Position numbers and translations under genes: made by a program. From positions 1-64,000 of the forward strand of contig NZ_AUCU01000004.1 in NCBI RefSeq assembly GCF_000429925.1: a DNA stretch of 64,000 nucleotides, in the 5' to 3' direction. Below are positions 1 to 64,000 of this stretch, one piece after another; within the stretch, counting starts at the first letter, position 1, and each line of letters starts with the position of its first letter. Source of the stretch: Desulfatirhabdium butyrativorans DSM 18734 (GTDB lineage: Bacteria; Desulfobacterota; Desulfobacteria; Desulfobacterales; Desulfatirhabdiaceae). The notes beneath the pieces were generated by a model. The model was not told the origin of the DNA. It saw nothing but the letters and a program-made list of their open reading frames with translations, and ran no database searches.

Positions 1-169
1 AATAGTCTTTCAGCTCCTGTTCCGTAATTTGCAAAGGATCTTTGTTGATGTATTCGAGGAGTTGACGAACGGATCTGGCATAACTTTCCTGGGTTTTGTC
101 ACCCTTACCAGCCAGTTGCAAAACATTGATGGTTTTGGTGTACCAGGGTGTCTGAAGCGTGTGTGACAT
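1..169 (-). CDS. Tyrosine recombinase/integrase, N-terminal fragment (runs off window)
   Basis: Only the first 56 codons are in the window. The start is ATG at 169-167, preceded on the minus strand by a clear GGAGAG ribosome binding site. The peptide reads through GDKTQESYARSVRQLLEY and KDPLQITEQELKDY, which matches the SAM-like core-binding domain found at the N-terminus of tyrosine recombinases of the integron/phage integrase type. The catalytic domain lies beyond base 1, so activity cannot be judged. An inverted repeat covers its ribosome binding site and start codon. It is divergent from the acyl-CoA gene cluster. The family call rests on the short N-terminal pattern only. Confidence 0.6.
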   Translation of the reverse strand, partial: MSHTLQTPWYTKTINVLQLAGKGDKTQESYARSVRQLLEYINKDPLQITEQELKDY

Positions 170-220
170 GATATCTCTCCTTTTTTTATGGTTATGGAAA
201 ACCCTGAGGAGAGATATCAT
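168..220. repeat. 14-bp perfect inverted repeat over integrase start
   Basis: Bases 168-181 (ATGATATCTCTCCT) and 207-220 (AGGAGAGATATCAT) are perfect reverse complements separated by 25 bases. The left arm contains the integrase ribosome binding site and part of its start codon. The pair could form an mRNA hairpin, bind a repressor or the recombinase, or mark an element end. Confidence 0.75.
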
Positions 221-347
221 TTTTCCATCGCAAATGGTATTGCAGATTAAAAATGACCAGGCGTGAAGCCTGTCAGAATTTAAAGCACCGGCCTCGGAGT
301 ACGGGAACTGCCGCAAAGCGGCTTACTTGAACAACAGGAGGTAGATG

Positions 348-2477
348 ATGGCGTTAAACCTGGAAGCTGTCGGAAAACCGATCGGACCGGTCGATAAGAG
401 CTACACCTGGAAAGATGTGGTGCTCTACTCGCTGGGCGTCGGTGCGGGGTTTTCCGAACTCGACTACTGTTACGAAAAACGTCTCAAGGTCCTGCCCAGC
501 TTTTCCATTGCCGCAATCTTCGATTTTCTCGCCCATATCGGCGCTACATCCAATGTCAATCTCGCCGGAATTCTGCACGGCGAGCAAAGCCTCGTCTTTC
601 ACAATCCGATCCCCCCGGAAGGTACGCTGAGCACCAAGGGCCGAATCGTCAAATACTATGACAAGGGGCCTGGCAAGGGAGCTCTGGTCATCGGGGAAAG
701 CGACACCTATCACTCGAACGGCAAGAAACTGTTCACCAGTGTCATCACCATTTTCGCTCGCCTCGACGGTGGGTTCGGCGGCGAGAACGCTCCGAAGAAG
801 GAATTCGTCTTTCCGGATCGAGAGCCCGATATCGTGGTGGACGACAGCCCCAGTGTCAATCAACCGCTTCTCTACCGGCTTTCCGGTGATATCTTCGATC
901 TGCACGTCGATCCGGAATTCGCCAAAATGGCCGGATTCGAAAAGCCCATCATGCACGGGCTGTGCACCCATGGATTTGCCTGCCGCGCCCTGGTCAACGC
1001 TCTCATTCCCGGCATGCCCGAAAAAGCTCGGCGTATGGATTGCCGTTTCACCAAAACCCTCTATCCTGGAACGCCTATTCGGACGCTCATTTGGAAAGTC
1101 GATGAAGGAAAGGCCTTGTGGAAAACGCTGAATGCGGAAACGGGAGATGTGGTCATCGATCACGGTGTCTTCGAATATGGGGATCCGGTGCGGGAACGGC
1201 TGGATTTTTCAGGGCAGGTGGCCGTGGTGACGGGGGCGGGCGCCGGTCTGGGACGCGTCTACGCGCTGGAGCTTGCCAAACGGGGTGCCAAGGTGGTGGT
1301 GAACGATCTTGGTGCGGCACGAGACGGAACGGGACCGGCATCGAGTTCGGCCGCCGATCGGGTGGTGGATGAAATTCGGGCCGCCGGTGGCGAGGCCGTT
1401 GCCGACTACAACAATGTCGCCACCCGGGAAGGGGGGGAAGCCATCATCCGAAGCGCGCTCGATGCCTTTGGAACGGTGGATATTCTGATCAACAACGCCG
1501 GTATCCTTCGGGACAAGAGCATGGTCAAGATGGAGCCCGAAACCTGGAAGGCGGTCATCGACGTTCACTTGAACGGGGCCTACCATGTGACCCGACCGGC
1601 CTTCAAAGTGATGAAGGAGAAGGGCTACGGACGGATCGTGATGACCACATCGGCCGCAGGGCTTTACGGGAATTTCGGTCAAACGAACTATGCCTCCGCA
1701 AAGATGGGCTTGGTCGGCTTCATGAACACCCTGAAGCTCGAAGGCGAAAAATACGGCATCCGGGTGAATACGGTGGCGCCATTGGCCGCTTCCCGCTTGA
1801 CCGAAGATGTGACACCTCCGGAGCTTTTCGTTCGGATGAAGCCGGAATACGTCGCACCGATCGTTCTGGTGCTATGCTCGAAGCAATGTCCGGTGAACGG
1901 CCGCATCTACAATGCCGGGATGGGGTTCTACAACCGGGCGGCCATCTGGACGGGGACGGGGGTTGTCCTGGGAAAAGGGAGTGTGCCGAGTGTCGAAGAG
2001 ATTCGGGATCGCATGCAGGCGATCGCATCGCTCAAAGGGGCAAAGGTCTACCATCAGTTGAACGAACAGGTGGCGGACGTTTACGCCGCAGTTCTCAATC
2101 CGAAGGATGTCGTGGATGCCTCGACGGAAGAGGAGAGCGGATCTGCATTCACCTCTGCGAAAGCCGTGTTCGACGCCATGCCGGGAGCTTTCCGGGCGGA
2201 TGCGGCCAAAGGCATCGATGTGGTCTTTCAATATCGGATTTCCGGAGATGGGGGAGGTGATTGGTTCTGTGCGGTGAAGGACGGGCAGTGCCAGGTAGCC
2301 GCCGGACTTTACGAAAAGCCGACATGCACCTTTCTCATGGCTTCCGGAGATTTCCTGGATATGATGAACGGAAAGCTTTCGCCCATGCAGGCTTACACCG
2401 GCGGGAAACTTCGGATCGAAGGCGAGATCATGAAATCCCAGTTGATCGAGAAGTTGTTCCGGATCGATCGGAAATAG
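348..2477 (+). CDS. Trifunctional MaoC hydratase - SDR dehydrogenase - SCP2 protein (MFE-2-like, permuted order)
   Basis: This 709-residue protein has three parts. Residues about 1-280 form a MaoC/2-enoyl-CoA hydratase 2 double hot-dog, with the hydratase-2 signature RLSGDIFDLHVDPEF (D181 and H186 in the catalytic spacing) followed by KPIMHGLCTHGF. Residues about 285-590 form a short-chain dehydrogenase with cofactor loop TGAGAGLG (295-302), NNAG and a catalytic S435-Y448-K452 set. Residues about 600-709 are an SCP2 sterol-carrier domain. The parts predict hydration and (3R)-hydroxyacyl-CoA oxidation. Eukaryotic MFE-2 has the order SDR-hydratase-SCP2, so this order is permuted. The usual Asn-Pro of the GDxNPLH motif is Phe-Asp here. 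ATG 348 was chosen over 345 because AGGAGG at 336-341 is better spaced from it. It is first in a cluster with thiolase, acyl-CoA dehydrogenase and dienoyl-CoA reductase genes. Confidence 0.85.
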   Translation: MALNLEAVGKPIGPVDKSYTWKDVVLYSLGVGAGFSELDYCYEKRLKVLPSFSIAAIFDFLAHIGATSNVNLAGILHGEQSLVFHNPIPPEGTLSTKGRIVKYYDKGPGKGALVIGESDTYHSNGKKLFTSVITIFARLDGGFGGENAPKKEFVFPDREPDIVVDDSPSVNQPLLYRLSGDIFDLHVDPEFAKMAGFEKPIMHGLCTHGFACRALVNALIPGMPEKARRMDCRFTKTLYPGTPIRTLIWKVDEGKALWKTLNAETGDVVIDHGVFEYGDPVRERLDFSGQVAVVTGAGAGLGRVYALELAKRGAKVVVNDLGAARDGTGPASSSAADRVVDEIRAAGGEAVADYNNVATREGGEAIIRSALDAFGTVDILINNAGILRDKSMVKMEPETWKAVIDVHLNGAYHVTRPAFKVMKEKGYGRIVMTTSAAGLYGNFGQTNYASAKMGLVGFMNTLKLEGEKYGIRVNTVAPLAASRLTEDVTPPELFVRMKPEYVAPIVLVLCSKQCPVNGRIYNAGMGFYNRAAIWTGTGVVLGKGSVPSVEEIRDRMQAIASLKGAKVYHQLNEQVADVYAAVLNPKDVVDASTEEESGSAFTSAKAVFDAMPGAFRADAAKGIDVVFQYRISGDGGGDWFCAVKDGQCQVAAGLYEKPTCTFLMASGDFLDMMNGKLSPMQAYTGGKLRIEGEIMKSQLIEKLFRIDRK

Positions 2478-2785
2478 GCGATGGGCGATGGGCGATAGGC
2501 GATAGGCGATAGGCGATAGGCTATAGGCTATAGGCGATGGGTGATGGGTGATGGGTGATGGGTGATGGGTGATGGGCGGGAGGTAGGTTGAAAGATAGGT
2601 GAAGGATGAAAGAGGGGTAGGGGGAAAAGTTTGAAGAATTGGAAAAGGTTGGACATATCGCCGATACCATCGACCGGCTTTCAACCGCTTTTCTTCTGAC
2701 TCCTGACTCCTGACTCCTGACTTCTGACTTCTGCCCCCGATTTTCGCCATTTACATCGAATGACTCTACAGGGAGGACCATCGAA
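2478..2785. repeat. Intergenic tandem heptamer arrays (GGCGATA/GGTGATG and ACTCCTG types)
   Basis: This 308-base gap starts with about 14 tandem 7-base units (variants of AGGCGAT and GGGTGAT) at roughly 2475-2580. A second array of ACTCCTG/ACTTCTG units lies at about 2697-2738. The gap ends with the ribosome binding site GGGAGGA of the next gene. No coding potential is evident. Confidence 0.85.
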
Positions 2786-5152
2786 ATGATTGGTATCACA
2801 TCCTTTGGCGCATATATTCCCCGATTGCGATTAAGCCGCATGGCCGTCTATCAGGCCATGGGATGGTTTGCACCGGCCCTTGCTCTGGCGGCTCAGGGCG
2901 AGCGCTCCATGTGCAACTGGGACGAAGACAGCCTGACGATGGCTGTGGCAGCCAGCCGAGACTGCTTGAAAGGCATCGATAAAAAGGCACTGGATGCCGT
3001 CTATCTGGCATCCACCACCCTGCCGTTTGCAGACCGTCAGAACGCGGGTGTCGTGGCTGCAGCCCTGCATCTGGGTCCCCAAGTTCTGACGGCCGATATC
3101 ACCTCCTGCCAGCGGGCTGCGACGACAGCGCTGATTACGGCTCTGGATGCCGTTCAGGGGGGATCGAAGCACGCCGTTCTCGTTACCGCATCGGACAAGC
3201 GGGAGACGAAGGCCGCCTATTTTTATGAGCTGTGGTTCGGAGACGGAGCCGCAGCTGTCTGTGTCGGCGATGAGAACGTCATCGCGGAATTCAAAGGGTC
3301 CTATTCCGTTTCCCGGGATTTTGTGGATCACTACCGGGGTGCCCTCAATCCGTACGATTATACCTGGGAAGAACGATGGGCCAGGGACGAAGGCTATGCG
3401 AAGATCATTCCGGAGGCGGTGAACGGTCTGATGCAGAAGCTCGGCATTACGATGAACGATGTGGACAAGCTGGCCTTTCCGTGTCTGTTCAAGGCGGAGC
3501 ATCGGAACATCGCCAAAATGCTGGGGGCATCCCCCGAAAAAGTGGTCGACACCCTCTTCGATGTCTGCGGAGAAACCGGCTGCGCCCATAGCCTGATGAT
3601 GCTGGTATCGGCCCTGGAAAACGCCAGGCCCGGTGATCGGATTCTGGTTGCCGGTTTCGGGCAGGGATGCGATGCCCTGTACTTTCAGGTGACGGAAGCC
3701 ATCACGAAGCTGCCTCGAAGAAACGGGGTGAGTGGATCGCTTGCTCAGAAGAAGACCACAGACAACTACCTGAAGTTTCTGAAGTTCCGCAACCTCATCC
3801 AGACCGAGATGGGAATCCGGGCAGAGGCGCCGACCCAAACGGCCATGACGACCCTGTATCGGAAAAACGACATGATTCTCGGCCTTGTGGGCGGGAAATG
3901 CCGGGAGTGTGGAACGCCGCAGTTCCCGAAAATGGACGTCTGTGTCAATCCCGAATGCCGGGCCGTGCATACCCAGGAAGATTATGAATTCGCCGATGTT
4001 CCGGCAACCATCAAGACGTTTACCGGCGACCTGTTGGCGGTGTCGGTCGATCCGCCCGCCAAATACGGCATGATCCAGTTCGAAGGCGGTGGACGGTTCA
4101 TGGCCGATTTTACGGATTGTGAGCTCGAGGAGCTTCAGGTCGGTCTGCCGATGGTGATGACCTTCCGCAAACGAAGCGAGGACAAGACCCGGGGGTTCGT
4201 GAACTATTTCTGGAAGGCCATGCCGGCCCCCGGGGCGGCCGAGATGATGAACCGCATTTCCTTTGCCGGTCGGGTGGCCGTCATCACCGGAGCCGGTGCC
4301 GGACTTGGGAGGGCCTATGCGCTCGAGCTCGCCCGTCGAGGCGCCAAAATCGTGGTGAACGATCTCGGATGTACCCGGGATGGGTCCGGTGTCGAAAGCA
4401 ACTCTGCCGCCCAGCGGGTGGTCGATGAGATCCGGGCATTGGGAGGGGAGGCCGTCGCGAACACCGATTCGGTCACCACCCCGGAAGGGGGACAGAACAT
4501 CGTGCAGGCCGCCATCGATGCCTTCGGCCGTGTGGATATTCTGATCGCCAATGCAGGGATCCTGCGAGACAAGTCCTTCGTCAACATGGAACCCGAGAAC
4601 TGGTACGCCGTGCAGGATGTTCATCTGAACGGTGCCTATCATGTGGTGCGCCCGGCATTTGCGGCCATGAAAGAGCAGGGATTCGGTCGGATCATTCTGA
4701 CGACATCCTCGGCCGGACTCTATGGAAACTTCGGACAGACGAACTATTCGTCCGCCAAGATGGCCCTGGTGGGTTTGATGAACGCCCTCAAACTCGAAGG
4801 CATGAAATACGGCATTCAGGTCAACACGGTGGTTCCGATCGCAGCCTCCCGTCTGACGGAAGATGTCATGCCTCCCGACATTCTCGAACGCTCCAAACCC
4901 GAGTATGTCGCTTCCCTCGTCACCTATCTCGTCAGCGATGCATGTACGGAAAACGGCCGTATCTTTACAGCCGGCATGGGGCATTACAGCCGGGCGGCTG
5001 TCGTCACCGGAAAGGGAAGCGCCCTGACACGGGACGGGGAGCCGGTGGAACCCGAAACGATTCTCGAGCATTGGGATGAAATCGACGGCCTGGAAGGCGC
5101 AAAGGAGGAGGGCAGCCTGACCGAGGCGTTGATGGCGATGATGCAGGCGTGA
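2786..5152 (+). CDS. HMG-CoA synthase-like / DUF35 zinc-OB / SDR fusion protein
   Basis: This 788-residue protein has three regions. Residues 1-310 resemble the thiolase-fold HMG-CoA synthase family, with a candidate nucleophile Cys108 in TSCQRAATTAL and GFGQGCDALYF near the end. Residues about 325-480 are a DUF35-type rubredoxin-like zinc ribbon (C372, C375, C386, C391) plus OB fold, the partner module of many thiolase-like enzymes. Residues about 492-720 are an SDR with TGAGAGLG (501-508) and Y654/K658. HMGCS-like plus DUF35 pairs include the BbsAB thiolase of anaerobic toluene degradation and archaeal HMG-CoA synthase complexes, so acyl-CoA condensation or cleavage is likely; the substrate is unknown. 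The usual FHxP histidine motif of HMG-CoA synthase is not obvious. The SDR is very like that of the preceding gene, which suggests duplication and domain shuffling. GGGAGGA precedes the ATG. Confidence 0.8.
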   Translation: MIGITSFGAYIPRLRLSRMAVYQAMGWFAPALALAAQGERSMCNWDEDSLTMAVAASRDCLKGIDKKALDAVYLASTTLPFADRQNAGVVAAALHLGPQVLTADITSCQRAATTALITALDAVQGGSKHAVLVTASDKRETKAAYFYELWFGDGAAAVCVGDENVIAEFKGSYSVSRDFVDHYRGALNPYDYTWEERWARDEGYAKIIPEAVNGLMQKLGITMNDVDKLAFPCLFKAEHRNIAKMLGASPEKVVDTLFDVCGETGCAHSLMMLVSALENARPGDRILVAGFGQGCDALYFQVTEAITKLPRRNGVSGSLAQKKTTDNYLKFLKFRNLIQTEMGIRAEAPTQTAMTTLYRKNDMILGLVGGKCRECGTPQFPKMDVCVNPECRAVHTQEDYEFADVPATIKTFTGDLLAVSVDPPAKYGMIQFEGGGRFMADFTDCELEELQVGLPMVMTFRKRSEDKTRGFVNYFWKAMPAPGAAEMMNRISFAGRVAVITGAGAGLGRAYALELARRGAKIVVNDLGCTRDGSGVESNSAAQRVVDEIRALGGEAVANTDSVTTPEGGQNIVQAAIDAFGRVDILIANAGILRDKSFVNMEPENWYAVQDVHLNGAYHVVRPAFAAMKEQGFGRIILTTSSAGLYGNFGQTNYSSAKMALVGLMNALKLEGMKYGIQVNTVVPIAASRLTEDVMPPDILERSKPEYVASLVTYLVSDACTENGRIFTAGMGHYSRAAVVTGKGSALTRDGEPVEPETILEHWDEIDGLEGAKEEGSLTEALMAMMQA

Positions 5153-5357
5153 ACCGGAAAAGAGTCAGCAGTGGACAGTCGGCAGTGGGCGGTGGGCGGT
5201 GGGCAGTATGGCCCGTCACTTTAACGACGTTCATGAAGGAACACCGGAATTTCACCTACGGGGGTGGCGAAAGCCCTTCGCCATGGAAATGTATCCTTCT
5301 GACTTCTGACTTCTGGCTCCTGACTTCTGATTTCTGTTTTCTCAAGGAGAACAAGCA
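5153..5357. repeat. Intergenic heptamer repeats (CAGTGGG and ACTTCTG types)
   Basis: Variants of GTCGGCAGTGGGC are tandemly repeated at about 5163-5213. CTTCTGACTTCTG-type units occur at about 5297-5338. The segment separates two genes of one cluster and ends in the ribosome binding site AAGGAGAA of the thiolase gene. Confidence 0.8.
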
Positions 5358-6566
5358 ATGGCTTCTGGCATACGCGATAAAGTGGCGATTTTGGGTATGG
5401 GATGCACCCGCTTCGGCGAGCGTTGGAACATGGGTGTGGAAGAATTGATGATCGAAGCCTTTCAGGAATGCCTGACGGATGCCGGCATCGAACGAAACGA
5501 CATCCAGGCGGCATGGTTTGGGACCTGCATGGAGGAGATCGGTATCGGAAAGAGTGCCATCGGACCGGCCGCAGCACTGAAACTGCCGTTTATTCCGATC
5601 ACCCGGGTGGAAAATTTTTGCGCTACCGGTACGGAAGCGTTTCGGGGAGCCTGTTATGCCGTTGCCGCTGGAGCATGCGATATCGCTCTTGCCATCGGTG
5701 TCGAAAAATTAAAAGACACCGGTTACGGGGGGCTTCCCAATTTCGGGTCCAATGCCGGAACCCTCAACTGGCAGTGGTGGCCGAACCTGACAGCGCCCGG
5801 CTCCTTTGCTCAGTTGGCTTCGGCCTATGCGGCCAAGCATCGGATCAAGGATCAGGACCTGAAGCGAGCTATGGCGCATGTTTCCGTGAAGAGCCATGCC
5901 AACGGCGCGCTCAACCCCAAGGCCCATCTGCGCAAACCCATCACCGAAGATCAATGCATTTCCTGTCCGATGATCGCCTCTCCTCTCGGACTCTACGATT
6001 GCTGCGGCGTCAGCGATGGAGCGGCATGCGCCATCGTGACCACACCGGAGATCGCCAAACGTTTCGGAAAAAAGGACATCGTCTCCGTCAAAGCCCTGCA
6101 GCTTGCCTTGAGCAGCGGTGAGGAAATGGGATTCAACCAGTGGGATGGCGACCATTTCATGACGACTTCCCGCTGCAGCATTAAAGCCTATGCCGAGGCG
6201 GGCATCACCAATCCCCGGGAGGAGATCAGCATGATGGAAGTGCATGACTGCTTTTCCATCACGGAACTGGTGACCATGGAGGATTTGCACATTTCGGAAC
6301 GGGGCAGGGCGGTGTTCGATATTCTGGACGGATTTTACGATAGGGATGGAAAAGTGCCCTGCCAGGTGGACGGCGGACTCAAATGCTTCGGTCATCCGAT
6401 CGGGGCATCCGGAATTCGGATGCTGTACGAAATGTATCTGCAGCTTCTGGGCAGGGCCGACAAGCGGCAATTGCCCAATCCGAGATTCGGCCTGACGCAC
6501 AACCTGGGCGGTTTCCCCTTCCAGAATGTCTGCAGTATCGCCATCATCGGTCGGTATGAATGCTGA
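5358..6566 (+). CDS. Thiolase family protein (SCP-x-type acetyl-CoA acyltransferase)
   Basis: This is a 402-residue thiolase of the SCP-x/lipid-transfer type, probably cleaving or forming a 3-ketoacyl-CoA. The nucleophilic Cys88 lies in VENFCATGTEAFRG, the EVHDCFS motif is present, and the catalytic His346 lies in CFGHPIGASG. The usual C-terminal CxG loop is replaced by HNLGGFPFQN, as in SCP-x-type thiolases. It follows the HMGCS-like/DUF35/SDR fusion, and DUF35 modules often associate with this thiolase class, so the two products may form a complex. The start has AAGGAG at good spacing. Full length for the family. Confidence 0.85.
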   Translation: MASGIRDKVAILGMGCTRFGERWNMGVEELMIEAFQECLTDAGIERNDIQAAWFGTCMEEIGIGKSAIGPAAALKLPFIPITRVENFCATGTEAFRGACYAVAAGACDIALAIGVEKLKDTGYGGLPNFGSNAGTLNWQWWPNLTAPGSFAQLASAYAAKHRIKDQDLKRAMAHVSVKSHANGALNPKAHLRKPITEDQCISCPMIASPLGLYDCCGVSDGAACAIVTTPEIAKRFGKKDIVSVKALQLALSSGEEMGFNQWDGDHFMTTSRCSIKAYAEAGITNPREEISMMEVHDCFSITELVTMEDLHISERGRAVFDILDGFYDRDGKVPCQVDGGLKCFGHPIGASGIRMLYEMYLQLLGRADKRQLPNPRFGLTHNLGGFPFQNVCSIAIIGRYEC

Positions 6567-6721
6567 CGAAGAAACCGGGCGCGGATCTTCCGTCATGGTG
6601 CTTCGGTAGGTTCTGAATCCCGGCTCGCGCCGGTGGAATGGATCGAGGCGGTGTGCTTGGGATGCACGACGCATCCTGGACTTTTTTAATGAACTCTCAC
6701 ACAAAGCCAGTGGGATGCAAG

Positions 6722-6745
6722 GGGGGAGAGGCACCTCTCTCCCCC
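6722..6745 (+). terminator. GC-rich hairpin between thiolase and Rpn genes
   Basis: GGGGGAGAG (6722-6730) pairs with CTCTCCCCC (6737-6745). No strong U-run follows, so termination is only possible. It lies about 155 bases after the thiolase stop and just before the 3' end of the convergent nuclease gene. The rest of 6567-6812 shows no gene. Confidence 0.35.
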
Positions 6746-6812
6746 TATTTAGGCACGGCAAGAACGAACATCGGAGGGAAAACGACTTTTTGCGAAGTCG
6801 CCCTGTTGTCGA

Positions 6813-7730
6813 TTATTGCAGGGCACGGTCCAAGTCCTGTCGAAACGATTCGAGGGAAGGGGTCTTCAGGGCAATCCGATGCAAGGTTTTCAGAACGAAC
6901 ACGTTGTCGATGCGATCGATATCCTTGAGAAAAGAAACAGGAACCTCATCGAACCGTTGTACAAGGATATCGATCAAGGCTTCTTTCGATGCGGTCAGTA
7001 AGCCTTGCTGGATTCCTTGTTGAATACCTTGTTGAATACCTTGCTGCATGCCTTGCTGAATACCTTGCTGCATGCCTTGCTGAAACCCTTCTTGTTTGAT
7101 GATGTCGTATGCAGCAGACTCAACCATGATATCCCTCCTTCGAGATAAGATTTCCAATGGCAATCTGTCGGAAACCAGACCGGCCAAAATTGTCATGGAT
7201 GTGAGCATGTCCGCCTTGGTAGGTCTTGGAATGGGTTCATCATAGATCATCCGTTCGACCTGTGGTGTCAATTCCGGCCCGTGTTTGAGCAAAGGGACAA
7301 AGGGAAGCAAACAGTGAGGCCACTGTTCGACGGCTACTCGAGCATCCATTTCCGAGAAACGAACCAGGCGATATCGAAAAGAAACTTCCTTGTCCTCATA
7401 ACAGTCAGTGGCGCGGGCATCCGGTTTTAGCAATAAGATGGCACTGATGACAGGGAGATTTTTCGAGATGAGGTGTCGGATACGGTAATCCAGAAGATGC
7501 AGGGGCACATGCGGATGCCACTGGGTTTGGATTTCGAGGATGACGATCAGTTGCTGACCGGTGGAATCGGTGACCAGCATCGGGAAATCGCTCCGCTTTA
7601 CGCTGACGGTTTCCTGGGGCAAATTTTCAATCAACGTCGATTGATCGACGTCCAGGTGCAGGAAGCAGCGTAGAATTTGATCCCTGCAGGTATCGATGAG
7701 GACCTTGGCAGCAACGTCGTAATGGTGCAT
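6813..7730 (-). CDS. Rpn-family recombination-promoting nuclease / transposase-like PD-(D/E)XK protein
   Basis: About 305 residues from ATG at 7730, which has GGGGAGG just upstream; a longer in-frame start at 7796 lacks this. The N-terminal half, including FPMLVTDSTGQQ and IVILEIQTQW, fits the PD-(D/E)XK core of Rpn/YhgA-type proteins (D, then E-x-Q). These are DNA nucleases linked to recombination and anti-phage roles. Residues about 215-245 are a glutamine-rich run of QQGM/QQGI units encoded by tandem 12-base repeats. The gene lies opposite to and between two parts of the acyl-CoA cluster, so it may be a late insertion. Rpn proteins commonly carry such a repeat before the C-terminal helices. 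Confidence 0.75.
   Translation of the reverse strand: MHHYDVAAKVLIDTCRDQILRCFLHLDVDQSTLIENLPQETVSVKRSDFPMLVTDSTGQQLIVILEIQTQWHPHVPLHLLDYRIRHLISKNLPVISAILLLKPDARATDCYEDKEVSFRYRLVRFSEMDARVAVEQWPHCLLPFVPLLKHGPELTPQVERMIYDEPIPRPTKADMLTSMTILAGLVSDRLPLEILSRRRDIMVESAAYDIIKQEGFQQGMQQGIQQGMQQGIQQGIQQGIQQGLLTASKEALIDILVQRFDEVPVSFLKDIDRIDNVFVLKTLHRIALKTPSLESFRQDLDRALQ
7003..7086 (-). repeat. Seven tandem 12-bp units inside the Rpn gene
   Basis: Seven consecutive 12-base units of the form CCTTGYTGNATN (plus-strand reading) begin at 7003, 7015, 7027, 7039, 7051, 7063 and 7075. An eighth degenerate unit follows. They encode the repeated QQG(M/I) tetrapeptide. Being in frame, copy-number change would lengthen or shorten the protein without frameshift. 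Confidence 0.9.
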
Positions 7731-7837
7731 GATGCCTCCCCGGGTGTGCCATATCTGCTTCTTCAAGATGATCATCATCTTATCACAAGGAACCACTCCC
7801 GAAAAACGCTATTTTTTCATGTTGGAAACGAGGAATT

Positions 7838-8980
7838 ATGGAACTTCTTCAATATACCGAGGCCCATCGCCGCTTCCGTCAGAGGCTTCAGGCCTTTTTG
7901 GCTGCCGAAGTCATCCCCTATGTCGATCAATGGGAAGCCGATCACATTACGCCCAAATCCATCTGGCGCAAGATGGGGCAAAACGGGTTTCTATGCCCCA
8001 TGGTCTCGCCGGAATACGGCGGATTGGGGGGAGATTTTCTATACAGCGTCATCGTTGCCGAAGAAATGGCCAAGACACGACACACGGGGCTTGCCGCAAC
8101 TCTGCACTCCGATGTGGTGGTTCCGTATATCGAATCCTACGGAAGCGATGCCATCAAACGGCAGTTTCTCCCGGGGTGTGTCGATGGCAGCATCATCACG
8201 GCCGTCGCGATGACCGAGCCGGGTGCGGGAAGCGATCTGGCCGGGATGCAGACGACAGCGGAAGAAGACGGTGACTGGGTGATTCTGAACGGATCGAAGA
8301 CCTTCATATCCAACGGAATCAATGCCGATCTCGTCGTGCTTGCGGCCCGAGACCCCCAGGTCGAAAATCCGTATCAGGCCATATCGCTTTATCTGCTACC
8401 GGATGGCACCCCTGGTTTCAAACGGGGCAGACGGCTTGAAAAAATGGGATGGCACAGCCAGGATACGGCCGAGCTCTTTTTCACCAATTGCCGGATACCC
8501 GCCGCCTACCGGCTTGGCGAAAAAGGGATGGGGTTTCTGATGCTCATGGAAAAGCTGCAGCAGGAGCGGCTTGCCTGCGCAGTGGGTGCCATCGTTGCAG
8601 CCGAATCCATTTTGGCGTATACAATGGAATACTGCCGAACGACGAAAGCGAACGGAAAACCCCTTTCGAAGCGTCAGGCCATCCAGTTTGCCCTGGTGGA
8701 GATGGCAACCGAGGTCAAAATTGGGCGGACGTTCGTCGATCGGCTCGTGATGTCCCACATCGCCCGCGAGAACGTGGTGATCGAGACATCGATGGCCAAA
8801 TACTGGACCACCGATCTGGCCCGGCGGATGGCCGACCGTTCGATGGATGTGATCGGTGATTTCGCCATGCTGGAAGCCTGCCCGATTGCCAGGGCTTTTC
8901 GGGATGTCCGCGTCATGGCGATTTTTGCCGGAACCAATGAAATCATGAAAGGAATCGCAGCCAAGTTCATGGGGTTGTGA
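7838..8980 (+). CDS. Acyl-CoA dehydrogenase
   Basis: This 380-residue flavoprotein would oxidise an acyl-CoA to the 2-enoyl-CoA. The FAD-contact motif AMTEPGAGSDLAGMQT (about 124-139) and the NGSKTFISNG strand are intact. The usual C-terminal YEGT glutamate is absent (IFAGTNEIMKG). A glutamate at position 243 (QQERL) sits where long-chain and isovaleryl-CoA dehydrogenases carry their catalytic base, so this is probably an LCAD/IVD-like active site. It is followed at 15 bases by the dienoyl-CoA reductase. No clear strong ribosome binding site is seen (GAAACGAGGAATT precedes the ATG). Confidence 0.88.
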   Translation: MELLQYTEAHRRFRQRLQAFLAAEVIPYVDQWEADHITPKSIWRKMGQNGFLCPMVSPEYGGLGGDFLYSVIVAEEMAKTRHTGLAATLHSDVVVPYIESYGSDAIKRQFLPGCVDGSIITAVAMTEPGAGSDLAGMQTTAEEDGDWVILNGSKTFISNGINADLVVLAARDPQVENPYQAISLYLLPDGTPGFKRGRRLEKMGWHSQDTAELFFTNCRIPAAYRLGEKGMGFLMLMEKLQQERLACAVGAIVAAESILAYTMEYCRTTKANGKPLSKRQAIQFALVEMATEVKIGRTFVDRLVMSHIARENVVIETSMAKYWTTDLARRMADRSMDVIGDFAMLEACPIARAFRDVRVMAIFAGTNEIMKGIAAKFMGL

Positions 8981-8995
8981 GGGTGAAGGAGAACC

Positions 8996-10996
8996 ATGTA
9001 TCGTTATCTGTTTAGTCCCATCAAGATCAATCGGGTCGAAATCAAGAACCGCATCGCCTATCCGGCGCTCGGGTTGCTCTATTCCTACGACAGCAAGCTC
9101 AATGACCGGTATTACCACTATTTCCGGGAAAAGGCCCAGGGAGGAACGGGCCTCATCACGGTGGGCCCGGTCGGCGTGGATTTTCTCGGATCGGGTCTTC
9201 TGGCGCTTTCGCTGGCCAAAGACGAAGCCATACCGGATTTTCGAAAACTGGCAGGCATCATCCAGAGCGAAGGCGCCAGGGCGTGGGTGCAGCTCTTTCA
9301 TGCGGGGGCCTACTCGCATCCCATGCTGATCAACAACGAAACGCCGATCGCGCCGTCGGCCGTCTTCTGTGCCTATTCGCGTGTCACCCCCCGGGAGATG
9401 ACCCTCGAAGACATCCGTACCGTTCAGGACAGTTTCGTGAAAGCCGCCTTGCGCGCAAAGGAAGCCGGATTCGACGGCGTCGAAATCATTGCATCCGCCG
9501 GGTACCTCATCACCCAATTCCTTTCGCCCATCAAGAACCTGCGCACGGATGAATACGGCGGTCCATTCGAGAACCGGATCCGCTTTGCCCGGGAGCTGAT
9601 CGAACAGATGCGGGCAGCCGTGGGTCCCGATTATCCGATCACGATCCGCATGGCAGGAAACGACTTCGTTCCCGGGAGCACCACCGACAGGGAAACCCCG
9701 CAAATTGCCAAAGTCTATGAAGCTGCCGGAGTGGATGCCATCAACATCACGGGTGGATGGCACGAGTCCCGTGTGCCGCAATTGCCGATGGAGCTTCCGC
9801 GATCGGCTTACGCCTATCTGGCGCTCAACATCAAACAGGCGGTGAATGTGCCGGTGATGGCATCCAACCGCATCGCCGATCCCGATACGGCCGAACGGTT
9901 GCTCAAGGACGGCTATGCCGACATGGTCAACCTGGGTCGGGTGCTCATCGCCGATCCCGAATGGCCGAAGAAGGCCTATGAGGGAAGGGCTCAGGAAATC
10001 CGACCCTGTGTCGCCTGCTCCCAGGGATGCACGGATCAGGTCTTCAGTGGAAAACCGGTTTTCTGCATCGGCAACCCGAGGGCAGGCTTCGAAGGGGATC
10101 GGATCGTTCGAAAAACCGACTCTCCGAAAAAGGTCATGGTGATCGGAGCCGGCCCCGGTGGGCTCGAGGCTGCCGTCACGGCTGCCCAAATCGGGCATCG
10201 GGTCGATCTGTTCGAGAAAGGGTCGGACATCGGAGGCCAGATCTGGATGGCGGGGGCTCCGCCCCACAAACGGGAGATTCTGGAATATATCCGGTATTAC
10301 CAGGCGATGATCCGAAAATACAATATACCGGTTCACCTGAACACGACCGTCGACAGCCACCTTGTCGAGATCAACCGGCCCGATTTCGTCATTGTTGCCG
10401 AAGGGGCCGAGCCGCTCATTCCTCCGATTCCGGGAATCGACCACCCTTCGGTGTTGTCGGCATGGACGGTACTGCGGGACAATCCTTTTCTCGGGAAGAA
10501 AGTAGCCATCATCGGCGGAGGAGCCGTGGGGCTCGAGACGGCACTCTTCGTTGCGGCAAAGGGGGTGATCAACCCGGAAATTCTCTATTTTCTGTTTACC
10601 TACGATGCAGAGCCGCCCGAACGGTTGAAGGAGCTCATGTTCAAGGGTTCCTGCACGGTGACGGTGTTCGAGATGCTGCCCAAGGCCGGGGCTGATGTGG
10701 GTAAGTCTACGAAGTGGATCTTGAACGACAACCTCAAACGCTATGGGGTAAAGGTGCGGACATCCACCAAGGTGGTTGCGATCGATGCCGGGAAGATCAC
10801 CTATGAATTCGAAGGCAACACAGGAGAGGAAACCTTCGATTCCATCATCGTGGCATCGGGTTCCCGATCGGTGAAAACGCTCTCCGAGCAAGCGGCTACC
10901 TGGGGAATCCCCTATCGGGTCGTCGGGGACTGCATCAAACCGGGGAAACTCAACGACGCCATTCACGGCGGTTTCCTGGCGGCGATGGATATTTGA
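8996..10996 (+). CDS. 2,4-dienoyl-CoA reductase-type NADH:flavin oxidoreductase (OYE-like + FAD/NAD domain)
   Basis: This 666-residue protein has the FadH architecture. An FMN TIM barrel (1-330) carries Tyr170 (SAGYLITQF) and His256 (GGWHESRV), matching the E. coli FadH active-site pair. A 4Fe-4S cluster site is formed by C338, C341, C345 and C357. The C-terminal region has two nucleotide-binding motifs, GAGPGG (384-389) and IIGGGAVG (about 500). It would reduce a dienoyl-CoA intermediate, or the reverse, allowing unsaturated or ring-derived chains to enter beta-oxidation. AAGGAGAACC precedes the ATG. It ends the cluster, with a strong hairpin 54 bases downstream. Confidence 0.88.
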   Translation: MYRYLFSPIKINRVEIKNRIAYPALGLLYSYDSKLNDRYYHYFREKAQGGTGLITVGPVGVDFLGSGLLALSLAKDEAIPDFRKLAGIIQSEGARAWVQLFHAGAYSHPMLINNETPIAPSAVFCAYSRVTPREMTLEDIRTVQDSFVKAALRAKEAGFDGVEIIASAGYLITQFLSPIKNLRTDEYGGPFENRIRFARELIEQMRAAVGPDYPITIRMAGNDFVPGSTTDRETPQIAKVYEAAGVDAINITGGWHESRVPQLPMELPRSAYAYLALNIKQAVNVPVMASNRIADPDTAERLLKDGYADMVNLGRVLIADPEWPKKAYEGRAQEIRPCVACSQGCTDQVFSGKPVFCIGNPRAGFEGDRIVRKTDSPKKVMVIGAGPGGLEAAVTAAQIGHRVDLFEKGSDIGGQIWMAGAPPHKREILEYIRYYQAMIRKYNIPVHLNTTVDSHLVEINRPDFVIVAEGAEPLIPPIPGIDHPSVLSAWTVLRDNPFLGKKVAIIGGGAVGLETALFVAAKGVINPEILYFLFTYDAEPPERLKELMFKGSCTVTVFEMLPKAGADVGKSTKWILNDNLKRYGVKVRTSTKVVAIDAGKITYEFEGNTGEETFDSIIVASGSRSVKTLSEQAATWGIPYRVVGDCIKPGKLNDAIHGGFLAAMDI

Positions 10997-11049
10997 TCGC
11001 GGATTTTTCATCTTTCGAGCGTTGTCCTTATCGTTTACGGGATATGTGG

Positions 11050-11090
11050 ATAAAAAGGATACAGAAAGGGTTTCCCTGTATCCTTTTTAT
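11050..11090. terminator. Bidirectional intrinsic terminator after the acyl-CoA cluster
   Basis: A perfect 15-bp stem, ATAAAAAGGATACAG (11050-11064) with its complement at 11076-11090, encloses an 11-base loop. The A-run and T-run flanking the stem permit termination in both directions. Confidence 0.8.
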
Positions 11091-11186
11091 GCTTTTGTGC
11101 GCAAGATTGAAGTGATACCCGATACCAGCTCGGATGTGGTTGCCAACTGATCGGGAATATTGTCCCGATGCGCATTTTACCAAGTG

Positions 11187-11205
11187 GTATCCATGTATTG
11201 GATAC
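11187..11205. promoter_or_regulatory. 19-bp palindrome, candidate enhancer-binding protein site
   Basis: GTATCCA (11187-11193) and TGGATAC (11199-11205) form a perfect 7-bp dyad with a 5-base spacer. It ends 56 bases upstream of the sigma-54 -24 element, a plausible place for a ZraR-like activator. Confidence 0.5.
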
Positions 11206-11261
11206 GTTCAACGGTCCCATCCATCAGGATTGCCCATAGAAAATCATCTATTTTCCGATGT

Positions 11262-11277
11262 TGGCATGATGGTTGCA
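11262..11277 (+). promoter_or_regulatory. Sigma-54 (-24/-12) promoter
   Basis: TGGCATGATGGTTGCA matches the consensus TGGCACG-N4-TTGCW at all GG/GC positions with exact spacing, differing only at one base (T for C). It lies 59 bases upstream of the ZraP-like gene. E. coli zraP is itself sigma-54 dependent, which fits. Confidence 0.75.
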
Positions 11278-11335
11278 TGTTCGTTGATCAGCAAACGGGT
11301 TTTGCCCGCAACATCATTCACACAAGGAGGTTTTT

Positions 11336-11806
11336 ATGAACAAACGGAAAATGGCAACAGTATGGATGGGTGCTCTGGTGATCGGCTTGCTCTTATGGGG
11401 TGGATCGGCCATGGCAGGACGCAATAAGGGATTCGGTCAAGGAATGGGGCAGGGGAATCCGCCCTGTTTTGCCTCGCTGAGCGCTGATCAGCAGAAGCAG
11501 TTCACCGATTTGCGGCAGAAATTTTTCAACGATACGGCAACGCTTCGCCAGCAGATCGCAGAAAAGCGGGCGGCATTGAATCTGGAACTGACGAAGGCCA
11601 CCCCGGATGTGAACAATGCCCAGTCCATTCAAAAAGAGCTCTCCGGTCTCGAGGCTCAGATGGCACAAAAACGGGTGGCACACATGATTGAAATGAAAAA
11701 GATTTGCCCGACAATGGGAACCGGAATGGGCAGGATGCATGGTGGCGCCATGATGGGTCGCGGAATGATGGGCCAAGGGATGATGGGCGCCCCGCAGGCT
11801 CAGTAA
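11336..11806 (+). CDS. Periplasmic ZraP/Spy-like heavy-metal resistance protein
   Basis: This 156-residue protein has a signal peptide (hydrophobic 8-22, probable cleavage after SAMA at residue 27). A helical region with LSADQQKQFTDLRQKF and repeated heptads follows, typical of zinc-resistance-associated ZraP and Spy/CpxP chaperones. The C-terminal 30 residues are rich in Met, Gly and His (MGRMHGGAMMGRGMM), a likely metal-binding tail. There are two cysteines, around residues 43 and 122. ACAAGGAGG precedes the ATG. Regulation is probably by sigma-54 and an enhancer-binding protein. No ZraSR pair is adjacent, although a hybrid kinase follows 0.9 kb downstream. Confidence 0.8.
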   Translation: MNKRKMATVWMGALVIGLLLWGGSAMAGRNKGFGQGMGQGNPPCFASLSADQQKQFTDLRQKFFNDTATLRQQIAEKRAALNLELTKATPDVNNAQSIQKELSGLEAQMAQKRVAHMIEMKKICPTMGTGMGRMHGGAMMGRGMMGQGMMGAPQAQ

Positions 11807-11890
11807 GGGCTTCTCTGCGCCTGCTGGGTGCATGGCAGGCGCTTGCTATAAAGATATAAACCGATAAAGCGATCTTTCTCTTTCCTCCTG

Positions 11891-11930
11891 ATATCGAGCC
11901 GGCCCCAAAGGGCCGGCTCGATATTTTTTT
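11891..11930. terminator. Strong bidirectional terminator between zraP-like gene and dodecin
   Basis: The stem ATATCGAGCCGGCCC (11891-11905) pairs with 11910-11924 across a 4-base loop, followed by seven T. It serves the zraP-like gene and lies against the stop of the convergent dodecin gene. Confidence 0.88.
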
Positions 11931-12138
11931 ATGACTCGTATTTGAAAGACAGTTTTACCCGGGTCCGGTAGGCGATGACCTTGCCGTTTTCCAGCTTCAA
12001 ATCCTGCATGGTGACTTCCGCGATACGAAGCTCCCGCAACGATTTGGAAGCTGTTTCCACCGCTTTTTTGGCGGCATCTTCCCACGAAATTTCACTGGTT
12101 CCCACAAGTTCGACCACCTTGTACACACTTTCCGTCAT
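11929..12138 (-). CDS. Dodecin family flavin-binding protein
   Basis: This 69-residue protein starts MTESVYKVVELVGTSE with SWEDAAKKAVETA next and ends with VKLSFKYES. Length and motif order match dodecins, small dodecameric flavin storage/buffering proteins; the Trp in SWEDA is the usual flavin-stacking residue. ATG at 12138 is preceded by AAAGGAGG. A longer in-frame start at 12201 is not supported. Convergent with the ZraP-like gene, sharing a terminator. Confidence 0.9.
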   Translation of the reverse strand: MTESVYKVVELVGTSEISWEDAAKKAVETASKSLRELRIAEVTMQDLKLENGKVIAYRTRVKLSFKYES

Positions 12139-12673
12139 AGAGCCTCCTTTCCTGTTGAAATCGTTTTGAAATGCTGTTCGTATCCCTTTCGGGACACCCA
12201 TCAGTTACCGAAGAAAACATCGACAGGGAAAGATGTTGGTTGGGAGGTAAACGATCCGACAAGAGATATGGAAAGGCTGATCGGATGCTTCGGCAAAACG
12301 GGACGAATGGGTGGGAAAGTGATTCACTGGAATATCCCGTGAACACCGCGCCGGAAAAGCAGGCGATGATCGATCAAACAAGCCGAAGAATCCGTACCCC
12401 GGTTTTTTCCTACACGGGATATTTCGGGATGTCAAGGAGGAATCTGGTTAGAGAAGGCCCCCGTTACCGGGTAGTCTGCCTCAGGTCTTCCGCGAATCCA
12501 TCATAATTGTTTCCATGAATGATATGAAATGATAATAAAAGGCAGATGATTCGGGAAAAGGAAATGTGTTTACGGCGCCCTTTACCCCAAAACGATCCCC
12601 GGGCATGAGCAATTTGAAAAGCACCGGCCCGGAACGAAGCAGACCCAACCCATCAAAATCAGCGCAGCGTAGT
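12139..12673. other. Intergenic region upstream of dodecin and hybrid kinase
   Basis: This gap of about 535 bases has no convincing gene. It contains an 11-bp inverted repeat, AATATCCCGTG (12331-12341) against 12413-12423, spanning 93 bases, and a small TCCCTTTCGGGA hairpin near 12184. Start choice for the kinase is uncertain, so up to 108 bases at the right end could be coding. Confidence 0.5.
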
Positions 12674-14878
12674 ATGTCCATGAATTGGATCCGAAATTTT
12701 CGCAGCCGACTCTACGATTTGCCGGAAGATATCGACGATGGTCTGGCTTTCTGGCGTGAAAAATTGCTTTCCGCCATGTTGTTGATCGGGATTGCCTATT
12801 GCCCCATTACCCTGATCCCGACGGCGATGCTGATCATCGAGCATCGATACTGGTCCCTTGCCGTGATCGATCTGGTTGCCCTCGTGCTTTGCATTTATTT
12901 CTACCTGAACCGAAAAGCCTCCTATCGTCTCAGGGCCTTCTTTGTTCTGGCCATGCTGTACGCCATCGGAGCGGGTATCATTCTCCGATTTGGCCTTGTC
13001 AGCGGCGGACCGGCATGGCTTTTTGCCTTTTCGGTGCTGGCCGGCATGCTGCTGGGACTTCGGGCCGCATGTGTTGCGGTTGCTCTGAATGTCTTGACCC
13101 TTGGACCGATGGCATATTGGTTCGGTGATGGTGCTGCCGTGTTTTCGAATGTGCTTCATGGCGATCTGGCACGCGCCGTTGCAGCCTCCGGAAGCTATCT
13201 TCTGATGAATGTGACTGTTTCAGCCTCTGCGGCGATCATGGTGAAGGGACTTGAGATTATCGCAACCCGCTATCGTGTAACGCTCGATGCAAAGAATCAG
13301 ACCGTCAGCGAGCTGGAGAACAGCCGGAATGCATTGAAAGCGATGCAGGAAAGACTTCACATGGTTTTCCAGCAAGCGCCCTTCGGAATGGCACTGATCG
13401 GCCCGGATGGCCGATTTCTCTGGATCAACCCAAAATTCATCGAAATCTTCGGGTACGAATTGGATGAAATTCCCGATGGATCGACCTGGTTTCAAAAAGC
13501 CTACCCGGAAGAACCGATGCGAAAAGATGTCATCAAAGACTGGAAGGCGGATTTGGAACGATATGAAATCGGTGAGGTTCGGGTTCGGATTTATCCGGTG
13601 ACGTGCAAGGATGGAACGAAGAAGACCATCCAGTTTTATCCCGTTCGATTGCATACCCACGAAGACCTGCTCGTTTGTGAAGATATAACGGAACGTCTCC
13701 GGCTTGAAGAGCAATTGCAGCATGCCCGGAAAATGGAGGCTATCGGGACGCTTGCCGGTGGCGTCGCGCATGACTTCAATAACCTCTTGCAGGGTGTCGT
13801 CGGTTACGCGCAGCTTCTTCTCATGGGCAAGTCGGAGCATCATCCGGATTATGCCCGGCTCAAAGGCATCGAGCATGCCGTGGAACGGGCGGCCCATCTG
13901 GTCGCTCAGCTCATGCTGTTTGGCCGGAAGGCGGTGGCCAGGAGGAAGGTTTTGCATCTGGAGGAGGAAATCCATAAAGCTGTTCAGATACTGGAGCGGA
14001 CGTTGCCGAGAATGATCCGGATCGAGCTGAAAGCGGATCCGGATGTGCTGCTGATAGAGGCTGACCCGACGCAGATCGAACAGGTGGTGCTGAATCTCGG
14101 CAGCAATGCGGCCGATGCCATGCCCGAAGGCGGTCTGTTTTCCATCGAGATACGCAACATCCGTATTCCGCAGAACGGCGGCATTGCTCAACAGCAGGAT
14201 CTGGCGGAAGGGAGTTACGTGTTGTTGAAGGTTTCGGATACCGGTTCCGGCATGGATGCGGCCACCCTCAAGCATATTTTTGAACCGTTTTTTACCACCA
14301 AGGGTGTGGGAAAAGGAACAGGTCTTGGATTGGCTTCCGTGTATGGTATTGTTGCCGGCCATGGCGGATCGATTGAATGTGACAGCAAACCGGGGAAGGG
14401 GACGACGTTCCGCATCTATCTCCCTGCTGTGTCACAACTCCCGGAATCCAAAGAAGAAGGCCAGGAACAAAAGCCATTGCGTGGTGGAACGGAGCACATC
14501 CTGGTTGTAGATGACGAAGCGGCCATCCGGGAGATGCTCATGGAAGTTTTGCCAATTTATGGCTACACGGTGAGCTGTGTGGCAAACGGCGAAGAAGCGA
14601 TCGAGCTGTTTCGGAATGAACCGAAAGCTTTCGATTGCATTTTGCTCGATTTGAACATGCCCGGCATGGGGGGGTATCGCTGTCTGAAAGAGCTGCTGCT
14701 TATCGATCCGCATGCTGTGGTTTTGATCGCAAGCGGTTATGCCGAAGGGGCTAACGTTCATCAAGCCGTTCAATCGGGCGCAAGGGGGTATCTGAGCAAA
14801 CCCTATCGGATTGCAGATCTGCTTCAGGGTATTCGGAAGATATTGGATTCTTCAGGCAGTTACCGAGATCAAACCTGA
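12674..14878 (+). CDS. Membrane hybrid sensor histidine kinase (PAS-HisKA-HATPase-REC)
   Basis: About 734 residues from ATG 12674; an in-frame ATG at 12566 is possible and no start has a convincing ribosome binding site. Numbering from 12674: residues about 30-195 form five or six membrane segments. A PAS domain (226-344) contains QQAPFGMALIGPDGRF. HisKA has H366 in GGVAHDFNNLLQG. The ATPase domain has an N box (NLGSNAADAMP) and G boxes (DTGSGMD, GTGLGLA). A C-terminal receiver has phosphoacceptor D659 (LLDLNMPG) and K709 (YLSKPYR). The HDFNN type of H box is common in hybrid kinases that signal by phosphotransfer. No output regulator is adjacent. Its TGA stop coincides with the start of a palindromic repeat. 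Confidence 0.88.
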   Translation: MSMNWIRNFRSRLYDLPEDIDDGLAFWREKLLSAMLLIGIAYCPITLIPTAMLIIEHRYWSLAVIDLVALVLCIYFYLNRKASYRLRAFFVLAMLYAIGAGIILRFGLVSGGPAWLFAFSVLAGMLLGLRAACVAVALNVLTLGPMAYWFGDGAAVFSNVLHGDLARAVAASGSYLLMNVTVSASAAIMVKGLEIIATRYRVTLDAKNQTVSELENSRNALKAMQERLHMVFQQAPFGMALIGPDGRFLWINPKFIEIFGYELDEIPDGSTWFQKAYPEEPMRKDVIKDWKADLERYEIGEVRVRIYPVTCKDGTKKTIQFYPVRLHTHEDLLVCEDITERLRLEEQLQHARKMEAIGTLAGGVAHDFNNLLQGVVGYAQLLLMGKSEHHPDYARLKGIEHAVERAAHLVAQLMLFGRKAVARRKVLHLEEEIHKAVQILERTLPRMIRIELKADPDVLLIEADPTQIEQVVLNLGSNAADAMPEGGLFSIEIRNIRIPQNGGIAQQQDLAEGSYVLLKVSDTGSGMDAATLKHIFEPFFTTKGVGKGTGLGLASVYGIVAGHGGSIECDSKPGKGTTFRIYLPAVSQLPESKEEGQEQKPLRGGTEHILVVDDEAAIREMLMEVLPIYGYTVSCVANGEEAIELFRNEPKAFDCILLDLNMPGMGGYRCLKELLLIDPHAVVLIASGYAEGANVHQAVQSGARGYLSKPYRIADLLQGIRKILDSSGSYRDQT

Positions 14879-14964
14879 TGGACTCACAAAAAGTCCAGGA
14901 GTCCCATGCTCAGTCCCGTCAAAAACCATAGATGGAAATGACGCAACTTTTTGCGAGTCCATCA
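14876..14964. repeat. 89-bp palindromic element with TGATGG(A)CTCG-CAAAAAGT terminal repeats
   Basis: The left end TGATGGACTCACAAAAAGTC (14876-14895) and the right end AACTTTTTGCGAGTCCATCA (14945-14964) are near-perfect inverted copies. The first three bases are the TGA stop of the preceding kinase gene. A further same-direction half copy, ATGGATTCGCAAAAGGGTC, follows at about 14971-14989. Same ends as the 310-bp elements at 18493 and 57882. It could also act as a terminator hairpin. Confidence 0.8.
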
Positions 14965-15112
14965 AACTTCATGGATTCGCAAAAGGGTCAACATGGTGAA
15001 CGATCGATGTTTTCCCGAAATCGTCAAAAGTATTGACCCGATGCAGGATGCCAGATAAAAGGAGAGGATAGAGAACGTAGCCAAAACAGGCTCTCCATGG
15101 AGGAAGTCGCGG

Positions 15113-16165
15113 ATGATGAGAAAGACAATTTTCCGTGTTCTGATGGTCGGCTGGGTGTGCTGCAGCATGACGGTATGGTCTGGTCTTGGCTTGTGTGGCC
15201 AGGAAGCGGAAGTGATTCAGGACGAGACCAACGTCACATACAACGTAAAGGCAGGCGATACGCTCTGGGAGATTGCCAAACGCTTTTATGACTCCCCCCT
15301 GCGTTGGCCGGATGTCTGGGGACTCAATCCGCAGATTGCCAATCCGCATCGCATTTATCCGGGAGAGCCGGTTCACCTGTATCAGCAGAAGACGACGGAA
15401 ACCGTATATGTTGAAGAACCTGTGCCTGCGCCTCCGCCCGCCCCGGCTCCTTCCGGAAAGAAGATGCCGCCCAAAAAGGTTTTTACCGTTTTTCGGGGTA
15501 TCGATCGGGTCGGATTTCTGCGTGAGAATCCTGTGGAGCCGATTGGTAGAATTGTGATGCCCAGGATGGATGCTGCCGCAACTCGTGAAATGCTGAGCCA
15601 GGGCGATGTGGTGTATGTCCAGGTAGCACGGGACGACCTTGAAATCGGAAAGCGCTATCGTATCTACAAGCTGATGGGGCCTTACCGGTTCTGGGCGGAT
15701 GGCCGGAAAATTTCGGTTTACCAGCATTATATCAATGGAATCGGCGTTGCGGACCGATATGACGGGAACGGTATATGGGAAGTACGTATCGAAAAATCCT
15801 ATGCGGCGATTCAGACAGACGATTTGCTGATGCCCTGCCAGCAGCGGGATGATCGAATCGAGCTGGTCGATGCTTCTTCCGATCTGAGCGGAACCATTTT
15901 GTTCAGCCAGGATCATAATGAGATCTTTTCAGCCGGATTTCTGGCGTTCATGGACAAAGGGGAACTGCAAGGGGTGCGAATTGGGCAACGTTTTTCCATC
16001 GTCCAGGAAGACAGGCCCGCAAAACATTCGGTGATGGTTCCCTATGGGGAATGCCTGGTTCTCGATGTGGAATCGAACACCTCCAGCGTCTGGATCACCA
16101 AAAGCGACCGGAACCTGACCGATCAGGTCATGGTGCGAAGCCTGGGTGCAGGCGGTTCGTTTTAG
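15113..16165 (+). CDS. Secreted LysM-domain protein
   Basis: This 350-residue protein has a hydrophobic N-terminal signal (about 5-29, possible cleavage after GLCG). A LysM peptidoglycan-binding domain spans about 42-92 (YNVKAGDTLWEIAKRFYDSP, then IYPGEPVHL). A short proline-rich linker (PAPPPAPAPSGKK) leads to a 220-residue C-terminal region without a motif I recognise. It probably sits on the cell wall in the periplasm. The ATG is preceded by GGAGGAAG. LysM proteins of this layout are common in Desulfobacterota; the function is unknown. Confidence 0.8.
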   Translation: MMRKTIFRVLMVGWVCCSMTVWSGLGLCGQEAEVIQDETNVTYNVKAGDTLWEIAKRFYDSPLRWPDVWGLNPQIANPHRIYPGEPVHLYQQKTTETVYVEEPVPAPPPAPAPSGKKMPPKKVFTVFRGIDRVGFLRENPVEPIGRIVMPRMDAAATREMLSQGDVVYVQVARDDLEIGKRYRIYKLMGPYRFWADGRKISVYQHYINGIGVADRYDGNGIWEVRIEKSYAAIQTDDLLMPCQQRDDRIELVDASSDLSGTILFSQDHNEIFSAGFLAFMDKGELQGVRIGQRFSIVQEDRPAKHSVMVPYGECLVLDVESNTSSVWITKSDRNLTDQVMVRSLGAGGSF

Positions 16166-16661
16166 CCAATGATCAACTGATGATTCCATTTCAATGCCAT
16201 TGACGTAAGCTATTTATCCGATTGCCAGGGTTTCAACCGTCATTGCTACGAAAGTGGCCAGTGGGCAGTCGGCAGTGGGCAGTATGGCTGCTGTCATAGC
16301 GCCATATTCCTACGAAAGTGGGCAGTGGGCAGTCGGCGGTCGGCAGTGTCGTGGGGCGGCTGTCATGTCGCCACACTCCTAAGGAAGTTGCTCCATCGAC
16401 TTTCATTAACCGGGGTGCAGCCCCGGCTGCATGGGGGATTCCTTTGAAAGTCGCGCTGGAGGCTTTCATCCAACGGGGTGTAGCCCCGGCTGCATGGGCG
16501 ATTCCTGCGGAAGCCGGAATCCGGTTTTTCGAACAGGTTATGGCCCCGGCTTTCGCCGGGGTGACGAAACAGGCTGGTTTACCAATTGGTTCAACGGGTT
16601 GGCTTTCATCATCTTTTTCTGCTGCGTGTGGATGCGTGGCCTAAAACATCAAGGAGGAAAC
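16166..16661. repeat. Intergenic mosaic of short repeats
   Basis: No gene is seen here. CAGTGGGCAGTCGG heptamer arrays lie at about 16256-16285 and 16318-16349. Two direct copies of a CGGGGTG(C/T)AGCCCCGGCTGCATGG unit, each itself a hairpin, lie at about 16411-16435 and 16474-16498. A CCCCGGCTTTCGCCGGGGTGACG repeat with its inverted companion lies at about 16510-16564. A small reading frame across this stretch is repeat-derived. Confidence 0.8.
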
Positions 16662-17141
16662 ATGAGGGTCATGACAAGGTGCCGTTACACTTCCGGTTTG
16701 TTGTTGCTGCTTCTGTTGGTTGCCTGGATAGGCGGATGTGCATCATCATCCTCGAATTCTCCCCCTCCTTCTCAAACGACTCTGCGGAAAGACGCCAGCA
16801 GCATTCCGACATATTATGATTTCGGTGATGTGATGATTCCGAGCGAGTTGAGTCTTGTTCGAAAGGAGTCGTTTGTTTATGCCACTTCCGGCACCACTGC
16901 AGGGGTGTTGACCCTGAAGGGAAGGGTGGACAGGGATTCATTGATTACATTTTTTGAAAACAATATGGCCAAAGACAATTGGCGAATGATCAGTTCCTTC
17001 AGGGCGCCGAAAGCCATTCTTCTGTTTCAGAAAGACAACCGCTGGTGCATCATCAGCATCGAAGACGATTTCTGGAACGAATTGGTGAAGGTCTGGGTGG
17101 CGCCGACCATCAATGGTGCAGGCGGCGGGTTGATGAAGTAA
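16662..17141 (+). CDS. Small lipoprotein of unknown function
   Basis: This 159-residue protein starts at ATG 16662, six bases after AAGGAGG. A hydrophobic signal segment leads to a lipobox-like VAWIGGC, with lipidation expected at Cys26. The mature part has a Ser/Pro-rich linker followed by a compact domain (YYDFGDVMIPSELSL ... NWRMISSF ... LFQKDNRWCIISIED). That resembles uncharacterised lipoproteins of Desulfobacterota often found beside coaBC, but I cannot assign a role. The gene ends 142 bases before coaBC and is read in the same direction. Confidence 0.7.
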   Translation: MRVMTRCRYTSGLLLLLLLVAWIGGCASSSSNSPPPSQTTLRKDASSIPTYYDFGDVMIPSELSLVRKESFVYATSGTTAGVLTLKGRVDRDSLITFFENNMAKDNWRMISSFRAPKAILLFQKDNRWCIISIEDDFWNELVKVWVAPTINGAGGGLMK

Positions 17142-17283
17142 GAGTTCGGTATCTTTCGGGTAGAAATGACGATATCCGGGAAGCCAATAGCAAAGACCTT
17201 TCTGTGTTACCCTGCCGAAATATGCCGGTTTTTCCATTGGCGAAGGGAAATCGCGATTTGGCCGAGATCGGCCGGGAGGACTG

Positions 17284-18495
17284 ATGCCGAGTGTTGATTT
17301 GGCGCAGGCGTCCATCGTTGTGGGTGTCAGCGGCGGTATTGCAGCCTATAAGGGTGTGGAACTGGTTCGCTCCATTCGCAAGCTTGGGATGCAGGTTCGC
17401 GTGATCATGACATCCAATGCCACGCGGTTTGTCGGACCGATCACTTTTGAGGCGCTGAGCGGTAATCCGGTATGCCTGAACCTTTTCGAAGGCAGCGATC
17501 GTGCTTCGATCCAGCATATCGAGTGGGCCAGATCCGCCGATGCGGTCGTGGTGGCGCCAGCAACGGCCAATGTCATCGGCAAGCTGGCCTGCGGTATCGC
17601 CGACGATGCGCTCAGCACGTTTCTGCTCGCTGTATCCTCTCCCGTGCTGATCTGTCCATCCATGAATTCGCAGATGTATCTGAATCCAGCCGTTCAGCAA
17701 AACATCGAGAATCTTCGGCGTTTCGGTTACCGGATCGTAGAGCCGGAATCGGGAGAGCTTGCATGCGGCACGAGCGGTCCCGGAAGACTCCCCGAGCCCG
17801 AAGACATTCTGGATGAGCTGGTTGCCGTCCTGACGTCCAAAGATTTTTCCGGAAAACGGATCCTGATCAGCGCCGGCCCCACACGGGAGCATTTCGATCC
17901 TGTCCGTTTCATCAGCAACCCGTCTTCCGGTAAAATGGGGTATGCCCTGGCGGTTGCGGCGCATCATCGCGGCGCCGATGTTCTCCTGGTTACCGGCCCG
18001 ACCCATCTGGCCCCTCCCCGGGCAGTTCAGACGATTGGCGTTAACTCAGCCGCCCAAATGGCGGAGGCGGTTTTCAATCATGCCGGTCAAGCCGATATCG
18101 TCATCATGACGGCCGCTGTTTCCGACTACCGGCCCGAAGTCCAGGCGGATCAGAAAATGAAAAAGGGTCCGGATGACTTGACGCTTCGTCTTGTCAAAAA
18201 TCCGGATATTCTGCGGACACTTGGAGAGCGAAAATCTCCCGGACAGTTGCTCATCGGGTTTGCCGCTGAAACCGAACAGCTGAGAGCCCATGCAACACAA
18301 AAGCTCCGGGAAAAAAATCTCGACATGATCGTCGGCAATCTGGTGGGGCGGACGGATTCCGGATTTGCCGCAGACACCAATCAGGTCAGCCTTTTTTATC
18401 CCACCGGAAATGTGGAGACGATGCCCCTCATGGAAAAACAGAAGCTTGCTCATCACCTTCTGGATCGAATCGCCGGTTTGCCAACCATGACATGA
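17284..18495 (+). CDS. coaBC: Bifunctional phosphopantothenoylcysteine decarboxylase/phosphopantothenate-cysteine ligase
   Basis: This 403-residue CoaBC catalyses two steps of coenzyme A synthesis. The CoaC half (1-185) has an FMN-binding start [11 protein letters not shown], catalytic His78 ([22 protein letters not shown]), the PxMNxxM motif PSMNSQMY (from residue 125) and catalytic Cys161 in LACGTSGPG. The CoaB half (from about 195) has the ligase nucleotide-binding segment [19 protein letters not shown] and DQKMKK. GGGAGGA precedes the ATG. The TGA stop is also the first three bases of a 311-bp repeat element. Confidence 0.95.
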
Positions 18496-18803
18496 TGGGC
18501 TCGAAAAAAGCCAGATGCTCTTGATTGACCCGCAGGAGAGCGAGTGGATTTTGCTCAGCAGCGGAAAAACTCAGCATCCCGATCTCGTAGGATCGGGCGG
18601 GGCGTTAAAGCGGAAACGATGGTTTTCCGAAACGCAACATACGGTTTTTCAATTAAAGATGGATGGAGCGCATCCGCCAGATCCAACGATTTCCGGCTGC
18701 TTCAAACACGTTTCCGCTGCTTCGCAAAACACCACCCGCTCCCCTTCCGGAAGCCCGTTATTGCAAGAAAATCGGTAGGTGGCGACTTTTTACGAGACCA
18801 TCT
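18493..18803. repeat. 311-bp MITE-like element A with terminal inverted repeats and inner hairpin
   Basis: The left end TGATGGGCTCGAAAAAAGCC (18493-18512) and the right end CGACTTTTTACGAGACCATCT (18783-18803) are inverted copies. Inside, 18549-18600 and 18681-18730 can pair as an imperfect hairpin of about 50 bp (shared blocks GCAGCGGAAA and GATCTCGTAGGAT against their complements). The element is homologous, and within one base in length, to that at 57882-58191. It supplies the coaBC stop codon. No conserved reading frame is shared by the two copies, so it appears non-coding and non-autonomous. Confidence 0.85.
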
Positions 18804-19177
18804 GAGTGCCTTGCAATGTCGTTATCCTGAAAATCCGGCAGTCAGTCCATCGGAATCTTAGGATCGTCAAACCGGCGAAATCCCGCCCGCTGCGGGAGGA
18901 ATGCATTCCCATGAGAGCAGGGATTTGGTATATGCTGGAGCAAGGCGTTCGCCGGGGTGACGGGCCAAGGGAATTACGATTGCGATTACGACAACGACAA
19001 CGATTATCCCCAGCAATGCGAATAGAGGGGTTTTTCGATAAATGGCTATGGCGGCATCGCCGCCCCCGAAAATGGAAATCGGTCTGCACCCTTATAACCT
19101 ATCGCCTATCGCCCATAGCCCATAGCCTGTATTCAGACATGAGGATGAAATCAACCGAACACCGGAGCTGACAAATT
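18804..19177. repeat. Intergenic region with hexamer and heptamer repeats
   Basis: This gap after element A holds a CCGGCGAAATCCCGCCCGC segment and GTTCGCCGGGGTGACGG. An array of ATTACGAC/AACGAC hexamer-type units lies at about 18974-19007, and a TATCGCCTATCGCCCATAG heptamer array at about 19099-19130. No gene is evident. It ends at the ribosome binding region of the glycosylase gene. Confidence 0.75.
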
Positions 19178-19867
19178 TTGAACGATCTGTTGTTGGAAAT
19201 CCGCAATACCTTGCTGATGTTGAAAGGAATGGGGGTTGAGCAATTGAGTTGCAGTGAAGATACCCTTCAGAAATTCGATTTGCTGGGAAACTTGCAACAT
19301 GCGGCAAAATACGATGAAAGCCTCGATGAGATTCGTGCGGATATTGGTGAATGCACGCGGTGTGAACTCAGCAGGAAGCGGACAAAACTGGTGTTCGGCG
19401 AAGGTAACCCGCAGGCCGTATTGATGTTTGTCGGAGAAGGGCCGGGGCAGGATGAAGATCGGACCGGAAGGCCTTTTGTCGGAAGATCGGGCCAGTTGCT
19501 GACCAAAATTATCGAAGCGATGCAATTGAAACGAGAAGATGTGTATATCGGCAATGTCGTTAAATGCAGACCGCCAGGAAACAGAACGCCACTGCCCGAA
19601 GAAATCGAAATCTGCCGGCCGTTTCTGGAACGCCAGATTCAGGTCATTCACCCCCGATTCCTGTGCACGCTGGGGGCTGTCGCCACGCATGCCCTGTTGC
19701 GAACCACCGAGCCGATTTCGAGAATGCGGGGAAAATTTTACGACTATCGCGGCATGCGGCTGCTTCCAACCTTCCACCCCTCCTATCTGCTGAAAAATCC
19801 GGAAAAAAAGCGGGAAACCTGGGAGGATATGAAGCGGCTCATGGCTGCAATGGCGGACCATCGCTGA
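19178..19867 (+). CDS. Family 4-type uracil-DNA glycosylase (4Fe-4S)
   Basis: This 229-residue enzyme would excise uracil from DNA. The four cluster cysteines C59, C62, C130 and C146 follow the family 4 pattern (C-x2-C, then C-x15-C). Motif A is GEGPGQDED (86-94), followed by TGRPFVGRSGQLL, and the C-terminal HPS motif is TFHPSYLL. The likely start is TTG 19178, since an in-frame stop lies 9 bases before it and GGAG sits 10 bases upstream. An internal ATG would cut the N-terminus, which is variable in this family. Confidence 0.88.
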   Translation: MNDLLLEIRNTLLMLKGMGVEQLSCSEDTLQKFDLLGNLQHAAKYDESLDEIRADIGECTRCELSRKRTKLVFGEGNPQAVLMFVGEGPGQDEDRTGRPFVGRSGQLLTKIIEAMQLKREDVYIGNVVKCRPPGNRTPLPEEIEICRPFLERQIQVIHPRFLCTLGAVATHALLRTTEPISRMRGKFYDYRGMRLLPTFHPSYLLKNPEKKRETWEDMKRLMAAMADHR

Positions 19868-19974
19868 GGTGTATCGACCAAAGCCTTTCGCTCCGGGAGA
19901 AAGCATGTCCGATGGGGCAGCGAAATCCCCGCTGATTTTCTCAACGCTGTAATTGATTTTGAAACGGAAAATAC

Positions 19975-20883
19975 ATGTGCCCTGTTGGTCTGCGTATCGA
20001 TGTGGATACACTGAGAGGCACACGGATCGGCGTTCTGCACCTCATCGATCTGCTGGCCAAATACCATATTCATGCAAGCTTTTTCTTTTCGGTCGGTCCG
20101 GACAATATGGGTCGCCATTTGTGGCGGCTTCTGCGTCCCGCCTTTCTGATCAAGATGCTCAGGACGCGGGCGAGCCGACTCTATGGCTGGGACATTTTGC
20201 TTCAGGGTACGTTGTGGCCGGGCCCCGTGATCGGCAGGCGTTGTGCCGGGCCCATCCGGAAGGCCGCATCAGCAGGTCATGAAATCGGACTTCATGCCTG
20301 GGACCACCACCGCTGGCAGATGAAGATCGATGCCATGGACCGCCATGCCATTGCGGCGGAAATCCGGAAAGCATTCGATTTGCTGGAGGAAATCCTCGGA
20401 AAACCGCCGCAGAGCTTTGCGGCTCCTGCCTGGAGGGTAACGCCGCAAGCCCTCGATGTGCTGAATACATTCCCGTTCGCGTATGAGTCCGATTGTCGAG
20501 GCCACTCGATTTTTCGACCGCTCATTTCCGGAAAATATTATGGGCATGTTCAGGTGCCAACCACGATGCCCACATACGACGAGCTGATCGGGGTGCATTG
20601 TACCCCCGAAACCTACAATGACTACATCCTGGACAAGATTGCGCCGGGAAGCCTTCATGTGCTGACCATCCACGCCGAAGTGGAAGGAATCAGTTGTCTG
20701 AATCTTTTCGAAGATTTTCTGATCCAGGCGGCTCGGCGAGGCATCTCCTTTCACCCGCTTGGCGAACTCGTGCGCTGCGATGATCGTGCCGTTCCGTTAT
20801 CGGCAATCGATCAGTCACGGGTCACCGGTAGAGAAGGATGGATTTCCTGCCAGGCGCCCACATCCACCCCATCCACAGATTGA
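19975..20883 (+). CDS. arnD: ArnD-like polysaccharide deacetylase (undecaprenyl-phosphate 4-formamido-L-Ara deformylase)
   Basis: This 302-residue NodB-fold protein resembles ArnD, which removes the formyl group from the C55-P-linked 4-formamido-arabinose used to modify lipid A. RIDVDTLRGTR (D9, D11) takes the place of the NodB first Asp motif. The metal ligand motif is HEIGLHAWDHHRWQ (His107, H111, H112). SFAAPAWRVTP and a C-terminal LHVLTIHAEVEG also fit ArnD. It lies 15 bases before arnT and is read with it; the genes for the earlier sugar-nucleotide steps (arnA, arnB, arnC) are not in the window. The ribosome binding site is weak (ACGGAAA). Confidence 0.85.
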   Translation: MCPVGLRIDVDTLRGTRIGVLHLIDLLAKYHIHASFFFSVGPDNMGRHLWRLLRPAFLIKMLRTRASRLYGWDILLQGTLWPGPVIGRRCAGPIRKAASAGHEIGLHAWDHHRWQMKIDAMDRHAIAAEIRKAFDLLEEILGKPPQSFAAPAWRVTPQALDVLNTFPFAYESDCRGHSIFRPLISGKYYGHVQVPTTMPTYDELIGVHCTPETYNDYILDKIAPGSLHVLTIHAEVEGISCLNLFEDFLIQAARRGISFHPLGELVRCDDRAVPLSAIDQSRVTGREGWISCQAPTSTPSTD

Positions 20884-20898
20884 GAACTTCCAAGCACC

Positions 20899-22581
20899 AT
20901 GCAAACACGGCCCATATCCTATTTCCTGCTCCTGCTGTCCTTTTTTTTGATAGCCTATATTTTCCCCTTGGGTGCCCGGGACCTGGTCATTCCGGATGAA
21001 ACCCGTTATGGGGAAATACCGAGGGAGATGATCGCCCAAAACGAGTGGATCGTCCCAAAACTCAACGGGCTTCGCTATTTTGAAAAACCCGTACTGGGTT
21101 ATTGGGTGCATGCGGCTTCCCTGTTGATTTTCGGCGAAAACAATTTTGCGGTGCGCTTTCCTTCCGTCCTGGCTGTCGGGCTTTCGGCATTGCTCGTTTT
21201 TGGAATGGTTCAGAGGGCTCTTCGGAACAGTTCGGACAAGGGCCCTTTCCCAGCCACTCTTGCCGCGCTGGTTTACCTTTCCTGCATTGAGGTGTTCGGA
21301 GTCGGGAACACGGCTGTTCTGGACAGCCTCTTCGCTTTTCTGGTGACGGCAAGCATTTGTGCCTTTCATGGGGCTTGCGAAGCCCCATCGGGATCGAGGC
21401 GGGAAAAATCGTTTCTGGTGCTTGCGGGTTTGGGTTGCGGTCTTGGTTTTCTGACGAAGGGTTTTCTGGCTTTGGCAGTTCCGGTTGCGGCCATTGTGCC
21501 GTTTTTCATCTGGGAGCGGCGCTTGGCGGACATCTTTCGCATGAGCTGGATTCCCATTTTGACTGCTTGCCTTGTCGCATTGCCCTGGGGGCTCGCGATC
21601 CATTTCAGGGAACCGGATTTCTGGCGCTTCTTCTTCTGGAACGAGCATATCCGCCGCTTTATGGCAAGCAATGCCCAACACAAGGAGTCCTTCTGGTTTT
21701 TCTTTCTGGTTGCCCCCGCCATGTTTGTGCCCTGGACGTTTCTGATTCCAGCGGCTGTCGCCGGGATCAGGGATCGGGTACAGGAGCAGGGTTCCCGAGG
21801 ACGTCTGATCCGCTTTTCGCTATGCTGGTTGATCTTTCCGTTTCTGTTGTTTTCTCTTTCCAAAGGGAAACTTCTGACCTACATTCTGCCGTGTTTTCCG
21901 CCATTTGCCATTTCCGTCGCTTTCGGGCTCGATGCGCTTTTTCAAAAGAGCCGGCAGAGCAGACTGCTTCAGGGGGGGATTCTGGTCAATGCCTTCCTGT
22001 TCGGTCTGATCCTGATCGGGTTCGGCTATGTGCAGGCCTTTGGCTTCGAGGGGATCAGGCCTTTTGAAGAATTCTGGAAAGCCGGGCTTGCCGCCACCGG
22101 TGTTTTGTGTATTCTGCTGATGTGTTGGCTGGCCTATAGAAGCACCCATCAACGAAAAAAGGTCCTTCTTTTCGGCATGGCACCGTTTCTGTTGTATTTC
22201 GTCACACACTTCACCATTCCGGATCAAACGATAGAAGCCAAATGCCCGGGTCCTTTTCTGGAAAAAGCCATCCGGGGTCTTCCCCGGGATGTGCTGATTC
22301 TTTCCGATGAGGAATCGGTCACTGCAGTCTGCTGGTATCTCAAGAGAAGCGATGTCTATGTCGTTGGCCTTCCGGGTGAGCTCGATTACGGTTCTGAATA
22401 TCCGGATGCCGCCGGAAGGCTGATGGAAGTGCAGCGGGCATCCGATCTGATCCGCCAAAACCCCGGTAAAACGATCCTCATTTCACAGGCGGAAAACATC
22501 CTGCAATGGCGGCAGGAGCTGCCAGAGCCTGTCTTTCAGGAAAGAAGCGGCCCGTCGGGATTTGTCCTGTTCCGGTACTGA
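20899..22581 (+). CDS. arnT: ArnT-like lipid A aminoarabinose glycosyltransferase (GT-C)
   Basis: This 560-residue protein has about 11-12 hydrophobic segments and the first-loop motif IPDETRYGEIPREM (D33/E34) typical of ArnT/PMT-type GT-C enzymes. These transfer 4-amino-4-deoxy-L-arabinose from the C55 carrier to lipid A in the periplasm. FEKPVLGYWVH follows as expected. The C-terminal 150 residues are soluble. Pairing with arnD strongly supports this role and predicts reduced binding of cationic peptides. The downstream gspK reading frame overlaps its end in another frame, but the better gspK start is 59 bases beyond. Confidence 0.85.
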   Translation: MQTRPISYFLLLLSFFLIAYIFPLGARDLVIPDETRYGEIPREMIAQNEWIVPKLNGLRYFEKPVLGYWVHAASLLIFGENNFAVRFPSVLAVGLSALLVFGMVQRALRNSSDKGPFPATLAALVYLSCIEVFGVGNTAVLDSLFAFLVTASICAFHGACEAPSGSRREKSFLVLAGLGCGLGFLTKGFLALAVPVAAIVPFFIWERRLADIFRMSWIPILTACLVALPWGLAIHFREPDFWRFFFWNEHIRRFMASNAQHKESFWFFFLVAPAMFVPWTFLIPAAVAGIRDRVQEQGSRGRLIRFSLCWLIFPFLLFSLSKGKLLTYILPCFPPFAISVAFGLDALFQKSRQSRLLQGGILVNAFLFGLILIGFGYVQAFGFEGIRPFEEFWKAGLAATGVLCILLMCWLAYRSTHQRKKVLLFGMAPFLLYFVTHFTIPDQTIEAKCPGPFLEKAIRGLPRDVLILSDEESVTAVCWYLKRSDVYVVGLPGELDYGSEYPDAAGRLMEVQRASDLIRQNPGKTILISQAENILQWRQELPEPVFQERSGPSGFVLFRY

Positions 22582-22639
22582 AAGGATTTTTGCGGATTGC
22601 CAACCGGATGTCGTGGGTGAGGATTTGAAGACCCTCCGC

Positions 22640-23683
22640 ATGTGTAAATCCAATGGATTTGTGCTGCTGATCACGCTTGCACTCATTACGGTTCTGCTTG
22701 CGCTGACCTTCAGCCTGCATCGCAGCGGAATAAGGGCCTATGTGCGGAGTTCGCTTTCGGGAAAGCGTGCGATTCTGCACGCCATGGCAGAGAGCGGCAT
22801 CCGACTGGGCATGGCGATATTGATCCGGGACAAGACGGAAAGTGAAATCGATTCGATCCAGGAGTGCTGGGCGGACGGAGAATGCCTGAAAAAGCATACC
22901 GAAGCGCTCGCCTTTGACGAAGGCGAGGTGCGCCTTTCCATTGAAGATGAGCAGGGCAAACTTCAGATCAACGCCCTGGTGACGGGGCAGAACGGTAACC
23001 AGTTCCATCCCGCTGGTTATGCGGCATGGAGCCGCTTTCTGCAGGATCGCGCCAAAAACCTGCAACTCGATATCGATGCAGAGGAGATCGTCGATTCGCT
23101 GAAAGATTGGATGGATGCGGAAGACGATGATCGGATTACCGGGGCCAAGGGCGCCGAATCGGCCTATTACATGGGCCTGCCGCATCCCTATCCCTGCAAG
23201 AACGCGGCGGTGGACGATATCCGGGAACTGCTCCGGGTCCGTGGGATTTCCTCGGAGCTCTTTTATGGAAAACCGGATCATCCCGGGATGGTTTCATTCA
23301 TCACGGCATGCTCCGAAAAACTGATCCCCGGTCGTTTCGGCAGGATCAACATCAATACGGCAAAGCCCGAAATTCTCCGGCTGGTACTCCCCGAAAGCCG
23401 GGAGTACCTGGCTGAGGAAATGGCTGCATACCGCAGTGCCCGCTCGGCCGTTTCGTTTGTTCATGATCTTTCCGACCCGCTGTGGTATAAGCAGGTGCCT
23501 GGGTTGGCGGATGTTGCCATTCCAGTCGACTGGATTTGCCTGGCAAGCGACCTCTTCACGATCAGCACAACGGCACGGATCGATGCAGCCACCGTGAGCA
23601 TCACGGCTCGGGTGCTTCGGGAAAAGGATCCGAAGAGCGGGGGATGGGGATGCCGGATCATTACATGGGAATCGGATCGATAA
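22640..23683 (+). CDS. gspK: Type II secretion minor pseudopilin GspK
   Basis: This 347-residue protein starts MCKSNGFVLLITLALITV: a short leader, a prepilin peptidase site after Gly6, and a hydrophobic helix. It lacks Glu at mature position 5, as GspK proteins do. The following globular part (INALVTGQNG, DAEEIVDSLKDWMDAEDDD, FGRININTAKPEILRLV) is the typical T2SSK double helix-hairpin fold. GspK caps the pseudopilus in the periplasm. It is followed 4 bases later by gspL. The start at 22640 was chosen because it begins right at the leader; a longer frame from 22562 would overlap arnT. Confidence 0.88.
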   Translation: MCKSNGFVLLITLALITVLLALTFSLHRSGIRAYVRSSLSGKRAILHAMAESGIRLGMAILIRDKTESEIDSIQECWADGECLKKHTEALAFDEGEVRLSIEDEQGKLQINALVTGQNGNQFHPAGYAAWSRFLQDRAKNLQLDIDAEEIVDSLKDWMDAEDDDRITGAKGAESAYYMGLPHPYPCKNAAVDDIRELLRVRGISSELFYGKPDHPGMVSFITACSEKLIPGRFGRININTAKPEILRLVLPESREYLAEEMAAYRSARSAVSFVHDLSDPLWYKQVPGLADVAIPVDWICLASDLFTISTTARIDAATVSITARVLREKDPKSGGWGCRIITWESDR

Positions 23684-23687
23684 GACG

Positions 23688-25145
23688 ATGGACGATCAAA
23701 TCCTGACGGTTCAATGGCAAACGGGAAGTGTCGAGGCCGCCGTTGTCCGGGTCGGGCGAAAATCCTTTCAGGTGATCGACCGGGCTCGGGTCGAGGGGAA
23801 TTCCCATTGCGGTGGCGAACCGGAAACATTGCTCCAACAGGTTCTTTCCGCTCTGGCCCAACGCGTGCCGATCCATTCGCTCGACTGCCTTGTCCTGATT
23901 TCAGCGGCCCTGTTTCAGTTCCGGCTGATGTTTCTTCCGTTTCAAAAACGACAGGATATCGAACAGGTGCTTCCTTTCGAGATCGGCGCCACCATCATTG
24001 GCGGGATCGAATCGATGGCCGTGGATTTCGATGTGGTCGGAAACAGTGAAAAAGGATCCCTCATTCTTGCTGCATGCATCCAAAAACGGTGCATCGAAAA
24101 GATGCTGGCAGAGCTTTGCCCCTATCGAATCCGAATGTTTCGGATCGTTCCTTCGGGATATGCATTGGCCAGGGGGATTTTCCCCCGGGATGAGGGGCAG
24201 GGACGGGCATGGGTGCTCATCGATGCCGAATCGCCGCAGGAAGTTACGCTGGTGGGGAGGGTGAACAATACCATCCGATTTGTGCGGCATGTGTATTTGG
24301 ATATTCCCCTGGTGGAACACGATGCCGCCGGATGGCACACGCTGGGCATGGAAATCCGGCGTACGCTTCTGGCCGAACGGGAACGGGCCGATTTTGCCTT
24401 TTTGCCGGATTTCGGGGTGTTTCGGAGCGACAACGACGCTGCCGGCCTTGCGATATTGGAGCGGCTGGCACAAGCTGCCCAATTGCCGATCAAAACCCTG
24501 GAATCATGGATCGGTGCGGATGATGGCCTATCATCCGAAGGGAACGCCGGTTTCCCGCTTCAGATGCAGATCCAGGGAGCCAGGATGGCGGGTGGACTCG
24601 ATTTTCGCCCGCAGAGCCGTTCCATTCGCACTTTCTGGAACAATCGGCGCAGGCGCATCCTGTGGATGGCAGGTCTTGCGGGGCTCGCTGCCATTTGCGG
24701 GCTTGCCTATATCGGAATGGATATGGCGCTATCGGCAAGGCAGGTCAAAGCCCTCGATCAGATGATATCGGAGCGCTTCTACCGGGTGTTTCCAAGGGAT
24801 GTTCCGATGGTGGAGCCGGTTCAGCAGCTTCGGACGAAAATCAAGGAACTCGAAGACGACCCGTTGCTTGCATTCTCCGGACAACCTTCACGGACAATCG
24901 ATATATTGGATGCCTTCAGCAGGGATGTGCTGGCAAAACTCGATGTGGTGATCACCCGGATGAACATCGAGAGAGACAGACTTTCCTTATCGGGGCATGC
25001 TGCCGATTACGAATCGGTCTATGAGATGAAGCGTCGGATCGAAAAGACGGATGGCCCGGCTTCCGTTACCATCCAGTCCGCAACCCAGGAACAGAAACAG
25101 AACCGGGTGATTTTTTCGATGGACATCTCCCGCTTCAATCCCTGA
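23688..25145 (+). CDS. gspL: Type II secretion inner-membrane protein GspL
   Basis: This 485-residue protein has the GspL layout: a cytoplasmic actin-like part of about 320 residues (FLPFQKRQDIEQVLPFEI, then WVLIDAESPQEVTLVG), one membrane span at about 324-344 after RRRR, and a periplasmic ferredoxin-like part of about 140 residues. GspL links the GspE ATPase to the pseudopilus. gspK is immediately upstream. gspM, which normally follows, is not here; the next gene is a glycosyltransferase, and gspC-J and gspN are not in the window. Confidence 0.82.
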   Translation: MDDQILTVQWQTGSVEAAVVRVGRKSFQVIDRARVEGNSHCGGEPETLLQQVLSALAQRVPIHSLDCLVLISAALFQFRLMFLPFQKRQDIEQVLPFEIGATIIGGIESMAVDFDVVGNSEKGSLILAACIQKRCIEKMLAELCPYRIRMFRIVPSGYALARGIFPRDEGQGRAWVLIDAESPQEVTLVGRVNNTIRFVRHVYLDIPLVEHDAAGWHTLGMEIRRTLLAERERADFAFLPDFGVFRSDNDAAGLAILERLAQAAQLPIKTLESWIGADDGLSSEGNAGFPLQMQIQGARMAGGLDFRPQSRSIRTFWNNRRRRILWMAGLAGLAAICGLAYIGMDMALSARQVKALDQMISERFYRVFPRDVPMVEPVQQLRTKIKELEDDPLLAFSGQPSRTIDILDAFSRDVLAKLDVVITRMNIERDRLSLSGHAADYESVYEMKRRIEKTDGPASVTIQSATQEQKQNRVIFSMDISRFNP

Positions 25146-25169
25146 TCCGCCTTTTTGGACCATTGCTTC

Positions 25170-26081
25170 GTGGAACTATCCTTTATCATTGTCAACTGGA
25201 ATACCAAAGCGCTGCTGCTGCAGTGTCTCGATTCCATACGGGAAACGGTAGTAGACATCGGTTATGAAATCTGGGTGGTGGACAATGCATCCACCGACGG
25301 GAGCGCCGAAGCGGTGCAGGCGCATGATCCAGGCGTGCATCTGCTGCGAAACGAAGTGAATCTCGGGTTTGCCGCGGCTAACAATCAGGCCTTTTCGCGG
25401 ATGGCGGGACGGTATGCCATCCTGCTCAATTCGGATGCGAGGCTGACACCCGGAGCGGCCCGAATCTTATATGACTACATGGAAGGACATCCGGATGCCG
25501 GTATGGCCTGCGGTCAACTGCTCAATGCCGATGGTTCCCTGCAGCGCTCGGTAGCCAATTTCCCATCCTGGGTGACCCTTCTCGGCAACGAAACCTTGCT
25601 CAACCTGCTGCTTCCACGGCGCTATCCCGGCAAGCGCCGGGTTCTCGGACATCCCATCGAAGTGGAATCGGGGATCGGGGCATGTCTGATCCTGCGAAAG
25701 GCGGCCATCGATCAAATTGGCGGGTTCGATGAAGGATACTTTTTTTTCTTCGAAGAAACCGATTACGCCAAACGGATGTGGGAAAACGGTTGGAAAGTGA
25801 TGTTTGTGCCGCAGGCGCGCATCGTCCATGAACAGGGCAAAAGTGTCGGCACCCGGGCGGATGGGAGAATGCTGTTTTACCGATCCCGATACCGGTATCT
25901 TCGGAAATGGCACCCTTCGACCCATTCGCTTTTAGGGGTTCTCATCGTTGCGCGTCTGTTGGCCAATTTCCTGCTTTCGGGAGCCGGTGTCTTGTTGACG
26001 GCGGGCTGCGTTCCGTCGGTTCGCGTCAAGACGGCGGTTTATGGTAAACTGCTGTTGTGGCACTTGATGGGATGCCCTTGA
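25170..26081 (+). CDS. GT2 family glycosyltransferase
   Basis: About 303 residues from GTG 25170, giving the usual N-terminus (V)ELSFIIVNWNT; a TTG at 25155 is an alternative. Motifs: EIWVVDNASTDGS (nucleotide-sugar site), LLNSDARLTPGAA (a DxD-type metal site), GACLILRKAAIDQIGGFDEGYFFFFEETDY and a C-terminal pair of hydrophobic segments. The pattern is that of rhamnosyltransferase-like GT2 enzymes acting on cell-surface polysaccharides. It lies between gspL and a Trm112-like gene. The acceptor is unknown. Confidence 0.85.
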   Translation: MELSFIIVNWNTKALLLQCLDSIRETVVDIGYEIWVVDNASTDGSAEAVQAHDPGVHLLRNEVNLGFAAANNQAFSRMAGRYAILLNSDARLTPGAARILYDYMEGHPDAGMACGQLLNADGSLQRSVANFPSWVTLLGNETLLNLLLPRRYPGKRRVLGHPIEVESGIGACLILRKAAIDQIGGFDEGYFFFFEETDYAKRMWENGWKVMFVPQARIVHEQGKSVGTRADGRMLFYRSRYRYLRKWHPSTHSLLGVLIVARLLANFLLSGAGVLLTAGCVPSVRVKTAVYGKLLLWHLMGCP

Positions 26082-26113
26082 TATGGAGAAGTGAAGAGAA
26101 AAGGAGAACACCG

Positions 26114-26299
26114 ATGGCCTTGAATGAAGAATTGCTGAAAATCCTGGTTTGTCCCAAATGCAAAGGGGAGATCAACCTGAATGAACGCCGTGATGGGCTG
26201 ATCTGCAATGCTTGCAGTCTGCTCTATCCGATTATCGACGAGATTCCGGTCATGTTGATTGAAGAAGCCAAGCCGATTGTTGTGGAGAAACATGAGTGA
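26114..26299 (+). CDS. Trm112/YcaR family zinc-ribbon protein
   Basis: This 61-residue protein has four zinc ligands C13, C16, C31 and C34 and the family pattern LLKILVCPKCKGE ... LYPIIDEIPVML. Trm112 proteins act as small stabilising partners of methyltransferases; in bacteria the role is often unassigned. AAAAGGAGAA precedes the ATG. Its last 8 bases overlap the start of the next gene (ATGAGTGA), which implies translational coupling. Confidence 0.88.
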   Translation: MALNEELLKILVCPKCKGEINLNERRDGLICNACSLLYPIIDEIPVMLIEEAKPIVVEKHE

Positions 26300-26903
26300 A
26301 CCCAAGCCGCCCGATCCAGCCAAACTGGTGATCGGTGTCTTCCTTCGGGATGCAAGCCGGTTTGCTGCAATCTTCGATGTCCTGATCGAGCAATTCGGTC
26401 CTGTCGATATACTGAGTCGTTGGTTTCCCTTCGACTTTACCGCCTACTATGCTTCGGAAATGGGTAAGCCCTTGTTCCGCCGGATGATGTCTTTCAACGG
26501 GACCATTGATCCGGATTGTCTGGCACAGATCAAGCTGAAGACCAACGAAATCGAAACTGCCTTGCAGCAGGAAGGAAGGCGAACGGTCAATATCGATCCG
26601 GGATATCTCTTGCGGGAGCGCTTCGTTCTGGCAACCGGGAAAAATTTCGCCCATCGCATTTCGATCGGGAAAGGGATTTATGCCGACCTCACCCTGATCT
26701 TTCAACGGGGCGATTTCCAGACACTGGCCTGGACCTACCCCGATTATGCCCAGGAAAATGTGATCGGATTTTTGCGGAAGGTCCGCAACAAATATATCTT
26801 CGATCTGAAGCACCGGAAAATCGATGGCCCAGCAAGCCGTTCCTGTGCCAGCGAAAATCGGATCCCGGCGAGTGGTTCGATCTTCTCGCAGCAAGGCGAA
26901 TGA
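26292..26903 (+). CDS. DUF4416 family protein
   Basis: This 203-residue soluble protein has the layout of DUF4416: PDPAKLVIGVFLRD, FGPVDILSRWFPFDFTAYYASEMG, and GYLLRERFVLATGKNFAHRI. Such proteins are found mainly in Desulfobacterota and related anaerobes; no function is established. The ATG overlaps the stop of the Trm112-like gene by 8 bases. The C-terminal 25 residues (after IFDLKHRKIDGP) look non-conserved. Confidence 0.78.
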   Translation: MSEPKPPDPAKLVIGVFLRDASRFAAIFDVLIEQFGPVDILSRWFPFDFTAYYASEMGKPLFRRMMSFNGTIDPDCLAQIKLKTNEIETALQQEGRRTVNIDPGYLLRERFVLATGKNFAHRISIGKGIYADLTLIFQRGDFQTLAWTYPDYAQENVIGFLRKVRNKYIFDLKHRKIDGPASRSCASENRIPASGSIFSQQGE

Positions 26904-27194
26904 TCTTCCGCCGATGAACATCCAGGCCGTCATTCCGGGGAAAGCCGGAATCCAGTTCTGTGGCGGCGGGTTTTCGACAGGTTTTGGCCCCCGGCTTTCG
27001 CCGGGGTGACGGGCCCAGGGAAGTGCGATTGCGAGAACGACAACGGCAGCGAGGACGATGACGACGATTACGATTACGACAACGACAACGACAACGACAA
27101 CGATTAGGACAACGATTAGGACCACGATTAGGACCACGATTATCCGCCGGGATTGCGGGGGAGGGATTTTCACGATCAACAGAAGGCTACCCGA
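26904..27194. repeat. Repeat-filled gap: inverted CCGGCTTTCGCCGG copies and (GACAAC/GATTAG) hexamers
   Basis: GTCATTCCGGGGAAAGCCGGAATCC (about 26929-26953) is followed by the inverted CCCCGGCTTTCGCCGGGGTGACG (about 26989-27011). From about 27034 to 27142 there is a run of some 18 six-base units (ACGACA, ACGATT, GGACCA types). No gene is visible before yicC. Confidence 0.85.
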
Positions 27195-28076
27195 ATGATC
27201 AACAGCATGACCGCTTTTGCAAGAGTCGAATGCCCCTCTTCCACAGGGGCTGTCGTTTGTGAGATTCGATCTGTCAACAGCAAGAATCTCGATCTTTCTA
27301 TCCGGCTGCCGCAGGGCTTTTCCGAAAAGGAGGAAGCCGTCAAGAAAGCGGTTGCCGCCAAAGTTTCCCGGGGGAGAATCGAAATTTTTCTCGGAATTGA
27401 CGGGGCCGGGATTGCCGCTCCAGTCTGCGTTCTGAATCCGGAAGCCGCAAGGAGTTATTATGAAGCGCTATGCCAATTGCAGAACCAGCTCGGGATTTCC
27501 GGAGAAATCGATCTGGCCTTGATCGCCGCAGCGCCCGGGGTTGTCAAATTATCCCAGCCTGTTATCGGCGTCGAGGAAAACTGGCCGGCCATGATCCAGT
27601 GCGTTGAGGCGGCGCTCGATGCACTGTGCGGCATGCGGGCTCGTGAAGGCGCTTTTCTGCGTACGGATTTCGAGCAGCGGCTCAACCTCATCGAAGGGTT
27701 TATGAGAGAAATCGTTCAGGAATCCGATGGGCTTCTTGTCTGGTACCAGCAGCGGCTCGTGGACAGAATCGGGGCTCTTGTCGGCAGTCAGGTGGCGCTC
27801 GACCCTGCCCGTGTGGCACAGGAAGCCGCTTTTCTCGCATCGAAAAGCGATATTGCCGAAGAGCTGACCCGCCTGAACACGCATATCGCCCATTTTCGAA
27901 GCATCATGGAAGAACCGGAACCTCCCGGCAGAAAGCTCAATTTCCTCATTCAGGAAATGCATCGGGAAATCAACACGATCGGATCCAAGACGGAAAAGGC
28001 TGGCGTCGCCCATCGCGTGGTGGATATCAAGGCAGAGCTCGAAAAACTGCGTGAACAGGTGCAGAATGTCGAGTGA
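27195..28076 (+). CDS. yicC: YicC family endoribonuclease-like protein
   Basis: This 293-residue protein has the YicC N-domain (MINSMTAFARVE, EIRSVNSKNLDLSIRLP) and the C-terminal DUF1732 (LNFLIQEMHREINTIGSK, HRVVDIKAELEKLREQVQNVE). YicC proteins have been linked to stationary-phase growth and RNA cleavage. It opens the yicC-remA-gmk order common in this and other phyla. ATG 27195 gives the canonical N-terminus; a longer frame from 27153 reads into repeats. Confidence 0.9.
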   Translation: MINSMTAFARVECPSSTGAVVCEIRSVNSKNLDLSIRLPQGFSEKEEAVKKAVAAKVSRGRIEIFLGIDGAGIAAPVCVLNPEAARSYYEALCQLQNQLGISGEIDLALIAAAPGVVKLSQPVIGVEENWPAMIQCVEAALDALCGMRAREGAFLRTDFEQRLNLIEGFMREIVQESDGLLVWYQQRLVDRIGALVGSQVALDPARVAQEAAFLASKSDIAEELTRLNTHIAHFRSIMEEPEPPGRKLNFLIQEMHREINTIGSKTEKAGVAHRVVDIKAELEKLREQVQNVE

Positions 28077-28284
28077 AAGGGCTTGGCGAAACCTTTCTGT
28101 GATTGCGGGCCTTCGAGCCGTTCTGGACAGCGGTTTTCACCGGGGTGATGGCGCCGGTGGAAAACCGGGGATCTTTTTTGCCCGCCCGCAGGCGGCGTGC
28201 TGCTCCGCATAGGGGTTTTCCGTTCAGACACGATCGTATTTTTTGCGAGACCATCATAGTTGTACCATCGAAAGGATGAACCGA
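28077..28284. repeat. Degenerate repeat-element remnant between yicC and remA
   Basis: The right terminal repeat TTTTTTGCGAGACCATCA (28239-28256) of the 310-bp element family is intact. The left part contains a CACCGGGGTGATGGCGCCGGTG hairpin and a GGGGTTTTCCGTTCAGACAC module that recurs elsewhere. A weak left end (TGAAAGGGCTTGGCGAAA) may begin at the yicC stop codon. Confidence 0.55.
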
Positions 28285-28599
28285 ATGGGTTTTTTGAATA
28301 AATTGGTTCCGATCGGTTTCGGTAACACCATCGCGGCTGACCGCATCGTTGCCATCATCTCGCCGGCTTCGGCGCCTGCCAAGAAACTGAAAACGGAAGC
28401 CAAAAAGGAAAACAGGCTTGTGGACGCCACACACGGCCGGAAAACACGTACCATCCTGGTCATGGACAGCAACCATATCGTCCTGTCTGCGGTGCACATC
28501 GAAACCCTGTGCCAACGTTTCCAGCCCAAGATGGACGGTTCAAAGTTCCTGGCCGAACATTCGACGGACGCGGAAGAAATGGAAGCCATCCATGACTGA
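28285..28599 (+). CDS. RemA-like DUF370 regulatory protein
   Basis: This 104-residue protein has the DUF370 pattern: KLVPIGFGNTIAADRIVAI, TRTILVMDSNHIVLSAVHIETL. In Bacillus the family member RemA is a DNA-binding activator of matrix genes. The place between yicC and gmk is conserved. ATG 28285 has AAGGA 9 bases upstream; an earlier ATG at 28276 sits on top of that site. Its end overlaps gmk by 8 bases. The middle (SAPAKKLKTEAKKENRL) and C-terminus are longer than in Bacillus RemA. Confidence 0.85.
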   Translation: MGFLNKLVPIGFGNTIAADRIVAIISPASAPAKKLKTEAKKENRLVDATHGRKTRTILVMDSNHIVLSAVHIETLCQRFQPKMDGSKFLAEHSTDAEEMEAIHD

Positions 28600-29224
28600 A
28601 TCCGAACACCGGAAGGCGGGCACTGAAGACCGACCCCATCTGTTCATTGTATCGGCGCCAAGCGGGGCCGGGAAAACGACGCTATGCAGGGCCGTGCTTG
28701 AGGCAATGCCCGATCTGGTCTATTCGGTTTCCTATACCACCCGGGCTCCGCGACCGGGTGAGCGGGATGGCATCGATTACCACTTCATCGATGCTGAGCG
28801 TTTCAAACAGGCGATACAACAGAGCCGATGGGCGGAATGGGCAGAGGTGCATGGGAACTTTTACGGAACATCGGCCGATCTGATCGAAGATGCCCTGCGC
28901 CGGGGCCAGGATGTACTGCTCGACATCGATGTTCAGGGCGCCCAATCCATTTCCGGCAGATATCCGGAGCACAGCATCACGATCTTCATCCGGCCGCCTG
29001 ATATGGATGCGCTGCGCAGACGGCTGGAATCCCGCCAGACCGATTCCCCTGCCGTCATTGAGCGGCGTCTTCGGAATGCCGAGCAGGAAATGGCCCAAAT
29101 GCATCGGTATCGGCACGTCATCGTCAACGATGTGCTGGAGAAGGCGATCGGGGAGTTGATCGGCGTCATCCGGTCCTATCGAAGCTCCGATCCGGCAGGT
29201 GGTGTAACGGGGGTGAGCCGCTGA
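28592..29224 (+). CDS. gmk: Guanylate kinase
   Basis: This 210-residue enzyme phosphorylates GMP to GDP. The P-loop APSGAGKTTL (about 23-32), the GMP-binding SYTTRAPRPGERDGIDYHF and the DIDVQGAQ segment are intact. The start ATG overlaps remA and its TGA overlaps the ATG of rlmB by one base, so translation is coupled along this run. Confidence 0.95.
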   Translation: MTESEHRKAGTEDRPHLFIVSAPSGAGKTTLCRAVLEAMPDLVYSVSYTTRAPRPGERDGIDYHFIDAERFKQAIQQSRWAEWAEVHGNFYGTSADLIEDALRRGQDVLLDIDVQGAQSISGRYPEHSITIFIRPPDMDALRRRLESRQTDSPAVIERRLRNAEQEMAQMHRYRHVIVNDVLEKAIGELIGVIRSYRSSDPAGGVTGVSR

Positions 29225-29991
29225 TGCGCAGCGAAATCCTCTATGGCATCCATCCGGTTCAAGAAGCGTTGCGGGCGGGTCGAAGGCGGATCGATCGCAT
29301 CTATGTCGGTACCGAAAAGCCATCGGAGCGAATTCGTTCGGTGCTGAACCTGGCCGGAGAAAAGTCCGTAGCGATATCCGAAGTGAAGCCCGGATTTCTC
29401 CGGGAGTTGTGCGCAACGGGCACCCATCAGGGGCTTGTTGCGTCAGTCGGCCCCTATCCCATGATCGAGTTTGAAGATTTGCTTGACGGACTCCGTTCGG
29501 CGCAACATTCCCGTTTTTTTCTGGTGCTCGATGGAATTACCGACCCCCAGAATCTGGGCGCCCTGTTGAGAACGGCCCTGTGCGCAGGCGTCGATGGCGT
29601 GCTGCTTCCCAAGGATCGCTCCGTACATCCCACCCCGACGGTTTGCAAGGCCTCGGCAGGGGCTATGGAACATTTGCGGATTGCCAGGGTGACCAATGTC
29701 GCATCCTGTCTCCGGATGCTGCAGAAGCGGCAGGTATGGATCGCCGGGCTGGAACCGAATGCATCCACCCTGATGTATGACATCGACTGGACATTGCCCA
29801 TCGCCATCGTGATCGGCGCCGAAGGCAAAGGCATTCGGCCGCTCGTGCAGGCCCAATGTGACTGGATGGTCGCCATCCCGCAGGCATCCGGTTTCAATTC
29901 GCTCAACGCTTCGGTAGCCGGCGCCCTGGTGATGTACGAAGTGCTCCGCGCCAGAAGACTCCAGAATACCGTATCCGGCCGAAGTGAATGA
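29224..29991 (+). CDS. rlmB: 23S rRNA (guanosine-2'-O-)-methyltransferase, TrmH/SpoU family
   Basis: This 255-residue SPOUT methyltransferase has the substrate-binding N-domain (YGIHPVQEALRAGRR) and the knot motifs ITDPQNLGALLRTA, VIGAEGKGIRPLV and IPQASGFNSLNASVAGALVMYE. RlmB-type enzymes modify G2251 of 23S rRNA; other TrmH members are possible. It overlaps gmk by 1 base and the comF-like gene by 4. Confidence 0.92.
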   Translation: MRSEILYGIHPVQEALRAGRRRIDRIYVGTEKPSERIRSVLNLAGEKSVAISEVKPGFLRELCATGTHQGLVASVGPYPMIEFEDLLDGLRSAQHSRFFLVLDGITDPQNLGALLRTALCAGVDGVLLPKDRSVHPTPTVCKASAGAMEHLRIARVTNVASCLRMLQKRQVWIAGLEPNASTLMYDIDWTLPIAIVIGAEGKGIRPLVQAQCDWMVAIPQASGFNSLNASVAGALVMYEVLRARRLQNTVSGRSE

Positions 29992-30797
29992 TGCGATGGC
30001 TGCAAATCATTGCCGATGTGTGGCGTGAAGCGTTTTTCCCTGCGGTTTGCGTTCATTGCAGGCGTTTTCTGCATTTGGAAGCCGGAAAAACCGCTGCGGC
30101 TTCTTTTGCAGGCGCACAGGAGGATGTCCTTTCGGTCCTGTATTGCCCGTCGTGTCTGGCGGAAATCCGATGGATCCGGTCACCCAAGTGTTCGGTTTGC
30201 GGGATTCCGTTTTGGGGGGCGGGCGAAACCGATCATGTTTGCGGCAATTGCGAAATTCACCCCAGGCCCTTCGTTTCGGCCGAAGCCGTCGCCATCTACG
30301 AGGGACCGATTCGAAGCGCCATTCATGCGCTGAAATACGATGGCAGACTTCGGGTGGCACGGGTCCTTGGCCGATCTCTGTATCTGAAAGCATGCGAAAG
30401 CGGATTGCGAAGAACAGCCGATCTGATCATTCCGGTTCCCCTGCATCCGGTGAGACTGCGCAAGCGCGGTTTCAATCAGTCCATTCTGCTGGTGCAGGAA
30501 TGGGATCGTTTTCTCGATAGCGATATGGATGCGCCATGCAGACCGATAATTTGCCGGGAAGCCTTGCAGCGCATTCGAAACACCAGGCCGCAGATGTCGC
30601 TGGGCAAGAAAGAGCGGCAAACCAATATCGTCGGCGCGTTCAAGGTCAACCGGGATATTGCCCTGGAAGGCAAGCGGATTTTGCTGGTTGACGATGTGCT
30701 GACCACCGGCGCGACGGTTGCCGAGTGTACACAGGTGCTGCTGAAGGCCGGTGCGGCCAAGGTCGATGTGTTGACTGCGGCCAGGACCATCGAATGA
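29988..30797 (+). CDS. ComF family double-zinc-ribbon phosphoribosyltransferase-like protein
   Basis: This 269-residue protein has four CxxC pairs near the N-terminus (C21/C24, C53/C56, C68/C71, C85/C88). A PRTase domain follows with IPVPLHPVRLRKRGFNQS and the PRPP loop ILLVDDVLTTGATV. ComF proteins are linked to DNA uptake in competent bacteria, but their biochemical role is unsettled. ATG 29988 overlaps the rlmB stop. Confidence 0.9.
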   Translation: MMRWLQIIADVWREAFFPAVCVHCRRFLHLEAGKTAAASFAGAQEDVLSVLYCPSCLAEIRWIRSPKCSVCGIPFWGAGETDHVCGNCEIHPRPFVSAEAVAIYEGPIRSAIHALKYDGRLRVARVLGRSLYLKACESGLRRTADLIIPVPLHPVRLRKRGFNQSILLVQEWDRFLDSDMDAPCRPIICREALQRIRNTRPQMSLGKKERQTNIVGAFKVNRDIALEGKRILLVDDVLTTGATVAECTQVLLKAGAAKVDVLTAARTIE

Positions 30798-30948
30798 CAT
30801 GGCCTTATCAGTGGGCAGTCGGCAGTGGACGGTAGGGGCGGCCCTATGTGGCCGCCCATCGGGAAGCATGCGGGGATGCCAGTGTGCAGTCGGTAGGGGG
30901 CGACCAATCGCCCTGAAAACTTCGTAAGGGAATACCAAGGGAATACCA
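30798..30948. repeat. Repeats between comF-like gene and moeA
   Basis: CAGTGGGCAGTCGGCAGTGG (from about 30810) is followed by GTAGGGGCGGCCCTATGTGGCCGCCC and a diverged TAGGGGGCGACCAATCGCCC, relatives of the GTAGGGGCGACC palindromes elsewhere. Two near copies of AAGGGAATACCAA lie just before the moeA start. Confidence 0.7.
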
Positions 30949-32181
30949 ATGGAAGGATTTTTTCATGTCTGGCCGATCGATCGGGTTCTGGAGCTGGTCT
31001 CCACGCTCCAGCCCGTCGATACCGAGGTGGTGCCTGTCGAGGCGTGTCTGAATCGGATTTTGGCAGAGGATTTGATTTCAGCAGAGGATATTCCGGGATT
31101 TCATCGGGCGACGATGGATGGATTCGCCGTTCAAGCTTCCTCGACCTTCGGTGCCACGGAGGCCAATCCGGCCTATCTGAATCTGATCGGCTCCGTTGGA
31201 ATGGGGGAGGTGCCGACAATCCCGGTTGGAACCGGGGAAGCGGTCCGAATTTCGACGGGCGGGATGCTTCCGGAAGGCGCGGATGCCGTCGTCATGCTGG
31301 AATATGCCGACAGGATCGATGACATCCTGATGGAGGTCTATCGCAGCGTCGCGCCGGGCCAGAACGTGATGATGCCGGATGAAGATTTCCGGAGGGGTGA
31401 AGTGCTCCTGAATGCGGGTAAACGTTTGCGTCCCCAGGAGATCGGAACCCTTGCCGCATTGGGAAGGATGTCCGTTCGGGTCTATCGGAAACCCCGGGTC
31501 GCTATCGTTTCCACAGGAGATGAGGTGGTTCCGATAGACTGCAAGCCTGCTCCCGGTCAGGTCCGGGATGTCAATTCCCATACCCTTTCCGGTTTTGTTC
31601 GAAGCACCGGCGCCGAAGCCATTTGTCTCGGGCTCGTTCCGGACGTCCTCGTCGAACTGCAGCACAGATGCCGGGAAGCCCTCAGCCTGGCCGATATGGT
31701 GATTCTCTCGGGCGGAAGCTCGGTCGGGATGCGGGACCTGACGATCGAGGTACTCGAGGCCATGCCGGGAAGCCGGGTTCTGCTTCACGGGATCGCCATC
31801 AGTCCCGGTAAGCCGACGATTCTGGCGACCTGCGGTTCGAAGCTGATCTGGGGTCTGCCAGGGCAGGTGACATCCGCCATGGTGGTTTTTCTGAAGATCG
31901 TTCGGCCGTTTCTGGAGCGGCTCTGCGGCATGGATTCGAAAACGGTGGTCCGCCGAACGATCGATGCCACGTTGTCCCGCAACGTCGCATCGGTTCAGGG
32001 CCGGACGGACTTTATCCGGGTCAGCCTCCGAAGGGACGGAAAGCGTTGGCTGGCCGATCCGATACTGGGGAAATCCGGTCTGATCCATACGATGATGCGG
32101 GCAGATGGGCTTGTTGAAATCGGCATTCATACCGAAGGGCTGGATGAAGGCAGCCGGGTGGCTGTCGAGTTGTTCGATTGA
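30949..32181 (+). CDS. moeA: Molybdopterin molybdenumtransferase MoeA
   Basis: This 410-residue MoeA inserts molybdate (or tungstate) into adenylylated molybdopterin. Motifs: PGFHRATMDGFAVQA, STGGMLPEGADAVVMLE, ILSGGSSVGMRD, ISPGKPT and WGLPGQVTSAMV, where the usual GLPGNPVSA has become GLPGQVTSA. The C-terminal beta domain IV is present. It lies 26 bases before a second MoeA-like gene, so the two probably act on the same or sister cofactors. Confidence 0.9.
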   Translation: MEGFFHVWPIDRVLELVSTLQPVDTEVVPVEACLNRILAEDLISAEDIPGFHRATMDGFAVQASSTFGATEANPAYLNLIGSVGMGEVPTIPVGTGEAVRISTGGMLPEGADAVVMLEYADRIDDILMEVYRSVAPGQNVMMPDEDFRRGEVLLNAGKRLRPQEIGTLAALGRMSVRVYRKPRVAIVSTGDEVVPIDCKPAPGQVRDVNSHTLSGFVRSTGAEAICLGLVPDVLVELQHRCREALSLADMVILSGGSSVGMRDLTIEVLEAMPGSRVLLHGIAISPGKPTILATCGSKLIWGLPGQVTSAMVVFLKIVRPFLERLCGMDSKTVVRRTIDATLSRNVASVQGRTDFIRVSLRRDGKRWLADPILGKSGLIHTMMRADGLVEIGIHTEGLDEGSRVAVELFD

Positions 32182-32207
32182 AGAATAGATGGTGAAAGGA
32201 AGAACGA

Positions 32208-34130
32208 ATGCCGGAACGAAATGTGTATTTGCGGATGAAAACGCTGGAGGAAGCCAGGACGATCCTCTTCGATGCATTTTCCCACCGGAGAATGCCTGCC
32301 GAAACCGTATCCGTCGAAGATACCGTCGGTCGGGTGCTGGCAGAGGCCGTTTATGCGAAGCTCTCCTCCCCGTCGTTTCACGCTGCAGCGATGGACGGAT
32401 TCGCCGTCCGGGCGGAAGAAACCTTTGGTGCATCGGAAGCCCATCCGAAGGAGCTGATCATCGGTGAATCGGCCTTTGCCGTCAACACGGGCCATGTGTT
32501 GCCCGAGGGCGCCAATGCCGTCATCATGATCGAGCATATCCGCCAGGTTGCCGCCGGACGGATCGCCATCGAAGCACCTGCCTATCCGTGGCAATATGTC
32601 CGCAAGATGGGGGAAGATATCGTTGCAACCCAGCTCATTTTCGGGCAGGGCCATCGATTGACGCCCTATTGTGTCGGTGCGTTGATTTCCGGAGGGGTAC
32701 TTCAGGTTTCGGTGCGCCAGAAACCCCGGGTGCTGATCATTCCAACAGGCTCGGAACTGGTGGAGGCGGATGCATCGGTGATCGATCGGCTGAAACCGGG
32801 CCAGGTCATCGAATCCAATTCCAGAGTGCTGATGGGTCTTTGCCGGCAATGGGGAGCCGATCCGGTGCGGCATGACATCGTACGGGACGATCCGGCGATG
32901 CTTCAGGCGGCCATCGAGGATGGATTTTCAAACGGATTTGATCTGGTCATGACGGTGGGGGGCTCTTCGGCCGGGACCGAAGATTTTTCCAGAAAGGTCA
33001 TGGCTGGCTTGGGAGAGGTCCTTGTCCATGGGGTCACCATGATGCCGGGAAAGCCCGTGCTTATCGCCAAGGCCTTCGACCGCCCCATGTTCGGCATTCC
33101 CGGATATCCGGTTTCTGCGATCATGGCCTTCGAGCAACTGGCGGGCCCGCTGATCTGCCGGATGCTGGGCGCTACCGAGTTGCACCGCCACCGGATCGAT
33201 GTCGAGCCGATTCGCAAGATTCCATCCAAACTGGGGCTTGAGGAATTTCTCCGGGTCAAGATCGGCATGATCGGCGATCGGAAAGTCGCCATTTCCCTTC
33301 CGCGCGGTGCCGGCAGCATTACGACGTTGACGCAGGCGGATGCCATCCTGCGGATTCCGCACGGCGTGGAAGGCATTGCGGAGAAAGAGCGGGTGGCCGC
33401 AGAACTGCTCAAACCCGTCGAGGAGCTCAGGAACACGGTTGTTGTGGTGGGCAGCCACGACAACACCCTCGATGTGCTGGCCGATGTGATGATGGAGAGG
33501 ACCGGCTGCTTTACCCTTTCATCGAGCCATGTGGGATCGATGGGCGGGATTACGGCCGTTCGCCGGGGGGTGTGCCACGCTGCGGGCATTCATCTCTTGG
33601 ATACCGAAGACGGCAGCTACAACAGAAGTTATCTCCGGAAATACCTGCCGGATCTTCCGCTCAGACGCATCCAACTGGTCATGCGCGACCAGGGGCTGAT
33701 CGTTGCAAAGGGAAATCCGAAAAACATCCGGTCGATGGCGGATCTGGCAAGAGACGATATCACGTTCATCAACAGGCAGGCCGGATCCGGGACGCGGATC
33801 CTGTTGGATTTCGAGATGAAGCGCCTGGGTATTTCCCCAGACGATATCCGCGGCTATGAGCGGGACGAATTCACCCACATGGCTGTGGCGGTAGCCGTTC
33901 TCGGAAACACGGCGGATGTCGGTTTGGGGATTTTTTCCGCGGCCAGGGCATTGCATCTGGATTTCATTCCGGTCGTTACCGAGCAATATGATCTCATCAT
34001 TCCGGAGGCATATTTCGATACGGATCCGATCCAGGCCATGATGGATGCCATTCGATCCGAGACGTTTCGGCATCGGGCAATGGCTCTCGGCGGATACCAC
34101 ATCGAGCGAACCGGAGAAATCCTGGATTGA
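32208..34130 (+). CDS. MoeA fused to a C-terminal periplasmic-binding-protein-like domain
   Basis: This 640-residue protein has a full MoeA (1-400: SFHAAAMDGFAVRA, LPEGANAVIMIE, VGGSSAGTEDF, MPGKPVLI, GIPGYPVSA). A PBP-like domain spans about 405-640 (FINRQAGSGTRILLDFEMKRLGI, EFTHMAVAVAVLGNTADVGLG). That domain resembles the molybdate/LysR-type ligand fold often fused to MoeA in anaerobes and archaea, and may bind oxyanion or cofactor. The tandem of two MoeA proteins could split molybdenum and tungsten insertion, as proposed for MoeA1/MoeA2 elsewhere; this is inference. Confidence 0.88.
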   Translation: MPERNVYLRMKTLEEARTILFDAFSHRRMPAETVSVEDTVGRVLAEAVYAKLSSPSFHAAAMDGFAVRAEETFGASEAHPKELIIGESAFAVNTGHVLPEGANAVIMIEHIRQVAAGRIAIEAPAYPWQYVRKMGEDIVATQLIFGQGHRLTPYCVGALISGGVLQVSVRQKPRVLIIPTGSELVEADASVIDRLKPGQVIESNSRVLMGLCRQWGADPVRHDIVRDDPAMLQAAIEDGFSNGFDLVMTVGGSSAGTEDFSRKVMAGLGEVLVHGVTMMPGKPVLIAKAFDRPMFGIPGYPVSAIMAFEQLAGPLICRMLGATELHRHRIDVEPIRKIPSKLGLEEFLRVKIGMIGDRKVAISLPRGAGSITTLTQADAILRIPHGVEGIAEKERVAAELLKPVEELRNTVVVVGSHDNTLDVLADVMMERTGCFTLSSSHVGSMGGITAVRRGVCHAAGIHLLDTEDGSYNRSYLRKYLPDLPLRRIQLVMRDQGLIVAKGNPKNIRSMADLARDDITFINRQAGSGTRILLDFEMKRLGISPDDIRGYERDEFTHMAVAVAVLGNTADVGLGIFSAARALHLDFIPVVTEQYDLIIPEAYFDTDPIQAMMDAIRSETFRHRAMALGGYHIERTGEILD

Positions 34131-34142
34131 GGAGTTTACCAC

Positions 34143-35294
34143 ATGATCCGACCCATTTATCTCGATTATAACGGCACCACTCCGCTCGATCCGGAAGTGA
34201 TCGAGGCCATGCGCCCTTACCTGGAAAGTGAATTCGGCAATCCTTCCAGCTCCCACTGGTATGGAATCGGACCGAAACGGGCCGTCGAAAAGGCCCGGGC
34301 ACAGGTGGCGCAATTGCTCGGATGTTCGCCCGAATCCATCGTCTTTACAAGCGGCGGCACCGAATCCAACAACCATGCCATCAAGGGGATGGCCCGCAGT
34401 CTGAAACGCAAAGGGAAGCACATCGTTACCAGCGCGATTGAGCACCCGGCCGTTTTGGAAGTTTGCCGCTATTTGGCGGATGAAGGGTTCGAAACCACGA
34501 TACTGGAAGTAGACGGAACGGGTCGGATCGATCCCGCTCAAGTCGAGCAGGCGATCCGGCCCGATACGATTCTCATCACCATCATGCATGCCAACAACGA
34601 AGTCGGTACCATCCAACCGATCGAAGCGATTGCCGCCATTGCCCGTAGCCGAGGGATTGCGGTGCACACGGATGCGGCCCAGTCCATTGGCAAAATTCCG
34701 GTTCGGGTCGACGATCTCGGCGTTGATCTGCTCTCGGTTGCCGGTCACAAGCTCTATGCGCCGAAAGGCGTCGGCGCGCTCTTCATCCGGCCGGGAGTGA
34801 TGCCCGAGAAGTTCTGCCATGGAGCCGGACAGGAGCGGGGATGGCGGGCGGGAACGGAAAACGTGCTGGAAATCGTCGGGCTGGGGAAAGCCTGCGAGCT
34901 TCTGGCGCGCGATCTGCAGGCCAATCGAAAACACCTGCAGCGCATGGCCGACCGGTTGCTGAACGGAATTCTGGCCAAAATCGCCGATGTGCAGGCAAAC
35001 GGTGACCGCCGCCACTGTTTGCCCAATACCGTGAGCTTGTCTTTCTACGGAATCGAGGCCAACCGCCTCCTGGAGGAAATCGGTCTGGAAGTGGCCGCAT
35101 CCGCCGGAGCGGCTTGTCACTCCGATTCCGTAAAGCTTTCTCATGTACTCGAGGCAATGCGTATTCCGATGGCTTGGGCGAAAGGAACGATCCGGTTTTC
35201 GGTCGGCCGGATGACAACAGAAGAACAGATCGATCGGGTCGTGGATGTGGTGGATGGCGCCGTGAAGCGGTTGCGATCCGGCTTGAGGGTTTGA
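34143..35294 (+). CDS. Cysteine desulfurase, NifS/IscS family
   Basis: This 383-residue PLP enzyme has YLDYNGTTPLDPEV, SGGTESNN, HTDAAQSIGKIPV, the PLP lysine K203 in SVAGHKLYAPKG, and the catalytic Cys325 in SAGAACHSD. It releases sulfur from cysteine as a persulfide. No scaffold gene (iscU, nifU) follows, and it sits 13 bases after the MoeA-PBP fusion with GGAG before its ATG. A role in sulfuration of a molybdenum enzyme or molybdopterin is therefore plausible. Iron-sulfur supply is the alternative. Confidence 0.87.
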   Translation: MIRPIYLDYNGTTPLDPEVIEAMRPYLESEFGNPSSSHWYGIGPKRAVEKARAQVAQLLGCSPESIVFTSGGTESNNHAIKGMARSLKRKGKHIVTSAIEHPAVLEVCRYLADEGFETTILEVDGTGRIDPAQVEQAIRPDTILITIMHANNEVGTIQPIEAIAAIARSRGIAVHTDAAQSIGKIPVRVDDLGVDLLSVAGHKLYAPKGVGALFIRPGVMPEKFCHGAGQERGWRAGTENVLEIVGLGKACELLARDLQANRKHLQRMADRLLNGILAKIADVQANGDRRHCLPNTVSLSFYGIEANRLLEEIGLEVAASAGAACHSDSVKLSHVLEAMRIPMAWAKGTIRFSVGRMTTEEQIDRVVDVVDGAVKRLRSGLRV

Positions 35295-35298
35295 GTGC

Positions 35299-37215
35299 CT
35301 ACCCGATCGGCTCTGTCCATATCCGGTCGATCCAAAGCGTGCAGGAAACTGGAACATTGGTGTGGACCGTGATGTCCCTGCCGCTCGCAAACATGGAACT
35401 CACCGTTGTGATCTGATAGGAATCGCCACCTTCCGCGCCGATGGCGCCCGATCCGCAAAGGCGACCGCCATCGGATTCCTGAATCTGGATGGTGACGGAA
35501 TCCGGCGAAGATACACAGGAAGAACGAGCCCGGACATGCAGGTTCCAGGAACCCGAGACCAGCGGCTTTGGGAATTTCATCGGTTGAAGATTCCGGGTTT
35601 TCTCAGAAAACATGGCTGCAAGGCCGTTGATGGCATCCGGATCCTTGGATTGCTGTTTTTCTGATCCAGCCAATTCCGTACTGTCGATAAAATCGGTGAA
35701 ATACCAGGATCGATCCGGTCGTGTATCGGATGTATCTGCTCGAAATACGAGGAGATGATCCGTTGATGCTGCCAATTGATAGCGGGCCGTGTTCTTCAGG
35801 AAATATCCGATCTGTTCCCTATAAGGCTGGGGCCGGTAGGAAGCTTCGCAGGGCAGATAGGTTTGCATGACGATATGCTCGGCATCCATCGGTTCGAACA
35901 TCAGGAATAACTTTTCGCGTCTCGCTACATGAGCCAGTGTCGTTTGGGTGGCTGCAACCGATGCTCCGGACGGAATCGCCTCCAGCATCCGCCTGCTTTC
36001 GGATGTCCGAAGGGCCCGGACGGGGCTCGCTGTTCGCATCACATCGTCGAGCGGCGCTCTTGCATCGCTCCATGTCAGCAGAAGACTGCCGGATATGAGC
36101 AGGATGGCAAAGACGAGAGCCTGCCTCTGAAATGCCGGAAAATGCCTCTCGAACAGTCGATTCCATAACCGGAGTCCCTCGATCATGGCAAAGAACATCA
36201 GCGGGTAACTCATCAAGGGGTAGTGCATGGTGATCAGAGATTGCCAGGCATCGTTCGATAGCCAGGCGATTCCAATGGCAACCATCCAGGGCAGGGATGC
36301 GAAAAGTCCGATTACCGGGAACAAACCGAAATGCAGCAGATGATTCCTGAGAGCCTCCCATCGTTCGGGGTTGGCCAGAACAGCCTGAAGCCATGCGAAA
36401 AATCCACCGCTATTGGCCGGCGTGAGCATCCGATTGCTGAGCAAATGCGTCTCTGTCGGAGAAAAGCCAGGAATCACGATGAGGATGACAACCAGCGCAT
36501 ATACCAGAGAAGCAGTGGCAACGAAAATCCCGGTTCTTCTATTGTCGTAGAGCCATCCGGTGACCAGTGCTGCAAAAAACAGATAGATTGAGGCATCTTC
36601 CTTGACGGAAACGAGCAAAACAGCCCAAAGCCATGCGGAGGCTTTTTTCTGATGCATCGAAAGTACAAAGGCAAAGAAAAACAATGGGATAAGACAATCC
36701 ATGTGAAAATCGTAAAGTGCGCCCACCCATAGGGGAGGGATGGCGATCCAGAACCAGGCTGCCCACAGTCCCGCGTTTGTGTTTCCGATCCGCCTGGATA
36801 CCCATATCCCTGCAGGGATGGTTGCCAGTCCGATGAGGAAAGCCTGTGTGATCAGAAGCGCTTCCGGGCCTTTGGTGATGCCTGCAAGCGGAGCCAGCAG
36901 GTACAGAATGGGGGAAAAATGTTCGCCGAAGAAATGGTGCTGGAACAACAGGTGCATGTTGCCGCTGATGGTTGTGACGGGACCTCTTCCGTGGCGGATG
37001 TTCCAGAAGAGCTGGTCAAAAAGCGCCAAATCTTCGAAGGATTCGAACGAGTAGTGGCGGACAATGGCCAAAAATCCGATGAGGATGGTGAACAATATGG
37101 CCGGTGGCAGCAGGGATCGCATCCGGATTTCGCCGGTTCGGTTTCCCACCCATTTCATGATATGACCAGATAAGGCACAACTGGACCACAATGGTTTGAT
37201 TGAAAAAGATGGCAT
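35299..37215 (-). CDS. DUF2079 polytopic membrane protein
   Basis: About 638 residues from ATG 37215 (GGAA 7 bases upstream; TTG 37227 and ATG 37158 are alternatives). The first 400 residues have about nine hydrophobic segments with the DUF2079 hallmark FEDLALFDQLFWNIRHGRGPVTT, FGEHFSPILYLLAPL and ALYDFHMDC. The rest is a soluble domain of about 230 residues (EHIVMQTYLPCEASYRPQPYREQIGYFL). DUF2079 proteins resemble GT-C glycosyltransferases; substrate unknown. It is convergent with the cysteine desulfurase, 4 bases apart. Confidence 0.82.
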   Translation of the reverse strand: MPSFSIKPLWSSCALSGHIMKWVGNRTGEIRMRSLLPPAILFTILIGFLAIVRHYSFESFEDLALFDQLFWNIRHGRGPVTTISGNMHLLFQHHFFGEHFSPILYLLAPLAGITKGPEALLITQAFLIGLATIPAGIWVSRRIGNTNAGLWAAWFWIAIPPLWVGALYDFHMDCLIPLFFFAFVLSMHQKKASAWLWAVLLVSVKEDASIYLFFAALVTGWLYDNRRTGIFVATASLVYALVVILIVIPGFSPTETHLLSNRMLTPANSGGFFAWLQAVLANPERWEALRNHLLHFGLFPVIGLFASLPWMVAIGIAWLSNDAWQSLITMHYPLMSYPLMFFAMIEGLRLWNRLFERHFPAFQRQALVFAILLISGSLLLTWSDARAPLDDVMRTASPVRALRTSESRRMLEAIPSGASVAATQTTLAHVARREKLFLMFEPMDAEHIVMQTYLPCEASYRPQPYREQIGYFLKNTARYQLAASTDHLLVFRADTSDTRPDRSWYFTDFIDSTELAGSEKQQSKDPDAINGLAAMFSEKTRNLQPMKFPKPLVSGSWNLHVRARSSCVSSPDSVTIQIQESDGGRLCGSGAIGAEGGDSYQITTVSSMFASGRDITVHTNVPVSCTLWIDRIWTEPIG

Positions 37216-37767
37216 GTTAAATTCCAATCGGAATAAAATCGGTTAGCTTAGAAGATAGAAAGCTTTTACTCTTACATCCTGATTACCGTAAAATGATGTT
37301 TGTTGCAAGATCGAATTGATGGATCCGGAGAAAAAGGCAATCCATTGTCGGACTTTCCGAATTTTGGTATGGAAAACGCAACGAAGGTGTTCAAAGATTC
37401 TGCCCGGAAGACAAACCTGGTGATGTTTTTGAACCCTGCTCTTCGTGTTGTCTTCAAATTCCATTTCGTGCCGGTCGAACGAAAGCCCAAGCCTGATATA
37501 CGAAACTGAGCAAGAGGATGATATTCCCATTGCGGCATCGCGGGGATGACTTGGGGATGAGCACTTCTTGCGAATAGGTCAATTGTGTTGACGAATGGAT
37601 TGCTTAACGGTAGATTTCTGGTTGAATGAATCGACTCATTCAGGATTGTCGAAAGCGAACGCGTTGTGACGCCAAGGGCTGCATGGATGCTGTTTAGCGG
37701 GTTGTACACGATAACGAAGCCAAGCCCATCAGCGTCCTTCAGACAATGATGAAGAAAGGATGGACCA
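37216..37767. other. AT-richer intergenic region, no supported gene
   Basis: These 552 bases are visibly lower in GC than their surroundings. A 69-codon frame at 37300-37509 on the plus strand (ending KFHFVPVERKPKPDIRN) and a 190-codon minus-strand frame exist, but neither has a good ribosome binding site or a family I know. A stretch near 37533-37556 (CGGCATCGCGGGGATGACTTGGGG) looks like a decayed copy of the GGGGTGACG repeat. Possibly remnant DNA. Confidence 0.4.
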
Positions 37768-38166
37768 ATGAACAAAATCCGCTCGAAGTCCCCCAGTTTT
37801 GATGCGATCATCAAATTCTTTTTAATGCGCCATGAAATTGTCACCAGAAAAGATCTCCAGAAAGTATATGAAAAACTGGATCATCTCGAAGCACTTATCC
37901 GGAATATGCAATCAAATGCCCCCAAAAAAACGTTGGTTCCCAAAAGGGATCGTTCGGACGGCAGGAGCGCTTATCAGAAAATTTACGATCTATTTCTGGA
38001 ATCAGGCCGGGAATTTCACGTGAAGGATATTTGTGACCGCACGGCGTACAACGATAAAAAGGTTCGAAATATCATTTATCGGTTGTTGAAAGCGGAAAAA
38101 ATTCAACGGACGGACCGGGGGAAATATGTCATTTGTGATGACAGCCGGCCGGAGGATCGAGGATAA
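37768..38166 (+). CDS. Small winged-helix-like protein
   Basis: This 132-residue protein has an N-terminal helical half (VTRKDLQKVYEKLDHLEALIRNMQ, likely coiled coil) and a basic linker (PKKTLVPKRDRSDGR). The C-terminal part looks like a winged helix (YQKIYDLFLESGREFHVKDICDRT, KVRNIIYRLLKAEKIQRTDRGKYVI). It may bind DNA. Its end overlaps the ribosome binding site of the next gene (GAGGATAAATC-GTG), so the two are probably co-transcribed. No specific family recognised. Confidence 0.65.
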   Translation: MNKIRSKSPSFDAIIKFFLMRHEIVTRKDLQKVYEKLDHLEALIRNMQSNAPKKTLVPKRDRSDGRSAYQKIYDLFLESGREFHVKDICDRTAYNDKKVRNIIYRLLKAEKIQRTDRGKYVICDDSRPEDRG

Positions 38167-38169
38167 ATC

Positions 38170-38763
38170 GTGTCCATTTTTGGCCTTACACTGTGGGGAG
38201 CGGAAGGTGTTCCGATCTGGGTGACGGGATTGATGATTTTCTTTGCCCGTATCTGCGACGTTTCCTTTGGAACCATACGGACCATTGTGATCGTTCAGGG
38301 TAAAACGGTATTGGCTTTTGTAATGGGTTTTTTCGAAGTGATCATCTGGATCAGCATTGTCAGCACCGTTGTATGGAAAATCAAGGAGACTCCCGTTCTG
38401 GTGTTGTTTTATGCTTTCGGTTATGCGACGGGCAATGTGGTCGGCATTCTGGTCGAGCGGAAACTGGCGCTGGGCATGACGGTTGTTCGAATCATCTCGG
38501 CGCTTCATGGCAAAGAAATCGCATTGAAATTGCGTTCGCTCGGTCAGCCCGTCACGACGTTTGTGGGGCAGGGAATGAAGGGTGAAGTGGTGGAGCTGTT
38601 TATCGTTTGTCGCAGAAGAGACCAGAAATGGATTTTAAATGTGGCAAAAGAGATCGATCCTTCCGCCTTCTATACTTCGGAGATCGCCAGAGACGTAAAA
38701 ACGTTTTTTGTTCCGATGCAGAACAGGCCGGGAAGCTGGCTGGATCGATTCAAGAAGAAATAG
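38170..38763 (+). CDS. UPF0316/DUF2179 membrane protein
   Basis: This 197-residue protein starts with GTG 38170. Three hydrophobic segments lie in the first 100 residues, with the family signature FFARICDVSFGTIRTIVIVQG and FYAFGYATGNVVGILVE. A soluble DUF2179 domain follows (GQPVTTFVGQGMKGEVVELFIVCRRRD). The function is unknown; related DUF2179 domains occur in transporters and regulators. GAGGA overlapping the previous stop is the ribosome binding site. Confidence 0.85.
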   Translation: MSIFGLTLWGAEGVPIWVTGLMIFFARICDVSFGTIRTIVIVQGKTVLAFVMGFFEVIIWISIVSTVVWKIKETPVLVLFYAFGYATGNVVGILVERKLALGMTVVRIISALHGKEIALKLRSLGQPVTTFVGQGMKGEVVELFIVCRRRDQKWILNVAKEIDPSAFYTSEIARDVKTFFVPMQNRPGSWLDRFKKK

Positions 38764-38823
38764 TGCAGGAGCGCAATGCTCATTTGATGTCGGAAAGCGA
38801 TCCAGTCGGCCGACCGTTTTTTC

Positions 38824-38851
38824 TTGATCCTGCCGTCAAATCGGTTATAGT
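38824..38851 (+). promoter_or_regulatory. Sigma-70-type promoter of the SRP RNA gene
   Basis: TTGATC (38824-38829) and TATAGT (38846-38851) are 16 bases apart. The predicted start near 38858 coincides with the outer helix of the SRP RNA (GTTGTGC at 38859). Confidence 0.7.
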
Positions 38852-38857
38852 AGGCAC

Positions 38858-39107
38858 CGTTGTGCTAAGCGGGGAGCTGACGGTGCCCTGAACCCGAAAT
38901 CCGTCTTAGCGGGGCCGAAATCCCTTCCGAGGGACCCGGCCGGACGATATGGCTCCAAGCCGATCGGTCGCCGCGTAACATACCCCCACGAACCTCGTCA
39001 GGTCCGGAAGGAAGCAGCGATAAGGGGTGCGGTATGTGTCGTGGATCGATCCCGATCATCCCCTTGGATCATAACGCCGGCCTTTCTCGAAGAAGGGTGC
39101 ACAACAC
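38858..39107 (+). ncRNA. ffs: Signal recognition particle RNA, large (Alu-domain) type
   Basis: The conserved S-domain tip GTCAGGTCCGGAAGGAAGC lies at about 38998-39016. Unlike the 4.5S form, it is preceded by an Alu-type 5' domain (GTGCTAAGCGGGGAGCTGAC, GGTGCCCTGAACCCG, TTAGCGGGGCCGAA) like that of Bacillus scRNA. Long helix 5 can be traced by complementarity: CATAC/GTATG, GATCGGTC/GATCGATC, CCAAG/CTTGG, GGCCGG/CCGGCC, CCTTCCGAG/CTCGAAGAAGG. The ends close with GTTGTGC (38859-38865) against GCACAAC (39099-39105). That gives about 250 nt. It pairs with Ffh, encoded at 47636-48967, to target nascent membrane proteins. Confidence 0.9.
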
Positions 39108-39220
39108 CCCGCCGTTCCATCCTCCAGAAGTCGTCCGGTTTATTCCCTCCCGGTGCATGTCGTCCTGAAATGAATCCTGTATTCCGTTTGACTTCTGCAA
39201 TGGGCCATATCCATGCTGAG

Positions 39221-40690
39221 TCAGGCCCGTATCAGATAATCGATCAGCAGGCGCACGCCGAATCCCGTGCCGCCCTTTGGGCAAATCGGCGTCGCCTTTT
39301 GGGAGTAGGCAGGTCCGGCAATATCGATGTGCGCCCAGCGGGTATCCTCCACAAATGCCGACAGAAACAGGGCCGCCGTAATGGCGCCTCCCCATTTCGA
39401 TGAACTCTTGTTCGAGATATCGGCCGTCTCGGTTTTCAGAAATTCCCTGTAATCTTCCGGCAAAGGCATCGGCCAGCAGCGTTCGGCAGTACGGCGGCCG
39501 CTTTCGATCAATGCCTGGGAGAGCCGTTCGTCCGATGAAAACAGGCCGGCGATTCGCTCGCCCAGGCCCACCATGCAGGCGCCGGTCAATGTAGCCAGGT
39601 CGATACATATTTGGGGATGATACGTCTTGAGCACGTAAGAGAGCGTGTCGGCGAGAATCAGTCGGCCTTCCGCGTCGGTATTGTTGATTTCCACGGTTTT
39701 CCCGGAATGGCTGTGCACGATGTCTCCCGGACGGGTCGAGGTTCCGGAAGGCATGTTTTCCACAAGCGGGATGGCCCCGACCAAATGGATCGGGAGCTTC
39801 AGGCGGGCGGCGGTCAGAATGGTCGCCGAAACGGCTGCGGCGCCGGCCATATCGATTTTCATATCCTCCATGGACTCCCCGGATTTGAGATTGAGTCCGC
39901 CGGAATCGAAGGTGACGCCTTTGCCGATCAATGCAGTGATCTCTGTTCCGTATCGTTTGCCGTATTCCAGAATGACCAGTCTCGGCGCTTCGCTGCTGCC
40001 TGCCGAAACGGCCAGCAGTGTATTGAACTGCATCTTCTGAAGCCACTGTTCATCCAAAATTTCCGTTTCAATGGCTTCTGCCCGGGCCTGCTCGGCAATC
40101 TGCTGCGCCAGGCGGGAAGGTTTCTTGTCGTTGGATGGCATATTCACCCAGTCTCTGGCGAGTGCCGCTCCCTGGCAGATGATTTCCGTTTTTTCGGCCA
40201 AATTGGGAAAAGTCTGAACGATATCGGGTTGCTCCCAGAACCGAATACGGGTCAGGGACGGATTTTCGGGTTGCTTGTAGAGCGAAAATTGATAGTTGCC
40301 CAGGCAGGCTCCTTCCATTGCGGCCTGAAGAATATCTGCCCGTGAAAAGGATGAGCCGGAAAATTCCGGGAGCACCACGGTAGCTTCTGCGAGATGATTC
40401 TGGATCAACGCCTGGATGGCTTTTCCCAGGACATTTCGAATGCGGTCGATATCGAGGGTTGCGCTTTTGCCTAATCCGACAAGCAGGATTTGCAGGGTCT
40501 GGTCGGATGAGGTATCCAGCAGAAAGGTTGTTTTTTCGCTTTTTGCACAAGCCGGGCTTTGCAGACGGGCGATGCGGATACGATCCTGAAGAACAGGATC
40601 CGTATAGTGGACCGATGCATCTTCATCGCAGAGCAGAACAAGCGGTTCTGTGCAGGAAAAAGGTTTCGGATAGGTTTCGAGAATCAGCAT
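39221..40690 (-). CDS. pepA: Leucyl (cytosol) aminopeptidase, M17 family
   Basis: This 489-residue metalloexopeptidase starts at ATG 40690, with GGAG upstream; a longer frame to 40705 is possible. The two-metal site motifs are ALIGKGVTFDSGGLNLK, MEDMKIDMAGAAAV and the hallmark NTDAEGRLILADTL. The N-terminal half is the variable M17 domain. It removes N-terminal residues from peptides in the cytoplasm. It is convergent with the SRP RNA gene. Confidence 0.93.
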   Translation of the reverse strand: MLILETYPKPFSCTEPLVLLCDEDASVHYTDPVLQDRIRIARLQSPACAKSEKTTFLLDTSSDQTLQILLVGLGKSATLDIDRIRNVLGKAIQALIQNHLAEATVVLPEFSGSSFSRADILQAAMEGACLGNYQFSLYKQPENPSLTRIRFWEQPDIVQTFPNLAEKTEIICQGAALARDWVNMPSNDKKPSRLAQQIAEQARAEAIETEILDEQWLQKMQFNTLLAVSAGSSEAPRLVILEYGKRYGTEITALIGKGVTFDSGGLNLKSGESMEDMKIDMAGAAAVSATILTAARLKLPIHLVGAIPLVENMPSGTSTRPGDIVHSHSGKTVEINNTDAEGRLILADTLSYVLKTYHPQICIDLATLTGACMVGLGERIAGLFSSDERLSQALIESGRRTAERCWPMPLPEDYREFLKTETADISNKSSSKWGGAITAALFLSAFVEDTRWAHIDIAGPAYSQKATPICPKGGTGFGVRLLIDYLIRA

Positions 40691-41184
40691 GATGGATCTC
40701 CGCATGAGGTTGAAAAAACTTGGCGTGTGTCGCCGATTTCAGCAAGCATTCGGACGGATACTTTGGTCGGCAGTGGGCAGTCTGTAGGGGCGACCGGCCG
40801 GTCGCCCCTGCGATGTCCAACAATAGGCCAACGTTCTGGATTCCGGCTTTCGCCGGAATGACGCCCCGAGTGTTTCGATGGAATAGTAAGCCGTATTTTC
40901 ATTCGCGGGGACAGCGATCCTCGCCATGAACATTTATCTAGTGCCTGCACGAAAAACTCCTATTTTGAGCAGTGCGCCGCCTGCGGGCAGGCAATTTTGC
41001 GATACAGCGTGAAATCCTGCGGAACACAGGACTGCCGCCCGATCTCTCCGGCGGCTTCAAACAAGTTCCCGCTGCATCGCAAAACAGCCTGCCCTCCGGC
41101 TCAGGTCGTAACCAAAACCGGTTTTTCCGTTCAGGCACTATTTTGATTGCAAATCGGAACGAGAAGTTCCCCGCTGCATACGCG
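40691..41184. repeat. Repeat mosaic between pepA and the universal stress gene
   Basis: CGGCAGTGGGCAGTC (about 40768-40782) is followed by a GTAGGGGCGACC palindrome (40784-40811) and GGATTCCGGCTTTCGCCGG (about 40840-40858, continuing AATGACG). Next, 40987-41010 pairs with 41070-41093 as a hairpin homologous to the inner arms of the 310-bp elements, without their terminal repeats. GGTTTTTCCGTTCAGGCAC follows at about 41123. No gene. Confidence 0.8.
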
Positions 41185-42111
41185 TCAGTTGACAATCCAC
41201 AGCGCGCAGTCAGTCGCCCGGTTGATGACATATCTGGAAACACTGCCTACGAAAATGCTTTTGTCCATGCCGCTTCTGCCGATGACAACCGTACCGTAAT
41301 TGCCTTCATGAATTTGGCTGACGATGGCCTTTCCGACATTGAACATCCGTTCCACCGTTTTGAATTCGATCTGTTGTTCGGATAAGCCGCTTGACTGAAG
41401 GATTTTCATGGCACGGCGGGTAAAATCGGCGATACATCGTTTATCTCCCTGGGCAAGCCAGGAAGAGAGCGTGGATTCGGTCTTTTGATCGATACCGCAG
41501 GAATCGGTCAGACCCGGAGATACATGAAAAAACGTGACCAGGACATGGGTGTTTCCACTCAGCATGAATGCCAGATGGTCCACGGCCTTCAAGGAGCTTT
41601 CCGATCCGTCGACGGCCACAAGAATTCGATTGGACGTGATTTCGCCGTCAACGATCCATAACGGGACAATTCTGGAATGCTCGATCAGATTGGCCGTAAC
41701 GCTTCCGGTAAACACTTCCTGCAATTTGGAGATCCCTCTTCTGCCGGAGACGATGGCGTCATAATGCCCTTTCTCTGCGTAGGCGATAATATCCGGTGCG
41801 GTTCCCTGCTGTTTCGGCTGGGTGACGATATCGATCCGCTCAGCCCTCGCGCCCTCGTGAATCATATAGGTTTTCAGCTCGTCCAGGAGTTGAAGGGCAT
41901 TTCCCGCATTGCGTGCCTGAATCTTCTGGACTTCCCCTGCGCGTTCCGGGTGTTTGCGGATTTCTTCCAGGAGATAATGCGAGAGCTGGGGCTGTACGTG
42001 GAAAAGGGTGTAGTGAAGATCAGGCACCTGGGCCGCAACGGTGAGGGCGTAGCGAACGCAGCAACGGCATTGGATGGAATCATCGACGGCAATCAGAATT
42101 TTCTTGTTCAT
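41185..42111 (-). CDS. Tandem-domain universal stress protein
   Basis: This 308-residue protein has two UspA domains. Domain 1: KILIAVDDSIQ at the start and GRRGISKLQEVFTGSVT. Domain 2: RILVAVDGSESSLKAV, then GRSGMDKSIFVGSVSRYVI. The G-x2-G-x9-G-S/T pattern for ATP binding is present in both. ATG 42111 has AAAGGA upstream. It follows the rsmI region in the same direction. The role is probably stress or redox signalling; not further defined. Confidence 0.87.
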   Translation of the reverse strand: MNKKILIAVDDSIQCRCCVRYALTVAAQVPDLHYTLFHVQPQLSHYLLEEIRKHPERAGEVQKIQARNAGNALQLLDELKTYMIHEGARAERIDIVTQPKQQGTAPDIIAYAEKGHYDAIVSGRRGISKLQEVFTGSVTANLIEHSRIVPLWIVDGEITSNRILVAVDGSESSLKAVDHLAFMLSGNTHVLVTFFHVSPGLTDSCGIDQKTESTLSSWLAQGDKRCIADFTRRAMKILQSSGLSEQQIEFKTVERMFNVGKAIVSQIHEGNYGTVVIGRSGMDKSIFVGSVSRYVINRATDCALWIVN

Positions 42112-42134
42112 CGGTGTCCTTTCAGGATGTGGCA

Positions 42135-42328
42135 TTATCCGGTTTCATTTTGGGTTTGGCCCGGAGGAACGCTCATTTTCCGGTTCGAGGCTTCCTGAAG
42201 ACGGCGGTATGCTTCCTGGCGGGAAATGCGCCATCGGTTGGAAAGGGTTTTTGCAAGCGCTCCGAGCTTTTGGTCCCGTCGCGAAATCAATTCCGCCAGA
42301 ATCTCCGCCGTCAGGTCCTGCGGGGGGG
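42135..42328 (-). pseudogene. Out-of-frame C-terminal tail of RsmI
   Basis: After the premature stop of rsmI, the other frame reads PPQDLTAEILAELISRRDQ, then LSNRWRISRQEAYRRLQEA, ending near 42135. This is the helical C-terminal domain expected for RsmI. Inserting one base in the C7 tract (42322-42328) joins the frames. Either the gene is broken, or slippage on the C-run makes the full protein, or the base call is wrong. Confidence 0.7.
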
Positions 42329-43057
42329 ATCGCTTTCGGCCGAATGCCCGGCGACCAGCAAGACCAGCTCCCCTTTCAAAAGGCATCTTTCCCGAATTGA
42401 TTCGAGAAGTTCCGATATGCTTCCGCGAATGATTTCTTCATGGATTTTGGTCAGTTCTCTGCACAAGGCGGCAGAGCGGTTTCCGAAAACCGGAATCATC
42501 TCCTGCAGCAGGCGTTCGATGCGTTTGGGGGATTCATAGAAAACGAGTGTTTTCTCTTCAGAAGCCAGAGACGACAAGAAAAGGAAACGCTCCCGGTTTT
42601 TTTTGGGGGGGAAACCGAGAAATACGAAAGCGTCTGTCGGAAAGCCGGATGCGCTTAATGCGGCAATGGCCGCACAGGCGCCCGGAACCGAGACGATGGG
42701 AATCCGATGGGCTGCGGCTTCCCGAACGAGCCGGAACCCCGGGTCAGAAATCAGCGGTGTTCCAGCATCCGAAACCAGTGCGATCGATTTTCCAGCAAGC
42801 AATTGTTCAACCAGTTGCGCCGTCCGTTCCCGTTCGTTGTGCTCATGATAGGAGACCATCCGCGTCGGGATGTCGTAGGCCTTCAGCAGGACCGCCGTGT
42901 GTCGTGTATCTTCCGATGCAATGGCATCGACGTGCTTCAGCACCTCGATAGCCCGCAAGGTGATGTCCTTCAGGTTGCCGATCGGCGTAGCGACAACATA
43001 GAGAATGCCGTTGTCCGAATGCCGTTTTGCTTCATCTTCTTGTGGCTTCGAAGGCAT
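42311..43057 (-). CDS. rsmI: 16S rRNA (cytidine1402-2'-O)-methyltransferase RsmI, truncated by frameshift
   Basis: This 248-residue reading frame contains the full tetrapyrrole-methylase-like catalytic domain: LYVVATPIGNLKDITLRA, ASEDTRHTAVLL, VSDAGTPLISDPGFRLV, VFYESPKRI and LTKIHEEIIRG. It ends abruptly after ESDPPRRT, where a run of seven C precedes the stop. The usual small C-terminal domain continues in a different frame (42135-42328). The start overlaps the 3' end of yraN by 26 bases. The family methylates C1402 in the ribosomal P site. Confidence 0.88.
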   Translation of the reverse strand: MPSKPQEDEAKRHSDNGILYVVATPIGNLKDITLRAIEVLKHVDAIASEDTRHTAVLLKAYDIPTRMVSYHEHNERERTAQLVEQLLAGKSIALVSDAGTPLISDPGFRLVREAAAHRIPIVSVPGACAAIAALSASGFPTDAFVFLGFPPKKNRERFLFLSSLASEEKTLVFYESPKRIERLLQEMIPVFGNRSAALCRELTKIHEEIIRGSISELLESIRERCLLKGELVLLVAGHSAESDPPRRT

Positions 43058-43403
43058 TTTGAATCAATTCGATTTGAGGGGTGCCCTGGGTCCAGTCAAT
43101 CGAAACGACATCGAATCTTGCCTTTGTATGTAACTGCCCTGTTTTTTTCAGGTAAGCCAGTGCGACGCGGGTCAGACGATTCTGTTTCTGGCGAGTAATG
43201 GCATGTTTGGGGTTGCCGTATTCGGGGGACAGTCTGGTCTTGACTTCGACAAAGACAAGCGTTGGACCATCTCTTGCGACAATGTCGATTTCTCCGAGAT
43301 GGTTTCTGGCATTCAACTCAACGAGCTGATACCCGCGTTTTCGAAGGTAATCTGCCGCAAGACCTTCCCCCGATTTTCCGAGTTGATGGGGCTCCGTTTG
43401 CAT
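43032..43403 (-). CDS. YraN/UPF0102 family endonuclease-like protein
   Basis: This 123-residue protein starts at ATG 43403, with GGAGAG upstream. The family pattern is [35 protein letters not shown] and VFVEVKTR, a PD-(D/E)XK-like fold with E-I-D and E-V-K. The biochemical role is unproven. The first 91 bases overlap the end of rnhB in another frame, and the end overlaps rsmI by 26. Confidence 0.87.
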   Translation of the reverse strand: MQTEPHQLGKSGEGLAADYLRKRGYQLVELNARNHLGEIDIVARDGPTLVFVEVKTRLSPEYGNPKHAITRQKQNRLTRVALAYLKKTGQLHTKARFDVVSIDWTQGTPQIELIQNAFEATRR

Positions 43404-44035
43404 GTGCTCTCCAGAACGCCTTGAAAGCTCCTGCGATGGATGTAACAGATACCCGATGCACGAATGGCCTGGCGGTGCTGTTCTGTCGGGTATCCTTTGT
43501 GACTGGCAAAATTGTATTGGGGGTATTGCTCGTGATATTGGGCCATCATCCGGTCCCGTGTGACCTTGGCAATGATGGATGCTGCCGAAATGGAGATGCT
43601 GAGCAGATCTCCCTTGGGGATTGCCTGCTGAAAGGGCGTGCCTGCATCGGTTTGCGGCATGGGAATGCGGCAGGTTCCATCGATGAGCAGACAATCGGGG
43701 CGGGGATCCAGATTTTCGACGGCAAAGCGCATGGCCAGCAGGGATGCCTGGAGAATGTTGATCCGATCGATCTCCCCTGCATCCACGATACCGATCCCTA
43801 CCCCGCTGGCTTCCCGGTAAATGACATCGTAGAGGCGGTTTCGTCGTGCCGCGGAAAGCTGTTTGCTGTCGGTGACGCCCTCAAGATCCGCATTTTGGGG
43901 CAAAACGACAGCAGCAGCGACTACCGGTCCGGCAAGCGGTCCCCTGCCGGCTTCATCGATCCCCGCGATAATCGAAAACCCCTTCAGGCGGGCCGATTGC
44001 TCATAATGCCATGGACCAGGGGGAGGGGTCATCAA
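43313..44035 (-). CDS. rnhB: Ribonuclease HII
   Basis: This 240-residue enzyme cleaves RNA-DNA hybrids and single ribonucleotides in DNA. Catalytic acidic residues are in [15 protein letters not shown], with LLIDGTCRI and the helical [17 protein letters not shown]. The usual end HRRSFQGV is followed by an extra tail of about 30 residues that reads through the start of yraN. A former stop may therefore have been lost. Its ATG overlaps the rplS stop (ATGA). Confidence 0.93.
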
Positions 44036-44379
44036 AAATCCCGTTTTTCTTTGATCCGGGCTGCCTTGCCCTTGAGGTTTCTGAGATAATAGATTTTTGC
44101 CCGGCGCACATCCCCTTTGGAAACCAGTTCGATCTTGTCGATGATGGGCGAGTGCAGCGGGAAAACGCGTTCGACGCCGATACCGTAAGAAACTTTGCGC
44201 ACCGTAAATGTGGCATTGGTGGTGCCGCGTTTGAGGGCGATGACGACGCCTTCAAAGATCTGAATGCGCTCTTTTTCACCTTCCTGGATCCGGACATGAA
44301 CTTTGACTGTGTCGCCTGCATGGAATTGCGGCAAGTCAAGCCGCATCATATCTTTCTCGATTTGCTGGATGATCTGCAT
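44032..44379 (-). CDS. rplS: 50S ribosomal protein L19
   Basis: This 115-residue protein starts at ATG 44379, seven bases after GAGGT. It shows the L19 motifs [41 protein letters not shown] and [17 protein letters not shown]. It lies at the interface of the ribosomal subunits. It heads the rplS-rnhB-yraN-rsmI run, downstream of the trmD block. Confidence 0.96.
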
Positions 44380-44904
44380 CTGTCTTACCTCTGTTATCCT
44401 CATGGTGGAATGGTTGCAATCCAGGAGCCTTACGCTCCTGAAACGAAAAACGGGATATCGGTGAAAGCCCGACATCACGATTGGATCGACACGGCGGTTC
44501 GGATCATTCGTTCGATGTTACCGCCGATAAACACCGAAAGGCGTGGGTTATCCGATGGACGAGGATCCGCCCAGCCCTTACGATTTTGCGCTTCTGCGTT
44601 TTCACGATGAATGTTCATAGCGAGGGGCGGGACCCCTGTGAATGAAAATGTAGCCCGGGTTTCCAAACCCGGGACGAGATGTAGTCCGTTTATTCTTGTT
44701 TATAAGCGGAATCTGATCGAACCCGGGATTGGAATCCCGGGCTACTTTATTTTATGATAATCCCCCATGCATCGGCGTGAACCCCCGATTGCATGAAAGT
44801 CGCTTGACCGAGCCTGGTAAAACAGGAGTCATCCGCTTTTATTCTGACTCCTGACTCCTGACTCCTGACTTTCGTAGGAATACCGGTTTCCGTTCAGGTA
44901 CGGC
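44380..44904. repeat. Gap inside the trmD-rplS order with a nested CCCGGG palindrome
   Basis: Bases 44650-44673 and 44722-44744 are inverted copies; each arm is itself a 20-base palindrome (CCCGGGTTTCCAAACCCGGG type). An ACTCCTG heptamer array lies at about 44851-44875 and a GGTTTCCGTTCAGGTAC module near 44885. No gene is seen. TrmD and L19 genes are usually adjacent in this order, so repeats may have accumulated here. Confidence 0.8.
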
Positions 44905-45495
44905 CTATCTTCCGGAGCCTGTTCGGGGGTTGACAAGCCTGTCCAAGATGATGGAAACCGCCGAACGCACGGAAAGATGGTTATAAGAACCTCTTCCGGT
45001 AATGGGTGTCAGAATTCTATCCGAAAGCTGAAGTGCTTCCTCAGATAATCCCCACGCGGTCCCGAAAACCAGCAGGCAATTCCCCTCCCTTTCCACCCAG
45101 TTGCACAATTCCTCGTCCTGAATGGTGCCTTGTGATTGCCTGGCCGTGGTTGCAACCGTCATGAGCGGTATATCCGGATGCCTGCCGAGGATTTCACAAC
45201 GCACTTCTTCGAGCGTGTCTCGTATGGCGACCAACTTCAGCGCTTCTTTGCGGTCGGGATTGGCGATGCCGCCATATCCGCTGATCCAGTGGTCCACGAT
45301 CTGGCCTACCAGAGTCTTCTGATCGACGAGTGGCGTCACGATGAAGATCCGTTCGACGCCGAAAGTTCTCCCCGCCCGTGCGAGGTCATGAATATCGAGA
45401 TTCGTAACGGCGGAGGCGATTGTCTGACCGTCACGATTTCTGACCGGATAATGAACCAGCGCCAAGTATATCCGACCTGTCAATAAACGAGTCAA
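44905..45495 (-). CDS. SPOUT-type RNA methyltransferase (Methyltrn_RNA_4 family)
   Basis: This 196-residue protein has the layout of the RNA methyltransferase family found next to trmD in Desulfobacterota and spirochaetes: IYLALVHYPVRNRDGQTIASAVTN, HDLARAGRTFGV, LLVFGTAWGLSEE and GRGSYNHLSVRSAVSIILDRL. Its RNA target is unknown. The start lies 65 bases inside the 3' end of trmD, so expression is probably coupled. Confidence 0.82.
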   Translation of the reverse strand: MTRLLTGRIYLALVHYPVRNRDGQTIASAVTNLDIHDLARAGRTFGVERIFIVTPLVDQKTLVGQIVDHWISGYGGIANPDRKEALKLVAIRDTLEEVRCEILGRHPDIPLMTVATTARQSQGTIQDEELCNWVEREGNCLLVFGTAWGLSEEALQLSDRILTPITGRGSYNHLSVRSAVSIILDRLVNPRTGSGR

Positions 45496-46222
45496 GTTGT
45501 TTCCGCCATGATTTCAATATGTCAATTTCTTCCGCCGAAAAACGACGTTCCGCCAGAAGGTCCGGTCTTTTGAGAAAGGTCCGGATCATGGAGGATTCAA
45601 GCTGCCAATGGCTGATCTTCTGATGGTGGCCGGAAAGCAGGATATCTGGCACCTGCTCATTTTCGAATATCGCCGGCCGCGTGTACTGTGCATGCTCCAG
45701 CAGGTGATTTTCAAAAGAATCGCTTGCAGCGGAGTATTCACTTCCCAGGGCTCCGGGGAGTAAACGGACGACGCTCTCCATGACGACCATGGCCGGTATC
45801 TCACCACCGGTCAGAATGTAATCGCCGATGGAGATTTCATCGTCGATTACCGCATGAACGACCCGCTCATCGATGCCTTCATACCGGCCGCAGACCAGAA
45901 TCAGGGAGGATTCGGCCGATAGCTCGCGGGCCATCGGTTGGGTGAAAACCCTGCCCTGAGGGCTCATTAAAATGCAGCGGCTTCTTTCGGAGATGCTTTT
46001 TGCCCATCGAATAGCATCGACGAGCGGACCCGGTTTCATGACCATGCCGGGGCCGCCACCGTAAGGCCGATCATCGGTTGTCATATGCTTATCAGTGGCA
46101 AACCGTCTCAGATCGATGGCTGTGGTATGCAGGATGCCGCTTTCAATGGCCCTGCGCAGAATCCCATAATTCCAGAATCCCTCGAACAGGCTGGGGAAAA
46201 TGGAGACCGTCATGAAATGCAT
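45431..46222 (-). CDS. trmD: tRNA (guanine37-N1)-methyltransferase
   Basis: This 263-residue SPOUT enzyme prevents frameshifting by methylating G37. Motifs: TVSIFPSLFEGFWNYGI, DDRPYGGGPGMVMKP, LVCGRYEGIDERVV, IGDYILTGGE and a C-terminal tRNA-binding domain. It overlaps rimM by 13 bases and the next methyltransferase gene by 65, giving a C-terminal tail somewhat longer than usual. Confidence 0.95.
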   Translation of the reverse strand: MHFMTVSIFPSLFEGFWNYGILRRAIESGILHTTAIDLRRFATDKHMTTDDRPYGGGPGMVMKPGPLVDAIRWAKSISERSRCILMSPQGRVFTQPMARELSAESSLILVCGRYEGIDERVVHAVIDDEISIGDYILTGGEIPAMVVMESVVRLLPGALGSEYSAASDSFENHLLEHAQYTRPAIFENEQVPDILLSGHHQKISHWQLESSMIRTFLKRPDLLAERRFSAEEIDILKSWRKQLDSFIDRSDILGAGSLSGQKS

Positions 46223-46770
46223 GAAGCGCCGTTTTCCGGATGGGCCAGATTTCCCAATTTTTCAACGGGCATGTTCTCCGGCAGGTCGACCCATATCGCC
46301 TGTTTTGTGATTTCGATTGTCTTCACAAAGGACTCGACCATCGGAATCATCAATTCCGAATCCGCGTTGCGTACAACCAGCAAGTCATGCGGGCCTGCCG
46401 AAATCAGACGATATACTCTCCCGATGGGCTTTCCTTCGAGTGTCTTGACTTCGAGACCGATCAGTTCGAACCAGTAATAGGTATCTGACTCAGGTGCCGG
46501 AAATGCGGATATCGGTAGGAACAGTTCCGCCCCGATGAGCCGCTGGGCTTGTTCCCTGGTGGTGATGCCTTCCAGATCGATGATCAGTGATCTGCCATGC
46601 ATGCGGTAGGCATCGACCCGATACGAAACCCTTTTCTGTTGCGAAACCGTCAGCGGGCAGGGGGTGTCGAAAATGGCGGGGTCCTCACAAAAGGATTTCA
46701 CCTTCAGGCTTCCCCGAATTCCGTGAGCACCGACAATTTTGCCGACCGCGATCAGTTGTTCTGCTCCCAT
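46210..46770 (-). CDS. rimM: Ribosome maturation factor RimM
   Basis: This 186-residue protein assists 30S assembly around the 16S head. The N-domain has IAVGKIVGAHGIRGSLKVKSF; the PRC-barrel half includes YYWFELIGLEVKTLEGKPIGRV and ELMIPMVESFVKTI. ATG 46770 was chosen; GTG 46773 or TTG 46797 (which would overlap khpA) are alternatives. The order khpA-rimM-trmD is standard. Confidence 0.93.
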   Translation of the reverse strand: MGAEQLIAVGKIVGAHGIRGSLKVKSFCEDPAIFDTPCPLTVSQQKRVSYRVDAYRMHGRSLIIDLEGITTREQAQRLIGAELFLPISAFPAPESDTYYWFELIGLEVKTLEGKPIGRVYRLISAGPHDLLVVRNADSELMIPMVESFVKTIEITKQAIWVDLPENMPVEKLGNLAHPENGASCIS

Positions 46771-46780
46771 CACCAGGCGA

Positions 46781-47011
46781 TCATTCAATGATTTCAAGCA
46801 TGGTTCGCTTTTTCATCTTGGCCGAGGCTGCGCTGAGAATGGTTCGGAGCGCTTTGGCGGTTCTTCCCTGTTTTCCGATGATTTTGCCCAAGTCTTCTTT
46901 GGCCACCCTGAGTTCAAGGATGGAAGCCGGATTTCCTTCCCGTTCGGATACAACAACCTCGTCCGCTTGATCGACGAGTGCCCGGGCGATGGTGGCAATC
47001 AGCTCTTTCAT
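46781..47011 (-). CDS. khpA: KH-domain RNA-binding protein KhpA
   Basis: This 76-residue protein has a single type II KH domain with the GxxG loop in [16 protein letters not shown]. KhpA binds RNA, in Gram-positives as a heterodimer with KhpB. The position between rpsP and rimM is the usual one. AAGGAG lies upstream of the ATG. Confidence 0.93.
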
Positions 47012-47356
47012 TGCCCTGTCTCCTTCTTAGGGGTCTGGGTAACGGATGATCACAGACAGCACCGAAGGGCTTTCCGGCGTAACCCTCCGGTGCGGATGAG
47101 GTAAAGCCGATGGGAAGAGCCGGTCAAACAGGGTGCATCAAGGATTTGCCGGCCATTGCATCGTATATGCAGCCAAGGTGAATTCCGGTAACCGACGATG
47201 CCATGCAATCGCCCAGCGACGCATTTTCCGAAAGATCACCGGAACCCCGCCACATGCAGCGGAGCTACACCCCAATGAATCAATGTTGTCTGAGCGGCTG
47301 CCTACGATTCCTCCTCTCCGCCAGCGGAGAGAGGGGACCGACTGGCATTGGAACGA
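47012..47356. other. Intergenic region between rpsP and khpA
   Basis: No gene in these 345 bases. A CTCTCCGCCAGCGGAGAG hairpin sits at about 47316-47333. ATTGCATCG near 47155 is echoed in inverted form at about 47199-47210. Either may act as a leader structure or attenuator within the ffh-to-rsmI operon, but nothing stronger can be said. Confidence 0.45.
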
Positions 47357-47599
47357 TTATGCCTGCAAATGTTTCTTTAAGAGATTCCTGACAGTATCGG
47401 TTGGTTTGGCGCCCTGAGTGAGCCAATAATTTACCCGATCAGCCTTCAGTTTGACTTCCGCCGGATCGACCAGTGCGTTGTATGTCCCGAGGTTTTCCAG
47501 AAATTTTCCATCTCTGGGGCACTGACTGTCTGCAGCGACGATTCTATAGAACGGGCGTTTGGGAGCGCCGTGTCTTGCCAGTCGAATTCTTACCGCCAT
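47357..47599 (-). CDS. rpsP: 30S ribosomal protein S16
   Basis: This 80-residue protein has the S16 signature [25 protein letters not shown], then [13 protein letters not shown] and [19 protein letters not shown]. It lies 36 bases after ffh in the same direction, the standard ffh-rpsP order. Confidence 0.96.
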
Positions 47600-47635
47600 A
47601 ATACCCTTAACTCCTTGATTCGTAGGAATGGAACA

Positions 47636-48967
47636 TCAGAATTTCAGCATGCCGCGGCCCATCCGCTTCATGCCGCCTTTGGTGAATTGTTTCATCATTC
47701 TAAGAACATGCTCGTAATTTTTCAACAAATTATTTACATCCTGAACACTTGTGCCGCTTCCTGTTGCGATTCTTCTTTTCCGGTTTGCATTGATGATATC
47801 GTGTTTTTTGCGTTCCTGAGGTGTCATGGAATTGATGATGGCAATGATGTGAGCGAGTTCCTTTTCATCGACATCGATGTCCTTGAATGCCTTGTTTTGT
47901 CCAAGACCCGGAATCATCCGAATGAGGTCTCCAATGGAGCCCATCTTTCGGATTTGGATCATCTGGTCCCTGAAATCCTCAAGGGTAAACTGGTTCTTGC
48001 GAAGCTTTTTTTCGAGTTCAATTGCCTTCTTCTGGTCGACGACAGCCTGGGCTTTTTCGATCATCGTCAACAAATCGCCCATGCCGAGAATGCGGGATGC
48101 CATCCGCTCGGGATGGAACGGTTCGATGTCGCCGAGCTTTTCGCCGATACCGACATATTTGACCGGTCGTTCGATCATTGCCTTGATCGAGAGCGCCGCA
48201 CCTCCTCGTGCATCACCATCCATTTTGGTGAGGACGACACCACCGATGCCAACGGCCTGATGAAAAGATGTGGCCATGTTGACAGCATCCTGCCCCGTCA
48301 TGGCATCGGCAACCAGAAGGATATCGGAGGGGTGCACGGCATCACGGATGCGGCTCAGCTCCTGCATGAGAGCGTCGTCGATGTGCAGCCGTCCGGCGGT
48401 ATCGAGCAGTATGACGTCTGCGCCCTGGGTAGCAGCTATTCGTTTGGCGTCTTCTGCAATGAAGACCGGGTCCATGTCCGTTGTCGTGGGATAGGTCGGC
48501 ACCCCGATCTGTTCGCCGAGCTTTGTGAGCTGCTCGATGGCCGCAGGCCTGTAGATATCCAATGGGACCAGGTAGGGTTTGTGACCTTTCTTGCGAAGAT
48601 ATACGGCCAATTTCCCGGCGGTAGTCGTTTTGCCGGACCCTTGGAGGCCGACCAGCATGACGGCCGCCGGTTTGGCCCCGGAAAGATTGATATCTTCATG
48701 CCGCAAGCCCATCAGTTTCGTCAGTTCATCGTTGACGATCTTGACGACCTGCTGGCCCGGTGTCAGGCTTTCCATCACCTCCTGCCCGAGGGAGCGAACC
48801 CGGATATCCTCGATCAGCTTTTTGACGACTTTATAGTGAACATCGGCTTCGAGCAAGGCAACCCGAACGGCTTTCAAACCCTCCTGGACATTTTTTTCAT
48901 CGAGTTTGCCATGTCCTTTCAATTGCTTGAAAACAGTACTCAGTTTGTCGGTCAGGTTCTCAAACAT
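47636..48967 (-). CDS. ffh: Signal recognition particle protein Ffh (SRP54)
   Basis: This 443-residue GTPase has an N domain, a G domain (GLQGSGKTTTAGKLA, LLDTAGRLHID, LTKMDGDARGGAALS) and a methionine-rich M domain (MGSIGDLIRMIPGLGQ, then GSGTSVQDVNNLLKNYEHVLRMM). It binds the SRP RNA encoded at 38858-39107 and signal sequences, and docks on FtsY. It is first in the long minus-strand translation operon. Confidence 0.96.
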   Translation of the reverse strand: MFENLTDKLSTVFKQLKGHGKLDEKNVQEGLKAVRVALLEADVHYKVVKKLIEDIRVRSLGQEVMESLTPGQQVVKIVNDELTKLMGLRHEDINLSGAKPAAVMLVGLQGSGKTTTAGKLAVYLRKKGHKPYLVPLDIYRPAAIEQLTKLGEQIGVPTYPTTTDMDPVFIAEDAKRIAATQGADVILLDTAGRLHIDDALMQELSRIRDAVHPSDILLVADAMTGQDAVNMATSFHQAVGIGGVVLTKMDGDARGGAALSIKAMIERPVKYVGIGEKLGDIEPFHPERMASRILGMGDLLTMIEKAQAVVDQKKAIELEKKLRKNQFTLEDFRDQMIQIRKMGSIGDLIRMIPGLGQNKAFKDIDVDEKELAHIIAIINSMTPQERKKHDIINANRKRRIATGSGTSVQDVNNLLKNYEHVLRMMKQFTKGGMKRMGRGMLKF

Positions 48968-49145
48968 GATCGGCTTTCAGGAGGATGTTGAAGAATCACT
49001 TTCGGGTAACGCCATAACCGTAAGAATTCATATATGAAAAAACCAAAATAGGGGTGCTGCCCTATCCGGTGCGAACCAAAACTCGAAAATCATCTTCATA
49101 AACCTGTTGAATTTAATGGGTGATTGGTGCTAAGTCAAGAAAATT

Positions 49146-50186
49146 ATGAAAACCGATATCAAAAACTACAGCATGAAATCGCTTGGCTTGTGGTTGGAAT
49201 CCGAGGGTATTCGTGCCTACAGGGCCATTCAAATCTTCAATTGGATCTATCGCAAACAGGCCGATGATTTTGCTTCCATGAGCGATTTGTCCAAAGAATT
49301 GCGGCAGGTCCTGGAAGCCCATTTTTTCAATGACCGGTTGCGGCTCGAAACGACCGCAATCTCTCAGGACGGATCGGTCAAATATCTCTTTCGTTTGGCA
49401 GACGGTCATACCATCGAATCGGTCCTGATGCCGGAAAAGGATCACAGCACCCTGTGTATTTCCAGCCAGGTGGGCTGTGCCCAGGGATGCGCCTTCTGTT
49501 TGACGGGTGCAGGCGGTTTCGTCCGAAATCTCACTCTTGGCGAAATTCTCTCTCAGGTGCGTGACATTCAGTGGCGGATGGATCGAGAAGCACCGAGGCT
49601 GTCCAATATCGTCATGATGGGAATGGGCGAGCCGCTGGCCAATTATGCCGCTGTCGTCCAGGCGATTGAGGTGTTGACGAATGCCAGATGCGGTCTGGGT
49701 TTTTCCACTCGAAAGGTTACGCTTTCAACCGTAGGGCTGGCGCCGAGGATTCTGCAGCTCGGCCAGGACGTGATGGTCAACCTGGCCGTTTCTCTGAATG
49801 CGGCCGATGACGAGATCCGGAACCGGCTCATGCCGATCAACCGGACCTACCCCCTCGATGTCCTGATGTCTGCCTGCCGAGACTATGCACTTCCAAAACG
49901 AAGGCGTATCACGTTCGAATACATCTTGATGGAAGGGGTGAATGATGCCGTTTCAGATGCGCTCAGATTGGTAAAGTTGTTGCATGGAATCCGGGCGAAG
50001 GTGAATCTCATCCCCTACAATGAACATGAGAAAAGCGCATTCAGAAGACCTTCCCTGCCGGCGATTGAGCGGTTTCAATCCGTGCTGATGGATAAGGGCA
50101 TGACCGCCATCATCCGAAACAGCAAAGGCCAGGATATCGGCGCTGCCTGCGGGCAGCTTCGGGCGGATCGGGATCTGGCGGGCTGA
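49146..50186 (+). CDS. rlmN: Dual-specificity rRNA/tRNA A2503/A37 C2-methyltransferase
   Basis: This 346-residue radical-SAM enzyme has the cluster cysteines C111, C115 and C118 (VGCAQGCAFC). The GMGEPLANY segment, FSTRKVTLSTVG and the methyl-carrying Cys335 near the C-terminus (DIGAACGQL) are present. It methylates A2503 of 23S rRNA and A37 of some tRNAs. It is convergent with the HD-GYP gene. Confidence 0.94.
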   Translation: MKTDIKNYSMKSLGLWLESEGIRAYRAIQIFNWIYRKQADDFASMSDLSKELRQVLEAHFFNDRLRLETTAISQDGSVKYLFRLADGHTIESVLMPEKDHSTLCISSQVGCAQGCAFCLTGAGGFVRNLTLGEILSQVRDIQWRMDREAPRLSNIVMMGMGEPLANYAAVVQAIEVLTNARCGLGFSTRKVTLSTVGLAPRILQLGQDVMVNLAVSLNAADDEIRNRLMPINRTYPLDVLMSACRDYALPKRRRITFEYILMEGVNDAVSDALRLVKLLHGIRAKVNLIPYNEHEKSAFRRPSLPAIERFQSVLMDKGMTAIIRNSKGQDIGAACGQLRADRDLAG

Positions 50187-50205
50187 ACGGTTCCGGTAAT
50201 CCGGT

Positions 50206-51792
50206 TCAGCCGCCATTTTGGTCGGAATTTTTCTGCAGGTGCGATTCCAGAGCAGCAACGATGTTTCCGTCGAGTTTTCCCCGCTTCACTTCATCGTTCA
50301 GGATTGCGAGCGCTTTTTCCGTTGGCATGGCGCCGCGGTAATGACGATCTGCAGTCAATGCCTCAAAAACATCTGCCACTGCAATGATTTTGCCCATCAG
50401 GGGAATGTCGTCGCCTTTGGTTCCATGGCTGTAGCCGGAGCCGTCGAGTCTTTCGTGGTGACTGGCCGCAATGATCGGCACTTTCCTGTATTTTCGGGCG
50501 AAATGCATCTTCGAGAGAATACTGTACGTGATGGTGACGTGTTTTTGAATTTCCGTGTATTCTTCAGGAGTCAATTTCCCCGGTTTTTTCAGGATGTAAT
50601 CATCGATTCCGATTTTCCCGTAATCGTGAAGCAGGGCCGCTACGCTCAGAATATCCAATGTTTCCTCATCGAACCCGAGTTCCCTGCCGATGGCGATGGA
50701 AAGCCTTTCGACCATCGTGGAATGGCCTGCAGTCAGTGAATCCTTGGCATCGATGGATGCAGCCATGACCTGCAACAAGCTCTTGAACTGATCTTTCTGC
50801 TCGGAGAAGAGAAGCGCATTTTCGACGGAAATGCTGATGATGGAGGCCATCGAGTCGAGCAGGTTCAAGTCGTTTTCCGTAAAGGAACCGGATTTCTTGT
50901 TGATGGCCTGCAGGACACCGATGATGTCTCCGTGTTGATTGTGGACGGGAACGCACAGGATGTTGCGCGTGCGATAACCGGTAGTATCATCCGTCCGTTT
51001 ATCGAATCGATGGTCTGCATAGGCATCGGGTATATTCAGCGTTTTGCCGGTGACAGCGACATGGCCCGCAATACCGAGGTTCAAATCGAGCTGAATCTGC
51101 TGATCTTCATCCATGCCTTCGGCATAGAAAGATTTCAGGGTGTTCTTCTCTGGATCGAACACAAAGACGGAGCCCCGTTCGAAATCGATTTCCTGACGAA
51201 GGGTCTGGAGAAAAGCCTGGACCTGCGATTTGTCCTCCATTGTTCCCGGGCTTTGTCGAACCATATGCTCGATGCTTTTCAGCAGATATGCCTCATCCTG
51301 TTTGGAAAAGAAACCCTGTTTTCGGTTCAGCAGTTGAAGAACGCCGATCGGCTCTTTCCTGGGATGCCGGATGGGAATACACAAAACGCTTCTGGTTCGA
51401 AAACCGGTTTTTTCATCGAAAAATGGATTGAACATGAAATGGTCATAAGCGTCTGCGACGTTGATGGTTTGCCCGCTGAGAAAGCAGGTGCCTGCAAGGC
51501 CCATTTTCAGCTCGATGGTGACCTTTTTCGATCCAAGCCCTTCCGCATATTGGCTCCACAATTGTCCCTTCTGCCAGTCCACCATGAAGAGCGTGCTGCG
51601 CTCACAGTCCAGGTTGATGGAGATGCGTTGGATAATCAGCGGAAACAGTTTGTCGAAATGGTGTTCCGTACCGATGGTACGGCCGATTTCGATAAAACCC
51701 CGCAATCGGGTGTTTTCCGCCTCGAGCAGCGCGATCTTTTTCTTGAAAGCGAGAATTTCGTTCGAAAGGGCCTTGGAGTCTTCTTCTTTCAT
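50206..51792 (-). CDS. GAF-GAF-HD-GYP domain phosphodiesterase-like protein
   Basis: This 528-residue protein starts at ATG 51792 after AAGGAGAA. A short coiled coil (10-35) is followed by two GAF domains (about 40-180 and 190-330) that share the repeated motif GFRTRSVLCIPIRHP / GYRTRNILCVPVHNQ. An HD-GYP domain spans about 345-510: H389-D390 in LLHDYGKIGID and HHERLDGSGYS at 445-455. HD-GYP enzymes hydrolyse cyclic di-GMP or cGAMP. The proline of the GYP signature is serine here. No membrane segment is seen, so the sensor is cytoplasmic. Confidence 0.9.
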   Translation of the reverse strand: MKEEDSKALSNEILAFKKKIALLEAENTRLRGFIEIGRTIGTEHHFDKLFPLIIQRISINLDCERSTLFMVDWQKGQLWSQYAEGLGSKKVTIELKMGLAGTCFLSGQTINVADAYDHFMFNPFFDEKTGFRTRSVLCIPIRHPRKEPIGVLQLLNRKQGFFSKQDEAYLLKSIEHMVRQSPGTMEDKSQVQAFLQTLRQEIDFERGSVFVFDPEKNTLKSFYAEGMDEDQQIQLDLNLGIAGHVAVTGKTLNIPDAYADHRFDKRTDDTTGYRTRNILCVPVHNQHGDIIGVLQAINKKSGSFTENDLNLLDSMASIISISVENALLFSEQKDQFKSLLQVMAASIDAKDSLTAGHSTMVERLSIAIGRELGFDEETLDILSVAALLHDYGKIGIDDYILKKPGKLTPEEYTEIQKHVTITYSILSKMHFARKYRKVPIIAASHHERLDGSGYSHGTKGDDIPLMGKIIAVADVFEALTADRHYRGAMPTEKALAILNDEVKRGKLDGNIVAALESHLQKNSDQNGG

Positions 51793-51912
51793 GGCGCGTT
51801 CTCCTTGCTTCTGGATCTTGAAGGAAGAGTGGCAAAGCGCTACATTGTTCAGAAACCGTATATCGATCCGTCGGTATCGGCACACGCAACATGTTCAATA
51901 CAGGAAACAGCA

Positions 51913-52443
51913 ATGAACCGGACTGCACAGGAATTGAAAGATATTGTTCAGAAATTGATCCGGACCTGGGCAACTGAGGGGCTTCCTTCCGGAAATGCCC
52001 TGATGTTGGCTGCCGAAGATCTCGAACGTCGGCGAAAAAATCTTCAATCCCCTGGGTTTTGGCCTTTTCCCCGCGTGATGGCCACAGCGACCATCGATGA
52101 TGGCATCGGCCAGGGTATCCGAGTGATCGAACGGTTCGGAACGGCTGTCGGGCTGGAGATGAAACCACTGGGCCTGATGCAGCCAGCCGGCGCCATCATC
52201 GATGCGTGCTGGAGGCTTCAACCGGATTTTCTGGGGCTGACGGTCCTCCAATTCGATTCGGAACCGATCGTTGCGGCGATTTCGGAAAAGAAACCGCCGC
52301 AAACGATTTTGATCTGCGGAGGACCGGTATTTACGGCTGATCCGCAATTTGCCGAAAGGACCGGCGTGAATCATGCGGCGAAAAACGTGGCGACGTTTCT
52401 GGAGATTCTCCTGAATTTGAGCGCATCGGCCGATGCGGTCTAA
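51913..52443 (+). CDS. Small protein with a B12-binding-like fold
   Basis: This 176-residue protein is divergent from the HD-GYP gene. Residues about 75-165 resemble a cobalamin-binding Rossmann domain (GLEMKPLGLMQPAGAII, PDFLGLTVLQFDSEPIVAAI, ILICGGPVFTADPQFAERTG). The cobalamin-ligating DxHxxG motif is not seen, so cofactor binding is doubtful; it could be a degenerate or light/redox-sensing relative. Start ATG 51913 follows CAGGAAAC. Its TAA stop overlaps the stop of the convergent nitroreductase. Confidence 0.6.
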   Translation: MNRTAQELKDIVQKLIRTWATEGLPSGNALMLAAEDLERRRKNLQSPGFWPFPRVMATATIDDGIGQGIRVIERFGTAVGLEMKPLGLMQPAGAIIDACWRLQPDFLGLTVLQFDSEPIVAAISEKKPPQTILICGGPVFTADPQFAERTGVNHAAKNVATFLEILLNLSASADAV

Positions 52444-52985
52444 AAGCCGTTGGTATGGGTGAATTCGGCGACTTCCCTGCGTTTAGGGGGCGCGGAGATC
52501 TTTGCCGGATATCCCATCGGTATGAGCACAGCCAGTTCATACCCATCGGGAACGTTCAGCACCTGTTTGGCCTTGTCGTGATCCAGCAGACCAACGACCA
52601 CCGTACCCAGACCGAGACTGTGGGCTGCAAGGCAAAGGCTTTGGGTGGCAATGCCGAGATCGAACATGAACCAGTCGCCGAACTTGGTCGTGACGGCATT
52701 GTTGTAAAAGCCCGAGCTGTTCAGCTTGCCGCAAAGCGCCAGCACCACCGGTGCGTTGACGATGGCCTTCGTTGCCGGATTTTTGGGGGCCAGGGTTTCC
52801 TGCAATTTCTCCTTGATTGCCGGATCACGGACAACGACAACTTCCCAGCATTGCGTATTGGCCCAGGATTGGGACCATTGCACGGCTTCCAGCACCTGAT
52901 GAAGCACTTCCTCGGGGATATCCTTTCCTTCTTCGTATTTTCGAACGCTTCGCCGGTTTTTCAGCAATTCGAGAAAATCACTCAT
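52440..52985 (-). CDS. Nitroreductase family flavoprotein
   Basis: This 181-residue protein starts at ATG 52985 with GGAAGGAG upstream. It has the family start LELLKNRRSVRKYEEGKDIPEE, WSQSWANTQCWEVVVV, DLGIATQSLCLAAHSLGLGTVVVG and GYELAVLIPMGYPA. These FMN enzymes reduce nitro groups, quinones or flavin analogues using NAD(P)H. The physiological substrate is unknown. It is the downstream neighbour of the repeat-rich gap at 52986-53458. Confidence 0.9.
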   Translation of the reverse strand: MSDFLELLKNRRSVRKYEEGKDIPEEVLHQVLEAVQWSQSWANTQCWEVVVVRDPAIKEKLQETLAPKNPATKAIVNAPVVLALCGKLNSSGFYNNAVTTKFGDWFMFDLGIATQSLCLAAHSLGLGTVVVGLLDHDKAKQVLNVPDGYELAVLIPMGYPAKISAPPKRREVAEFTHTNGF

Positions 52986-53458
52986 GGCTCCTTCCTTTCT
53001 GGGATAAGGGTGCATTTGTCGTAAAAATACCTCCCCTCGCATGCCGGGGATAATCGTTCTCGTCGTTGTCGTTGTCGTTGTCGTAATCGAAACTCCATGG
53101 GCTCGTCACCCCGGCCAACGCCCGACTCCTATAGATCCTGTCCAAGTCCCGCTCGCGTAGATCTGCTGGATTCCGGCTTTCGCCGGAATGACGATCTGAA
53201 CCTGCCATCGAAATGAAGGTCATATTTCTGCTACAGGGATGGCACAACCCCCGACATGAGCATTTATTGTAAAAATATATCAGTGGTCATTGGGCAGTCT
53301 GTAGGGGCGACCGGCCGGTCGCCCCTACAAGGTCCAGCGCAGGCCAACGTTCCGAATTCCTGCGTCGAGCGGTAATGACGCCTGGGACGGCAACGATCAA
53401 CAAGCTCACGAGAAAAGATATGGATCACCCGCTTTGCGTGAACAAACCGCTGCCGGAA
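52986..53458. repeat. Repeat-filled intergenic region
   Basis: A (GTTGTC)n hexamer array lies at about 53057-53082, the reverse complement of the GACAAC array at 27.1 kb. GGATTCCGGCTTTCGCCGG (continuing AATGACG) is at about 53164-53190. CAGTGGTCATTGGGCAGTC is at about 53281-53299. A perfect 28-bp palindrome (half GTAGGGGCGACCGG) spans 53301-53328. No gene found. Confidence 0.85.
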
Positions 53459-54382
53459 TCAGATCGCCGCGGCGCGTGGGAGTTCTGGTTGAAGCAAGGA
53501 TTTCAGGGCCGATTCCCATGTGGGATAAATGAATGAGAACCCGTTTTCAAGAAGTACTTTCGGAATGACCCGCTGGCTTGCCAGCAAAACGGATGCAAAT
53601 TCTCCCAGGATCAGCTTCATCCCGAACGCGGGAGCCGGCAACCAGCAGGGCTTTCGGAGAAATCGGCCGATGGCCCGGGAAAGCTCGCCATTGGTAACTG
53701 TACCGGGCGATACGAAATTGACCGGCCCATGGATATGCTGGTTCTCGATGCACCAGGATGCAGCCCGGATCAAATCCTCGATGTGTATCCAGGAAAACCA
53801 TTGTTTCCCATTGCCAAGCGGTCCGCCCACCAAAAAGCGGAAAGGAGCGATCATTTTTTCGAAAGCGCCTCCGTTTTTCGCGAGAACGACCCCGAAACGC
53901 GCAACGATTACCCGATGTCCTTTTCCTTCAGCCCGGAACGATTCGGATTCCCATCTGGAAGCCAAATCCGCCAGAAAGTCATGCCCTGCCGGTTGGGTCT
54001 CATCGAGGATTTCATCCCCCCGATTGCCATAGAAACCAACGGCTGACGTATTGATCAGAACGGTGTTTCGATTTTCCAACGCATCCACGATGGCTCGTGT
54101 GGTCAGAATCCTCGAATCGATCATGGCCTGCTTGGCCGCTTCTGTCCATCGGGTAAAAATGCTGGTGCCCGCGAGGTTGATGACGGCATCGGCATTCCGG
54201 ATGTGCTCCTGCCAGGGGCCGTTTCGGGTGGTGTCTGCTGAAAGAACGCCCAGCGCCGGATCCAAGGCTTCCGGAGACGGAGGCCGGCGGCCGATGGAGA
54301 CGACACGGTGTCCTTGCCGCAAGAAATGGGGGGCCAGGGTACTTCCGACAAATCCGGTTCCACCGCAGATCACGATCTTCAT
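53459..54382 (-). CDS. TIGR01777/YfcH-type NAD(P)-binding epimerase
   Basis: This 307-residue extended SDR starts at ATG 54382 (GGGAG upstream). Motifs: GGTGFVGSTLAPHFLRQGH (nucleotide binding), INLAGTSIFTRWT, LINTSAVGFYGNRGDE with the Y-x-N-R-G-D pattern of this family in place of a typical YxxxK, and the C-terminal DUF1731-like tail NGFSFIYPTWESAL. The physiological substrate is unknown; the family includes cell-division-associated YfcH and plant homologues. Confidence 0.88.
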   Translation of the reverse strand: MKIVICGGTGFVGSTLAPHFLRQGHRVVSIGRRPPSPEALDPALGVLSADTTRNGPWQEHIRNADAVINLAGTSIFTRWTEAAKQAMIDSRILTTRAIVDALENRNTVLINTSAVGFYGNRGDEILDETQPAGHDFLADLASRWESESFRAEGKGHRVIVARFGVVLAKNGGAFEKMIAPFRFLVGGPLGNGKQWFSWIHIEDLIRAASWCIENQHIHGPVNFVSPGTVTNGELSRAIGRFLRKPCWLPAPAFGMKLILGEFASVLLASQRVIPKVLLENGFSFIYPTWESALKSLLQPELPRAAAI

Positions 54383-54422
54383 GGGCAGGCTCCCTAAGCG
54401 CGGATAAATCGGTTTTTCGGGG

Positions 54423-55139
54423 CTAACCGATATTGAATTTTCCGGATTCGATGTACGGTACGTCTTCGACATCGATAGCCTGGACAATGGGGGCGTTGAG
54501 CCGTTTTTTCATCTCGGCGATGACCGGGCGCTTTTTCCGGATGGTGTCGGCAAATGCCAGGACCTGGGGCATCAGCTCTTCAAGTCTGCAGGCCTTCAGG
54601 ATGATGTGATGTCGTTCACAATCTGCTGCGGTCAGTCGTAGACCCGTATATTCCATTTCTTCCACTTTGTACAGGGGGATGGCTTTCCTGAGCAGCGCGT
54701 TCATGCCGGGCAGGAACGGAATGCCGAGATCGACTTCCGGAAAACAGAAAAATCCGCGATCGGATCGCATGAACCGGAATTCAAAAGCGCAACACAGAAT
54801 GGCCCCGCCGGCAAAGGCATGCCCGTTGATAGCGGCGATCGTGACCAGCGGATAGGTGACGAGGCGTTTGAACAGGCTGTTGAGCTGATAGAAAAAGGCT
54901 TTTGCAGCGGCGATGTCGTTTTGTTGAATGACAGGCACCAGCCACTCGAGATCGATGCCGTTGGAGAAAATTTTTTCATGAGCCGAGGTGACGACGAGCG
55001 TTTGGGCCTCTGTTTTGTGCTCGATTTCATCGAGGGTGTTCAGAAATGCGCTTAAAAAATCCGGATTGAAGCGGTTTTCGCCGCTGTTGAGGGTGATGGT
55101 GGCGATATGATCCTGCAGCTGATAGGAAACACGTGACAT
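54423..55139 (-). CDS. Enoyl-CoA hydratase/isomerase family protein (probable delta3,delta2-enoyl-CoA isomerase)
   Basis: This 238-residue crotonase-fold protein starts at ATG 55139 after GGGAGGA. The oxyanion-hole strand is INGHAFAGGAILCCAFEFRF. A single catalytic acid, Glu135, lies in FPEVDLGIPFLPG, the position used by enoyl-CoA isomerases; the first hydratase glutamate is not seen (an alanine-glycine stretch instead). It therefore probably shifts double bonds so that unsaturated acyl-CoA can be oxidised. It is not adjacent to the main acyl-CoA cluster. Confidence 0.82.
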   Translation of the reverse strand: MSRVSYQLQDHIATITLNSGENRFNPDFLSAFLNTLDEIEHKTEAQTLVVTSAHEKIFSNGIDLEWLVPVIQQNDIAAAKAFFYQLNSLFKRLVTYPLVTIAAINGHAFAGGAILCCAFEFRFMRSDRGFFCFPEVDLGIPFLPGMNALLRKAIPLYKVEEMEYTGLRLTAADCERHHIILKACRLEELMPQVLAFADTIRKKRPVIAEMKKRLNAPIVQAIDVEDVPYIESGKFNIG

Positions 55140-55780
55140 GAATATCCTCCCGGTTGATAAAATGATGGGCTCGCAACCGCTCGTCCCATTGTCAAGCAAG
55201 GCCTGAAAAGAACCCCCGTTTTTTTGCCCGATCCGAGCCGCAGGGCAGGTGGTTTTGGCCATGCAGTGGGCGCGGTATGAAGCCGCAGAAGAAGCGCCTG
55301 CGCCCTGGCCATTGCCGCCCGTTTGAGGTCGACCGGCTTTTTGAGAGCCTTTTCCACACGAACGTGCCAATTGCAAAACCCCGATTTTTCGTCACCCCGG
55401 CGAAATCCTGCCTCCGGTGGGAGGGGTTTATAACATTTTGAAATAAAAGGAATCCTTACGCCAGGGGCGGGGCTTCGCCGGAATGACACGGAAGAACTTT
55501 TGCAATCGCCTCGAACGATACGGAAAAACAGTAGCATGGATCATTTGTAGGGTCAATGGCGACCGATGGGTGAGCGGCCGTTCGGGTTGTTTTCAAATCG
55601 ATCTCGTGGTACATGGCCCCTGAACGGAAATCCAGTTTGGTGTACAGCCTGCCCTCCGGCGGCGTGGTGATCTGAATAGCGGATTTCCGTTCAGGCGCAC
55701 CATGGGAAAAACGGGATGTTGAAAATGGAAACGTCTCCATCCACCCATACAACCCTTCACCAAATCCAGAGGTATTTCGC
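55140..55780. repeat. Large intergenic region with repeat remnants
   Basis: These 641 bases between divergent genes hold a TGATGGGCTCGCAA element end (55163-55176) without a visible partner. A CACCCCGGCGAAATCCTGCC remnant lies near 55390. A perfect 15-bp inverted repeat, CCTGAACGGAAATCC (55619-55633), pairs with 55681-55695. The latter arm belongs to the TTTCCGTTCAGGCAC module also seen at 28.2, 41.1 and 44.9 kb. No gene is supported; promoters for both flanking genes must lie here. Confidence 0.7.
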
Positions 55781-57880
55781 ATGAAATGGTTTTTCGATCC
55801 GAAGGCCATCGCCGTGATCGGTGCAACGCCTGATCCGATGAAAGGCGGTTATTCGATCCTGTTCAACCTGCTCCAGGGGTATCCGGGTGCGATCTATCCG
55901 ATCAATCCCAAATACCGGAAGATTCTCGATCTGCCGTGCTACCCCACCATTGTCGATGCGCCCGATCCGATCGATCTGGCCATCGTCTTTGTTCCTGCCG
56001 CCCTCGTCCCTCAGGTGGTCAGGGCCTGCGCCCAAAAAGGCATTCCGGGCGTCATTGTCGAATCGGGCGGTTTTTCCGAAACCGGTGATACCGGGAAGGC
56101 GCTGCAGCAGCAACTTCTCGACATTGCACGGGAGACAGGCATCCGCATCTGGGGTCCCAATTGCATGGGGCTTGTCGATGCCCGTCGCCAATACGTCTTT
56201 TCATTTCTGACGCCCAGCGTATGGAATTTCGGGCTTACGCCGGGATCGGTTTCCCTCATCGTTCAAAGCGGCATGCTGGCGGGCGGCTTTCTGATCGATA
56301 TCATGAGCCACGGGATGATGGGAATTTCCAAAGCGCTTTCCATCGGCAACAAGGCCGATGTCAACGAGACCGAGCTGCTTGCATACCTCATCGACGATCC
56401 CGATACCCGGGTTATCGGCCTTTACCTGGAGTCGATCGTGGATGGTGGGCGCTTCATGGAACTGTGTGCATCGAGCCCAAAACCCATTGTCCTGCTGAAG
56501 GGCGGCAAAAGCAGGGGAGGGGCCAGGGCTGCCTTGAGCCATACCGCCAGCATGGCCGGAGATCATGCCACGATCCGCAGTGCGCTGATGCAGGCAGGTG
56601 TTATCGAGGTGGACGATTTCCGGCAGCTTCTCGATGTGAGCCGGGCGCTTTCCATGTTCCCGGATCTTGCGCCATCCCGCACGATCGGCAAAACGGCGAT
56701 TCTCACCTTCAGCGGCGGCGCCGGCATTGTATCCGCCGATCTTCTGGAAGCCAGCGGTTTGAGCCTGGCAGATCTTTCGGATGAAACGCGTCTCCGTTTG
56801 CAGCAGGTTTTTCCGGAATGGATGCCGGTTTCCAACCCGATCGATCTGTGGCCGGCTGTGGAGCGGCATGGCGGTCAGATTGCCTATGAAACAGCCATGA
56901 AGGCCGTGGCGGAAGACGCGGGGGTGGATGTCGTGCTGCTGCATCTGTATTCCGGCGGCTTTGCGCTGAATTTTGACATGGCAGATGCCATCGATGCCCT
57001 TTACCGGAACGGGAAACCGGTTTTCGTCTGGCTTCTGGGGGATCGGGACAATGCGCAGCAGACGATGGAGGCCATTCAGGGGATCGGCGTCCCGGTATAT
57101 CGGGAGCTGCAGCGCGCCGCCGAGGCGATCCGATCCGTGATACGCAGGGGCAGATGGGTTCAGGAAGTCGGTCATGGACGACCGGCGGATGCCGGGCCTG
57201 TTGTTCGTTTGCCGCAGCATATGGCAAACCTGTTGGGTCATGCCAGGGGAACGCTCGATGAGTATCTCTCCAAGCAGATTTTGCGCGAATGCGGTGTTGC
57301 CACTGTTCCCGAGAAAGCCGTCCAGTCCGTGGCGGAAGCCCTGGAGGCGGCGAGTGCATTTGGTTTCCCCGTCGTTTTGAAGGGGCTGATTCGGGATGTT
57401 CTTCACAAGAGCGAACAGGGTCTTGTGCACGTCAATCTGCGGAATGAGGCGGATATTCGGGAGGCTTTTTCTGTCCTGAGCGCTCGGATCGGGAATCAGG
57501 ATACCATCGTCTTACAGAAGCAGATCGGCGGGAAATGCGAGCTGATTGCGGGAGTCGTCCGGGATCCCCAGTTCGGGGTCTGTGTGATGGCGGGTATCGG
57601 TGGGACCCTGGCCGAAGCGATGGACGACAAAATCTTTCTGGTGGCGCCCTTCGACGAGAGGCAGGCCCTGTATATGCTGGGGCAGCTTCGCTCCCGGAAA
57701 TTGCTCGATGGGTTCCGGGGCGAGGCGCCTCTGGATCGGGAGGCCTTCGCCCGGGCACTGGTGCGGATCGGCCATCTTGCGCTTGCCCATCCATCCATTC
57801 GGGAGTTGGATATCAATCCATTTATCGTCAGCGAAGGCCAGCCTATTGCCGTCGATGCCAACATCGTTCTTTGCCGATAG
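55781..57880 (+). CDS. ADP-forming acyl-CoA synthetase (fused alpha-beta, acetate-CoA ligase type)
   Basis: This 699-residue NDP-forming enzyme has a CoA-binding N-domain (FDPKAIAVIGATPDPMKGGY), a succinyl-CoA-ligase-like part (VIVESGGFSETG, IWGPNCMGLVD) and the phosphorylated His254 in LSHTASMAGDH. A C-terminal ATP-grasp domain starts near 480 (FPVVLKGLIRDVLHKSEQGLVHV, ending ELDINPFIV). It converts acyl-CoA plus ADP to acid plus ATP, or activates acids in reverse. It could feed or drain the acyl-CoA pathways in this window. A 310-bp repeat element begins one base after its stop. Confidence 0.9.
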   Translation: MKWFFDPKAIAVIGATPDPMKGGYSILFNLLQGYPGAIYPINPKYRKILDLPCYPTIVDAPDPIDLAIVFVPAALVPQVVRACAQKGIPGVIVESGGFSETGDTGKALQQQLLDIARETGIRIWGPNCMGLVDARRQYVFSFLTPSVWNFGLTPGSVSLIVQSGMLAGGFLIDIMSHGMMGISKALSIGNKADVNETELLAYLIDDPDTRVIGLYLESIVDGGRFMELCASSPKPIVLLKGGKSRGGARAALSHTASMAGDHATIRSALMQAGVIEVDDFRQLLDVSRALSMFPDLAPSRTIGKTAILTFSGGAGIVSADLLEASGLSLADLSDETRLRLQQVFPEWMPVSNPIDLWPAVERHGGQIAYETAMKAVAEDAGVDVVLLHLYSGGFALNFDMADAIDALYRNGKPVFVWLLGDRDNAQQTMEAIQGIGVPVYRELQRAAEAIRSVIRRGRWVQEVGHGRPADAGPVVRLPQHMANLLGHARGTLDEYLSKQILRECGVATVPEKAVQSVAEALEAASAFGFPVVLKGLIRDVLHKSEQGLVHVNLRNEADIREAFSVLSARIGNQDTIVLQKQIGGKCELIAGVVRDPQFGVCVMAGIGGTLAEAMDDKIFLVAPFDERQALYMLGQLRSRKLLDGFRGEAPLDREAFARALVRIGHLALAHPSIRELDINPFIVSEGQPIAVDANIVLCR

Positions 57881-57881
57881 G

Positions 57882-58191
57882 TGATGGCTTCGAAAAATGT
57901 CGACTGCTCTTAAATGAGCCGCATGGGAGCGGGCGCCTTTTGCTCCGCAGCGGAAAAACTCAGCCGGCCGATCTCGTAGGGCCGGGCATTGGGCACGTTT
58001 TTAGAAGCAAATACGACCAATTGCAAAAGCATGTGTTTTGAACAGATTTCAATACAGAAAGAATGCCCGGCCCAACGATCTCCGGCGGCTTCAGACACGT
58101 TTCCGCTGCATCGCAAAAGCGACCCGCCCCCATGCTCAGGCCAGACAACAACGGGAAATCATAGCTGGGGAGACTTTTTGTAAATTCATCA
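57882..58191. repeat. 310-bp MITE-like element B
   Basis: The ends TGATGGCTTCGAAAAATGTC (57882-57901) and GACTTTTTGTAAATTCATCA (58172-58191) are imperfect inverted copies. The inner arms 57937-57990 and 58062-58119 pair as a hairpin of about 55 bp (CTTTTGC, GCAGCGGAAA, GGGCCGGGCATT blocks). It matches element A at 18493-18803 at both ends and in the arms and differs by one base in length. It lies between the ADP-forming synthetase gene and the dnaK terminator. Confidence 0.85.
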
Positions 58192-58201
58192 TCGTAGCGC
58201 C

Positions 58202-58240
58202 AAAAAAGGAAGGGGCGGCCATTCAGGCCGCCCCTTCCGA
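58202..58240 (-). terminator. dnaK terminator
   Basis: A perfect 13-bp stem, GGAAGGGGCGGCC (58208-58220) with its complement at 58226-58238, has a 5-base loop. It is followed on the minus strand by six T. It lies 22 bases after the dnaK stop. Confidence 0.9.
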
Positions 58241-58261
58241 TTTCGCGCCGTCAGAGCGAAA

Positions 58262-60196
58262 TTACTTCTTCACTTCTTCAAAATCCGCATCCACCACATC
58301 GTCGCCTCCGCCGTGCGCCTGTCCCTGAGGACCACCAGCGCCGGCTGAAGGCCCGCCCTGCGGACCGCCGCCGCCAGGACCTTGCTGAGCCGATGCTTTC
58401 TGGTACATGGTTTCGGCAAGCTTGTGAGAGGCCGTCATCAACTCTTCGCTCAGGCGTTTGATCTCCTGGGCGTTGTCGCTTTCCATCGCCTTCTTCAGGG
58501 AGGCCACTGCAGCTTCGATCTGGCTCTTGGTTCCCGCGTCGACCTTGTCTCCCAAATCCTTGATGGATTTTTCGGTCGTGTAAATCAAGGTGTCGGCCTG
58601 ATTTCTGGCTTCGACCAGTTCCTTCTTCTTTCGGTCTTCCTCGGCATGGCGCTCGGCATCCTTGATGAGCCGCTCGATTTCATCCTTGTTGAGACCGCTC
58701 GAAGCCTTGATCTGGATGGATTGTTCCTTGTTGGTCGCCAGGTCCTTGGCAGAAACGTTCACGATTCCGTTGGCATCGATGTCGAAAGTGACCTCGATCT
58801 GTGGTACGCCGCGCGGAGCCGGTGGAATACCGACAAGATCGAAGCGGCCCAGCGTCTTGTTGTCCCCTGCCATTTCCCGCTCGCCCTGCAGGACATGGAT
58901 GGAAACCGCAGGTTGATTATCGGCCGCAGTCGAAAAAATCTGGCTCTTCCGGGTCGGGATGGTCGTGTTTTTCTCGATCAGTTTGGTCATGACGCCGCCC
59001 AGCGTTTCGATGCCCAGAGACAGCGGGGTGACATCGAGCAGGAGCACATCCTTGACATCTCCGCCAAGCACTCCGCCCTGGATGGCCGCACCGATGGCAA
59101 CAACCTCATCCGGGTTGACGCCTTTATGGGGTTCTTTACCAAAGATCTTTCGGACCCGATCCTGCACGGCAGGCATCCGGGTCATGCCACCGACCAGTAC
59201 CACCTCATTGATGTCGTTGGCCGTCAGGTTGGCGTCTTTGAGCGCGATGCGGCACGGTCCTTCGAGCTTGTCGAGAAGATCGGCTACCAACGCCTCCAGC
59301 TTTGCCCGGGTAATTTTCATATTGAGGTGTTTGGGGCCATTCTGATCCGCTGTGATAAAAGGCAGATTGACGTCGGTTTCCATGGAGGTGGAAAGCTCGA
59401 TCTTGGCTTTCTCGGCAGCCTCTTTGAGCCGCTGCAGGGCCATTTTATCGTTTCGGATATCGATTCCGGTGTCTTTACGGAATTCGGAAGAAAGAAAATC
59501 GATGATCCGCAGATCGAAATCTTCTCCACCCAAATGGGTATCTCCATTGGTGGATTTGACTTCGAAGACGCCTTCACCGATTTCCAGGATCGATACATCG
59601 AAGGTGCCTCCCCCAAGATCGAAAACGGCGATCTTTTCATCTTTCTTCTTGTCGAGACCGTACGCAAGCGATGCCGCCGTTGGTTCGTTGATGATCCGAA
59701 GGACATTCAGGCCAGCGATCTTTCCGGCATCTTTGGTGGCCTGTCTCTGGCTGTCGTCAAAGTAGGCCGGCACCGTAATGACCGCATCGGTGATGGTCTC
59801 TCCCAGATAGTCCTCGGCCGCCTTCTTGATGGTCGACAGGATAAACGACGAAATTTCGGCCGGGCTGTATGTCTTGCCTCGCAGGCTGATGCGTACATCA
59901 CCGTTGGGCGCTTCCTCCAGTTTATAGGGGAGCACCTTGATGTCCCGCTGGACTTCCGGAGACCGGAATTTTCGGCCGATCAGTCGTTTTACGGCAAAAA
60001 CCGTGTTTTCCGGATTGGTGATGGCCTGGCGTTTGGCGATCTGGCCGACCAGTCTTTCTCCGCTCTCTGTAATGGCGACGATGGAAGGGGTTGTTCTGCC
60101 GCCTTCGGCGTTGGTGATGACTTTGGCTTCCCCACCTTCCATGATGGCTACGCAGGAATTGGTTGTGCCTAAATCAATACCGATGATTTTTCCCAT
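58262..60196 (-). CDS. dnaK: Chaperone DnaK (Hsp70)
   Basis: This 644-residue protein has the ATPase domain starts [57 protein letters not shown], and [11 protein letters not shown]. The substrate domain includes [20 protein letters not shown]. The C-terminal tail is Gly/Pro-rich and ends [13 protein letters not shown]. It folds proteins with GrpE, encoded 152 bases upstream, and DnaJ, which is not next to it here. No CIRCE operator is seen in the grpE-dnaK gap. Confidence 0.97.
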
Positions 60197-60348
60197 GGGT
60201 TTTCCCTCCTGATGAATAGGGGAAAATCGGCTCGACCCGGGTTCAGGCGGAATGCGTCCCGTTTTGACCGCATCCGGCCATTTTTTCCGAAGTCGGATGA
60301 TTTTCCAATGAATGAAACATGTTATCGGATCGTATCCGTATCTGCTCG

Positions 60349-60936
60349 TTATTTCGTCGGGTTGGACACCGCTACCATGGCAGGCCTGAGCAAGCGGTCA
60401 TGCAACAGGTATCCTTTTTGGAATTCCTTGGTCACCGTGTTCTGGGGTACATGATCTGCCGGTTCTTGCATGACGGCCTGGTGGTAATTCGGATCGAACG
60501 TTTTGCCGAGCGCGTTGACGGGTGTAACGGAAAACTTTTCAAAAATCCTCAGAATTTCCTTCAGTGTCAATTCAATGCCTTTGAGCAAATCGTTGTCTTC
60601 GCCAACCGACTGTTTTCCGGCTTCGATCGCCCTTTCCAAATTGTCAACCACCCCGAGCAGTTCGCCGAGGATTGCTTCATAAGCGTATTTGCGGTAATCT
60701 TCCATCTCCCGTGCGGTACGCTTCTTGTAATTTTCGAATTCCGCCGAAAGCCGAAGAAATCGGTCGAAGGTTCGTTTGGCTTCCTCTTCCGCTTGTTGAC
60801 ACCGCTGTTCCAGGTCGGGGCCGTTTGCCGGATCGAGCAATTCTGGTTCGACGCATGCAGCAGAACCTTCCGGTGCAGTTTCCGTTTCCGGATCGGAAGG
60901 TGCGCTGGGGTTGAGTGTTTCCTCTTTGTTCGCCAT
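60349..60936 (-). CDS. grpE: Nucleotide exchange factor GrpE
   Basis: This 195-residue protein starts at ATG 60936, with AAGGAGAG upstream. An acidic N-terminus is followed by a long coiled coil (about 50-105: [19 protein letters not shown]). The beta-wing head has the family end [45 protein letters not shown]. It exchanges ADP on DnaK and senses heat. It precedes dnaK in the same direction. Confidence 0.95.
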
Positions 60937-61438
60937 CCGGTCATCTCTCCTTGAATGAATCGGCATTGTTGCTGGTTCAAGCCTTCGGAAATTTCGAATT
61001 TCAGCCATTGTCATAATGGGCCGATCCCAGCCGAAAGCTGAACAAAAATAATGCGGAACCGTTTGATGTCAAGCAAGATCCGGGAACATTTCCGAGGGAA
61101 ATCCGGGCCAAATCGAATGCTGCCGCATCTCGGAATTCCGCTTGCGCCTTCACACCTTCATGCCCATCGGATATTCATCTCCGGAGGCTGCAACCCTTAC
61201 CACAATGCCATTGACCCTTGCCATGAACAGCGGTTTCAACAAGTCCTGTGTCAAAACGCTTTTGACAAATGGCGGTGAACATTGTATCAACTGCAGCCAG
61301 CAACGCCGGTGTACATGCGGCACCTGAACGCCGAAAACGGTTCGCCTTCATCGACATGCCATGCTCGATGTTCGGAGTGGCCATGAAGAATACAAAATAT
61401 GTTCATCATTGTAATCGGTTCAACCCCCGAGAAGCCCA
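60937..61438. other. Intergenic region upstream of grpE and the dynamin-like gene
   Basis: These 502 bases have no supported gene. The left part carries a candidate grpE promoter (61045-61072). No CIRCE inverted repeat (TTAGCACTC-type) was found, which argues against HrcA control here. A CAGCCGAAAGCTG hairpin lies near 61029. Confidence 0.5.
61045..61072 (-). promoter_or_regulatory. Candidate sigma-70-like promoter for grpE-dnaK
   Basis: On the minus strand, TTGACA (61072-61067) and TATTTT (61050-61045) are 16 bases apart. This would give a leader of about 100 bases before grpE. No good sigma-32 match was found. Confidence 0.4.
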
Positions 61439-63679
61439 ATGAATCCTTTTCAAGAAATCAAAGCGCAACTGTTCGATCTGGATCGGCATCTCACGGACAC
61501 TCTCGCTTCCATGAAGTCCATTGCCGGACTGGACGGGAAAAACCTGGAGCAGTTTCAGAAAATTGCGGAAAGCATCCGGCTGCAGTTCGAAGATGAAATC
61601 GTTCGGGTTGCTGTCGTCGGCGCCATTAAGAGCGGCAAGAGTACATTCATCAACGCCCTGTTGGGAGGGGATTATCTCAAGCGCGGGGCGGGTGTCGTCA
61701 CCTCTTTCGTGACCCGGATCCGAGAAGGGCGGCAGTTGCATGCCGCCATCGAAGTGAAATCCTGGGAGGAAATCCACGAAGAAATCACCCAGGCATCGGT
61801 TCTGTTGCCGAACTTCCACCGGGAGAATCCGGATGCGCCCCTGGACCTTCGAAACGCCCATGATCGCAACGCACTCCAGCAGGCGCTTGCCTCACTCGAT
61901 TCGAACCTGTTGATCCGGGATGGATCGCGCGATATGAACGCCGTGCTTCTGGCCAGTTATCTAAAAGGATATGACCGGATGGCCGGAGTTGTCGGTGATG
62001 AATATACCACCCTGCGATTCGACGCGGAGCGTTTTTCCGATCATCGGCAATACGTGGCGGATGATGCCCTTGCGGTGTATCTGCGGGATATTTCCCTGAG
62101 CATCGATGCCGAACGTCTGGGCAGTATGATCGAGATTGCCGATTGCCAGGGGAGCGATTCGCCCAATCCCCTGCATTTGGCGATGATTCAGGACTACCTG
62201 ATGATGACCCACTTGATCGTTTATGTGGTCAGCAGCCGAACCGGACTGCGACGGGCGGACATCCGCTTTCTCTCGATGATTCAGAAAATGGGTATTCTCG
62301 ACAATATTCTGTTTGTGGTGAACTGTGATTTCAACGAGCATGAATCCCTGGATGCCATCCATCCGCTGATCGAAAAAATCCGCGAAGAAATCAGCCTGAT
62401 TCGGCCAAATCCGGATTTGTTCGTGTTTTCCTCCCTGTACCATTTATTCCGCTCGATCCAGGCGGAGCTCACCGAAAAGGATGCTGCACGGTTGAGCCAA
62501 TGGGAAGCGGAAAGGGATTTTGCGGACTTTTCAGATCGTGAACTGGCCCGATTCATGGAGGTATTCCAGGGGAAAATCCAATCGGAAACGTATCGCCTGC
62601 TGCTGAGCAACCCACTGGATCGTCTGCAGAATGTGCTCTCGTCCATATCCCACTGGCTTGGACTCCATATCACCCTTTTGGGTCAGGATGCCGCCAGCAC
62701 CGAGGCGGTGCTCGGCAAGATCAATCGCCATCAGATGCGCATGCTGCAATTGAAATCGACGCTACGAAGCACGCTCGATGGGCATCTTTCGAAGCTGCAT
62801 CAAAAACTGCGGGTTCAGGTCGATGGTTTCTTCGATCCGAGGGCCACCGGGCCTGTGAAAGCCATGGCCCGGTGCATCGAGGCCTACTGTTTCGACATGG
62901 AGCGTTTTCGTCCCATCGTGATCAGCGCCGGTTTTCGCCAGGCGCTTTATCAGGCCTATCAGGAGTTCAAACAACATCTTGACGCTTTCGTCGCGGATAA
63001 CGTGACCCCGGAAGTGGTGCGCTTCATTCGAAAGGCCGAAAAGATGATGGAAGAATCCTTTGAAGAACTGGCCGCGCCTTTCGAGGGATTGCTCCAGGAG
63101 GCATTGGGCGAATACCGGCAATCGCTCCAGCAGATAGGCATCGGTGTCGATGTCGGCTCTGCGCAACGGATTTCGAAGCTCTTCGATCTGGGCAGGGTCA
63201 AGACATCGTCTGGGATCAAGCTTCCGCAGGCGGAAATGGCCTTCCGCTTTTCGGCGAAGATTCAATCGGAAGCGGTCCTGCGATTGGGATTGTATACGTT
63301 TGTCACGCTGGTCAAACGGGTGCTGAAAAAACCCTTTGCCACGAAGGAAGAGGATGGGGTGCAGGCATTGCGGGGGGCGGTGGATCGCATGAAAAAAGAA
63401 ACGATGAAATCGCTTCTCAGCCATTTCCGGGATTACAGCGAGAATATCAAATTTCAGTATATGCTCAAACTGGCGGATCGAACGGCCGATGCCCTGTTCG
63501 ACAGTCTCGTGGAAAGATTTCAATCCTATGCCGCCGACATTCAGCAGATCTCCCGCTTTGCGACAACCCATCAGCAGGACAAGGTCCAATCACTCAATGC
63601 GCTGGAGAGCGCGCAGCAGTCGATCGGGCAGTTGCAGCGCAGGCTGGGGGAATTGCGGCAGGCACTAGATAATTCCTAA
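61439..63679 (+). CDS. Dynamin family GTPase
   Basis: This 746-residue protein has a G domain near the N-terminus: P-loop GAIKSGKST (61-69), switch threonine in GVVTSFVTR (about 85-90), G3 ADCQGSD (DxxG) and G4-like FVVNCDFNE. The remaining 400 residues are mostly helical with coiled-coil character (FIRKAEKMMEESFEELAAPFEGLLQEAL; LQRRLGELRQAL at the end). This fits bacterial dynamin-like proteins that remodel membranes. A hydrophobic stretch (LRLGLYTFVTLVKRVL, near 620) might be a membrane paddle. It stands alone; most bacterial dynamins come in pairs. Confidence 0.8.
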   Translation: MNPFQEIKAQLFDLDRHLTDTLASMKSIAGLDGKNLEQFQKIAESIRLQFEDEIVRVAVVGAIKSGKSTFINALLGGDYLKRGAGVVTSFVTRIREGRQLHAAIEVKSWEEIHEEITQASVLLPNFHRENPDAPLDLRNAHDRNALQQALASLDSNLLIRDGSRDMNAVLLASYLKGYDRMAGVVGDEYTTLRFDAERFSDHRQYVADDALAVYLRDISLSIDAERLGSMIEIADCQGSDSPNPLHLAMIQDYLMMTHLIVYVVSSRTGLRRADIRFLSMIQKMGILDNILFVVNCDFNEHESLDAIHPLIEKIREEISLIRPNPDLFVFSSLYHLFRSIQAELTEKDAARLSQWEAERDFADFSDRELARFMEVFQGKIQSETYRLLLSNPLDRLQNVLSSISHWLGLHITLLGQDAASTEAVLGKINRHQMRMLQLKSTLRSTLDGHLSKLHQKLRVQVDGFFDPRATGPVKAMARCIEAYCFDMERFRPIVISAGFRQALYQAYQEFKQHLDAFVADNVTPEVVRFIRKAEKMMEESFEELAAPFEGLLQEALGEYRQSLQQIGIGVDVGSAQRISKLFDLGRVKTSSGIKLPQAEMAFRFSAKIQSEAVLRLGLYTFVTLVKRVLKKPFATKEEDGVQALRGAVDRMKKETMKSLLSHFRDYSENIKFQYMLKLADRTADALFDSLVERFQSYAADIQQISRFATTHQQDKVQSLNALESAQQSIGQLQRRLGELRQALDNS

Positions 63680-63897
<218 letters not shown>

Positions 63898-64000
63898 TCA
63901 TCCATCGGGCCGGGAATGCGCCGGGTCAATCAGCGTCTGCATGGAAACGAGGCGGATGCGAGCGTGACGGGACAGGAGCGCCAGGAGTCCAGCCAGATAA
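63898..64000 (-). CDS. C-terminal end of an unidentified protein (runs off window)
   Basis: An open minus-strand frame enters at the right edge and ends with TGA at 63900-63898. It reads YLAGLLALLSRHARIR, then LVSMQTLIDPAHSRPDG. The codons strongly prefer C or G at the third position, as in the neighbouring genes. With only 33 residues no family can be named. Confidence 0.35.
   Translation of the reverse strand, partial: YLAGLLALLSRHARIRLVSMQTLIDPAHSRPDG

Follow-up and report, generated by a model that had tools for sequence, protein, structure and literature searches.

What can a protein do in which an HMG-CoA synthase (HMGCS)-like domain, a DUF35 domain and an SDR are joined in one chain, and with which partners does it act? 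The gene that raises this question lies in a window of 64,000 nucleotides from Desulfatirhabdium butyrativorans DSM 18734 (contig NZ_AUCU01000004.1), the start of which is a contig end. It occupies exactly positions 2786-5152 of the + strand as a single ORF of 788 aa, with an ATG start and an AGGGAGG stretch upstream; a promoter and terminator scan of the window did no better than chance. The N-terminal domain (2786-3805, +, aa 1-340) is HMGCS-like of the archaeal type, as judged from NCBIfam models, PDB comparison, a residue alignment and the fold. NF003274 matches it at E 2.8e-63 with 214 bits, below the cut-off of 244, and TIGR00748 reaches 146 bits against a cut-off of 353. The second domain (3833-4225, +, aa about 350-480) is a ChsH2-type DUF35, made up of a rubredoxin-like zinc ribbon with the ligands Cys372, Cys375, Cys386 and Cys391 and of an OB fold. 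Its Pfam scores fall just below the cut-offs (zf-ChsH2, 22.9 against 23.2 bits; OB_ChsH2_C, 24.8 against 27.1 bits), and it matches 6esq_E in the PDB at 1.2e-10. The C-terminal segment (4250-5149, +, aa 489-788), in which Pfam finds adh_short, is an SDR of the MFE-2/HSD17B4 type, resembling (3R)-3-hydroxyacyl-CoA dehydrogenases, with Ser641, Tyr654, Lys658 and Asp526 as key residues; in the PDB it is matched best by peroxisomal MFE-2/HSD17B4 proteins, and it is 47% identical to 1gz6 and 1zbq. A structure model of the monomer (mean pLDDT 85.1, pTM 0.68) was compared with known structures by VIA-align. Residues 1-339 superpose on 6esq_I with Z 46.3 and rmsd 1.8 over 334 residues, so the HMG-CoA synthase fold is retained; residues 1-349 match PhlA-type chains at Z 44-45, and the SDR part of the model matches MFE-2.

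The same fusion is present in 55 genes among the 80 best loci of a named-genome scan, a set that favours close relatives and fused genes because it was chosen as the best from 578 loci or more; 41 of the 55 show an SCP2 domain too. The original prediction that three normally separate modules share one chain is thus borne out by the domain matches and by this search for further examples. Since the fusion recurs in so many genes, it is no artefact, and a sequencing error is ruled out by its presence in many independent assemblies, including the Desulfosarcina alkanivorans chromosome (L051; L numbers denote loci from other genomes). In a 94-row tree of the HMGCS-DUF35 part, the root of which is unsure since the outgroup does not form one side of any branch and long branches meet, 56 fused rows fall within a group of 63, and the fused state changes four times or more. 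Among the 48 complete fused rows on the same tree, the presence of SCP2 changes six times or more; seven complete fusions, the window protein among them, lack SCP2. Within the window's order, the HMGCS-DUF35 part was found in 135 of 340 sampled genomes (E 1e-60); among the matches listed, a hand count gives at least about 88 of the 340 with a frame of 690 aa or more, and for most of these the extra length may be other than an SDR. A phylum sample gave 103 of 395 genomes, and the window genome has one HMGCS-DUF35 gene. Duplicate loci were dropped (L033, equal to L071; L034, equal to L066; L038, equal to L100), as were HMGCS stretches below 250 aa and rows for thiolase, SDR or DUF35 that were too short or below 38% identity to the window's module. 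This 38% filter left out three of 77 thiolase rows (one each from L051, L042 and L047).

The catalytic residues of HMG-CoA synthase are missing from the first domain. The positions of Glu82, Cys114 and His238 in 6esq_I, the last of which we take to be the active-site His, correspond to Thr77, Gln109 and Pro232 in the window protein. None of the 92 aligned family rows keeps any of the three: the Glu82 position holds Thr in 90, Val in one and a gap in one, the nucleophile Cys is found in 0/92, and the His238 position is Pro in 89 and His in none. Four plasmid relatives from Pseudomonadota and Actinomycetota also lack the Glu, Cys and His. The remaining modules are invariant at their key positions, with the zinc Cys4 kept in 90/90 DUF35 rows, the Ser, Tyr, Lys and Asp of the fused SDR in 55/55 rows, and the Cys, HDC and GHP-His of the neighbouring thiolase in 74/74. 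Because the catalytic Glu, Cys and His are lost while the residues of the other modules do not vary, the HMGCS-like part is probably non-catalytic as an HMG-CoA synthase. It is this combination, the complete loss in 92/92 rows beside invariant thiolase, fused SDR and zinc residues, that is new here. Fusions of DUF35 to thiolase-superfamily, SDR and SCP2 domains were mentioned in general terms in 2010, in the available portion of PMC2954200, and the portions available of PMC5109826, PMC7773648, PMC8084838 and PMC10398937 do not describe this fusion. A literature search, with most subscription journals outside it, found no paper on the fusion's function or on the lost HMGCS residues in this family.

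The genes on either side suggest a context. Upstream is an MFE-2 protein of 710 aa (345-2477, +), composed of a hydratase-2/MaoC domain, an SDR paralogous to the fused one, and SCP2. Directly downstream is a thiolase of the PRK06157/NF004810 group (5358-6566, +). It scores 692 bits, the cut-off being 403, and carries Cys88, His296-Asp-Cys298 and His346. Its PDB matches include 7yvy_A (2.9e-56), archaeal 6esq_A (1.5e-48), the SCP2-thiolase 6hsj_A (8e-38) and PhlC (9e-20 to 2e-21). An acyl-CoA dehydrogenase (7838-8980, +), probably of the same pathway, and a flavoprotein resembling OYE and 2,4-dienoyl-CoA reductase (8996-10996, +), perhaps of the same pathway, follow. Of the 80 named loci, many of them truncated, 35 contain a relative of the acyl-CoA dehydrogenase (at least 55% identity); relatives of the flavoprotein (at least 40%) are limited to L094, L097 and L071, which shares its record with L033.

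Leaving aside genes truncated at the end of a contig, adjacency is strongly conserved in other genomes. A thiolase directly follows 45 of the 46 fused genes with enough downstream contig, the exception being a shortened gene of 607 aa (L099). The thiolase at 5358-6566, already proposed as a possible partner in the original prediction, is therefore the likely partner on this gene-order evidence. A gene of the MaoC/SDR/SCP2 kind precedes the fused gene in 47 of 48 cases where the contig allows; in the exception (L068) the start was called too far upstream, and the MaoC-SDR-SCP2 gene is present. Unfused HMGCS-DUF35 genes are followed by a thiolase in 21 of 22 cases. In the remaining one (L110) the fusion is split in two, with the thiolase after the second part; the break, from 2444, lies between the HMGCS and DUF35 parts and leaves ORFs of 327 and 602 aa, and it may be real or an assembly frameshift. 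A free SDR of this type, matching the window's first SDR at 58-62%, is found nearby in L122, L124, L125 and L126. L103 and L104 (the latter from Syntrophus) have the same operon without a fused SDR, so the fusion is not essential. Plasmid relatives were drawn from 45 matching records, of which five loci were fetched and four aligned (the Azoarcus HMGCS gene was left out). The Sphingomonas paeninsulae and Variovorax paradoxus plasmids encode SDR, MaoC, HMGCS-OB and thiolase separately, in four genes side by side, and in S. paeninsulae the SDR and MaoC are 44% and 40% identical to those of the window. The Azoarcus, Rhodococcus and Sphingobium plasmids have HMGCS-OB and thiolase among other neighbours. 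The identifier K12405 denotes HSD17B4. On an island of M. massiliense, HMGCS, thiolase and a K12405-type SDR lie in a row, according to a passage of PMC4263727. These unfused arrangements argue that the fused SDR works with the HMGCS-DUF35 and thiolase pair. In L106, from Chloroflexi, two consecutive HMGCS-DUF35 and thiolase pairs are found (1322-6608 and beyond), and after each pair comes an SDR gene that is only distantly similar (30-31%).

Several known systems can be compared with this locus. The archaeal acetoacetyl-CoA thiolase/HMGCS/DUF35 complex (6ESQ, 6ET9) has the same three component folds. Here, in contrast, the HMGCS Glu, Cys and His are lost, HMGCS and DUF35 form one chain, an SDR is added, and the setting is beta-oxidation rather than mevalonate. 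PhlACB (PpATase, a Friedel-Crafts acyltransferase, 5M3K) has, as in the window, a DUF35 protein and an HMGCS-like partner, PhlA, without Cys and Glu; the thiolase-fold subunit is the active one, and catalysis is by PhlC residues only (PMC6392133, available portion). PhlA is called an inactive member in an excerpt of PMC2954200. Unlike the window proteins, PhlACB consists of three separate subunits without a dehydrogenase and acts on phenolic substrates, and its thiolase is only distantly alike. In CtShy-CtSal and ChsH2-Ltp2, DUF35 links the preceding enzyme to the cleaving enzyme, as we propose here, and a DUF35-tied hydratase is docked on a thiolase-fold retro-aldolase (PMC12329534, in part). 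The window has instead a dehydrogenase, a thiolase with the usual residues and an extra HMGCS-like domain; the partner keeps Cys88, HDC and GHP, which fits a thiolase (Sal and Ltp2 are outside this alignment). Peroxisomal MFE-2/HSD17B4 with SCPx likewise comprises MaoC hydratase 2, SDR, SCP2 and an SCP2-type thiolase, whereas in the window these domains are shuffled over three genes; to our knowledge, DUF35 and HMGCS-like parts are absent from the eukaryotic MFE-2/SCPx enzymes. The benzoylsuccinyl-CoA thiolase BbsAB consists of DUF35 and thiolase proteins and, as far as we know, has no HMGCS-like part. The thiolase partner matches its chain 7pxp_C at 1.5e-39, and BbsB reads HDAF in the alignment where the window thiolase reads HDCF.

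Homologues of all three components of thiolase/HMGCS-like/DUF35 complexes are thus encoded together in the window, and the fusion can be read as a variant of these complexes, with complex formation predicted. The reading we favour, to which we give a probability of about 0.6, is a DUF35-scaffolded thiolase complex with a tethered (3R)-dehydrogenase for the preceding step, in which the HMGCS-like part performs no HMGCS chemistry. The fused HMGCS-like and DUF35 domains, which correspond to PhlA and PhlB and to the HMGCS and DUF35 subunits of the archaeal complex, would hold the next-door thiolase, the counterpart of PhlC, with the HMGCS-like part serving as a structural and CoA-ester-binding partner. 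The MaoC hydratase of 345-2477 would make (3R)-3-hydroxyacyl-CoA, the fused SDR would use NAD+ to convert it to 3-oxoacyl-CoA, and the tethered thiolase would cleave the product. We likewise infer that the direction is catabolic, that NAD+ is used, that the hydroxyacyl intermediate is 3R and that the acyl substrate is branched or bulky. The neighbours checked in other loci are mixed: TetR regulators, AMP-binding ligases and acyl-CoA dehydrogenases, which adjoin several relatives, favour this reading, and a glycosyltransferase in L093 and polysaccharide export genes in L126, which are not catabolic, count against it. Dehydrogenation followed by thiolysis, the order put forward in the original prediction, is the natural order of the two activities, and the gene suggests that the fusion couples the final two steps of a cycle that degrades fat. 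The window genome encodes five ORFs with a classical 3HCDH domain, so the proposed R-route would be a second, parallel one, perhaps for branched or bulky acyl groups. Some relatives have a CoA-transferase III neighbour. That of L063, the only one of four compared with the PDB, is closest to alpha-methylacyl-CoA racemase and lends thin support to a branched substrate; a protein 58% identical to it is encoded elsewhere in the window genome, and none of the four neighbours matched an NCBIfam member above its cut-off. A search of the window genome (97.3% complete) for a PFL-like glycyl radical enzyme gave no match, so alkyl- or benzylsuccinate intermediates look unlikely. The fusion also points to partners of the poorly known thiolase group PRK06157.

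Care must be taken with the idea of a scaffold, as the HMGCS-like domain has 57 positions with a conservation of 95% or more, which seems more than a passive scaffold would need. A less likely alternative is that the domain has acquired a new catalytic role, for example the transfer of acyl groups or the hydrolysis or condensation of a CoA ester, based on Cys233, His182, His268 and Trp194-Glu195. The CoA-binding synthase fold is preserved, and Cys233, His182, His268 and Glu195 are found in 89, 88, 89 and 92 of the 92 rows, respectively. Cys233, His182 and His268 are conserved in the family and absent from 6esq_I and PhlA, and the same is seen for Trp194-Glu195. Against such a role, the known active-site Cys, Glu and His are gone from every row, the Cys233 position is non-Cys in the four aligned plasmid relatives, and PhlA shows that a partner without catalytic activity can be enough.

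Equally doubtful is a more ambitious reading, in which the locus would encode a beta-oxidation metabolon: an inactivated HMG-CoA synthase would contribute to a shared CoA-ester cavity through which the SDR product reaches the thiolase unreleased. In this view the archaeal HMGCS complex would have been the foundation of a channel between dehydrogenase and thiolase, fused in Thermodesulfobacteriota and unfused in several other phyla. Channelling was also part of the original prediction. Measurements on CtShy-CtSal, the closest analogue with published tests, revealed no significant channelling, and for other DUF35 complexes the question was left open in print, in the available part of PMC12329534. 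The fusion offers a natural test of whether those other complexes channel intermediates.

An improbable reading is that the proteins form a synthetic acyltransferase like PhlACB, carrying out C-acylation or chain extension with the SDR as a reductase. It has in its favour the same three components and the PhlA-like loss of residues, and thiolases and SDRs catalyse reversible reactions. The surroundings speak against it, since MaoC hydratases accompany the fused genes and the TetR regulators, AMP-binding ligases and acyl-CoA dehydrogenases mentioned above adjoin several relatives. Moreover, the thiolase is nearer to 7yvy_A, 6esq_A and 6hsj_A than to PhlC, and Asp526 fits NAD rather than NADP.

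Very unlikely is the view that the fused SDR was copied recently from 345-2477 or kept alike by gene conversion. The genes are adjacent, and their SDRs align over 293 aa with 66% identity. The original prediction, which described them as nearly identical in long stretches, was right that GLYGNFGQTNY and ASRLTEDV are common to both but overstated the likeness: DNA identity is 65.6% (45% at third codon positions), and the longest identical run is 15 nt, the same as the permuted mean of 15.0 (p 0.47). Of 90 four-fold sites that encode the same amino acid in both, 41% have identical codons against 35% expected by chance, so that synonymous sites are near saturation, and the DNA-level comparison found no conversion tract between the two. 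The shared motif is typical of the family: human HSD17B4 has GIYGNFGQANY in the corresponding position (1zbq alignment), and the motif's Tyr is found in 55/55 fused and 54/54 MFE-type SDR rows. In a 114-row tree, whose root falls on one very long branch and is unsure, each of the window's two SDRs joins its counterparts from elsewhere, the fused one with fused SDRs of other genomes and the other with MFE SDRs, with neither label a single clade across the whole tree. A tree of 46 of these rows, chosen from 25 loci, separates them in the same way, the fused SDR joining that of L071 (95/89) and the other joining two MFE SDRs (96/89). Forcing the window SDRs together on these 46 rows lowers the log-likelihood by 34.9 (AU test, p = 0.0395), a result that is only moderately strong. 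Trees and DNA comparison together rule out a recent duplication or conversion in the window, and on sequence grounds the fusion is old and widespread. The MFE and fusion SDRs of L092, L094 and L100 do cluster by genome, with support of at least 100/98 in the 46-row tree, and so does the L090 pair in the 114-row tree; in L092, L094 and L100, therefore, conversion or repeated, separate duplication may have occurred.

Least likely of all is a genuine HMG-CoA synthase of mevalonate or leucine-related metabolism, fused by chance, which the strong NCBIfam matches might suggest and which the loss of Glu, Cys and His and the scores below both cut-offs rule out. Many genomes of the window's order have proteins that score as HMG-CoA synthase, yet none of the rows examined has its catalytic residues, and annotation of such HMGCS-like proteins as mevalonate enzymes would be wrong.

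Some smaller features of the window can be added. Between the thiolase and acyl-CoA dehydrogenase genes is a 327-aa ORF on the - strand (6813-7796) with a QQG repeat, which may resemble Rpn/PD-(D/E)XK proteins; it had no Pfam match at 1e-3, and the ORFs selected from the other 100 loci include no counterpart. The gap upstream of the fusion gene is 308 bp, compared with 34 bp in L033. Period-7 tandem repeats with the units GGCGATG, CTGACTC, GCAGTGG, CTTCTGA and AGTCAGG lie in intergenic gaps at 2477-2578, 2696-2733, 5168-5207 and 5296-5336, and further ones are found at 44844-44870 and 63683-63716.
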